DNA of 38,811 nucleotides, taken from NCBI GenBank assembly GCA_024103175.1, contig JAGFJE010000619.1:1-38811 (forward strand), written 5' to 3'. Shown in pieces: positions 1 to 38,811 of this stretch; position 1 is the first letter of the stretch; every line of letters begins with the position of its first letter. Under the pieces are notes generated by a model. That model had not been told where the DNA came from. It did not search any database and was given only the letters and a program-made list of their open reading frames with translations. Source of the DNA: Phaeodactylibacter sp. GTDB lineage: Bacteria; Bacteroidota; Bacteroidia; Chitinophagales; Saprospiraceae. Made by a program: the position numbers and the translations under genes.

Positions 1-173
1 CTTTGCGTCAATATCTCGAGTCCCACCTTTACTTCCTCTCCCGTTCTCACAGCTTCCTGATGTAGCTCCGCTGCCTGTTCCAGGAGTTGCTGCCGGGGGA
101 GGCGGTTACCGCAGGCGGCAAGCAAAACCAGGAACAAGGGAACGAACAAAAGCTTTTGAAGAAGTATTTTCAT
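1..173 (-). CDS. Lipoprotein, 3' end cut by window edge
   Basis: An open frame on the minus strand starts with ATG at 173 and runs off the left edge without a stop, giving 57 visible codons. The first residues are MKILLQKLL, followed by a hydrophobic stretch and a lipobox ending LLAAC with Cys21, so the product should be a lipid-anchored envelope protein. The remainder is polar and helical, with Glu, Gln and Lys enrichment. The frame lies 46 bp downstream of the Dps gene on the same strand, so the two may be co-transcribed. No function can be assigned from the part seen. Confidence 0.7.
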   Translation of the reverse strand, partial: MKILLQKLLFVPLFLVLLAACGNRLPRQQLLEQAAELHQEAVRTGEEVKVGLEILTQ

Positions 174-219
174 AGGCGCAATTTAATAAAAAACGGCACC
201 TGTATCCGAATGCCTGATG

Positions 220-696
220 CTACCCCAGATAAGCCGAATACATCCACACCAGTTTTTCCTGTTCGCGTATGTAATCGCTCATCAGCGCGTTGGTGCCTTC
301 GTCGCCGGATTCTCCCGACAGCTCAAGCAGTTCGCGCTCGAGGGGAAGCAGCACTTGGTAGCCTTTCAGGATCTCCTTTACTGCTTCCACGCCATCGGAA
401 ACATTCTTGGCTCCCCTGATCTCGGAAACTGCCGAATAGTCGGTGTAGGTGTGTAGCGGCGTGAAGCCCAGGGTGAGAATGCGCTCGGCGATTTCGTCAA
501 TTTTAATGAGGGAATCGTTATACAGCTCTTCAAATTTGGCGTGCAACTCGAAGAACTTCTCTCCTTTGATGTTCCAGTGGAAACCCCGCGCGTTCATGTA
601 GAACAGTTGGTAATTGGCCAGCAGCGCATTGAGCTTTTCTGACAATATTTTTGACTGCGTTTGGTCTAGTCCGATACGGCTTAATGTATTTACCAT
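220..696 (-). CDS. dps: Dps-family ferritin-like DNA-binding/iron storage protein
   Basis: The 158-residue length is right for Dps. Dps dodecamers oxidise Fe(II) with peroxide, store the iron in the central cavity, and protect DNA in the cytoplasm under oxidative or starvation stress. The inter-subunit ferroxidase signature is visible: His40, His52, Asp67 and Glu71, with the spacing known for the family (His-x11-His-x14-Asp-x3-Glu), inside the segment NARGFHWNIKG...LHAKF...D..AER. There is no long Lys-rich N-terminal tail, so strong DNA binding is not assured. The start is the only ATG before the conserved helix. Upstream minus-strand sequence has TATTTTTA, close to but not matching the Bacteroidota -7 box, so regulation cannot be read. 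Confidence 0.93.
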   Translation of the reverse strand: MVNTLSRIGLDQTQSKILSEKLNALLANYQLFYMNARGFHWNIKGEKFFELHAKFEELYNDSLIKIDEIAERILTLGFTPLHTYTDYSAVSEIRGAKNVSDGVEAVKEILKGYQVLLPLERELLELSGESGDEGTNALMSDYIREQEKLVWMYSAYLG

Positions 697-1191
697 TATA
701 ATTATGTTTTGGTTACTTTTCCTGTAAAAATAGTTGAATTAAGCCAGGAATTCAGTGAAGCCGATCACTTTGGGAGCGTAGGCTGGCGGGGTAGGCACAC
801 CGTAAGGTTTGGCGAGGATATCAAATACCTGGAGAGGCCTGTGGCGACGCCTGCTTACAGGGTATATTGATTATTGACGCGAAAGTCGCCTTGCGCCCCC
901 AGTCTGGAAACAGAGCCGGAAACCAGGTAGGCGGGCAATGCTACGCTGGCCGTCACCCTCAAGCACGAGCCGGATAAAGGCGCGGATAACTCTTGCATTA
1001 CAGGGGAGACGGACCTGCAGGCGGAGTTTGATGTGGTGGTGCAGTGATAAGGTAACTCGGGCGGCGATGGAAGGCCGCCGCCCGGATTTATATGTTTAGC
1101 GGCCCACTGTCTACGCGGACAAAAAGGCTTTGCCCGGTAAAAATTGTGTACCTTAGGCATTACTTTTTAGAACGTTCAAAGACAGTATAGT
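697..1191. other. Gene-poor stretch with decayed fragments
   Basis: No intact gene is seen. Three short coding-like pieces occur. (a) Minus strand about 739-840 reads as a C-terminal-looking tail with PYGVPTPPAYAPK then GFTEFLA and a stop; family not recognised. (b) Minus strand about 855-893 encodes QGDFRVNNQYTL and a stop. This closely matches the GDFLVNDQYTLEVGG segment of the DUF4143-type ATPase remnant at 5912-6322, so it is probably a scrap of a second copy. (c) Plus strand 931-1047 encodes about 38 residues ending in LQAEFDVVVQ, with an in-frame stop at 928-930; it resembles the C-terminal strands of a secreted beta-sandwich protein, not identified. The 101-codon minus frame spanning 855-1160 is mostly non-coding in character. 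Confidence 0.45.
1129..1156 (+). promoter_or_regulatory. Possible promoter of the NTPase-TPR operon
   Basis: TTTG at 1129-1132 and TACCTTAG at 1149-1156 are separated by 16 bp. This is one mismatch from the Bacteroidota -7 consensus TAnnTTTG, and the spacer is slightly short. It lies 36 bp before the ATG at 1192. Weak evidence. Confidence 0.3.
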
Positions 1192-2132
1192 ATGCCGTTT
1201 CATAAAGCTCATAACTTACCGGAAATCGATCAGGCCGTACGTTTCAATGACGCTATTGGGCCGGAGCATGCTTTTTATACTGAGTTTAGTGATTTGAGGG
1301 GCGACAAGGCATACTGGCCAACCTCATTGGTATCTTTGCCTCCCTGAAAGCAGGAGTGACTGGTAGTATGGAACGCAAAGAAACCGTCCGAAAGATCCTG
1401 CAGAATCGATTTGCAGACTTTGCCAATATTTTCAACCAGTACATCGAAGAAGTGAATATCGCCATCCGAGAAAATGGAGTTGGCCAGGAAGTATTGTTTA
1501 TTGTTGATGGCCTGGAGAAAACGATGTCCACTCAAACCCGATACAAGATAATTATCGAAGAAGCTGGTTATATTCAGCAGATTAAAGCCTATACTATCTT
1601 TACTTTGCCCATAGAGCTGATGAAAGAGCGGGCAACGCTTACCCGTTTTTCCAATCTGGAGATTTTTCCTTTTGTGAAATTATACGAGCGCGATGGCGAG
1701 GCTATAGGCCGGGCGTTCGAGCGGTTCTTAGAGTTCGTGTACAAGCGTATTGATGCGAGCCTTTTTGAAAGTGAGGAAGTCGTGCAAAAAGCAATACGAT
1801 ATGGTGGCGGCTCCCCACGGGAGTTGTTGAGGATATTAGAACTGGCCGCGTTCTATGCGGACGAGGAAAAAGGGGTTATTGAAATGAGCGCTTTGGATAA
1901 AGCTTTGCAGAGGTTGGCCAATCAAGCCGCTCAGCATTTGACGGAGGAAATGTTGGAAAAGTTAGAGGAAATCAACCGCGCCAACGAAAAAATGGAACCG
2001 GTATTCTTTGATACCATACTGGAAGAATTATTGGAAAAGAATCTGGTCATGGAATACAATACCGGCAATTATAAACGCCCGAATCCAGTGCTCGAGCTTT
2101 CTGACATTTATCAGCACAAAATAAAAACCTAA
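1192..2132 (+). pseudogene. STAND/AAA-like NTPase with internal deletion removing the P-loop
   Basis: The gene appears in two pieces. An N-terminal piece (ATG at 1192, stop at 1345-1347, 51 codons) reads FNDAIGPEHAFYTEFSDLRGD. A second frame, shifted relative to the first, is open from about 1302 with ILANLIGIFASLKAG and runs to the stop at 2132 (258 codons if the GTG at 1356 is used; first ATG 1368). The second part has LFIVDGLEKT, which looks like the Walker B strand and sensor region of P-loop ATPases, then TIFTLPIELM and a helical C-terminus. No GxxxxGK[ST] Walker A occurs in either piece. I infer that about 100 residues with the P-loop were deleted, with a frame change, at about 1300. 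The stop is 1 bp from the start of the TPR gene, implying an operon. The remaining frame might still be translated. Confidence 0.65.
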
Positions 2133-2133
2133 A

Positions 2134-3528
2134 ATGCCTTCACGCCAAACCAGCTTATCGGAGGAATTCAAGCTACTCTGGCGTGCTGTACGTGTAGAAC
2201 GCTCCCGCTTTATCATCGTGCAATACAATCATTATGATCTGGTGCGCCGGGTCAGTCAAGGGTTGTTAGAGCGCCACCCGGATCGCAAGCTACAACGTTT
2301 TGACCTTCAGGAAAGTATACCACAGGGCTTTCCACATAACTTGTTGCAGTATTCGAGTGGTTTTCTGCTATTGGAACACTTTGAGCGGTTATTCGATCCA
2401 GAATACGAATCAGAACGCATCGCACTGAATCAAAGGCGTGACGCCTTTTCAGCGAATGATGCGATCGTCATAGTTTTTCTGCCCACAGGCTCCGTTTACC
2501 TGCAAACTTTCGCTAAGCAATTGCCCGACCTGTATTCCGTGGTTAATCCCGTTATTCAACTGGAGCAGCCACTGGAAAAGCCGGAGAGGCCTTCCATCGA
2601 AGCTTTTGCCTATGATAGAGTAGATTATACCTCAAGGGAAGAGGCGGTAAAGGATCTGAATCGTACTCAAAATCGCCTTAATGAATTACCAGAGGGGTTT
2701 GAAAATGAGCGCCTGAGAGCTGCGCTGTACTTAGATCAGGGAAAGGCATATCGCTTTTTAGGCGAGTATGATAAGGCAGAAGAGGTGATGCAGCAAAGTT
2801 TATTCAGCAGCCGGGCCACAGGCGACCGCCAATTGGAAGGATTATCGCTCCATATAATAGGCGAAATCCATTTTGCCCAAGGTGACTATGATACTGCTTT
2901 ACAGTACCTACAACAATCACTGCAAATACGGAGGGAAATTGGAGACCGGCAGGGGGAGGGAGCAACTCTTAACAATATCAGCCAGGTTTATCATGCCATA
3001 AGAGACTACAGTACCGCTTTACAGTATCTGCAGCAAGCTTTAGGAATAGCAAAGGAAATCGGAGACCGTCGAGGTGAGGGAGCGGCGCTCAACAACATGA
3101 GCCAGATCTATATGATGCGGGATGAATATGCAGCCGCTTTGGAATATCTACAGCTATCATTACAGATTCAAAAAGAAATCGAAGACCGTCAGGGTGAGGG
3201 AGCAACCCTCAATAATATCGGCCGGATGTACACTGCTTTTGGCGATTATGACACTGCTTTACCATACCTGCAACAATCATTAACAATAAGGCAGGAAATT
3301 GGAGATATCAGCGGCATGGCAGTAACCTTACACAATTTGGGTACCCTTTACTTCGAGCAAGAGCATTTTGAGCTAGCTGTTTCGCCTATTTTCCATGCCT
3401 ATCGCATCTTCGGCCAAATCGGCTCACCCAATGCCGAAACATCTGTAGGCTACCTCAACGCTATTGCTAAAAAAATAGGCGCCGACAAAGTAAAAGCCAT
3501 CATTGCACAACTGGAGCAAAACGAATAA
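2134..3528 (+). CDS. TPR protein with N-terminal NTPase-partner-like domain
   Basis: 464 residues. Residues 1 to about 160 form a mixed alpha/beta domain (LWRAVRVERSRFIIVQYN, later AIVIVFLPTG) resembling a P-loop fold without a Walker A motif. Residues about 193-436 hold five to six 40-residue tetratricopeptide repeats of the LGN/Rapsyn-like kind, with consensus ATLNNIxQVY...GDYDTALQYLQ then EIGDRQGEG. Such repeats bind peptides or partner proteins. No enzymatic motif and no signal peptide are visible, so the protein is probably cytosolic. It starts 1 bp after the NTPase remnant and ends 8 bp before the next gene, so the three were most likely made together. STAND-type NTPases and TPR arrays often form signalling or defence assemblies, but that role here is inference. 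Confidence 0.8.
   Translation: MPSRQTSLSEEFKLLWRAVRVERSRFIIVQYNHYDLVRRVSQGLLERHPDRKLQRFDLQESIPQGFPHNLLQYSSGFLLLEHFERLFDPEYESERIALNQRRDAFSANDAIVIVFLPTGSVYLQTFAKQLPDLYSVVNPVIQLEQPLEKPERPSIEAFAYDRVDYTSREEAVKDLNRTQNRLNELPEGFENERLRAALYLDQGKAYRFLGEYDKAEEVMQQSLFSSRATGDRQLEGLSLHIIGEIHFAQGDYDTALQYLQQSLQIRREIGDRQGEGATLNNISQVYHAIRDYSTALQYLQQALGIAKEIGDRRGEGAALNNMSQIYMMRDEYAAALEYLQLSLQIQKEIEDRQGEGATLNNIGRMYTAFGDYDTALPYLQQSLTIRQEIGDISGMAVTLHNLGTLYFEQEHFELAVSPIFHAYRIFGQIGSPNAETSVGYLNAIAKKIGADKVKAIIAQLEQNE
2842..3441 (+). repeat. Tandem 120-bp coding repeats (TPR array)
   Basis: Five consecutive 120-bp units encode the 40-residue TPRs at residues 237-436 of the TPR protein. The units are similar at nucleotide level; for example the GACCG(T/G)C(A/G)(G/A)GG(T/G)GAGGGAGC segment recurs in the second to fourth units. 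The array could therefore vary in copy number by slippage or recombination. Confidence 0.75.
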
Positions 3529-3536
3529 AATATACC

Positions 3537-4658
3537 ATGGGCGAATTCCAATGCTACAAATTCAAAACCATCGACCGGCCGCTGAATGAGAGCGAACGCC
3601 GGGAAGTAGACGGCCTTTCCAGCCGGGGCCATGTGACGAGCAACTCCGCCACCTTCATTTACCACTACAGCGACTTTCGTCACAATCCGGCCACGGTGCT
3701 GGCAAAGTACTTCGACGCCATGATGTACTTCGCCAATTGGGGTACGAAGCGCCTGATGTTCCGCCTGCCCGCCGATTTGGTAGATGCCGGGGAAGTGTCC
3801 AGGTATTGTCGTGAAGACGAGTACAGAGAGAAATACATCCAACTGGAACAAAGAGGCGCCTATTACCTGCTGGATATAGTCTACAATGATGAAGAAGGCG
3901 GCGGCTGGATGGAAGAAGAGGATTACGACATCGATGATCTCGCCCCCCTGCGCGACGACATCCTCAATGGCGACTACCGTGCCCTGTACCTGGCCTGGGC
4001 GCACTTTTCTCAGCTGTCTGAAGATGAAGAAGAGCCTTCAGAGAACAATGCCCCGCCTGTGCCGCCCAACCTCAAAAACCTGACCGCCGCGCTGAAAGCT
4101 TTTATCGACTTTTTTGAAATAGGCGGCGACCTGGTGGCCGCTGCACAGTCTGCCAGCCCGGACAGGCGGGCAAGCGAGGTGGATTATGATGAACTACTCC
4201 TCCAACTTTCCGAAAAAGAGCGTAACGAGTGGCTCTCCCGGCTGCTAAAGGGAGAACCCCGGCTTGAACTGCTCCTGAAAAAGAGGCTGGAGAAGCTTTC
4301 TCCCAGGCCAGCGGGCCCGGCCCTACCCGAGCTCTCTCCGGCCGAACTCCGCAAACTGAGCGCCGAAAAGGAACAGGAACGGATAGCCCGGGAAAAAGCC
4401 GAGGCGCAGGCTGCCCATGTTAGGCGGATGCAAACATTGGCGGGGCAGGAAGCAGACTTGTGGAAAGGCGTCATCTACAACATCGACCGCAAAACCGGAA
4501 AGTCCTACGACCTGGCTACTGAGTCGCTAAAGGACCTCAAAGCATTGGCCGTCTTTCAGGGGAACGAAGCCGCGTTCCAGGCTAAAATAGAGGAGCTCCG
4601 GCAGCAATATGCCCGGCGAACAGGATTGATAAAGCGGTGGGAAGAAGCCGGATTGTAG
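3537..4658 (+). CDS. Conserved uncharacterised protein, third gene of the NTPase-TPR operon
   Basis: 373 residues with no signal peptide or membrane segment. The N-terminal half begins GEFQCYKFKTIDRPLNESE and contains a motif-rich core (YHYSDFRHNP, ANWGTKRLMFRLP, then DDILNGDYRALYLAWAH), followed by a very acidic stretch with EDEEEPSE. The C-terminal part, about residues 240-340, is Glu/Lys/Arg/Ala-rich and probably coiled coil (ELRKLSAEKEQERIAREKAE). I recognise the N-terminal block as a family found in several bacterial phyla, from memory often beside SWIM zinc-finger genes, but its biochemical role is unknown to me. No SWIM gene is nearby here. It starts 8 bp after the TPR gene on the same strand, so it should be co-transcribed and may act with it. 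Confidence 0.78.
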   Translation: MGEFQCYKFKTIDRPLNESERREVDGLSSRGHVTSNSATFIYHYSDFRHNPATVLAKYFDAMMYFANWGTKRLMFRLPADLVDAGEVSRYCREDEYREKYIQLEQRGAYYLLDIVYNDEEGGGWMEEEDYDIDDLAPLRDDILNGDYRALYLAWAHFSQLSEDEEEPSENNAPPVPPNLKNLTAALKAFIDFFEIGGDLVAAAQSASPDRRASEVDYDELLLQLSEKERNEWLSRLLKGEPRLELLLKKRLEKLSPRPAGPALPELSPAELRKLSAEKEQERIAREKAEAQAAHVRRMQTLAGQEADLWKGVIYNIDRKTGKSYDLATESLKDLKALAVFQGNEAAFQAKIEELRQQYARRTGLIKRWEEAGL

Positions 4659-4718
4659 CGTAGCAAGCTTCTTGCCAAGCCATGTATAATTAATTGGTAA
4701 TGAAGAGTAATCCTCTTT

Positions 4719-4787
4719 GCCACAAAGACTCGAAGACACAAAGAGGTTAGCTTTTGTGGTTCTTCGTGCTTTCGAGTCTTCGTGGCG
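4719..4787. repeat. 25-bp imperfect inverted repeat (REP/MITE-like)
   Basis: The left arm 4719-4743 and right arm 4763-4787 are reverse complements at 21 of 25 positions (core GACTCGAAG / CTTTCGAGTC), with a 19-bp loop. It lies between the convergent genes ending at 4658 (+) and 4822 (-), so it could also fold as a terminator, although no clean T tract follows. No target duplication is seen at the edges. Confidence 0.65.
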
Positions 4788-4821
4788 GAAAAAAGTCATA
4801 TGGCTATCCCTCGGGGCGCAA

Positions 4822-5634
4822 CTAAAACTCAAACCCCGGCATCATCAACCCCTGCACTCTCCATTCTCCATCCTCCCAGTCCACCTGGCTGACGCCGATG
4901 CCTTCGTGGCGTTCGGGCTCGCCGCCGTTCAGCGGGCGCCCCTCCCAGGCGATACCGAAAAACAGGTACATGGCGTCGTGTGTGGGGCGGATCTCCTGCG
5001 GCTGAAAGGCGACGGGCGTGATTGACTCATACCGGGAACGGAAAGTGTGGATGCTTTCCAGCGCTTCCGCTTTGGTGATGGCGGCCGTCTGGTTGCGGCA
5101 GTGCTCGCTGAGCCACTCGCCCTGGAAGTCACTTCCCAGGTTGAGCAAATCGAGCAGCGTTTCCTCGACATGATCGCGGATGAACTCCGGGCCGTCGTGC
5201 CGCAGTTCGCTGTATATGAAGCCGTGGATCATGCCCGGCACGGCGCAGTTGGTGATCTCTTCTTTCAGGAACTCTTCGGTTAGGAAGTGGTAATAGCCCC
5301 GGGCGCTGAGATGCTCCGGGCGGTCGATTGCGATGCCTTTGGCCTCGAGCTGTTCCAGCAGGGCTTCGATCCGGGGTTCCAGTTCGGTTTCATCCAGCTC
5401 ATCGGCGGCGGGCAGGGGGCCGATCTGTGCGAATTGCCGAATAGGTACGAGTTCTCCTTTGGCGTGGGCCTCTTCGAATTTGGCGACGTTATCCAGGAAC
5501 CGGCTGACGAGTTCCGGCGGCGCGTCATCGCTGGCGAAAAAGTGGGTGGCGCCGTGGTTGAGCTCCAGGTTGAGCGCTTTGAGTTCGTTTTCGATGCGCT
5601 GTTCGTCTTCGGGCGTGAGTTTCGGATCTTTCAT
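4822..5634 (-). CDS. Uncharacterised cytosolic protein
   Basis: The frame is open further upstream (to 5736), but the ATG at 5634 (MKDPKLTPEDEQRIENELK) is the more credible start because the upstream codons look non-coding. That gives 270 residues. The N-terminal 100 residues are acidic and helical. The middle has a conserved-looking HFLTEEFLKEEI segment. The C-terminal third (VAFQPQEIRP, MYLFFGIAWEG, then GIGVSQVDWEDGEWRV) looks like a beta-sheet domain. No signal peptide, membrane segment or catalytic motif is visible. I do not recognise the family. It is convergent with the operon on its left and separated from the ATPase remnant on its right by about 280 bp. Confidence 0.75.
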   Translation of the reverse strand: MKDPKLTPEDEQRIENELKALNLELNHGATHFFASDDAPPELVSRFLDNVAKFEEAHAKGELVPIRQFAQIGPLPAADELDETELEPRIEALLEQLEAKGIAIDRPEHLSARGYYHFLTEEFLKEEITNCAVPGMIHGFIYSELRHDGPEFIRDHVEETLLDLLNLGSDFQGEWLSEHCRNQTAAITKAEALESIHTFRSRYESITPVAFQPQEIRPTHDAMYLFFGIAWEGRPLNGGEPERHEGIGVSQVDWEDGEWRVQGLMMPGFEF

Positions 5635-5869
5635 GTTGGAGGGTTTTAAAGTTAGAGAATACGGTAAAAAGTGTTGTGCCGGCCGGAAAATAGGCTGCCC
5701 GTTAGAAATGAGCCACGGCCGGATTGTGTAAAGCACGAACCCCGGCTCCCGGATGGCACATTACAGCACTTTTGATCGTTCGGTAATTCTCTTGCGGAGC
5801 TGATTTGATGTAGGTTGGTTTCTCTTTAGCGCGATGCGTAAATATAGGGTTTATTTTGCTCAGATGCAA

Positions 5870-5892
5870 TGTGCTTGTCTGGGACAAGCACA
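5870..5892. repeat. Perfect 10-bp inverted repeat with 3-nt loop
   Basis: TGTGCTTGTC at 5870-5879 and GACAAGCACA at 5883-5892 form a perfect short hairpin. It sits 20 bp beyond the stop of the decayed ATPase (minus strand). No T tract follows on either strand, so a REP-like element or protein-binding palindrome is as likely as a terminator. Confidence 0.6.
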
Positions 5893-5911
5893 ATTTCCCG
5901 CCGGGTTCTTT

Positions 5912-6322
5912 TCAATACAAAAAACCAAACAACCAGATCGGGACGCGGCCTTCACTTCCTATCTCAGTATCATCTGCAACCACGTATGCCCGGGGAATTC
6001 CCTGGACCTGAGCCTTTGATTTACCGCTGCCGCCCACTTCCAACGTGTACTGATCATTGACAAGGAAATCTCCTTTTTGGGGTAATGCCACCTCATTATC
6101 TACCTTCAGTTGATTCAACACGAAAGTCTCCCGCAGGCTGCCCTTATTAATTTGATTGGGAGAAATGGCGTAGGCGATATTGGTATTGTGAAGGAAGATC
6201 TTCTCCGGTTTCTGCAAAGTGCTGACGCTGATCCCCGCCCGATAAAGGGTATGGATCAATCGCGCTTTTTCCAGATGGAAAAGATATTGCACCAGGGTAT
6301 TTCGGTGAACGCCGATATTAAC
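5912..6322 (-). pseudogene. C-terminal remnant of a DUF4143-type AAA ATPase
   Basis: The frame is open from 6322 (just after a TAG at 6323-6325) to the stop at 5912-5914, 136 codons, with no ATG at its beginning; only a GTG at 6292 could start it. The sequence reads VNIGVHRNTLVQYL, then LEKARLI, later RETFVLNQLKVDNEV, QKGDFLVNDQYTLEVGG and finally PIWLFGFLY. This is the characteristic C-terminal DUF4143 half of a large Bacteroidota family of about 380-residue AAA ATPases. The ATPase domain and its P-loop are missing, and upstream codons in another frame (LEKLKEKSN) suggest a deletion plus frame change. It should be non-functional. Confidence 0.75.
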
Positions 6323-6868
6323 CTATTGGATTTTTCTTTAAGCTTTTCCAATTTTTGCTGTTTTAGAACAGCAATTATAAAAAACTCATTTGTCTGCCCC
6401 TAAGTCGCCGCAATATGCCTGGGTGAAGGTTGAGCCAGGTACGGAAATCGAGCGGGAGAGGAGGAGGAAAGGCAGTCCTGCCTTGCGTCTATTCCTTTTT
6501 TATTACGGGCCACCTAAAGGTACTGGGCTTTGAACGTACCGACGTCGAAGGCGGACACGAGCGAAGCGACTGACGGAGTAAATCGGAAGGCGGAAGGCGG
6601 ACACGAGCGAAGCGACTGACGGAGTAAAAGCAGGCGCTGAGGGACCATTCGGAGCCAAATTCCCACTTCCGATTTCCGACTTCCGATAAGGGTACGTCCC
6701 AAGTCCATTAAGACAAAAACCGGGCCTTCGGGCTCACTTCCGGATGGGCGGCGGCCAGCTGGTGCAGGAAGCCCAGGGTCTCCTGCTGCGGGCTTTCTTC
6801 TGCCGACAGGCATTCCACAACACTTCCCCCCCCAAATTGGTTATCCTGGGTAAAGAAACGTAATACCC
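6323..6868. other. Gene-free spacer with direct repeats and a coding scrap
   Basis: There is no intact gene. It contains the 36-bp direct repeats at 6547-6628. On the minus strand, about 6708-6835, there is a 37-codon open stretch ending in SPKARFLS and a stop, with LSAEESPQQETLGFLHQLAAA before it; it looks like the tail of a lost gene but is not identified. No clear promoter box for the cytochrome gene was found. Confidence 0.5.
6547..6628. repeat. Two identical 36-bp direct repeats, 46 bp apart
   Basis: The 36-bp segment beginning GAAGGCGGACACGAGCGAAG and ending GGAGTAAA occurs at 6547-6582 and again at 6593-6628 with no mismatch. The 10 bp between the copies are again a GGAAGGCGGAAGG-like purine-rich run. 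No palindrome is present within the unit and only two copies exist, so it is not a CRISPR. Confidence 0.8.
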
Positions 6869-8263
6869 ATGCGAAAGATACTGACATTCGCCTTCATTTC
6901 CACTCTTATCGCCTGCAACGCCTACCGGGAGCTTCCCGCGGCAAAGGTAGACGACAGCTGGAAGGTGAAACGCCTGCCCGCTTCCCCACAGCAGGAAGGG
7001 GGCGACCCGGCAGCGGGCCTGCACTACCTGGCCTACGGCGACTACATCGGTTCGGGCGTACCGTACGAATTTTTCAAAAAGAAAATGAGCAACCGGCCGG
7101 ATACGGTGCTGGCCCGGGAAGGCGACAACGCCAACGTGGGCTACGGCGCCACGGTTTTTGCCGCGCCCAACGGCGTGAAGGTCGTCAACGGAAACTGTTT
7201 CACCTGCCACGCCGGCAAGCTCGACGGAGAGGTGGTCCTCGGGCTGGGCAACAGCTTTTCCGACTACCGAAAGAGCCTGAAGCCCATGGCCAAACTGATG
7301 CGCCTGGGCGTAGATCTCAAGTACGACAAGGAGTCTCCGGAATGGGAAGCCTTCGAAGATTTTTCCAACTACTTCCGCGAGATGGCGCCCTACATCCAGG
7401 CCAACCAGCCCGGCGTCAATCCGGCCTTCCGCCTGGCCGAAGCCTGCATGATGCACCGCAACCCGGCCGACCTCACTTACAAAAAGGAGCCCAACTACCA
7501 AATGATGGACTATACCATCGCCACCGACGTGCCGCCCCTGTGGAACGTCAAAAAGAAAAATGCCCTGTACTACAACGGCATCGGCCGGGGCGATTTCACC
7601 AAGCTGCTCTTCCAGGCTTCTGTATTGGGCATCCCCGACAGCGCCGCCGCCCGCCAGGCCGTCAACCATTTCAAGGATGTGGTGGCCTGGCTCAACGAGC
7701 TGGAGCCGCCCCCCTACCCTGGCCCGGTGGACGAGCGGCTGGCGGCCAGGGGCGAAACGGTATTCAGCGAGCACTGCAGCGGCTGCCACGGTAGTTACGG
7801 CGCAGAAGAAAGCTACCCCAATAAGCTCGTCTCCCTGGCCGTGGTAAAAACCGACCCCATGTACGCCAACTACGCCTATAACTCCGGCATCGTCGGCTGG
7901 TACAACAACAGCTGGTTCGCCAACACCGAGCCCCGCTCCTGGTTCGAGCCCAACCTGGGCTACGTCGCCCCGCCGCTCGACGGTATCTGGGCCAGCGCCC
8001 CCTACCTGCACAACGGCTCCGTCCCCACCGTGGAAGCCCTGCTCAACAGCGCCCGGCGCCCCACCTTCTGGAGCCGCAGCGGCCGCAGCGACGACTACAA
8101 CCACCAGGAACTGGGCTGGAACTACACGGCCACCGAAAAACCCGAAGGCGACTGGGCTTTTGATACAACTTTGCCGGGTTACAGCAATAAAGGGCACTAC
8201 TTTGGCGATAAATTAGCGGACGAGGAACGGAAAGCGGTGATCGAGTACCTGAAGACGTTGTAG
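6869..8263 (+). CDS. Di-haem c-type cytochrome lipoprotein
   Basis: 464 residues. The N-terminus MRKILTFAFISTLIAC ends in a lipobox (Cys16), so it is exported and probably lipid-anchored. Two haem c attachment motifs are visible, CFTCH at residues 110-114 and CSGCH at 303-307, each in a separate cytochrome c domain. Between and after them are DVPPLWNVKKKNALYYNG and the C-terminal block APPLDGIWASAPYLHNGSVP followed by RPTFWSRSG. That arrangement resembles the RoxA/cytochrome-c-peroxidase-like di-haem family, although RoxA itself is longer (about 680 residues). Likely roles are periplasmic electron transfer or a haem-catalysed oxidation; the substrate cannot be told. It is a single gene with its own promoter region, not in an obvious operon. 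Confidence 0.88.
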   Translation: MRKILTFAFISTLIACNAYRELPAAKVDDSWKVKRLPASPQQEGGDPAAGLHYLAYGDYIGSGVPYEFFKKKMSNRPDTVLAREGDNANVGYGATVFAAPNGVKVVNGNCFTCHAGKLDGEVVLGLGNSFSDYRKSLKPMAKLMRLGVDLKYDKESPEWEAFEDFSNYFREMAPYIQANQPGVNPAFRLAEACMMHRNPADLTYKKEPNYQMMDYTIATDVPPLWNVKKKNALYYNGIGRGDFTKLLFQASVLGIPDSAAARQAVNHFKDVVAWLNELEPPPYPGPVDERLAARGETVFSEHCSGCHGSYGAEESYPNKLVSLAVVKTDPMYANYAYNSGIVGWYNNSWFANTEPRSWFEPNLGYVAPPLDGIWASAPYLHNGSVPTVEALLNSARRPTFWSRSGRSDDYNHQELGWNYTATEKPEGDWAFDTTLPGYSNKGHYFGDKLADEERKAVIEYLKTL

Positions 8264-8467
8264 AAGGCGCTATTCGGGTTTCGGTTTTCGCTGTTTTAAT
8301 CCGGCTGAACAGACGGACGGGTTTCAGCATCCGGGACCAGACATTAATTCAGCGCCCCCCGCTCCGGGATAAAAGCATCTTTCCTCCTCCACTCCCGGAG
8401 TAGAACACAGGAAATGTGGGCTCTTCCCATTGCTTTTCGGAAAGCCGGGCAGGCTTAAAATGTAATT

Positions 8468-9058
8468 ATGCAAAAATTTACCACACTTCTCATTTTGCTC
8501 ATCAGCACGGCCTTCACCACTCTGGCGCAGAGCAGCGACACCACCGCCATACAGCAGCGCCTGGACGAATATTTCCGGGCCACCGAAGCCAAGGACTGGA
8601 AAAAGGTGGTAGACATGGTCTACCCCAAGCTGTTCAACCTTGTGGAAAAAGAAGAAATGGTGCAATTGTTCGCCGATATGGAAGGCAATGGTATGGCGTT
8701 CCAGATGAAGGACTTTAAAGTACACGGCATCTCGGAACCCGTCGCCCACGAAGGCGAGCGCTATGCCCTGGTCAACTACAGCGCCGCGATGAACATCCGC
8801 TTCACCTCCGCCGCCTACCGGGATACCAATATGGTGGAAAACATTCGAGCGAATTTTGCCGCCACCTATGGGGAAGAGAACGTCCACTATAACAAAGAAG
8901 ACAACAGCTTCGACATACAAGCCCACAAGGCCATGTTCGCCATCGCCCCGGAAGGAAGCGAAGAATGGGCCTTTATGGAGAACAACCCCGGCCAGGAGGG
9001 GCTCCTCGGGGCGCTGATCCCGGAGGCGGTTAGGGAAAAGCTGGAGGAAAAGGAATAA
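8468..9058 (+). CDS. Small exported protein, possibly NTF2/SnoaL-like
   Basis: 196 residues with a clean Sec signal peptide (MQKFTTLLILLISTAFTTLAQ, predicted cut after LAQ without a lipobox Cys). The mature part begins with a helix IQQRLDEYFRATEAKDWKKVVDMVYP. This 'residue pool depleted per task' pattern is typical of NTF2/SnoaL-like cone folds, followed by beta-rich sequence with VNYSAAMNIRF. Assignment to that fold is inference. The C-terminus is acidic. It is separated by 204 bp from the cytochrome on its left and 116 bp from tamB, so it is not clearly in either unit. Confidence 0.8.
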   Translation: MQKFTTLLILLISTAFTTLAQSSDTTAIQQRLDEYFRATEAKDWKKVVDMVYPKLFNLVEKEEMVQLFADMEGNGMAFQMKDFKVHGISEPVAHEGERYALVNYSAAMNIRFTSAAYRDTNMVENIRANFAATYGEENVHYNKEDNSFDIQAHKAMFAIAPEGSEEWAFMENNPGQEGLLGALIPEAVREKLEEKE

Positions 9059-9117
9059 CCTCTTACCGAACTTCGCTCCTCTCTCGCCGTTATCTAAGTA
9101 GGCATACTAATGTAGGG

Positions 9118-9149
9118 CGCCTCGCATTTCTCTGGTTCGATGCGGGGCG
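9118..9149. repeat. Near-perfect 10-bp inverted repeat before tamB
   Basis: CGCCTCGCAT at 9118-9127 and ATGCGGGGCG at 9140-9149 pair with one mismatch and a 12-nt loop. It might be the terminator of the preceding gene, but no T tract follows. Confidence 0.4.
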
Positions 9150-9174
9150 GCTTACTTCACAAAAACATCCTCAC

Positions 9175-12100
9175 TTGATAAAATGGCAGCGAATAGCACG
9201 GAAAACCGGCAGGATAACCGGCATCATCCTGGGAATAGTGCTCTTGCTTTTACTTACTGTGTGGATCGCTTTGCAACGCCCGGCAGTACAGCAATTTGTT
9301 GCCGATAAGGTTACCCAAAGCCTGGCCCGCCGCCTGCAAACCCCTTTTACCATAAAGCGTATCGAAGTTAAGTTCTTCAACCGCGCTGTGCTGGAAGGCA
9401 TCTACATCGAGGATCTGCAGGGCGACACCCTGCTCTACGCTGGCCGGCTGGAAGCCCGCCTCAACGTTTTCGCCCCTTTTCGCCAGGAACTGGAAGTCAG
9501 GAGCATCCATCTGGACAACGCGGTAGCCAACCTGGCCCGGGGGCCGGACAGCCTTTACAATTTCCAGTTCATCATCGACGCCTTCAGCAGTGCAGAACCG
9601 GACACCACACGGGAGCCTTCGCCCTGGGCCTTCGACATCAAAAAAGTAGCGGTGGCGAAAACCCGGTTCAGCCTGGAGGATGCCATCAGCCAAAGCAGCC
9701 TGTATGTCAGGATAGGTGATTTTTCCAGTGAGGTCCGGAAACTGGGCCTGGAAGAGCAACGGATCGACTTCGGCCGCATACGCCTCAGGAACAGCTACGG
9801 CGCCTACAGCAGCCGGGGTGGCCAATCCGCTGTTACGCCTCCGCCCGATACTGCCTCCGCTATGGAGTTCCCTTTTCCCGGATGGGTATTTACCGCCGGG
9901 CAATTGGAAGCCGAAAAAGTGGATTTTTCCTATGACGACTTCAGCCGCCCTCCCGGCCCTCGCGGGCAATTCGACCCTTACCACATCCAGGCTGAAGGCA
10001 TTCTGGCCCATCTGGGGCCCTTCTCCTGGGTGGATACCGCCCTCGAGCTAACCGTCCAACAGCTGGCGCTCCGGGAAATGAACGGTTTCGAACTGCGGAA
10101 ACTGGCGGGAGAAATGCGCATGAGCCCCAGGGAGATCAGCCTTTCCAAACTGGAGCTGGAAACGCCCGGCAGCCGTATGCCGCCCTCTTCGGCCAGCCTC
10201 CTCTTTCCGGAGTTCGCCAGCCTGGGCCGCTTTATTGATGAAGTGGAGATGGACGTTGGCCTGTCCCCCTCCTATTTCGCTGTGGAAGACATCCGCTACT
10301 GGAGTGGCCCTGTACCCTACATTGATACCACTTATACCGGCAAGGCCCGCCTGAGCGGCAGGCTCCAGGGCAAGGTGGGCAACCTGTCGGCCTCCCGCCT
10401 CTACGCCGCCCTGGATGACGCCCTGCATTTGCAGCTCAGCGGCAGGGTGCAGGGGCTGCCCCGGGCCGAAGCCCTCCGGTTTGGCCTTAATATCGTCGAA
10501 CTGCAGGCCTCCTACAATGGCCTGAGCCGGGCAACGGAAGGGCTGGCCCTTCCCGAGGGCCTGTCCAACATGGGCGCCGTACGCCTCAAAGGGTTTGTCA
10601 ACGGGCAGGCCGACAGCCTCTTCACCCACGGACTGGAAATACGGACTGACGGCTACACATCCTTTGTCGGCAAAGCTACTGCTGTCGGGTTGCCGGACAT
10701 GGACAAGGCCCGTTTTCTGCTCGACATCCACGAACTCCGCACCCAGCCCTCCGAGCTGGCAGGTTTCCTGGAGGGAGGGCTCCCGCAGCCCCTGTCCGCC
10801 CTGGGAAAGATGCAGTACCGCGGCCGGTTTGAGGGAACGGCCCACGACTTTACCCTTGCCGGGAAATTGGACTCCGAGCAGGGGCAACTGGAAGAAGACT
10901 TTACCGTCCATTTCAACGAGGCATACAGCAACGCCCGTTACCAGGGCAATGCCTCTCTGACGTCCCTGGAACTCGGCGCGATCCTGGGAGATACCAGCCT
11001 GCTGGGAGCCGCTACCATGAACCTGGAAGCAACCGGAAGCGGCCTGTCGGTGGACAGCCTGAACGCCAGGATAAACGCCACTGTCCGGTCCATTACCCTC
11101 AGCGATTATGAATATCAGGATATTCGGGTCGACGGAAAATTCGAAAAACGACAGTTTGAGGGTAAGGTTAATGTTGACGACCCCCATCTCTGTTTTCAGT
11201 TTGACGGCCGTGCCGATTTCAACGACAGCATCCCGGATTTTGACTTCACCTTCCGCCTGGATACGGCAGAACTGGCCTATCTCAACCTGTACCCCAGCGC
11301 GTTGCGCCTGAGTACCACGATAGTAGCCCGCCTGCGGGGCAACACCCTGGACAACCTTTCCGGCGCCGGCGCCATGCGGCGCCTGGCGGTAGCCGATGAA
11401 AAATACAAGTACTTCGCAGACAGCATCATCCTCGAGGCATTTGAAAGATCCCCCGGTTTCCGGGTGGTCGATTTCCAGTCAGACATTGCCAAGGCCCGGC
11501 TCGAAGGCAACTACCGGATCGGAGAGCTGCCCGGCCTGCTCACCGAGTTTGTCGACGGCTTTTTCCCCATCAAGCGCCTGATCCAGCCCGACAGCCTGGC
11601 CGACAGCCTCCTGGTGGCGCCTCAACTCGCCAGCCAGGACTTCCGGTTCTCCGCCAGCCTCTCCCGGCCGGTGCGCCTGTCCAGGATCTTCCTGCCGGAA
11701 TTACAGGAGCTGGACACCGCCAGCTTTCAGGGGCGGTTCAATAGCGAAAAACGGCAACTGGACTTCAGTGGAGGCACGCCGGGGCTGCAGTACAACGGGT
11801 TGCAGATAGATAGCCTCCAACTCTCCATCCAGGGCTCCCCGGCAGGGCTGAACAACAAACTCTCCCTACAGGGCATACAGAACGAAGGGCAGGCCTTGCT
11901 GGCCTACAGCGAAGCTACTGCCCGCATGTTCCGGGACAGCCTCACCTTCGCGCTCAACATTCAGGACGACACTGCCGGCCAGAGGCTGGGCCTGCAGGGC
12001 ATGGTAGTGGCCCCGGTGGAGAAATTTCACCTGAAGCTTTTCGGCCCTATGATACTGAACGGGTATGAATGGGCCATTCCGGAAGACAATGACATTGCCT

Positions 12101-14166
12101 TTGCGCCGGGCTCCCTGAATGTGGAAAACCTCAGGTTTGCCCGAAACCGGCAGGAATTTCGGATACAAAGCCGGGACAAGGCTGCGGATGAAGGTTTCGC
12201 TCCGATAGATATCTCCTTTGAGCATTTCCGGCTCGTAGAACTGTCGCGCCTTGTAGGGTTGGATGAGAACTTCCTCAGCGGCGCCCTGAACGGGCAGGTC
12301 GTCGTCAGCCGGCCGGATACCAGTTTCCGGTACGAGGCCAACCTTGAAGTCCGGCAGTTGATGATCGACAGCCAGGAAGTAGGAGAACTGGCCTTATACG
12401 CGGCCCCGAGCGCCAACCGTGAGGAACTCATCCTGAATGCGCAGCTCTCCGGCCGGAAGAACGCCTTTTCGCTTACCGGCCGCTACGGCCTGGCTAACAG
12501 CCAGCTAGGTTTCGGCCTCAAAGTTGACAAACTACAGATGGCCCTGGCCGACATTTTCGCCGGCGGCGCGGTCAGCAACAGCCGCGGTAGGGTTAGCGGG
12601 CAGTTGGACATAGGCGGCACCGTTGATCAACCGGAAATAGTGGGCGCCATCCACCTGGACAGCGTATCGGCCTTTGTCGAGTACCTCCAGGCCCGATACC
12701 TGGTGCCAAGCCATACCCTGCGGCTCCGTGAGACGTCTATCGACATCGGGCGGATGGAATTGCTGGACCCCAGCAACAGGGAAGCCACCCTGGAAGGCCA
12801 GATTACCCATAAGCATTTCGGCGACATCCAGCTGGGCCTGCAATTTTCCGCACCTTCCTTTCAGGTGCTCAATACCGGCCCTGAAGACAACGATTTATTC
12901 TATGGCTCTGTAATGGCCAGTATTGACGCCCGGGTAAACGGGCCGCTCGAAGCGCCCAATATTGACGTCTATACCCGAACCCTTCCGGGCACCCGGGTTA
13001 CCGCCCTGCCGTTGTCGGAAGAAGAGGCGATCGCGCAGGAGGAGTTCATCCTCTACGGAACACCAACCCAATATCAGAGTGACACCGGCCAGGTTGCCGT
13101 TTACCAAACCGATGTGCTTGGTTATGAACTCAGCCTCCAACTGGAACTCACCCCTGACGCCGAGCTGATCGCCATCATCGACCCGGCCACCGGTGACAAG
13201 CTCAATGCCCGCGGGCGGGCCAACCTGCTGGTGGAAATGAGCCGGAACGGGCAGCTGAGCACCACCGGAGACATATACATCACTGAGGGCTCCTATTTTT
13301 TCAATTATGAAGGACTGGTTAAACGGACCTTTCAGATCCAGTCAGGAAGCCACATCTTCCTGCCCGGCGACCCGCTGGACGCCCGCTTCGATATCACCGC
13401 CCAGTACAGGGCCCGCACGTCTACCTATGAACTGATCAGCCAGCAGGCGGGCCTCAACCCGGAAGAAGCACGGGCCGCCAAGCGGCGGACAGACGTACTC
13501 GTCATCATGAACCTGGAGGGCACCCTCTCCGAACCGGAGATCACTTTTGACATCCGGCTTCCGGAAGCCCAGGCCAGCGCCGTGGCCAACGCAGTGGAAA
13601 ATAAACTTGCCCAGCTTCGGGAAAGCGGCAATGACCTCAACAAGCAAGTATTCGGGCTGCTCCTCTTCAATTCCTTCATCGCCGAGCAAAGCGGCTCCAC
13701 CAGCCTGGCGCAGGCCGGGGAGAACATCGCCCTGTCCAGCGTCAGCAACCTGGTCACCAACCAGCTCAACCGCCTGGCCAACCAGTACATAAAGGGGGTA
13801 GACCTCCAGGTGCGGCTGGAGTCGTACCGGACGGATACACCCGAAGGAGCAGCCAGTACCGTGACCGATGTAGGGCTGGACCTGTCCAAACAGCTATTCA
13901 ACGACCGCCTGTCGATAAAGGTAGGAGGAAGTGTCGGTGTGGAAGGGCCGTCCGGCCAGGAAGAATTCACTACCCTGGCCAGCGAATTCCTGCTGGAATA
14001 CAAGCTCACCGAAGACGGCCGGTACAGGGTGCGGGTATTCCGGCGGCCCGACTACGACATCATAAAGGCCAGCAATACGGTACGGACCGGGGCCAGCATC
14101 CTGTATAAAAAATCGTTCGGCGGGGTGCAGCCCAACAGTGACGCCACCAAAACCAAGCGCCAATGA
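9175..14166 (+). CDS. tamB: TamB-like translocation and assembly module protein
   Basis: 1663 residues, close to the usual size of Bacteroidota TamB. A single N-terminal membrane helix (GIILGIVLLLLLTVWIAL, residues about 17-34) anchors the protein in the inner membrane. Next comes an AsmA-like start (TQSLARRLQTPFTIKRIEVKF...YIEDLQGDTLLYAGRLE), then a very long beta-rich repetitive body that in known TamB forms a lipid-carrying groove across the periplasm. The C-terminal TamB/DUF490 domain covers about residues 1270-1650, with GDIYITEGSYFFNYEGLVKR and LLLFNSFI. The start is TTG at 9175; no in-frame ATG precedes the membrane helix. The last 4 bp overlap tamL (ATGA), giving coupled translation. 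The pair acts in outer-membrane protein and lipid delivery. Confidence 0.92.
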   Translation: MIKWQRIARKTGRITGIILGIVLLLLLTVWIALQRPAVQQFVADKVTQSLARRLQTPFTIKRIEVKFFNRAVLEGIYIEDLQGDTLLYAGRLEARLNVFAPFRQELEVRSIHLDNAVANLARGPDSLYNFQFIIDAFSSAEPDTTREPSPWAFDIKKVAVAKTRFSLEDAISQSSLYVRIGDFSSEVRKLGLEEQRIDFGRIRLRNSYGAYSSRGGQSAVTPPPDTASAMEFPFPGWVFTAGQLEAEKVDFSYDDFSRPPGPRGQFDPYHIQAEGILAHLGPFSWVDTALELTVQQLALREMNGFELRKLAGEMRMSPREISLSKLELETPGSRMPPSSASLLFPEFASLGRFIDEVEMDVGLSPSYFAVEDIRYWSGPVPYIDTTYTGKARLSGRLQGKVGNLSASRLYAALDDALHLQLSGRVQGLPRAEALRFGLNIVELQASYNGLSRATEGLALPEGLSNMGAVRLKGFVNGQADSLFTHGLEIRTDGYTSFVGKATAVGLPDMDKARFLLDIHELRTQPSELAGFLEGGLPQPLSALGKMQYRGRFEGTAHDFTLAGKLDSEQGQLEEDFTVHFNEAYSNARYQGNASLTSLELGAILGDTSLLGAATMNLEATGSGLSVDSLNARINATVRSITLSDYEYQDIRVDGKFEKRQFEGKVNVDDPHLCFQFDGRADFNDSIPDFDFTFRLDTAELAYLNLYPSALRLSTTIVARLRGNTLDNLSGAGAMRRLAVADEKYKYFADSIILEAFERSPGFRVVDFQSDIAKARLEGNYRIGELPGLLTEFVDGFFPIKRLIQPDSLADSLLVAPQLASQDFRFSASLSRPVRLSRIFLPELQELDTASFQGRFNSEKRQLDFSGGTPGLQYNGLQIDSLQLSIQGSPAGLNNKLSLQGIQNEGQALLAYSEATARMFRDSLTFALNIQDDTAGQRLGLQGMVVAPVEKFHLKLFGPMILNGYEWAIPEDNDIAFAPGSLNVENLRFARNRQEFRIQSRDKAADEGFAPIDISFEHFRLVELSRLVGLDENFLSGALNGQVVVSRPDTSFRYEANLEVRQLMIDSQEVGELALYAAPSANREELILNAQLSGRKNAFSLTGRYGLANSQLGFGLKVDKLQMALADIFAGGAVSNSRGRVSGQLDIGGTVDQPEIVGAIHLDSVSAFVEYLQARYLVPSHTLRLRETSIDIGRMELLDPSNREATLEGQITHKHFGDIQLGLQFSAPSFQVLNTGPEDNDLFYGSVMASIDARVNGPLEAPNIDVYTRTLPGTRVTALPLSEEEAIAQEEFILYGTPTQYQSDTGQVAVYQTDVLGYELSLQLELTPDAELIAIIDPATGDKLNARGRANLLVEMSRNGQLSTTGDIYITEGSYFFNYEGLVKRTFQIQSGSHIFLPGDPLDARFDITAQYRARTSTYELISQQAGLNPEEARAAKRRTDVLVIMNLEGTLSEPEITFDIRLPEAQASAVANAVENKLAQLRESGNDLNKQVFGLLLFNSFIAEQSGSTSLAQAGENIALSSVSNLVTNQLNRLANQYIKGVDLQVRLESYRTDTPEGAASTVTDVGLDLSKQLFNDRLSIKVGGSVGVEGPSGQEEFTTLASEFLLEYKLTEDGRYRVRVFRRPDYDIIKASNTVRTGASILYKKSFGGVQPNSDATKTKRQ

Positions 14167-16466
14167 ACCGCCTCCTGTTACATATAACCTTGCTGGCGCT
14201 GATCGCCACAAGTACAGCCTGCAACCCCACCCGCCGGATACAGGAGGGACAACTGTTTTACCTCGGGGCCAGTGTGGAATTCACCGGCGCTCCCCCTGCC
14301 CGGCAAAAGCAACTGGAAACCGAACTGCTGGAAATGGCCCGCCCCGCTCCCAATGAAAAATTCCTGGGGTTGTATCCACAACTTGGTATTTACAACCTGT
14401 TCGCCAACAAGAAAAAAGGTATCGGCAAATGGCTGCGCGAAAAACTGGGAAAGCCCCCGGTGGTTTACCAGCCCGGCCCGGTGGAAAGCAGCCACCTGCG
14501 CATGGAAAAGTACCTCAAGGACAACGGCTACCTGCAGGCGGCTATCCGGTATGACACCACGGCCAAAAACAAAAAAGTAAAAGTAAACTATTCGGTAAAT
14601 GCCGGAGCCCGGTATACCATCGGAATGGTCGATTGGCCCCAGGACAGCGCCCTCACGCCCATTCAGGGCCTGCTGGAGCGCGAAAAGCTGAAGAGCCTCC
14701 TCAAGGTCGGCGAGCCTTACCAGCTCAGCCAGCTGGAAACAGAGCGCAACCGGCTGGCCCAGGCCGGCGTCGAGCGGGGTTTCTTCCAGCTGAGCAACGA
14801 AAATTTCTACTATTACCTGGACTCCACCCTCGCCCGGAACCAGGTTGGCCTTTATCTGCGCGTAGCGCCGCCTCAGGGCGAAACGCGCTTCCGCCGGCAC
14901 TATATCGGAGAAACTACCGTCCACCCGACTTATCTGCTGGAAGAAGAGCGTTCAGACATTGAAACCGACACCTTCAACCTGGAGGAGTTTCGTTTCATTC
15001 AATCCCAGGAATTTATCCGTTTCCCCGTCCTGAGGCGAATGATCCTGCAACGGGAGGGGGACCTGTATATCCACTCCCTGCAACAGAAGTCGATCAACCG
15101 CTTGCTGAGCCTGGGCCCTTTCAAATTTGTCAACCTGAAGTATGATCTGCGGGAAGAACAGGACAGCCTTTTCCTGGACCGCCGGTTCTTTCTGACGCCG
15201 GCCCTGACTCAGGATTTTTCGGCAGAGCTGGAGGCCAGTTCCCTGGAGAGCAATTCGCTCGGTTCGGCCCTCAACATCAATTACACCCACCGCAATTTCC
15301 TGGGGGGTGCGGAGCGGTTGTCGGTAAACCTCTCCACCGGTATTCTTACCCAGTTGGGCAGCGATGTCCGCTTCATCAATTCCGTGGATCTTTCTCTGGA
15401 AGGGAGCCTGAGTTTTCCCAGCCTGCTGGTTCCCTTCGGGCTGATCCCCGCGGAACGGTCCTGGCAGGCGCGGTCCACCGCCTCCCTGGGCGGTGAATTC
15501 GAACGGCGGACGGCCCAGTATACCCTGCAGTCCTTCCGGGGCCAGTTTGCCTACCAGTGGCAGCCCGGCCGGCTCCACCAGCACAGCCTGTCTCCCCTGC
15601 AACTCACCTGGGTCAATACGCGCAACACCTCCGCGGCTTTTGAGGAGCGGCTGGCGGCCAATCCCCGGCTGCGTTCCAGCTTCGGCAATTATTTCATTGC
15701 CAGCATCGCCTATCAATACGAATACACAGAACAAAAGCCCCAACAACGGGAAGACTACTTTTTCATGCAGGGCAGAGCCGAAGCGGCGGGCAATCTGTCT
15801 TACGCCCTTTCCAGCGCCCTGGATCCCGCGCAGGAAGGCCCCTACAAATTTTTCGGGACTCCCTTCGCCCAGTTTTTCCGCCTGGAGGCCGATGTAAGGT
15901 ATCACGATTACCTCAGCCACGGAAGCTGGATCGCCAGGGCCAATATCGGCGCCGCCCTGCCGTACGGCAATTCCGGGGCCATTCCCTATATCCGGCAATT
16001 CTTCGTTGGCGGCGCCAACAGCATCCGGGCTTTCCGGCTACGGGAACTCGGCCCCGGCGGTATAACCGACGGGTTCACGGCCGAACAGGGCATAAGCGAC
16101 CAGACCGGAGACATCAAGCTGGAATTCAATGCCGAGTACCGTTTTCCTCTGTTCAGTTACCTCAAGGGCGCCGTCTTTGTCGACGCCGGAAACATCTGGC
16201 TGGTAAAAAGCCAGAGCGATAACGGCGCAAACAACAGGGGCATTTTCGAATGGGACAATTTCTACAACCAGCTGGCGGTCGGCGCCGGCGCCGGTATCCG
16301 GCTGGATATCACCTACTTCGTCCTGCGCCTCGACCTGGCTTTCCCCTTGCGGCGCCCCTTTCCCGGCGAAGGGTTCCGCTGGGTATTGGACGAGATCGAT
16401 CTCGGGGCCCGGCAATGGCGGCAGGACAACCTGGTGCTCAACCTGGCGCTGGGGTATCCGTTTTAA
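14163..16466 (+). CDS. tamL: TamL, Omp85-family outer-membrane lipoprotein
   Basis: 767 residues. The signal ends in a lipobox TSTAC with Cys20, the feature that separates Bacteroidota TamL from proteobacterial TamA. The N-terminal part carries POTRA-like segments (KYLKDNGYLQAAIRYD, ARYTIGMVDWP). The C-terminal half is an Omp85/bacterial surface antigen barrel with the loop-6 motif FVGGANSIRAFRLRELGPGG; the usual R-G-F/Y core is RAF here. The last residue is Phe (GYPF), as in most outer-membrane barrels. The ATG overlaps the tamB stop by 4 bp. It should partner TamB to insert proteins or lipids into the outer membrane. Confidence 0.92.
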   Translation: MNRLLLHITLLALIATSTACNPTRRIQEGQLFYLGASVEFTGAPPARQKQLETELLEMARPAPNEKFLGLYPQLGIYNLFANKKKGIGKWLREKLGKPPVVYQPGPVESSHLRMEKYLKDNGYLQAAIRYDTTAKNKKVKVNYSVNAGARYTIGMVDWPQDSALTPIQGLLEREKLKSLLKVGEPYQLSQLETERNRLAQAGVERGFFQLSNENFYYYLDSTLARNQVGLYLRVAPPQGETRFRRHYIGETTVHPTYLLEEERSDIETDTFNLEEFRFIQSQEFIRFPVLRRMILQREGDLYIHSLQQKSINRLLSLGPFKFVNLKYDLREEQDSLFLDRRFFLTPALTQDFSAELEASSLESNSLGSALNINYTHRNFLGGAERLSVNLSTGILTQLGSDVRFINSVDLSLEGSLSFPSLLVPFGLIPAERSWQARSTASLGGEFERRTAQYTLQSFRGQFAYQWQPGRLHQHSLSPLQLTWVNTRNTSAAFEERLAANPRLRSSFGNYFIASIAYQYEYTEQKPQQREDYFFMQGRAEAAGNLSYALSSALDPAQEGPYKFFGTPFAQFFRLEADVRYHDYLSHGSWIARANIGAALPYGNSGAIPYIRQFFVGGANSIRAFRLRELGPGGITDGFTAEQGISDQTGDIKLEFNAEYRFPLFSYLKGAVFVDAGNIWLVKSQSDNGANNRGIFEWDNFYNQLAVGAGAGIRLDITYFVLRLDLAFPLRRPFPGEGFRWVLDEIDLGARQWRQDNLVLNLALGYPF

Positions 16467-16490
16467 GGAATGAGGGAATGAGGGAATGAG
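16467..16490. repeat. Three tandem copies of an 8-bp unit
   Basis: GGAATGAG is repeated exactly three times immediately after the tamL stop codon (16464-16466). A short simple repeat; possible slippage site in the 3' untranslated region. Confidence 0.85.
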
Positions 16491-16670
16491 GGATTCGAAA
16501 TTTCAATTATTTGCGACAGAAATAAGAACATTCCACAAAATAAAGTTGTATTCAAAAGCGAAGAACAACAAATCAAGGGGCGGAGCTGGAAAACTGAGCA
16601 GGCAGAAGGAGAAAATAAACCGGAGCGGGCAAAAGCCTGAGCATGAATGAACAAAGTAGCGTAATTTCCC

Positions 16671-16710
16671 TTGCCCGGGCTCCACTGTGGGCTATATTTG
16701 TGTATCTTTG
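16671..16710 (+). promoter_or_regulatory. Bacteroidota-type promoter of queA
   Basis: TTG at 16671-16673, then a 19-bp spacer, then TATATTTG at 16693-16700, matches the Bacteroidota TTTG-N19-TAnnTTTG pattern. A second -7-like box, TATCTTTG, follows at 16703-16710. Transcription would begin about 20-40 bp before the ATG at 16741. Confidence 0.6.
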
Positions 16711-16740
16711 CGCTCCGATATCCGAAAAAGCATCAAAAGA

Positions 16741-17805
16741 ATGAGGACCAAACTGTCACAATTTGACTTTGAACTACCCAAAAAGTTAATTGCGCAATAC
16801 CCCGCAGAAAACCGCCACGAATCCCGGCTCATGGTTGTTCATCGGGACAGTGGGAAGATTGAACACCGCATTTTCAAGGATATTCTGGAGTACTTCGACG
16901 AGGGCGATGTGATGATCTTTAACAACACCAAGGTTTTTCCGGCCCGCCTCTACGGCAGGAAAGAAAAGACCGGCGCCAAGATCGAAGTATTCCTGCTCAG
17001 AGAACTGAACAACGAATCTCGCCTGTGGGATGTGCTGGTCGACCCGGCGCGGAAAATACGGGTGGGCAACAAGCTGTACTTCAGTGACGATGACAACAAC
17101 GAAGTGCTCGTTGCAGAAGTTGTGGACAATACTACTTCCCGGGGCCGTACGATCCGCTTTCTTTACGACGGTACGGACGAGGAATTCCAGAAAGAACTCA
17201 ACTACCTGGGCAATACCCCGCTGCCCAAATACATTGCCCGCCCGGCCGAAGAACTGGACCGCGAACGCTACCAGACCGTCTACGCCAAAGAGCTGGGTGC
17301 AGTAGCGGCGCCCACTGCCGGCCTTCATTTCAGCCGGGAGCTGCTCAAGCGCCTGGAGATCAAGGGCATTGAATTCTCAGAGCTGACCCTGCACGTAGGC
17401 CTGGGCACTTTCCGCAGCATTGACGTGGAGGACCTGTCCAAACACAAGATGGACGCCGAATTCTTTCAGATCACCCAGGACGCCGTAGAGGTTGTCAACA
17501 AAGCAAAAGAAAACAGGCGCCGCATTTGCGCCGTAGGTACAACCTCCATGCGCTCTATTGAATCTGCCGTCTCTGCCGAGGGCATGCTCAAACCGGCCCG
17601 GGGATGGACCAACTTGTTCATTTACCCCCCCTATGATTTTCACATTGCCGATGCGATGGTCACCAACTTTCACCTCCCCAAGTCCAGCTTGCTGATCATG
17701 GTGTGCGCTTTTGGTGGTTACGACCTCGTGATGGAAGCCTACAACCAGGCCGTGAAAGAAGGATATCGGTTCTTTAGCTACGGCGATGCCATGTTGATCA
17801 TCTGA
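16741..17805 (+). CDS. queA: S-adenosylmethionine:tRNA ribosyltransferase-isomerase
   Basis: 354 residues from ATG 16741 ([21 protein letters not shown]). This start was chosen over the upstream in-frame codon at 16687 because the conserved QueA N-terminus begins here and the promoter boxes lie at 16671-16710. QueA transfers and isomerises the ribosyl part of SAM onto 7-aminomethyl-7-deazaguanine at tRNA position 34, making epoxyqueuosine in the queuosine pathway. Family landmarks are [48 protein letters not shown] and [19 protein letters not shown]. Length and composition are normal. A strong hairpin terminator follows at 17839-17871. Confidence 0.97.
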
Positions 17806-17838
17806 TGTTGCCATCCGTTTCATCATTAAACCCGCCGG

Positions 17839-17875
17839 AAAAGCGTATCATTTAAAAACGGATACGCTTTTCTCG
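17839..17875 (+). terminator. Intrinsic terminator of queA
   Basis: AAAAGCGTATC (17839-17849) and GATACGCTTTT (17861-17871) form a perfect 11-bp stem with an 11-nt loop, starting 33 bp after the queA stop. The stem end itself supplies the T run. Confidence 0.8.
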
Positions 17876-17882
17876 TTCATCA

Positions 17883-19076
17883 ATGCCGGTATTTATGCAC
17901 CGCCTTTTCTTTTTCCTGACCGTAATGAATATACTGCTTCTGGCCCGGCGGCCAGCTGCCGCCCAGGATTACCGGGAACTCGTAGTACCTTTTTATTCCG
18001 AATCGGTAAAGATAACCTACGCTCCCGGTTTTCTGGCGCCCGGCAAACCCGACATCAATGACCGGGCCCTTTCCCAACACTTCCACACCCTGTCCAAAAC
18101 GGATTATGCTCCATTACTGCGCAGCCTGAGCCAGGTGCGGAAGGCATTGCATCTCAATGACTGGCTGTATTACCGCCTGATGCGCACCACCGTAGGCCAG
18201 CTGTATGCCGGCCGTACCAACGTAGAGAAAGAACTCGCCTGCTGGTTCTTGCTCTCCCAGGCCGGTTACGATACCCGCCTGGCCTATCTGGGTGAGAAAA
18301 CCTTCGTGTACGTTTATTCCCAGGACCCCGTCTTCGAAGCACCGGTAATTGAAGACCAGGGCCGGCAGTTTGTCAACCTGACCAATATCCGGACGGGAGG
18401 AGGCAAGCAACGGGCCCTGTACCTGCTCAATTTCCGGCCCAACCCTCAAGGCAATGCCTTTTCTTTTACCCTCGATGAACTGCCGCTGCTGCGCCCCAAG
18501 GAAACCCCGGTAAAAATACGCTTTCTGTACCGCGGCCAGTGGCAGAACCTGGAGGCCATAGCAGACCAAACCATCCGGGATTACATGGCCGAATACCCCC
18601 TGATCGATGAATCCCACTATCTCGACGTCCCCCTGTCCCCTATCCTTTCCGCTTCGCTATTGCCGCCGCTGCGCCGCCTGGCGGCCGGTAAAAGCGAGTG
18701 GGAAATTGCCGAACTTCTAGCCGCGTTCACTCGCTCTTCCTTTGCTTACAAAGAAGATAAAGAGTATTTCGGATACAGCAAACCCATGGTTGCCGAAGAA
18801 GTCTTCCTCTATCCTTACTCCGATTGCGAAGACCGGTCTGCCCTTTTTGTACAGCTGGCACGGGAATTGCTGGGCCTGCCAATGATCATACTGGCCTATC
18901 CGGACCACCTCACGGTAGGAGTCGCCCTGCCTCAAACAAAGGGTGGGTTCGTTCGTTATAAAAGCAAAGCTTATTACATCTGCGACCCTACCGGGCCGGT
19001 GAACTCAGCGGTAGTCGGCGAAATTCCGGAGGGATACGAAGACGCCCCATTCGAGGTCATAAAAGAATATAAATAG
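17883..19076 (+). CDS. Secreted transglutaminase-like protein
   Basis: 397 residues from ATG 17883; the next ATG at 17895 (MHRLFFFLTV) is an equally good start. A signal peptide is evident (hydrophobic to LLLARRPAAAQ, cut after AAAQ). The C-terminal domain has the order and spacing of a transglutaminase-like catalytic triad: Cys315 in YPYSDCEDRSALFVQLAREL, His342 in YPDHLTVGVAL and Asp368 in YICDPTGP. Such papain-like domains act as proteases, amidases or cross-linking enzymes; the substrate is unknown. The N-terminal 250 residues are mixed alpha/beta and not recognised. It stands alone between the queA terminator and an AT-rich gap. Confidence 0.85.
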   Translation: MPVFMHRLFFFLTVMNILLLARRPAAAQDYRELVVPFYSESVKITYAPGFLAPGKPDINDRALSQHFHTLSKTDYAPLLRSLSQVRKALHLNDWLYYRLMRTTVGQLYAGRTNVEKELACWFLLSQAGYDTRLAYLGEKTFVYVYSQDPVFEAPVIEDQGRQFVNLTNIRTGGGKQRALYLLNFRPNPQGNAFSFTLDELPLLRPKETPVKIRFLYRGQWQNLEAIADQTIRDYMAEYPLIDESHYLDVPLSPILSASLLPPLRRLAAGKSEWEIAELLAAFTRSSFAYKEDKEYFGYSKPMVAEEVFLYPYSDCEDRSALFVQLARELLGLPMIILAYPDHLTVGVALPQTKGGFVRYKSKAYYICDPTGPVNSAVVGEIPEGYEDAPFEVIKEYK

Positions 19077-19433
19077 CTGATAAACAGCAACTTAAATCGA
19101 GGCAAGAAGTAAATTGGCGCCCGTGCCAACAACAAAAAAAGATTGCAGAAAAAATTAAGACATAATGTTTGGATAATAGCACAGGTTTTTTTTCATTTGC
19201 CGAAAAATAATTCCGCAATTATTTTGAGCCAACGCAGAACTTTTTTATAAAGTCAGCAATTAACAAAATATTAGATGATTGCGGCCATTTTTCGGAAAAA
19301 TTGCAATGCTTTATGAAAAATCATACTTTCATAAAGCATTGTTCTTCTTTCGGGATACCGGATCACCTGAATTTCGACAAGCGGCTTTCCCGAAAGCCAT
19401 TTAACTAACACGGACATTTAATCAGCTACTAAT
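19077..19433. other. AT-rich intergenic region upstream of the DUF2795 gene
   Basis: 357 bp clearly richer in A and T than neighbouring DNA, with poly-T and poly-A runs (for example GGTTTTTTTTCATTTG). No open frame of note. It holds the perfect hairpin at 19304-19341. No match to TTTG-N19-TAnnTTTG was found, though a promoter for the DUF2795 gene must lie here. Confidence 0.6.
19304..19341. repeat. Perfect 15-bp inverted repeat
   Basis: CAATGCTTTATGAAA (19304-19318) and TTTCATAAAGCATTG (19327-19341) pair perfectly around an 8-nt loop and are followed by TTCTTCTTT. This may be a terminator for the gene ending at 19076, although it is 230 bp away, or a structured leader of the gene starting at 19434. 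Confidence 0.7.
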
Positions 19434-19655
19434 ATGTATTGGACATTAGAACTTGCCTACCATCTGGAAGACGCCCCCTGGCCCGCAACACGCGATGAAC
19501 TGATCGATTATGCGATCCGCTCCGGGGCGCCCCTGGAAGTGATCGAAAACCTCCAGCAGATGGAGGATGAAGGCGAAATGTATGAGGGGATAGAGGACAT
19601 CTGGCCCGATTATCCCCGAAAAGACGACTTCCTCTTTAATGAGGATGAGTACTGA
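19434..19655 (+). CDS. DUF2795 family small protein
   Basis: 73 residues, acidic. The sequence WPATRDELIDYAIRSGAPLEVIENLQQMEDEGE, ending WPDYPRKDDFLFNEDEY, is the well-conserved Bacteroidota form of DUF2795, a small helical domain of unknown function. No signal peptide or membrane segment. The gene is monocistronic: AT-rich DNA lies upstream and a strong terminator lies downstream at 19761-19805. Confidence 0.9.
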   Translation: MYWTLELAYHLEDAPWPATRDELIDYAIRSGAPLEVIENLQQMEDEGEMYEGIEDIWPDYPRKDDFLFNEDEY

Positions 19656-19760
19656 CCGCACGCCAGGCCGCATACGAAATCAAGGCATGGACGAATAACG
19701 CCCGCCCTTTCTGCCGGCGCCGATATGCAGCAGCAAGTTGCGGGCAACCAACCTCACCGC

Positions 19761-19805
19761 AAGAGTTCTGCCGGGCTTACCCCTCCGGCAGAACTCTTTC
19801 TTTTT
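19761..19805 (+). terminator. Intrinsic terminator after the DUF2795 gene
   Basis: AAGAGTTCTGCCGG (19761-19774) pairs perfectly with CCGGCAGAACTCTT (19785-19798) around a 10-nt loop and is followed by TCTTTTT. Confidence 0.9.
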
Positions 19806-19877
19806 AGAGGTTCTGTTGGGAAAGCCGGAAAAAAATGTGACTTTTACACTGTCACAAATGGCTGAAAACAGGAACCG

Positions 19878-21389
19878 ATGAAACACCTGATCGAGATATC
19901 CCGGATCGTCAATAAGAGAAAAGTACGGAAGATCGAGATCTTCGACGATCATTCGTTGAGGCATAAGAACAGCAAGTTCAACGAGTTCTATGAGGCCCTG
20001 CAGGCCGAAGAGTTCAAAACGGACCGCGATGCCGCTCAACAACTTTACGGATGCAGCCCCTCCGACCCAAAGTACCGGCAGCTCAAATCCCGTTTCCGCA
20101 AGCGCCTGCTCAACACGCTGTTTTTCCTCGATGTCAATATTCCATCGGCCTCCAATTACGACCGGGCCTACTATTCCTGCAATAAAGACTGGACGCTGGT
20201 GAAAACGCTGGTATGGTACGATGCGCCCCATACCGCCGCCCAGCTGGCCCGGCAGTTGCTCACCACGGCCCTCAAGTTCCAGTTTGCCGACCTCATCGTC
20301 AATTGTTCCCGCATCCTCAGAGCGCATGCCGCCGAAAGCGGCGATGAGCGCTCCTTTGAAGAGTATGGCGGCCACATCAGGCAATACGGGCAGATCCTGG
20401 ATGCGGAGATCCGCTCCGAAGAACTTTACCAGCGCGTGATCCTGAATTACAACCAGCCGCCGGGAAAATACCAGGAGTTAAACAAGAAAATGCAATCCTA
20501 CTGCGAAACGCTGGTAAGCCTTTCCGAACAGTTCGACTCTCCGGTTATCTTCTACAACATGTACCTCGTCTGGGTATACCGGTTTGAAATACAACAGGAT
20601 TTCGACGCCATGCTGGAGGTATGCGAGCAGGCCGAAAAATACATCACTCAGAACCCTGTTTTCGAGCAGGAAAGCAAACTCATTACCTTCCAGACAAAGA
20701 AAATGTCGGCTTACCTGCACCTCCTCAATTACCGCGACGGCCGCATCAATGCGGAAAAGTGCCTGAACAATTTCCCCGAGGGCACTGAGGCCTGGTACAC
20801 ATTCATGGAATACTACTTCCTGCTGGCCATGCACACCGAAAACTATATCAATGCCATCGCCATTTTTAACCGGGCCGCCGGCCATTCCAAATTCAAAAAG
20901 CTGGACCAGCTCGTCCAGGAGAAATGGCACATATTTGAAGGCTATGTAAACTACATCATCGAGAGTGAAGGGAAAACCAATAAGGTTCTTCAAATGCAGC
21001 CCCAGAAAGGTTTCCGGGCCAGCAGGGTTATCAACCAACCGGCCCTCTACCCCAAAGGGCAACGCATGTTCTCTGTGCTGCTGATCATCCTTCAGGCCCT
21101 TTTTCTGCTGGAGCGCGGGACCATCAGCGCAGTGCCGGAACGCATCGACCGCCTGAAAAAGTACGCCAACCGGCAACTCAGAAAGGAAGAGTACCACCGC
21201 CCTGTTCAGTTCATCCGCCTGCTGCAACAGCTCAACAAGGCCGGTTTTCAGTTGGAAGAGCTGTCCAACACCGAAAAATACCATTCCGCTCTCCGCGAAC
21301 GCCCCTTCTTTTACCGCGGGCTGTCATACGAGCTGGAGCCCATCCCTTATGAAAAATTGTGGAGCCGCATATTGTCCTATTTTAAATAA
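19878..21389 (+). CDS. Large helical protein of unknown function
   Basis: 503 residues beginning MKHLIEISRIVNKRKVRKIEIFDD. There is no signal peptide; almost the whole chain is predicted helical by eye, with TPR-like amphipathic segments (YNMYLVWVYRFEIQQDFDAMLEVCEQAEKYI and similar) but without clean TPR consensus. It is Lys/Arg-rich near the N-terminus (YRQLKSRFRKRLLNTLFFLD), where it might bind a nucleic acid or partner. I recall similar Saprospiraceae hypothetical proteins but no assigned role. Upstream, TGTGAC and GTCACA at about 19846-19866 form a small inverted repeat that could be an operator, but the spacing does not fit a CRP site. It is followed by the cmk promoter. Confidence 0.82.
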   Translation: MKHLIEISRIVNKRKVRKIEIFDDHSLRHKNSKFNEFYEALQAEEFKTDRDAAQQLYGCSPSDPKYRQLKSRFRKRLLNTLFFLDVNIPSASNYDRAYYSCNKDWTLVKTLVWYDAPHTAAQLARQLLTTALKFQFADLIVNCSRILRAHAAESGDERSFEEYGGHIRQYGQILDAEIRSEELYQRVILNYNQPPGKYQELNKKMQSYCETLVSLSEQFDSPVIFYNMYLVWVYRFEIQQDFDAMLEVCEQAEKYITQNPVFEQESKLITFQTKKMSAYLHLLNYRDGRINAEKCLNNFPEGTEAWYTFMEYYFLLAMHTENYINAIAIFNRAAGHSKFKKLDQLVQEKWHIFEGYVNYIIESEGKTNKVLQMQPQKGFRASRVINQPALYPKGQRMFSVLLIILQALFLLERGTISAVPERIDRLKKYANRQLRKEEYHRPVQFIRLLQQLNKAGFQLEELSNTEKYHSALRERPFFYRGLSYELEPIPYEKLWSRILSYFK

Positions 21390-21409
21390 GCGCTTGTGCC
21401 TCACGGAAA

Positions 21410-21440
21410 TTGGCAAAACCAGCCCATCCTCCTATATTTG
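21410..21440 (+). promoter_or_regulatory. Bacteroidota-type promoter of cmk
   Basis: TTG at 21410-21412, a 20-bp spacer and TATATTTG at 21433-21440 match the Bacteroidota consensus. It ends 19 bp before the TTG start codon of cmk. Confidence 0.6.
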
Positions 21441-21459
21441 GAACTGAAAACGAAGACCA

Positions 21460-22131
21460 TTGGATAAGATAATCATTGCTATCGACGGGCGCTCTTCCTG
21501 CGGGAAAAGCACCCTGGCCAAAGGGCTGGCCGCCCGCCTGGGGTACACCTACATCGACTCAGGCGCGATGTACCGGGCCGTCACGCTGTATTTTCTCCGC
21601 CACCATATCGGGTTGGATGATGAAGAGCAGGCCCGGCAGGCGCTCGACAACATCAACATCCGGTTTAATGCCGAGAACCGGACGATCCTCAACGGTGAGG
21701 ATGTAGAGGGGGAGATACGCCGGATGGAAGTGTCAAATTATGTCAGCCAGGTGTCTGCCATTCCGGCGGTACGCCGCGCCATGGTGCGCCAGCAACAGGC
21801 CATGGGCCGAAACAAGGGCATCGTCATGGATGGCCGGGATATAGGCACCGTCGTGTTTCCGGACGCCGAGCTGAAGATATTCCTCACCGCCGCCCCGGAA
21901 AAACGGGCGCAGCGGCGGTTTGAGGAACTGAAAAGCAAGGGCATAACAACCAGCCTGGAAGAAGTGCGGCAAAACCTGAACCACCGGGACCACATCGACT
22001 CCACCCGGGAAGACAGCCCCCTGCGCAAAGCCGCCGACGCTATAGAAATAGACAATACCCACATGAACCGGGCCGAACAGCTGAAATACGCGCTGGAACT
22101 GGCCCTCTCCGCCGGTGCAGTAGTAGAATGA
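21460..22131 (+). CDS. cmk: Cytidylate kinase
   Basis: 223 residues, normal length. It phosphorylates CMP and dCMP with ATP in pyrimidine nucleotide recycling. Visible landmarks are the P-loop GRSSCGKST at residues 10-18, YIDSGAMYRAVT (the acceptor site region), MDGRDIGTVVFPDAELKIFLTA and the lid-like RDHIDSTREDSPL. The start is a TTG at 21460, immediately before DKIIIAIDG; no in-frame ATG is available between the promoter and the P-loop. The following lipoprotein gene begins 48 bp downstream and may share the transcript. Confidence 0.96.
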   Translation: MDKIIIAIDGRSSCGKSTLAKGLAARLGYTYIDSGAMYRAVTLYFLRHHIGLDDEEQARQALDNINIRFNAENRTILNGEDVEGEIRRMEVSNYVSQVSAIPAVRRAMVRQQQAMGRNKGIVMDGRDIGTVVFPDAELKIFLTAAPEKRAQRRFEELKSKGITTSLEEVRQNLNHRDHIDSTREDSPLRKAADAIEIDNTHMNRAEQLKYALELALSAGAVVE

Positions 22132-22179
22132 CCCCTGCCTGGTATCCTGCTCCGTTTTTTTTATTCAAGCTGCATTATC

Positions 22180-22851
22180 ATGAGATCGGCCCCCTGGTTT
22201 ATTATCCCCTTGTTTCTGCTTTCCAGCTGTGGTAACGGCGGGGGCCCGCCCGGCCGGCAGGAAGAATTCGGTGCAGAGCGGCAGCTTCTTTTTTCTCAGC
22301 GCCGCCCGTTAGACTCCCTGCTGGCCATTAGCCCGGAGGAGTTGGCCCGCTGGGACAGTTTTTACCGAAGCTGCCGGCAAGAGCTGAGCGCCCCCGGCCT
22401 GCCGGAAGAAGAAAGGCAGGCGCTGAGCAGGGCCATGGAGGAAGCGGCAGCCCGGATACAGCAATACCGGCATGACCCCTCCACTTACAACCTGGGCGGC
22501 GCCCTCAAGCAGGTGCTGGCGGCAAAGCAGGCGCCCCTTGCCCGGCGCCTCAAGGCCATAAAAATGCAGATGGAACAGGCGCCCCGGTATTATGGGTACG
22601 CCAAGGCAAATATCCATGCTCCCATCCCGGAGCGCTGCCGGCTGGCAGCCGAAAAACAGCGCCTCACCCTGGATTTTCTCAGCAATGAGCTGCAAGACTC
22701 TCTGGGCCGCCTGGAGCGGAATGAAGCGGAAGCCCGGCAGTTTCAGGCAACAGTGGAGAAGGCAAGGATAGCCGTAAAAGATTACCTGGCTTTCTGTGAA
22801 AGCCTTTACTTTGAGCACCAGGACTCCCTGATCAACCGCCCGGGCTTTTAA
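22180..22851 (+). CDS. Lipoprotein, possibly related to DUF885 N-terminal region
   Basis: 223 residues. The signal MRSAPWFIIPLFLLSSC ends in a lipobox, so the protein is lipid-anchored. The mature chain is helical and charged. The segment DPSTYNLGGALKQVLAAKQAPLARRL followed by APRYYGYAKANI is reminiscent of the helical N-terminal half of DUF885 proteins, but the metal/peptidase half is absent and the similarity is only by memory. It lies 48 bp after cmk on the same strand. Function unknown. Confidence 0.75.
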   Translation: MRSAPWFIIPLFLLSSCGNGGGPPGRQEEFGAERQLLFSQRRPLDSLLAISPEELARWDSFYRSCRQELSAPGLPEEERQALSRAMEEAAARIQQYRHDPSTYNLGGALKQVLAAKQAPLARRLKAIKMQMEQAPRYYGYAKANIHAPIPERCRLAAEKQRLTLDFLSNELQDSLGRLERNEAEARQFQATVEKARIAVKDYLAFCESLYFEHQDSLINRPGF

Positions 22852-22885
22852 CGTAACGAGCCACTTGAGAAAGTAGCCCTTCCGG

Positions 22886-23308
22886 TCAGAGGTCGCGGAT
22901 GGAGTTTCTGTCTACCAGGATATCCTTGAGTTCTTTCAGGAATTCATATTGATGGGGGAGCACCTTTTTAAAGGCCTCCTTAAGGACAAAGAAAGTGCCT
23001 TTTTCCATTTCATTCAGGGCATCGGTCACCTGTTTGGCATCTTCGTAAAGCATGCCTTTGAGGGATGGGATCTCATGCCAGTCTCCTTCCACGGCCCAGG
23101 CCTCTTCGGTATCTCCGCTTTCCTGTTTTACGGGGTCCAGCTCTATGAGGCGGTCCTCATTGCGCAGGGATAAAGAGCGCTGGCCGTTGAATTCGCCCTG
23201 AGGGATCTCCCAGTTTTTTCCTTCTTCATCAGAATTGACCAGGAAAACCTCCAGGCCTTTCTCCCGGAAGCGGTAGATGATAAGGTTTGCTTTTTTCAGA
23301 AGATTCAT
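22886..23308 (-). CDS. Nudix-fold-like protein without a Nudix box
   Basis: 140 residues. The N-terminus KKANLIIYRFREKGLEVFLVN followed by NWEIPQGEFNG resembles the first strands of Nudix hydrolases (xxxVLLVxxxxxxxWxLPxG). The catalytic signature GX5EX7REUXEEXGU is not present after PQGE; instead there is a short linker with RLIELDPVKQ. So it is either a non-catalytic Nudix-like fold or a coincidental match. No signal peptide. It has its own promoter (23398-23428) and is convergent with the lipoprotein gene on its left. Confidence 0.75.
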   Translation of the reverse strand: MNLLKKANLIIYRFREKGLEVFLVNSDEEGKNWEIPQGEFNGQRSLSLRNEDRLIELDPVKQESGDTEEAWAVEGDWHEIPSLKGMLYEDAKQVTDALNEMEKGTFFVLKEAFKKVLPHQYEFLKELKDILVDRNSIRDL

Positions 23309-23397
23309 GACACAATATTTGTAGCCTGATGCTTGTCACAATAAATTTTATCCTAAACAACTGAGCCGGGAAAAGGTTTTCTGGCTGGGCGTAAAGG

Positions 23398-23428
23398 CAA
23401 AGATACCCAACTCATCGGGCTTTCCAAA
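23398..23428 (-). promoter_or_regulatory. Bacteroidota-type promoter of the Nudix-like gene
   Basis: On the minus strand TTTG (23425-23428), a 19-bp spacer and TATCTTTG (23398-23405) match the consensus exactly. The predicted leader before the ATG at 23308 is about 85 nt. Confidence 0.65.
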
Positions 23429-23434
23429 CAGGCG

Positions 23435-24103
23435 CTACCGATTTATGGATTGTTCGATCACTTCCAGGACTGCCAGGGACAGGAAAACATCCTTTTCTTC
23501 TTTACTCATATCTTTTCTGACAAACTCAAAAGCCCGCTGGCCTAGTTTGGCGCTCTCGTTTTTCTTCAGCCGGGCCACATTGGCCACTTCCCGGCCGCTG
23601 ATCAGCACGGGGAGGAATTCACCGGCATCCCGGTTAATCTGTGCCAGCATTCGCCCCCCCTGCTTGTTGTACAGGATACCATCTTCTTTGAGCGTTCCCA
23701 CTTTTTCGCGGTCGATGAGTACCTCGATGCCTTTTTTGCTAATGCGGTAGACAAACTCCTGTCCGCCGGTGCGCACGTAAAGCAGGGCATTCTTGCCCGG
23801 CCCCATGTATTCCTTATAACTATAGGCCATCACCGGTTCGTGGTATATAGAAGTGAAGATCCCTTTAGCTTTTTTGCCAAATCCCTTGCGCATGATGTGT
23901 TTTTCCTGGTTGAAGGAAAAAAGCTCCACCTCTTCCCGGGTAAGCGGTACGAGATCGCCCGCCCATTTGTCCATGTCTTCCTTCATTTGGTCCAGGTCTT
24001 GCTGCAACTTGCGGTTGCCTGGGGCGAAGCTGGAGAAAATGCGCACCAGAAGGAAAACGCCGACTGCTGCCAGCAGTAAAGTGAATAATGCAAATAATGC
24101 CAT
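23435..24103 (-). CDS. Membrane-anchored protein of unknown function
   Basis: 222 residues. A single N-terminal transmembrane helix (ALFALFTLLLAAVGVFLLVRIF, residues 2-23) is followed by a short charged coiled-coil stretch (RKLQQDLDQMKEDMDKW) and a soluble beta-rich domain (KGIFTSIYHEPVMAYSYKEY, LLYVRTGGQEFVYRISKKG). It ends with a helical tail. There is no lipobox and no catalytic motif that I can name. It begins 33 bp after the SH3 lipoprotein gene ends, on the same strand, so the two probably form an operon. Confidence 0.8.
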   Translation of the reverse strand: MALFALFTLLLAAVGVFLLVRIFSSFAPGNRKLQQDLDQMKEDMDKWAGDLVPLTREEVELFSFNQEKHIMRKGFGKKAKGIFTSIYHEPVMAYSYKEYMGPGKNALLYVRTGGQEFVYRISKKGIEVLIDREKVGTLKEDGILYNKQGGRMLAQINRDAGEFLPVLISGREVANVARLKKNESAKLGQRAFEFVRKDMSKEEKDVFLSLAVLEVIEQSINR

Positions 24104-24136
24104 GTTCTGTGGTTCTTCTGTTTTTTCGAAAAGGTA

Positions 24137-25228
24137 TCATTCATAAATCCCCGTCCGGTAACTGAATCGAATACCGTATTTTTCGGGCTCCTCAAATTGT
24201 CGGCGCCGTGCCTCCAGGGCTTCCCGGCCCTCCGCCCCAAGCACTTCGAACCCGGCATTCAGGATGCTGTCGAGTTCTGCGGAGGCTTTTTCTTTTGATT
24301 CCCAATAGGTAACATCCGCACCCGTAATATCGTTGAGCAGTTGCTGCCGGAATCGGCCGATCTCTTCCCCGAACAGATCCTTATGAACCAGCAATTTATC
24401 TAATTTTTCCAGGATGCGGAAATGCCGCCCCCTTCCCAGCAGGCTATGGGCCTGTTTTTCGCCGGCCTGGAACACCCATGCCGGATAAAAATGCTCTATG
24501 CTGTCTTCGGGAAATGCCATCAGGCAGAGTTCCAGGAAAGCATCATCCGCCGCTCCTTCGGATGTACGGGCAAGGGGCAGGAAAGGCCGGTAATCCATAA
24601 ACAGGAAAAAAGTACGCCCATCTTCCGTCAGATAGGGCGTCATGGCAGGAATGGCTTCTTTCAACCAGAAGAGGTTTTCCCGGCCATTGCTTTCGAGTGC
24701 TCTCAGCGCCAGCACCTCCACCAGGGAATCCCGCAGGTTGCGGCCCATACTCATCACCTGCGCCACCGCTTCCGCGGTATGGGCCTGCCGGAAAGCCTCC
24801 CGATAAAGGGCCAGCCGTTCGGCCAGGGGCGCTCCGAACAGGGAACGCAGGCGCACCTCGGGCGGAAGCCCGGAATACAGGGAATCGAGAAAGGCAAGGG
24901 TATAAACCCAGCCCTCCGTCCCGTCTTCCATCTGCACCAGCAACCAGGGTTCTTCATATGCTCTGCCTCCCAGTTCGAGGCGCGTGGTGAAAGCGCTCTG
25001 CTCGCCCAGGCTTCTGGCCCGGCCGCCGGGCTGCAGGCCGCGAATAGCCCTTCCTTCAGGGCCCGGCTCTTCGCGCAGCTGAAACCCGGCCCGTTTGACC
25101 TCCAGCCAGCCTTCCGAAAGAAGTTCCCCCCTTTCTCCGGCGGCACCCTCTCCGGAAGGCTTCTCCCGGCAGCCCGCTCCCAAAAACAGGGCTGCCAGTA
25201 AGGCGAATACGATCCATTCTACCTTCAT
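24137..25228 (-). CDS. Lipoprotein with bacterial SH3-like domain
   Basis: 363 residues from ATG 25228 (MKVEWIVFALLAALFLGAGC), chosen because it gives a proper lipoprotein signal with Cys20; the frame is open further to 25297. After the anchor, about residues 40-110 resemble a bacterial SH3 domain (KRAGFQLREEPGPEGRAI, WLLVQMEDGTEGWVY). The remaining 250 residues are helical and not recognised. SH3 domains in exported proteins often bind peptidoglycan. It is just downstream of the sigma factor gene but separated from it by a bidirectional terminator at 25278-25325, so it is probably transcribed separately and together with the next membrane protein gene. Confidence 0.82.
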   Translation of the reverse strand: MKVEWIVFALLAALFLGAGCREKPSGEGAAGERGELLSEGWLEVKRAGFQLREEPGPEGRAIRGLQPGGRARSLGEQSAFTTRLELGGRAYEEPWLLVQMEDGTEGWVYTLAFLDSLYSGLPPEVRLRSLFGAPLAERLALYREAFRQAHTAEAVAQVMSMGRNLRDSLVEVLALRALESNGRENLFWLKEAIPAMTPYLTEDGRTFFLFMDYRPFLPLARTSEGAADDAFLELCLMAFPEDSIEHFYPAWVFQAGEKQAHSLLGRGRHFRILEKLDKLLVHKDLFGEEIGRFRQQLLNDITGADVTYWESKEKASAELDSILNAGFEVLGAEGREALEARRRQFEEPEKYGIRFSYRTGIYE

Positions 25229-25277
25229 TGGCTCGGTTGTGAGGTGAACAAATGGGTTGAGCAACGTAGCCGTTCGA

Positions 25278-25325
25278 AAAAAAATCCACCTCCCCATGCG
25301 GGAGAGGTGGAAGCTTTTTTTTTAT
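25278..25325 (-). terminator. Terminator of the sigma factor gene
   Basis: CCACCTCCCC (25286-25295) and GGGAGAGGTGG (25300-25310) form a GC-rich stem with a one-base bulge, flanked by A-runs on the left and a T-run on the right. It therefore can act on both strands; for the minus-strand sigma gene it follows the stop by about 30 bp. Confidence 0.85.
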
Positions 25326-25340
25326 CTGATACCCCGTCTT

Positions 25341-26207
25341 CTAGCCGAGGTATGATTTCAGGGCGTTGCGGTTGTAGGATTTCCGCAGGCGGCGGATGGC
25401 GCGCTCTTTGATCTGCCGCACGCGCTCCCGCGTCAGGCCGTACAGCTCGCCAATTTCTTCAAGTGTCAGGGATTTTTGGCCGTTCAGGCCGTAATAGGAA
25501 GACAGGACTTCGACTTCCCGGGGAGACAGTATGGAAAGGCCTTGTTGTACTTCCTCCTTCAGGGATTGTTCCATGAGGCTTCCGTCGGGGCTCATGCCTT
25601 CGTCGCTGGAGATGACATCCAGCATGGTGGAATCGCCGTCTTCCCCACTGAGCGGGGCGTCTACCGACACATGGCGGCCATTGCCTTTCAGCATATTGGC
25701 CACTTCCTTCGGCGTCATATCCAGCAATTCGGCCAGTTCCTCATGGGTTGGCTCTCTTTCGAACTCCTGAACGAAAGACAGGAAGGCTTCATTCACCTTG
25801 TTATACGAACCTACTTTATTGAGTGGTAAGCGGACGATGCGGGAGTATTCTACGATAGCCTGCAGGATAGACTGCCGGATCCACCAGACGGCATAGGAAA
25901 TGAATTTGAAACCCTTGGTCTCATCGAACCGGCGGGCGGCCTTCATCAGGCCTACATTACCTTCGTTGATCAGGTCGCTCAGCGATAAACCCTGGTTTTG
26001 GTATTGCTTGGCAACAGAGACGACAAAACGCAAGTTGGACTTGGTAAGCTTGTCGAGCGCCTCCTGGTCGCCCTCGCGGATACGCTTGGCAAGTGACGCC
26101 TCCTCTTCCGGGGTCAACATCGGAATTTTGCCGATATCGTTGAGGTACTTGTCCAGAGCAAGGCTTTCTCTGGCCGTGATTTTGTTAGTAATCTTTAGTT
26201 GACGCAT
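25341..26207 (-). CDS. rpoD: Primary (housekeeping) RNA polymerase sigma factor
   Basis: 288 residues, the short form typical for Bacteroidota group 1 sigma factors (no long 1.1 or non-conserved region). Region 1.2 begins at about residue 17 ([21 protein letters not shown]). Region 2 has [30 protein letters not shown] and region 2.4 [10 protein letters not shown]. Region 3 follows. Region 4.2 ends with the helix-turn-helix [29 protein letters not shown]. It directs RNA polymerase to the TTTG/TAnnTTTG promoters seen elsewhere in the window. It starts at ATG 26207; upstream DNA is AT-rich, with no perfect consensus box. Confidence 0.96.
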
Positions 26208-26404
26208 ACTCAGGGTAGTTTAGGGACCAACCGTGTTGTTCTGTTAAGATACGCTTTAAAATCGAAAAAGTTGCCCTCTAAAAATAATACTTGACTTTTT
26301 CACGAAAAAGGACTATGGGGAACAATTTCACTTTAAATACAACTATCCCATACTAAAAGTTCCTGCTCAGCACTTTACTATAAAAATGATTTTCCCCGGG
26401 CAGC

Positions 26405-26440
26405 CATAAAAAAACCCGGCTTGAAAGCAGCCAGGTTTTT
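26405..26440 (-). terminator. Bidirectional terminator, probably of pnp
   Basis: AAAACCCGGCT (26411-26421) and AGCCAGGTTTT (26429-26439) pair with one mismatch; on the minus strand the stem is followed by a run of T. It lies 213 bp beyond the pnp stop; the palindromic insertion at 26478-26590 occupies half of that distance. Confidence 0.8.
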
Positions 26441-26469
26441 ATATTGTCCTATATTTCAGGGTTTCATTG

Positions 26470-26598
26470 CTATTGGCGGCTACCATTCTAAGGTTGGACA
26501 GCCTCGTACATCGTACATGTCCGAGGGCAGCCTTTGGTTCATACATCGTACACGCCCCATGGCTTTCTGTCCAGCCTTAGACGGGTAGCCCTATTGGC
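26470..26598. mobile_element. MITE-like palindromic insertion with 8-bp target duplication
   Basis: The element is 26478-26590 (113 bp). Its 24-bp terminal inverted repeats are 26478-26501 (GGCTACCATTCTAAGGTTGG...) and 26567-26590, pairing at 21 of 24 positions. It is flanked on both sides by a perfect 8-bp direct repeat CTATTGGC (26470-26477 and 26591-26598), the mark of transposition. Inside are two ATACATCGTACA-like repeats (TACATCGTACATG and ATACATCGTACAC). There is no open frame, so it must be mobilised by a transposase elsewhere. It separates pnp from its terminator. Confidence 0.75.
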
Positions 26599-26652
26599 TT
26601 CATGAACCTCTCCGGTAATGGCGCCATCCGGCAATGAAACAATGATTCATCT

Positions 26653-28890
26653 TTAATCTCTTCTCCGGTCATCGCGGCGCCCACCGCGGCGGCCTCCACG
26701 GCCCTCCCGGTCTCCATCACCTCTTTCTCTTCCGTCGCCGTCTTCCTCGCCTTTTCCGTTGCGTTGCGGCTTGGGCAGCAGGGATTTACGGGACAGGCGC
26801 AGTTTGCCGGTCTTTTTATCCACGCCGATCAACTGGACGCGCACCTCGTCTCCTTCCTTGAAGAAGTCTTCGACGCGTTCGATGCGGGAGTGGGAGATCT
26901 CGGAAACGTGCAGCAGGCCGCTTTTACCCATGAAGTCAACGAACACACCGTAGGGCATGACCGACTTGACCTTAGCGTCGTAGATATCCCCGACGGAAGG
27001 CGTAAAGGTAATGCGGCGGATGCGTTCCAGGGCCGCCTCGATGGAGGACTGGTCGCTGGCGGCGATATTGACGACGCCGGTGTCTCCCACCTCTTCAATG
27101 TTGATGATGGTGCCCGTCTCGCTTTGTATTTCCTGGATCACCTTACCACCCGGGCCGATCACGGCGCCGATGAAGCTCTTGTCGATGATGAGTTCGACGA
27201 TGCGCGGCGCGTGCGGTTTGAGTTCCGGGCGCGGCTCGGCGAGCACTTTCTTCATCTCATTCAGGATATGGAGCCGTCCTTTACGGGCCTGTTCCAGGGC
27301 CTGTTCCAGCATTTCGTAGGGCAGGCCATCGATCTTGATGTCCATCTGGCAAGCGGTGATGCCGTTCTCGGTGCCGGTGAGCTTGAAGTCCATGTCTCCC
27401 AAAGCATCTTCATCGCCGAGAATATCGGAAAGGATGACGGTATTCTTGCCATCGGATATCATGCCCATGGCGATACCGGATACCGGTGAGGAGATCTGTA
27501 TGCCTGCATCCATCAGCGCCAGAGAGCCGGCGCATACGGTGGCCATGGAAGAAGAACCGTTGGATTCCAGGATATCGGAAACGATGCGGATGGTATAAGG
27601 CGACTCTTTTGGCATGACCTGCCGGAGCGAACGGGCGGCCAGGTTGGCGTGCCCCACTTCACGGCGCCCCGGGCCGCGCTGCGGCTTGATTTCGCCGACC
27701 GAGAAAGCCGGGAAATTATAGTGAAGGATGAAATCGTCGAAGTATTGCCCGAGGGCGTTATCGATCATCATTTCATCCTGTTTGGTGCCCAGGGTCAGGG
27801 AAGTGAGCGACTGGGTTTCTCCGCGGGTAAAAACCGCCGAGCCGTGGGTAGAGGGCAGGTAGTCCACTTCACACCAGATGTCCCGGATCTCATCGAGTTT
27901 ACGCCCATCCAGGCGCACCTTTTCATTGAGCACCATATTGCGGATCACCTCCTTTTTGAGGTCGCCGAAGTACTCTTCCAGCATCTTACCGTGTTCTTCC
28001 ATCCACTCCTCTCCTTTCTGCTCGGTATAGGATTCGATCAGGCTGTCCTTTATCTCCGTAAAGCGGTCCTTGCGGGCTTGCTTGTCCAGGAAGCCTTTGG
28101 CCACTTCATAGATCTTGCCTTTGGCGAAGGCCTCGACTTCTTTTTTGAGCGCTTCGTCCTCTTCCACGGCTTCAACTTCGCGTTTTTTCAGGGCTTTTTC
28201 CCCGACCTTCTGCGCGAGTTCGAGCTGGGCTTTACACTGCACCTTGATGGCTTCGTGCCCCACCTGTATGGCTTTGACCAGGTCTTTTTCCGAGCACTCT
28301 TTGCCTTCCCCTTCCACCATCATGACATTGTCGAGGGTAGCGGCGACTATGATGTCCAGCTCGGCATCTTCCAGAGCGGACTTATTGGGGTTGACCACAA
28401 ATTCTCCGTCGATCAGCGCCACGCGCACTTCCGAGATCGGGCCGCCAAAGGGAATATCGGATACGGCCAGGGCGGCGGAGGTGGCCAGGGCGGCAAAGGC
28501 GTCCGGCGGCACATCTGCATCACCGGAGATGAGGTTGATGATCACCTGGGTTTCGTTCATATAGCCGTCGGGGAAGAGGGGGCGGATGGCCCGGTCTACC
28601 AGGCGGCAGATCAGCACTTCATAATCAGAGAGCTTGGCCTCTCTCCTGAAGAAATTGCCGGGGATGCGGCCGGCGGCGGCGAATTTTTCCTGGTAATCGA
28701 CGGATAGCGGGAAAAATGATTGGCCCTCTTTGGCTTCCTTTGCAGAAACTACGGAAGCAAAAAGCATGGTCTTACCCATGCGCACGACGACGGAGCCATC
28801 GGCCTGGGTGGCCAGCTTGCCCGTCTCTATGGTAACTGTTCTACCATCGGGTAAGTCAAAGGACGTTGTAATCGGAGTCTGTTGTCCCAT
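26653..28890 (-). CDS. pnp: Polynucleotide phosphorylase
   Basis: 745 residues, normal for PNPase. It degrades RNA 3' to 5' using phosphate and belongs to the RNA-decay machinery. Domains in order: a first RNase PH domain (residues about 15-145, with GRIPGNFFRREAKLSDYE), an alpha-helical linker, a second RNase PH domain (about 330-560, FTRGETQSLTSLTLG, GPGRREVGHANLA, SDILGDEDALGDMDFK), a KH domain (FIGAVIGPGGKVIQEIQSETG) and an S1 domain (YDAKVKSVMPYGVFVDFMGKSGLLHVSE). The tail is an Arg/Gly/Asp-rich low-complexity stretch (about 40 residues). Upstream lies rpsO, the usual partner, with a hairpin between them. Confidence 0.98.
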   Translation of the reverse strand: MGQQTPITTSFDLPDGRTVTIETGKLATQADGSVVVRMGKTMLFASVVSAKEAKEGQSFFPLSVDYQEKFAAAGRIPGNFFRREAKLSDYEVLICRLVDRAIRPLFPDGYMNETQVIINLISGDADVPPDAFAALATSAALAVSDIPFGGPISEVRVALIDGEFVVNPNKSALEDAELDIIVAATLDNVMMVEGEGKECSEKDLVKAIQVGHEAIKVQCKAQLELAQKVGEKALKKREVEAVEEDEALKKEVEAFAKGKIYEVAKGFLDKQARKDRFTEIKDSLIESYTEQKGEEWMEEHGKMLEEYFGDLKKEVIRNMVLNEKVRLDGRKLDEIRDIWCEVDYLPSTHGSAVFTRGETQSLTSLTLGTKQDEMMIDNALGQYFDDFILHYNFPAFSVGEIKPQRGPGRREVGHANLAARSLRQVMPKESPYTIRIVSDILESNGSSSMATVCAGSLALMDAGIQISSPVSGIAMGMISDGKNTVILSDILGDEDALGDMDFKLTGTENGITACQMDIKIDGLPYEMLEQALEQARKGRLHILNEMKKVLAEPRPELKPHAPRIVELIIDKSFIGAVIGPGGKVIQEIQSETGTIINIEEVGDTGVVNIAASDQSSIEAALERIRRITFTPSVGDIYDAKVKSVMPYGVFVDFMGKSGLLHVSEISHSRIERVEDFFKEGDEVRVQLIGVDKKTGKLRLSRKSLLPKPQRNGKGEEDGDGRERGDGDREGRGGRRGGRRDDRRRD

Positions 28891-29245
28891 TTCTAAGAAT
28901 GTAATTTAGCATTGTGATAAAAACCTGTTAAGACACTACCGGCGAAAGCTCCCTTCATGTTTTTTTGCGTTTCTGAATCGAAGATATCAGGGGGAGGCCG
29001 GGCCGGCGTGAGGCGAGGAGTATCTGATTGCGGGTAATGTGCTTGCCTAACTGAAATTCAGATCAGCTTATTCCACTTTGATCTTTGTTCGGAGTACTCC
29101 TTTTCTTTTCAGTTGCTTTTACTTGTTTTAAACCTTTTTTTTCAGGTGCGAAGATAATCAAAAATTGTCATATTGCCAGTTACACCTGAAAATACCTTCA
29201 AAAAACTGGCGCCCGGCAGGCAAAAGGGGGAGTTGCATAAAATGG
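28891..29245. other. Long gene-free pnp leader region
   Basis: About 355 bp between the rpsO terminator and the pnp start, with no credible open frame. Two minus-strand boxes TATCTTCG (28979-28986 and 29149-29156) are one mismatch from TAnnTTTG, but neither has a good upstream TTTG at 19-20 bp. The length suggests a structured leader that PNPase might autoregulate, as known in Escherichia coli; this is inference only. Confidence 0.4.
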
Positions 29246-29279
29246 CAAGGGCCATCCCGAATATTGAGGATGGCCCTTG
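29246..29279 (-). terminator. Terminator between rpsO and pnp
   Basis: CAAGGGCCATCC (29246-29257) and GGATGGCCCTTG (29268-29279) form a perfect 12-bp stem with a 10-nt loop, 12 bp after the rpsO stop on the minus strand. It is followed by CCATTTTATG, a weak T tract, so read-through into pnp is likely. Confidence 0.75.
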
Positions 29280-29291
29280 TTGGTTCTTGGT

Positions 29292-29567
29292 TTACTTACG
29301 GATACCGAGCTTTTCGATGAGCTCGCGGTATTTTTCCAGGTCTGTTTTCTGCAGGTAACCCAGTAGCCGCTTGCGCTTACCTACCATGGACAACAGCGCC
29401 CGGCGGCAGGAATGGTCCTTCGGGTTCTCCTTCAGGTGCTCAGACATCTTTTGGATGCGAAAAGTAAATAAAGCGACCTGCGCCTCAGTGGAACCTGTGT
29501 TCTTTTCAGCCCCACCGTATTGCTTGAAGATCTCCGCTTTTTTCTCTTTTGTTAAGTATTCTGACAT
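29292..29567 (-). CDS. rpsO: 30S ribosomal protein S15
   Basis: 91 residues, the standard length. S15 binds 16S rRNA early in assembly of the small subunit platform. The family signature is clear: NTGSTEAQVALFTFRI, the HxxxDH-type region (LKENPKDHSCRRALLSMV) and GKRKRLLGYLQKTDLEKYRELIEKLGIR. The order rpsO then pnp is conserved in many bacteria. It has its own promoter at 29612-29642. Confidence 0.98.
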   Translation of the reverse strand: MSEYLTKEKKAEIFKQYGGAEKNTGSTEAQVALFTFRIQKMSEHLKENPKDHSCRRALLSMVGKRKRLLGYLQKTDLEKYRELIEKLGIRK

Positions 29568-29611
29568 GATTAAAAACCGTTGATGATTACGAAAATCAGT
29601 TACAGCGGGCG

Positions 29612-29642
29612 CAAAGGTACGATTATTTATTGAATCAGCAAA
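29612..29642 (-). promoter_or_regulatory. Bacteroidota-type promoter of rpsO
   Basis: On the minus strand TTTG (29639-29642), a 19-bp spacer and TACCTTTG (29612-29619) match the Bacteroidota consensus exactly. It leaves a leader of about 40 nt before the ATG at 29567. Confidence 0.7.
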
Positions 29643-29646
29643 CTGT

Positions 29647-30609
29647 TTATTGCTCGGCTTTGAACTTCTTCATGGCTTCCGTCAGGCGGGGCACCACATC
29701 GAAGAGGTCGCCGACCACGCCATAGTCCGCTGCTTTAAAGAAAGGCGCCTCCGGGTCCTTGTTGATGACGACGATGGTTTTGGAGTTGTTTACGCCGGCC
29801 AGGTGCTGTATGGCGCCACTGATGCCAATAGCTATATACAGGTTGGGGCGGATAGCGATACCCGTTTGCCCTACGTGTTCATGGTGAGGGCGCCAGCCGG
29901 TATCGGCTACCGGGCGGGAGCAGGCGGTGGTGGCGCCCATGACGTCGGCCAGTTCCTCGACGATGCCCCAGTTATCCGGGCCTTTCATACCGCGGCCGGC
30001 GGAGACGACCAGTTCTGCTTCCGGCAGCGGCGTAACGCCTTCCACGCGCTCCAGTTTCTTAACGGTTACTTTTGCTTCCGGGATCTGGACGGAGATCTCT
30101 TCCACCGCGGCCGGTTCACCGCCGGCTTCCGGCTGTATGGAGTTGCCCATCAGCGTGAGCACCTTGGCGTCGGACTTCAACTCATATTCCGCAAAGGCCT
30201 TGCCGGAGAAGACGCCCTTGCGCACGCGGAAAGCGCCCCCTTCTACAAGGGGCGCCGAATTGACGCCGGTCACTGAGCCGGCGTTCATCCGCACGGCCAC
30301 GCGGCCGGCGGTAGCCTTGCCCAGGGCGGAATGGCTGAAGATAACCACATTGGCTCCGACTTTTCCGGCAACCTCGCTGATCACAGCCGCATATACCTGG
30401 CTGTCAAAGTTGTCAAGGGCCGCATCCGGTACGTGGTATACTTTGGAAGCGCCGTATTTACCCAGCTCTTCCAGTCCGGAAGCGGCGCCCAGTACCAGGG
30501 CGGCACATTCCGTGCCCAGGGCCTGAGCGGTTTTATTTCCGTAGGTGGCCGTTTCAAATGCCGCCTTTTTGAATTTTCCTTTTTGCGTTTCTGCTAAGAT
30601 CAATACCAT
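29647..30609 (-). CDS. etfA: Electron transfer flavoprotein alpha subunit
   Basis: 320 residues. ETF carries electrons from acyl-CoA dehydrogenases and related flavoenzymes to the respiratory chain; the alpha subunit holds most of the FAD. The C-terminal FAD-binding signature is evident: [39 protein letters not shown] and [19 protein letters not shown]. The N-terminal domain begins [19 protein letters not shown]. It is co-directional with etfB, with a gap of 119 bp. Confidence 0.97.
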
Positions 30610-30728
30610 TTTATAATGTGCTTTTTATGGTCGGGAAATGGTTACGGGATTCGGTATACGCGGTTCGGAATTCGGGCTTTTTGTCAGTGAAATTCGCGAA
30701 TACCGAAATCCGAAGGGCGAATTCCGTT

Positions 30729-31469
30729 TTAGATCACCTTCGCCTCCTCGTGCAGCAGGCGGACCAGTTCATCCATATTTTCCGGGTCGATGAGTTTCAC
30801 ATCGCCTTTTTCCGGAGGCAGCTCGAAGCGCACGGCTACGGCAAGGCCTTCGGCTTCAACCGGTTCCACCACCTTGAGCGGCTTGCGCTTGGCCATCATG
30901 ATGCCCCGCATATTGGGGATGCGCTGTTCTGCCAGCCCTTTGGCGGCACTGATCACGAATGGCGTTTCCACCTCCAGTTGCGCGTCTCCCCCGTCGATAT
31001 CGGCTACGATCATGGCTTTATTGCCCTCCATTTCCAGCCTGGTGGCGTGGGACACAAAGGGCAGGCCGAGCATTTCCGCCAGCATGGGGCCCACTTCCGA
31101 GCCGTTGTAATCGATGCTTTCCTTTCCGAGGAAAACAATGTCGAAATTCTCATTTTTGGCGTATTCAGCGACCTGCCGGGCCACATAGAGAGCGCTTGGG
31201 GGCTCGGCGTCGATCCGCACCGCCTCGTCGGCGCCGATGGCCAGGCCTTTGCGAATGATGGTATCATTGGCCGCCGGGCCCACATGGATGATCGTGACGC
31301 TTCCCCCCTGGGCTTCCTTCAGCTCCAGGGCGCGCACCAGGGCATACCACTCGTCGTAGGGGTTCATGATGTACTGAACCCCCGAGGAATCGAATTCGGT
31401 ATTGTCGTTGGTGAAAGCAATTTTGGCGGTAGTTTCGGGTGTCTTGCTGACACAGACAAGTAATTTCAT
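30729..31469 (-). CDS. etfB: Electron transfer flavoprotein beta subunit
   Basis: 246 residues. It forms the ETF heterodimer with EtfA and holds an AMP. The sequence begins MKLLVCVSKTPETTAKIAF and has the ETF-beta signature region (NPYDEWYALVRALELKE, GKESIDYNGSEVGPMLAEMLG, RIPNMRGIMMAKRKPL). Upstream on the minus strand is a TATCTTTG box at 31570-31577. The gap between etfB and etfA (30610-30728) contains an imperfect inverted repeat (GGATTCGGTAT / ATACCGAAATCC), of unknown role. Confidence 0.97.
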   Translation of the reverse strand: MKLLVCVSKTPETTAKIAFTNDNTEFDSSGVQYIMNPYDEWYALVRALELKEAQGGSVTIIHVGPAANDTIIRKGLAIGADEAVRIDAEPPSALYVARQVAEYAKNENFDIVFLGKESIDYNGSEVGPMLAEMLGLPFVSHATRLEMEGNKAMIVADIDGGDAQLEVETPFVISAAKGLAEQRIPNMRGIMMAKRKPLKVVEPVEAEGLAVAVRFELPPEKGDVKLIDPENMDELVRLLHEEAKVI

Positions 31470-31542
31470 TGGCAGTCGAATTTTTGTATCTGTTCAGGGC
31501 TTACCGGCAACTGCCATCGCAGGTTTGCCGGCGTTGCCATAT

Positions 31543-31550
31543 TATATTTG
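31543..31550 (+). promoter_or_regulatory. Possible plus-strand -7 box upstream of the small TPR gene
   Basis: TATATTTG at 31543-31550 follows TTTG at 31524-31527 with a 15-bp spacer, shorter than usual. It would start a transcript near 31556 that runs through the hairpin at 31600-31642 to the gene at 31713. Confidence 0.4.
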
Positions 31551-31569
31551 GCATGTATTTCAGGCATCG

Positions 31570-31577
31570 CAAAGATA
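31570..31577 (-). promoter_or_regulatory. -7 box of the etfB promoter
   Basis: TATCTTTG on the minus strand matches TAnnTTTG. The -33 element is weak (T-rich only). The leader to the etfB ATG would be about 93 nt. Confidence 0.45.
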
Positions 31578-31599
31578 CTCAAAAAACCGACAAAAGAAA

Positions 31600-31642
31600 A
31601 CGCCCCCAGCGAAAATTCGCTGAGTTTTAAGGGCGTAGTTTT
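31600..31642 (+). terminator. Terminator-like hairpin in a divergent promoter region
   Basis: An inner stem CAGCGAA (31607-31613) / TTCGCTG (31616-31622) lies within an outer stem ACGCCC (31600-31605) / GGGCGT (31631-31636), followed by AGTTTTTT. It lies between divergent genes and so could end a short transcript or act as an attenuator. Confidence 0.55.
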
Positions 31643-31712
31643 TTAAAGGATATGATCCCCCAAAATGCAGCCTCTTTTACTATTTGATCGTACCTTTAGG
31701 CAAAAAGGACCG

Positions 31713-32027
31713 ATGTCAACCAAGCGCCTCGAACAGCTGAAAGCCCTGCTGAAAGAAAGCCCCCGCGACTCCTTTCTGCTTTTTGCCCTGGCCAAGGAAT
31801 ACGAAAAGCTGGAGGACCCCGAGACGGCTCTGCGTTACTACCTCCACCTGGAAGAACACGACCCCGGGTATGTCGGCGCCTATTACCACCTGGGCAAGCT
31901 CTACGAACAGATGGGAGAAGAGGGCCTGGCCCTTCAAACCTATGAAAAGGGCATCGAAGCCGCCCGCCGCGCCGGCGACCAGCACGCCATGGGAGAGCTG
32001 GCGGCAGCCAGGATGGCGCTGGAGTAA
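31713..32027 (+). CDS. Small TPR protein
   Basis: 104 residues from ATG 31713 (MSTKRLEQLKALLKESPRD); the frame is open from 31665, but the upstream 16 codons look non-coding. Two TPR-like helix pairs are seen: SFLLFALAKEYEKLEDPETALRYY and VGAYYHLGKLYEQMGEEGLALQTYEKGIEAAR. No signal peptide. The role is probably a protein-protein adaptor. It converges with the prenyltransferase gene, with only 12 bp between their stops. Confidence 0.85.
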   Translation: MSTKRLEQLKALLKESPRDSFLLFALAKEYEKLEDPETALRYYLHLEEHDPGYVGAYYHLGKLYEQMGEEGLALQTYEKGIEAARRAGDQHAMGELAAARMALE

Positions 32028-32039
32028 ACCGAAAAAGCC

Positions 32040-32981
32040 TTACTGCACGGCCAGGAAAAAAAGCATGGCCAGCCCTCCCAGCATGATCACCTTGGCGGCC
32101 TGGCTGAGCCGGTGGTAGTGTTCCTTTTCCCGGGCGCCGAATATCCAGATCAACGCCAGGAGGAGCGGCGCCAGGACGCTAAAGATCAGGAATACCAGGC
32201 TCAGCTCGGTAAAGAGCATAGGCTGGCTTAAGGCCAGATGGATGAGAAAAACGGCCAGCCCCACGCCAAAGGAAGCGGCCACTCCTTTAGCCGCCCTCAT
32301 CCCCCAGCGCACCGGCAGGGTCCGGCAATCGGCGCTCACATCCCCCTGCACATCCTCCATATCTTTTATGACCTCCCGAAACATGGTGGACAGGAAAGCA
32401 AAGGCCATGTACCAGCTGATGATGCCCCCAATGCGCCCCGCCAGGGCGGGCGCCTGTTCCATCAGCTCCCGAAAGCTTTCGCGCTCGGCAAACCAGACGA
32501 TACCGGCAACCCCGGCGCAGAAAAAGGCAACAAGCAGGTTGCCCAGTATAGCCAGGCGCTTCAGATAAGTGGAATAGAAGAACAACAAGGCCACCGCCAA
32601 CGGAAACAGGTTGGCCAACGGGATGCACTCGACATGAAAGGAAAGATAAAGAGCGATCAGGAAGCCCATGAGGTTGAAACAAAAATACAGCCAGTAAGCC
32701 GATTGCACCCGTATCTGCCGGTTGACCACCACCTTTTCCGGCCGGTTGATGAGGTCGATCCGGAAATCCACGATATCGTTGATCACGTACCCACCGGCGG
32801 TAATGAGCACCGTGACGGCAACCAGCAGGCCGAAGTGCGGCCCGTCGAGTGCGGGCGCCAGGCCGTATTGCCGAAACGCAGGCAACAACAGGATGTAATA
32901 CAGCAGGCACTGCGTAAGCGCCACGATTAGCAGATTGGGAAAACGCACCAGCCTTAACAGAGCAGTAAACATAGCCTTCAT
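32040..32981 (-). CDS. UbiA-family prenyltransferase
   Basis: 313 residues from ATG 32981 (MKAMFTALLRLVRFPNLLIV). The frame is open to 33053, but the upstream part is not hydrophobic and lacks conservation. It has about eight to nine transmembrane helices. The two Asp-rich UbiA motifs are present: NDIVDFRIDLINRPEK at residues 68-83 and REVIKDMEDVQGD near the middle, which bind Mg2+ and the prenyl diphosphate. The family attaches isoprenoid chains to aromatic or glycerol acceptors. Bacteroidota members of this type are often annotated as geranylgeranylglycerol-phosphate geranylgeranyltransferases; the acceptor cannot be read from sequence. Confidence 0.9.
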   Translation of the reverse strand: MKAMFTALLRLVRFPNLLIVALTQCLLYYILLLPAFRQYGLAPALDGPHFGLLVAVTVLITAGGYVINDIVDFRIDLINRPEKVVVNRQIRVQSAYWLYFCFNLMGFLIALYLSFHVECIPLANLFPLAVALLFFYSTYLKRLAILGNLLVAFFCAGVAGIVWFAERESFRELMEQAPALAGRIGGIISWYMAFAFLSTMFREVIKDMEDVQGDVSADCRTLPVRWGMRAAKGVAASFGVGLAVFLIHLALSQPMLFTELSLVFLIFSVLAPLLLALIWIFGAREKEHYHRLSQAAKVIMLGGLAMLFFLAVQ

Positions 32982-33553
32982 TATGTTGCTTCCTCCATTG
33001 AATGCCTGAGCAGTAAAAAAAGAGTGTTCCACCTTTGTAGCCGCAAAACACAAACAAGATGAAACACCCTACTTTAAAAAAAGCAATCCAAAGTAACGGG
33101 ATTAGCCGCCGATTTGGAAATATTTGCGCGACAGATTTCCTCCACACGCTGGGGGTTAAAGGGTTTCAAAGTGTTGAAGTATGTGTTTAGCTATGCTCCA
33201 GGTGACATCTTTCGCTGACACTGGACTTTAGCCTATACCACTATAGCCTAAAGGCGAAAGAGCCTGTCCCGATATTTTCGGGATGTCTTCTGGCGGGGGT
33301 GGCTGAGTAACGAGATGACATCCCGACAAAATCGGGACAGGCTCTTTTTGCCCTTCAATCCTCGGAATAGGCTTAATTGCCGGTGGCAGGGCAAAAAGAT
33401 GTCACCTCGACGATAAGCAGGTATCTAAGCGGCCATTTGATGAATGCCCTCTGTGGTGTGCCCAAAACAATGGAAATTACAACATGAAAATTCCGTGTTA
33501 ACTGAACACCCTAGGCGACGCCTTTTGTCGGGCAGGGGGTTAAAGGCGTCGCC
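32982..33553. other. Gene-free region with nested inverted repeats
   Basis: About 570 bp between two minus-strand genes. The only frame of note is 43 codons from ATG 33060, which I do not believe is real. The region holds the palindromic element at 33201-33406 described separately. No promoter box of good quality was found. Confidence 0.5.
33201..33406. mobile_element. 206-bp nested inverted-repeat (MITE/REP-like) element
   Basis: Outer perfect 12-bp inverted repeat GGTGACATCTTT (33201-33212) and AAAGATGTCACC (33395-33406). Next a 6-bp pair GCCTAT (33231-33236) / ATAGGC (33367-33372). Inside these is a 34-bp near-perfect pair, 33257-33290 and 33314-33347, with 3 mismatches and core GAGCCTGTCCCGAT. 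No open frame, and no target duplication visible. Confidence 0.6.
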
Positions 33554-35137
33554 TCAGGGCCGCCATTCCAGCACCCGCTTCCGGCAGAAAGCCGCCAGCT
33601 TTTCCTTCAGCTCATTTTCCACCTCCGCATATTCCGGCTGGCCGGCGAGGTTTATAGTTTCCAGCGGGTCCGTTTTGTAGTCGAACAGCTGGGTGGCTAC
33701 CACTTCGTCCAGCCTGGCTTCAGGGTTCACGTGGCGCCCCTCGGCCACCCATTCGACGTAGCGGTAGCGGCCGTCGCGGATGGCGTAGCCCATTTTTTCA
33801 TCGCGCTGGAACTGGCTGATGGCATAGCCTTTTACGCTTTGCTCATTGCCCTTCATAAGGCCCACAAGGGTTTGCCCGGAGAGGTGGGGCGGCACTTCGA
33901 CGCCACTCAGTTCACAAAGCGTGGGAAAGAGATCTGTGAATTCGGTGGCCACCGGAGTCCTTCCCGGCGCTATTCCCGGAGCTGAGATGATCATAGGCGA
34001 GCGGGTACCCTGCTCGAAATTGGTGGACTTGCCCCACATGCCGTGGCCGTAGAGGTGATAGCCGTGATCGCCCCAAAGGACGACGATGGTGTTCTCTTTC
34101 AGGCCCAGGCCCTCAACGGCCTGCAGGACCTTTCCCACCTGGGCGTCGATGTAGCTCACCGAAGCCATATAGCCGTGCAAGAGCTTGCGCTGCTCAGCTT
34201 CCGTCAGGCGCCCTCCTTTTCCCAGCTTTTTGTAAATGAAGTTGCCACTCTCATCCGAATAGGACTTGATGGAGCCGGAGTTGGTGTAGGCGAAATCCAC
34301 ATCGTCCCGGGCGTGCTCCTGAAAGGGCGCCAGCGCTATCTCATCCCGTTCATACAGATTCCAGTATTTTTCAGGCGCTGTGTACGGCAGGTGCGGCCGC
34401 TCAAAGCCGACAGCCAGGAAGAAGGGCTGATCCCGCTTTGACAATTGCTTCAGGTAGTCCACCGCCCGGTTGGCGAAGACGCCGTCTTTATAGGCATCGT
34501 CCGGCACATCCAGGCATTCGGTGGCCGGCTTGATGACTTTGTGGAGATAGGGTTCGGGGCGGGCGGCAATTTCGGGGTTCGCCTGTACCAGGGAATCCTG
34601 CTTGTTCTTCACCATCTCAGACCGGTAGAAATAGCCCATCAGCGGGCCGTACCCCTCCGCGTAATGGGGCGTCAGTTCTTCCTCCGTCAGCGGAAAGGCC
34701 GGCTCGCTCCACGAGAGGCTGTCGCGGTAGGCATCCACATTGCGGTGGTCAAATATCTTGGAGATGCCCACCGTGTAATAGCCCTGGTTTTTGAAGTGCT
34801 GGGGCAGGGTGAGCACCTCGAACGGCGCATCCCGGATCTGGCGTTCGAAGCCCCAGGCCCGGATCTGGTCGGGGTACAGGCCGGTGAGCAGGCTGGCGCG
34901 GGCCGGGCCGCAGACGGCCTGCTGGCAGTGGTTGTTGAGGAAAACAGTACCGCGAGCGGCCAGCCGGTCCATATTGGGGGTGAGGATGGCAGTATCGCCA
35001 TAGGCGCCCAGCATGGGCTTGAGGTCATCGATAGCGATGAAGAGAACGTTGGGCGGCGGGAACTCCGGAGGAGCGGAGCAGCTCCAGAGGCCGGCCAGAA
35101 GAGAAAGGAGGAGGTTGTATGACATGATTTTTTTCAT
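33554..35137 (-). CDS. Sulfatase (alkaline-phosphatase superfamily), lipoprotein
   Basis: 527 residues from ATG 35137 (MKKIMSYNLLLSLLAGLWSC); an ATG at 35158 would add 7 codons. The signal ends at Cys20, a non-canonical lipobox (LWSC). The sulfatase signature is CGPAR at residues 76-80 (C-x-P-x-R); Cys76 would be oxidised to formylglycine by a separate maturase. Metal-binding residues are DD at 37-38 (VLFIAIDDLKPMLG), and the later block TIVVLWGDHGYHLYGHGMWGK is typical of iduronate-2-sulfatase-like enzymes. It cleaves sulfate esters in the periplasm or at the surface. It is the last gene of the polysaccharide cluster. Confidence 0.93.
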   Translation of the reverse strand: MKKIMSYNLLLSLLAGLWSCSAPPEFPPPNVLFIAIDDLKPMLGAYGDTAILTPNMDRLAARGTVFLNNHCQQAVCGPARASLLTGLYPDQIRAWGFERQIRDAPFEVLTLPQHFKNQGYYTVGISKIFDHRNVDAYRDSLSWSEPAFPLTEEELTPHYAEGYGPLMGYFYRSEMVKNKQDSLVQANPEIAARPEPYLHKVIKPATECLDVPDDAYKDGVFANRAVDYLKQLSKRDQPFFLAVGFERPHLPYTAPEKYWNLYERDEIALAPFQEHARDDVDFAYTNSGSIKSYSDESGNFIYKKLGKGGRLTEAEQRKLLHGYMASVSYIDAQVGKVLQAVEGLGLKENTIVVLWGDHGYHLYGHGMWGKSTNFEQGTRSPMIISAPGIAPGRTPVATEFTDLFPTLCELSGVEVPPHLSGQTLVGLMKGNEQSVKGYAISQFQRDEKMGYAIRDGRYRYVEWVAEGRHVNPEARLDEVVATQLFDYKTDPLETINLAGQPEYAEVENELKEKLAAFCRKRVLEWRP

Positions 35138-35180
35138 CCCGTGTTGAATTATTTTCATGTAAGTACGTCCTGGATAAACA

Positions 35181-35222
35181 CTGCCGGGTTGACCGCACCG
35201 CAAGTCTTCTAAAACCCGGCAG
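35181..35222. repeat. Perfect 10-bp inverted repeat between the lipoprotein and sulfatase genes
   Basis: CTGCCGGGTT (35181-35190) and AACCCGGCAG (35213-35222) are exact reverse complements with a 22-nt loop. No T tract; REP-like. Confidence 0.6.
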
Positions 35223-35242
35223 GTTGTCCCCGTTTTTTGCCG

Positions 35243-36367
35243 TTAATACCTGGCGTCAGTTTCATCCAAATCCATGTGGGGCAGCCACTCCCGGCGGAAT
35301 TCCGGCCGGCTGGTGCGCAGATCGCCGCGGTATGCCGGATCTTTGACTTTCAGCACCCGGTAGTGTTTGAAAGGAATGGAGTTGATGCCTCTGTCATCCT
35401 CCCATTCCGTCAGTTTGCCGTCCCAACTTTTGTCCGGATGGCCCCAGAGCCCTTCCACATAGAGGGGCTGCCCCTGGGCGATGTCAACTATTACCATGCC
35501 ATATTCCTGCAGGGCGCGGGCAATAACTTTTTCTTCAGGTGTCAGGTTAAACTGGTTCAGGTCCAGGACAGGGTTGAGTTGAATGACGGCCCCTTCCGGG
35601 ATGCCGCCCTCCACGTAGCCATCCGTCCATGATGCAGGATATACGAAGGTTTGTTTGGCGGCAAAGCGGGTGGCGCAGGACAGTTTGTGGCGGATCTCTC
35701 CGGCCATCACCTCGTCATACCGTACCAGCCCGGCGATCACGGGAACGCCCGCCGCCCGGCTGGGGCCGTGGAAGTGGACGCTCTCTCCGTCCACATAGCC
35801 CAATTGAGCGCCATCGAACACGCCTGGCCCGTCGAGCCGGTAGAACATGCCGGTTTTGGACTGCCAGGAGCCGTCCTCCAGTTGCTGCAGGCCCCAGGCA
35901 TCCCAGGCCACCATCCGCTTCCAGTCGACTACCGCGAAGTGGGAATCGTTTTCCGGGTCAGGCCGGGCGCCCTCGGGGATGGGCACGGGGTTGAATTCAG
36001 GGCCGTGGCCGTAGTAGTCCTTCCCGGCAATCCATTCGATCAATTCCTGCTCGCTCAGCCGGTGTTTTTTGACGTGTACGTACTCCGTAACCTCATCCAC
36101 CTCGTACACCGGGATGGTCCACTTCCGGAATACGGTGCCGAAGTGTTCGCCGGTGGGCTCTTGTTCCAGCATGCTGATCCACTTGTCGCTGTTGGGGTCA
36201 ATCTCCGGGTTGTCGCCGATGGGCTGGTTCCAGAAGCTGTCGCCGGCGAAGAAGCGGCGGGGTTCGGGAGAAACCGGTGAAGCTGGAAGGGGCGCCTGGT
36301 TTTGGGTACATTGGGTGAAGGCTAGTATGAGGACGATGCCTGACAAAAGTGTTTTTCGAATTTTCAT
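35243..36367 (-). CDS. Uncharacterised secreted lipoprotein in the sulfatase cluster
   Basis: 374 residues from ATG 36367 (MKIRKTLLSGIVLILAFTQC), a proper lipoprotein signal with Cys20. The frame is open to 36463, but the extra residues precede the signal and are unlikely to be translated. The mature protein has several striking conserved-looking blocks: FFAGDSFWNQPIGDNPEIDPNS, HGPEFNPVPIPEGARPD, SVHFHGPSRAAGVPVIAGLVR and KVIARALQEYGMVIVD. I recall similar sequences in actinobacterial secreted proteins but no function. Many conserved aromatic, His and Asp residues suggest a carbohydrate-binding or carbohydrate-active role; this is inferred from its place between two sulfatases. It belongs to the same minus-strand cluster. 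Confidence 0.8.
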   Translation of the reverse strand: MKIRKTLLSGIVLILAFTQCTQNQAPLPASPVSPEPRRFFAGDSFWNQPIGDNPEIDPNSDKWISMLEQEPTGEHFGTVFRKWTIPVYEVDEVTEYVHVKKHRLSEQELIEWIAGKDYYGHGPEFNPVPIPEGARPDPENDSHFAVVDWKRMVAWDAWGLQQLEDGSWQSKTGMFYRLDGPGVFDGAQLGYVDGESVHFHGPSRAAGVPVIAGLVRYDEVMAGEIRHKLSCATRFAAKQTFVYPASWTDGYVEGGIPEGAVIQLNPVLDLNQFNLTPEEKVIARALQEYGMVIVDIAQGQPLYVEGLWGHPDKSWDGKLTEWEDDRGINSIPFKHYRVLKVKDPAYRGDLRTSRPEFRREWLPHMDLDETDARY

Positions 36368-36557
36368 GGCTGCAGTGGAGAACATTTTACTTTTTTTAAA
36401 TAAGTATCGCAGAGCATTCTTTTGCGTTTTTTGGGCCTTTGCGATCAGGCCTTTGCCTGCCAAGGCCCTTATGGGCGGAGGCAGAACGGGAGGAGCGGCA
36501 CAAAGGCCTGCCAGTTTTTCTTTCTGCCTCGCGATCAGGATGATCGCGGCACGATGG
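36368..36557. other. Spacer with short palindromes
   Basis: 190 bp between the second sulfatase and the lipoprotein. It contains a perfect 8-bp inverted repeat CGCGATCA / TGATCGCG at 36530-36548 around GGA, and repeated AGGCCT-type words. It may be a REP-like repeat or a weak terminator. No gene is seen. Confidence 0.4.
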
Positions 36558-38243
36558 TTAAATGGGCCGGGCCAGGATGAGGGAGTCGAAGGGCTCCACC
36601 CCTACCCTTGCGGCCCACTCCTGGTAAAGGCGCTGCAGTTCCCGCACCATTTCCGGATGTTGTGCGCTGACATCCCGGCTTTCCGAAGGATCGCTGTCCA
36701 GGCCGAACAGTTGGAGGCGATCGCCCCCGGCGTCTTTGGCATCCACTACGTTGAGCAGCTTCCATTTCCCCTTTCTTACCGCGTAGTTGCCGTGGTGCTC
36801 CCAGAAAAGGGGCCGGCCGGCCGGCAGGGCGCCGCCGCGGAAAGCAGGCGCGAGGCTAATGCCCTCGGCGGGTTGTATGGGATGTCCGTTGTAAGTTTCA
36901 GGGTACTCTACCCCCGCCAGTTCCAGGCAGGTGGGCAGGAGGTCGATCACATGGCCGTAAGCGACGGAGACGGTATTCGGCTCAATACCTTTTGGATAAT
37001 GGGCGATCAGGGGCGTTTTGATGCCCCCTTCCGCAGTGTATAACTTGAAAAGGGGGTAGGGGGTATTGCTCATATTGCCCCACCGGGCGCCGTAGGAATC
37101 GAAGGACCGGGCGGAGCCGATGGGGCCGCTGCGGTCGGCGATGAAAGAGGTAGCCAGGTAGATGGCTGCATGGGTGGCGCCGTTGTCCGACAGAAAGAGA
37201 ATAAGGGTGTTGTCCAGTTCTCCTTGTTCTTCCAGATAATCCACCACCCGCCCGATGGCCCGGTCCATGGAATACACCTGGGCGGCGTAGACGGCCATGC
37301 GCCGGGCCCAGGTTGCGCGGGACTCCGCCGGGAGGGTATCCCAGGCGGGGGTCAGGATGGGGTTGCCGACGTTGACGTATTCCGGGGCCAGGGCGGCATG
37401 TTCCGGGATAACGCCCAGCGCCTTCATCCGCTCGAACCGTTCTTTTCTCAGCACGTGCCAGCCCTGAGTGTACCTCCCCTCGAATTTTTCAATATCCTCC
37501 GGAAGGGCATGCAATGGCCAGTGCGGGGCGGTGTAGGACAGGTACAGGAAGAACGGCTTTTCTCGTTCCCCTTCCTCCATAAACCGTAGGGCGAAGTCCG
37601 TAATGGCATCGGTCATGTAAAAGCCTTCTCCGGGTTGGAATTCCTCCCCATCTACATGCAGCCGCCGGAACTGATCTTTGCTCGCCCAGGGCTCATCATT
37701 AAAGTAGTTGCCCGCCCCGTGAATCATTGCGAAGGTGCGCTCGAAGCCGCGGTTGTCGGGCCAGTGGGGCTCGTCGTTGCCCAGGTGCCACTTGCCGGAG
37801 AGGTAGGTTTGGTAGCCGGCCTGTTGTAGTACCTCGGCGATGGTGACGGCATTCTGGCTCAGCCAGCCCTGGTAGGCGGGCAGAAAGGTAGAATCCTTTC
37901 TCAGCCTCCCCTCCACCATATCGCCCATGCCGGCCTGATGGGGGTACAGGCCCGTCATCAGAGCCGCCCGGGTGGGGCAGCAGCGGGCGGCATTGTAGAA
38001 GTTGGGCATGAGCAGGCCGCCGGCCGCCAGGCGGTCGAGATGGGGCGTAGGGATCTCGCCGCCGGTGCAGCCGAGGTCGGAATAGCCCATATCGTCGGCC
38101 AGGATGAGGATGATGTTGGGCGGGCGGGTGTCGCCGCCAGTTGGCTGGCATGCCAATGTAAGAACGGAGAGCAGGAAAAGAGCTATCACCTGGCCGTAGC
38201 TCCCCCCTCGTACTCCCCCCGGGGGGAGACAACATTCTCTCAA
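36558..38243 (-). CDS. Arylsulfatase-type sulfatase, probable lipoprotein
   Basis: About 561 residues. The signature CCPTR (residues 88-92, C-x-P-x-R, formylglycine at Cys88) and NIILILADDMGYSDLGCTGGEIPTPHLD at about 43-70 are diagnostic, with later TLILFLSDNGATHA. It removes sulfate esters from a polysaccharide in the periplasm. The start is uncertain. The frame is open to 38420 and an ATG is at 38315, but that would translate a REP-like inverted repeat (38244-38293) and put 60 residues before the lipobox TLAC. I chose the TTG at 38243, giving two Arg before the hydrophobic core; a GTG at 38189 is the alternative. It lies between the beta-helix gene and the unknown lipoprotein. Confidence 0.88.
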   Translation of the reverse strand: MRECCLPPGGVRGGSYGQVIALFLLSVLTLACQPTGGDTRPPNIILILADDMGYSDLGCTGGEIPTPHLDRLAAGGLLMPNFYNAARCCPTRAALMTGLYPHQAGMGDMVEGRLRKDSTFLPAYQGWLSQNAVTIAEVLQQAGYQTYLSGKWHLGNDEPHWPDNRGFERTFAMIHGAGNYFNDEPWASKDQFRRLHVDGEEFQPGEGFYMTDAITDFALRFMEEGEREKPFFLYLSYTAPHWPLHALPEDIEKFEGRYTQGWHVLRKERFERMKALGVIPEHAALAPEYVNVGNPILTPAWDTLPAESRATWARRMAVYAAQVYSMDRAIGRVVDYLEEQGELDNTLILFLSDNGATHAAIYLATSFIADRSGPIGSARSFDSYGARWGNMSNTPYPLFKLYTAEGGIKTPLIAHYPKGIEPNTVSVAYGHVIDLLPTCLELAGVEYPETYNGHPIQPAEGISLAPAFRGGALPAGRPLFWEHHGNYAVRKGKWKLLNVVDAKDAGGDRLQLFGLDSDPSESRDVSAQHPEMVRELQRLYQEWAARVGVEPFDSLILARPI

Positions 38244-38293
38244 CAGGTTTAAGAACCTATCCGACAGGGCCTGGAAAAAGGTTCTCAAACCTG
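38200..38293. repeat. REP-like palindromes at the sulfatase start
   Basis: A perfect 16-nt palindrome CTCCCCCCGGGGGGAG is at 38213-38228, with an extra CTCCCCCC at 38200-38207. Next to it is an inverted repeat CAGGTTTAAGAACCT (38244-38258) / AGGTTCTCAAACCTG (38279-38293) with 14 of 15 pairs. Confidence 0.7.
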
Positions 38294-38298
38294 GGGGT

Positions 38299-38811
38299 TT
38301 ACCTGAAAATGACATTCCGCGCCTGTTTGACGTACAGGTCCAGCTCATCCGCATGGGTGATCTTTTTTCCGTTGATGTAAAAATCCTCGATGATGACGTT
38401 CTCGACCTGGTACTCCGCATCGTAGCCGCCGATAAGGGAAATGGAATACCCCGGGTTGTAGATGGAGTTGCGCACCCGGATATCCTTCAGCACAACGTCC
38501 TTCACCAAGCCCACTTTTTCTTCTTTCGACCAGCGGCTCTTGATGATGCGCATATCGATCAGCTTGTTGTAGTAATGGTCTACGCGGATGTTCTCGTACC
38601 GGACGTTGCTGATAGCAGCCCCGTCACAGTTGTGGATGCCGAACACCCCGCCCTGGCCGTGCACGCCCAGCACATCGCAGTCGGTGAACTGTATGTTGCG
38701 CACCGGGTTGAGGATCAGCTCGTGGCCGATCTCGAAGGCCTGGCCGCCGCCGTTGGCCTGCACGGAGCAGCCGGTGGCGACGATGTCTTCCGGCCCTTGA
38801 ATGGCGTTCAG
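38299..38811 (-). CDS. Right-handed beta-helix protein, GH28-like, 5' end beyond window
   Basis: The open frame on the minus strand runs from the right edge (38811) to the stop at 38299, 170 visible codons; the N-terminus is outside the window. The repeats DIVATGCSV, FEIGHELILNPVRNIQFTDCDVLG, DGAAISNVRYENIRV and LVKDVVLKDIRV show the regular rungs (N-I-x-f/v-x-n/d-C-x-v) of parallel beta-helix enzymes such as glycoside hydrolase family 28 and pectate-lyase-like proteins. It is likely an exported polysaccharide hydrolase or lyase. The catalytic Asp residues of GH28 would be in the missing part or unclear, so the class is not certain. It is the first visible gene of the sulfatase cluster. Confidence 0.82.
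   Translation of the reverse strand: MNAIQGPEDIVATGCSVQANGGGQAFEIGHELILNPVRNIQFTDCDVLGVHGQGGVFGIHNCDGAAISNVRYENIRVDHYYNKLIDMRIIKSRWSKEEKVGLVKDVVLKDIRVRNSIYNPGYSISLIGGYDAEYQVENVIIEDFYINGKKITHADELDLYVKQARNVIFR

Follow-up and report, generated by a model that had tools for sequence, protein, structure and literature searches.

The closest described counterparts of the element considered here are the bacterial MITEs Correia, ERIC, Chunjie, and BrickBuilt, which have been reviewed together as short, noncoding, high-copy elements that are bounded by inverted repeats, duplicate their target, lie in intergenic regions, and can be nested in one another (PMC10969869), all of which holds for the family described below. 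Among insertion sequences, the prokaryotic Mutator-like p-MULT 4 elements (ISMich2 and ISKra4 groups) make 8- or 9-bp target duplications and have a terminal G/C, and ISMich2 uses a -1 frameshift; p-MULT transposases have a D-D-E triad, a C/D(2)H motif 11 to 19 aa after the second aspartate (D2), and an insert of 99 to 138 aa between D2 and the glutamate (PMC3942029). DUF6399, the domain to which the ends of our element lead, has no function assigned in the Pfam and NCBI listings, and a search of 5.4 million papers returned no mention of it. Insertion sequences of the IS1595 family have 8-bp duplications and ends starting with GGC, and MITE derivatives of them are known.

The stretch that we analyzed (38,811 nucleotides of Phaeodactylibacter sp., contig JAGFJE010000619.1; hereafter, the window) contains a MITE, i.e., a short element without a transposase gene that has inverted repeats, a duplication of constant length, and many copies in its genome (Table 1). 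An earlier note, made from the sequence alone, had placed a 113-bp MITE with an 8-bp duplication between pnp and its terminator, and its coordinates proved exact: the element spans positions 26478 to 26590 (113 bp), and its 24-bp ends, described there as near-perfect terminal inverted repeats, are identical at 21 positions, with 3 mismatches. The octamer CTATTGGC occurs on the plus strand of the window only twice, in both cases flanking the element, and by an analytical estimate the probability of such an end pair with an exact 8-bp duplication arising by chance in the window is <1e-6. The element contains no open reading frame of at least 80 aa. As the pnp and sigma-factor frames flank it and both lie on the minus strand, it falls in the pnp 3' untranslated region; a hairpin followed by a U-run, the probable pnp terminator, lies downstream of it in the pnp transcript, in agreement with the position given by the note. 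This hairpin (at about 26408 to 26441) was missing from a simple terminator scan and was seen by folding.

Table 1. Features at and around the MITE in the window
Feature	Positions	Strand	Remark
Left 8-bp target-site duplication, CTATTGGC	26470..26477	.	Exact match to right copy
Left 24-bp terminal inverted repeat, GGCTACCATTCTAAGGTTGGACAG	26478..26501	+	End type also found in autonomous elements
Internal noncoding part, class A core, with two CGTACATCGTACA-like stretches	26502..26566	+	
Right 24-bp terminal inverted repeat, GGCTACCCGTCTAAGGCTGGACAG, read on minus strand	26567..26590	-	
Right 8-bp target-site duplication, CTATTGGC	26591..26598	.	Exact
pnp (polynucleotide phosphorylase)	26653..28890	-	745-aa ORF confirmed; name from earlier note
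rpoD-type sigma factor gene, downstream	25341..26207	-	
Hairpin and U-run, probable intrinsic pnp terminator	26408..26441 (about)	-	12-bp stem, by folding

The earlier note had proposed looking for further copies of the 24-bp end, and these make up a large family. A search for related places in the element's own genome (G000; a draft of 7.86 Mb in 790 contigs, which break at repeats) returned 148 candidates, 40 of which were scored. We delimited 61 elements, a count that includes two composite spans of serial insertions, so that slightly fewer are truly separate. Perfect 8-bp duplications, mostly different from one another and without a consensus, flank 53 of the 61, which bears out the transposition event claimed for the window copy. 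The copies are mostly intergenic, and their insertion sites are diverse. Unlike the MITEs reviewed previously, those of this genome fall into at least three classes with common ends, unrelated middles, and a nearly constant length of 113 to 115 bp, and their ends and 8-bp duplication match those of elements that encode a DUF6399 protein (see below). Class A, with a CGTACA-rich core, comprises 33 copies at least 75% identical to that in the window. Six class A copies at different sites are identical to the base, which points to recent movement; the window copy, with 85% identity to its nearest relatives, appears to be an older, isolated one.

Several sites can be read in their unoccupied state. 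(i) One class A copy sits inside a class B copy, and the duplication flanking it, CCTTAGAC, is part of the ordinary end sequence. (ii) A dispersed repeat, CCTGAAAATCAAAGG...TCGAAAGACACAGAAAAATGAACTAT, is intact at locus L002 and interrupted at L043 and L138, with the duplication TCGAAAGA. (iii) The sister genome G002 lacks the copy at L045, and its sequence aligns across the junction (GCCATTGG versus ACCAATAG). (iv) The sister genome G001 lacks the copy at L028, with collinear genes around the site. For the window copy itself, for which the earlier note had suggested comparison with an empty site in close relatives, no such element is present between pnp and the sigma gene in G001, G002, or G003, but the interval is too diverged for a base-by-base alignment of the site. 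MITEs have also inserted recurrently into a second dispersed repeat, CCTGAAAATCAAGGGG...CAGAAGACACAGAAAAATGAACTAT; this repeat is intact in L002 near position 1694 and carries insertions at the G000 loci L020, L027, L033, L035, L043, L047, and L138, with the duplication TCAGAAGA in five cases and TCGAAAGA in two.

The earlier note had also proposed a search for an insertion sequence whose ends match; such ends were found on DUF6399 elements in two related Bacteroidota genomes (G150 and G375) and in Crinalium. Scanning reference genomes with the consensus end recovered only Phaeodactylibacter sp. mag.14 and one uncultured Saprospiraceae genome (G005), in which two contigs break in a repeat behind the end and a reverse frame matches the C terminus of DUF6399 (E = 8.9e-6). 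Searches for DUF6399 gave matches in three of 398 genomes of the order and in none of 395 evenly drawn Bacteroidota genomes, a sample that does not show absence; none were found in viral contigs and phages. Complete DUF6399 elements of 1,670 bp (G150) and 1,689 bp (G375) are bounded on either side by near-identical 24-bp ends; as the former and the complete copy of the latter lack their left flank, their duplications are not directly readable. In G375, however, contig ends pair into two further copies with the duplications TGCCACAC and TACTTAAT. A 2,505-bp DUF6399 element on a plasmid of Crinalium epipsammum is bounded by perfect 24-bp ends (GGCTACCAATCTAAGGCGGGACAG), with the duplication CGTTTTCT, and a Thiodictyon plasmid carries one of 1,916 bp with different GGC ends and the duplication GTCCAACC; around two Acaryochloris homologs, no clear ends were found. 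The location of the DUF6399 gene between ends matching those of the MITEs suggests that its product is probably the transposase of these elements. The Crinalium element (plasmid pCRI9333.07; L203, positions 784 to 3288) additionally has a gene for a 150-aa hypothetical protein on the opposite strand. G375 has MITE classes of its own (L172 to L201; 113, 126, 136, and 137 bp), whose ends are the same and whose duplications are likewise of 8 bp.

In all of the proteins, the C-terminal part corresponds to Pfam DUF6399 (E = 1e-42 to 1e-66). The cyanobacterial and Thiodictyon homologs are encoded in single frames of 524 to 558 aa; in the Bacteroidota elements, two frames overlap at an identical sequence, CCTTTTTTTGAAGAAG, in which slippage by -1 on T TTT TTG would fuse them into a protein of about 520 aa. 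Five proteins from three phyla share an invariant acidic triad (DE[TS], SDxAxAL, and [VI]EGRNG) and, without exception, a DLFH motif; the D-D-E and D(2)H motifs are present in all five, the latter at D2+19 to D2+21. From these conserved residues, the DUF6399 protein is probably a DDE-type transposase. Its elements resemble p-MULT 4 in their 8-bp duplications, terminal G/C, predicted -1 frameshift as in ISMich2, and putative D-D-E triad with D(2)H some 20 residues past D2. In contrast, the distance from D2 to the glutamate (243 to 273 aa) is about twice the p-MULT insert of 99 to 138 aa (PMC3942029). Comparison of DUF6399 with four ISKra4 proteins in hhalign gave a nonsignificant probability of 0.6%, the aligned stretch pairing D1, D2, and D(2)H, and none of the NCBIfam models for ISKra4, ISLre2, and related families matched the DUF6399 proteins. 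Given the longer distance and the nonsignificant profile similarity, we regard DUF6399 as working like the p-MULTs and do not call it a member. Comparison with solved structures returned weak matches only, mostly to helix-turn-helix proteins.

We therefore consider it very likely that the window element is a nonautonomous MITE of a high-copy family that is moved in trans by a DUF6399 transposase and that its insertion at pnp was tolerated. An insertion sequence bounded by the same 24-bp ends would supply the DUF6399 transposase, which would act in trans on the MITE, binding the GGCTACC...TGGACAG ends and cutting the element out or copying it; joining to staggered cuts 8 bp apart would then yield the 8-bp duplication, and the copy behind pnp would be a tolerated intergenic insertion. 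Three parts of this scheme we infer from sequence comparison, namely, the role of DUF6399 as transposase, its DDE-type chemistry, and its mobilization of the MITEs in G000, the last in trans because no DUF6399 gene was found in that genome. Thus, the transposase family, which the earlier note had left as unknown, now has a strong candidate in DUF6399, but one whose gene was not found in G000 or in two MITE-carrying genomes of the same genus (a match in G002 with E = 0.07 is unconvincing). These assemblies are fragmented, so that a DUF6399 copy may have been missed; a different transposase may also be at work.

Other explanations differ either in the nature of the element or in the reason for its retention. 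That it is a structured RNA repeat of the REP/BOX type instead of a mobile element would agree with its being palindromic, short, mostly intergenic, and present in many copies; the duplications and unoccupied sites rule this out, and with the nested and serial insertions, the identical young copies, and an Rfam search of the element that gave no family above threshold, they leave the reading with a negligible probability. We also find it very improbable that the element was domesticated for regulation, i.e., retained behind pnp for the effect of its hairpin on mRNA stability or processing. In keeping with the earlier note, it can fold into a hairpin, and on the pnp strand the fold is very stable (-55.8 kcal/mol; z = -6.6); elsewhere, MITEs such as Correia and ERIC alter transcript stability via RNase III or RNase E (PMC10969869). 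However, the stability stems from the inverted repeats, which are required for transposition: when the internal sequence is compared with internal shuffles, the energy hardly changes (z = -0.6), which gives no sign of structure beyond that imposed by the ends. A selected RNA structure was accordingly rejected, as the internal part folds no better than when shuffled and Rfam offers no match. The diverse insertion sites of the family, the lack of the element at pnp in the sister genomes, and the terminator-like hairpin already present downstream also speak against domestication. The special effect on pnp mRNA stability that the earlier note had entertained is thus not borne out, and an adaptive role at pnp is unlikely.

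With regard to the source of the transposase, the MITEs could instead be driven by an already named family, such as IS1595 or ISKra4, with the DUF6399 elements merely sharing their ends. The GGC-type ends of IS1595 and the absence of DUF6399 from the G000 assembly would fit this, as would a decayed IS1595-like element in G001 (L141, positions 1068 to 2060) with one end near its gene, GGCTAGCTGGAAAACTTTAGACA, partly similar to those of the MITEs. Yet that end is partial, whereas nearly the full 24-bp end is present on both sides of the DUF6399 elements from G150, G375, and Crinalium. A search for the IS1595 DDE domain (DDE_Tnp_IS1595, PF12762) came up empty in both G000 and G002, and its absence from G000 led to the rejection of IS1595 as the partner; the DUF6399 proteins do not match that family either. 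NCBIfam, moreover, places the DUF6399 proteins in no named IS family, although an ISKra4 protein from a cyanobacterial plasmid, used as a positive control, was recognized at E = 6e-82. We accordingly hold a named family to be an unlikely driver and retain DUF6399 as the preferred candidate.

On balance, we lean toward the broader proposal that the DUF6399 proteins are transposases of an undescribed IS family (one that may have an ISfinder name) distributed across Bacteroidota, Cyanobacteria, and Gammaproteobacteria and possibly an additional branch within the Mutator superfamily. It would be characterized by GGC ends, 8-bp duplications, D-D-E with a long insert, D(2)H, and, in the Bacteroidota branch, a programmed -1 frameshift, and it would have given rise to a burst of MITEs in Phaeodactylibacter-like genomes. 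As a MITE, the 113-bp element is of an ordinary kind; its ends are what lead to a testable function, that of a transposase, for DUF6399. If this is true, proteins with the domain should be annotated as belonging to mobile elements instead of as hypothetical proteins, and if the DUF6399 elements are the driver, they would account for a large repeat load in this environmental group of Bacteroidota. The 113-bp element with its defined ends offers a ready substrate for a transposition assay.

Some MITEs of G000 depart from the simple arrangement seen in the window. Those of class B (L031 to L044 and others) contain 7-bp tandem units (TTCCGAC/TTCCGAT) in varying number, and some of them contain inserts such as TTTACTCCGTCAGTCGCTTCGCTCGTG. 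MITEs also occur in tandem, at L125 (contig C21, positions 1041 to 1287) and L039 (contig C91, positions 718 to 953). Such rows include two or more complete elements and a third end, with the octamer GCATCTCC between each, and two elements separated by TTAGAAAA within an outer duplication, TGAGAAAA; they may reflect either repeated insertion at one octamer or insertion adjoining an existing end.
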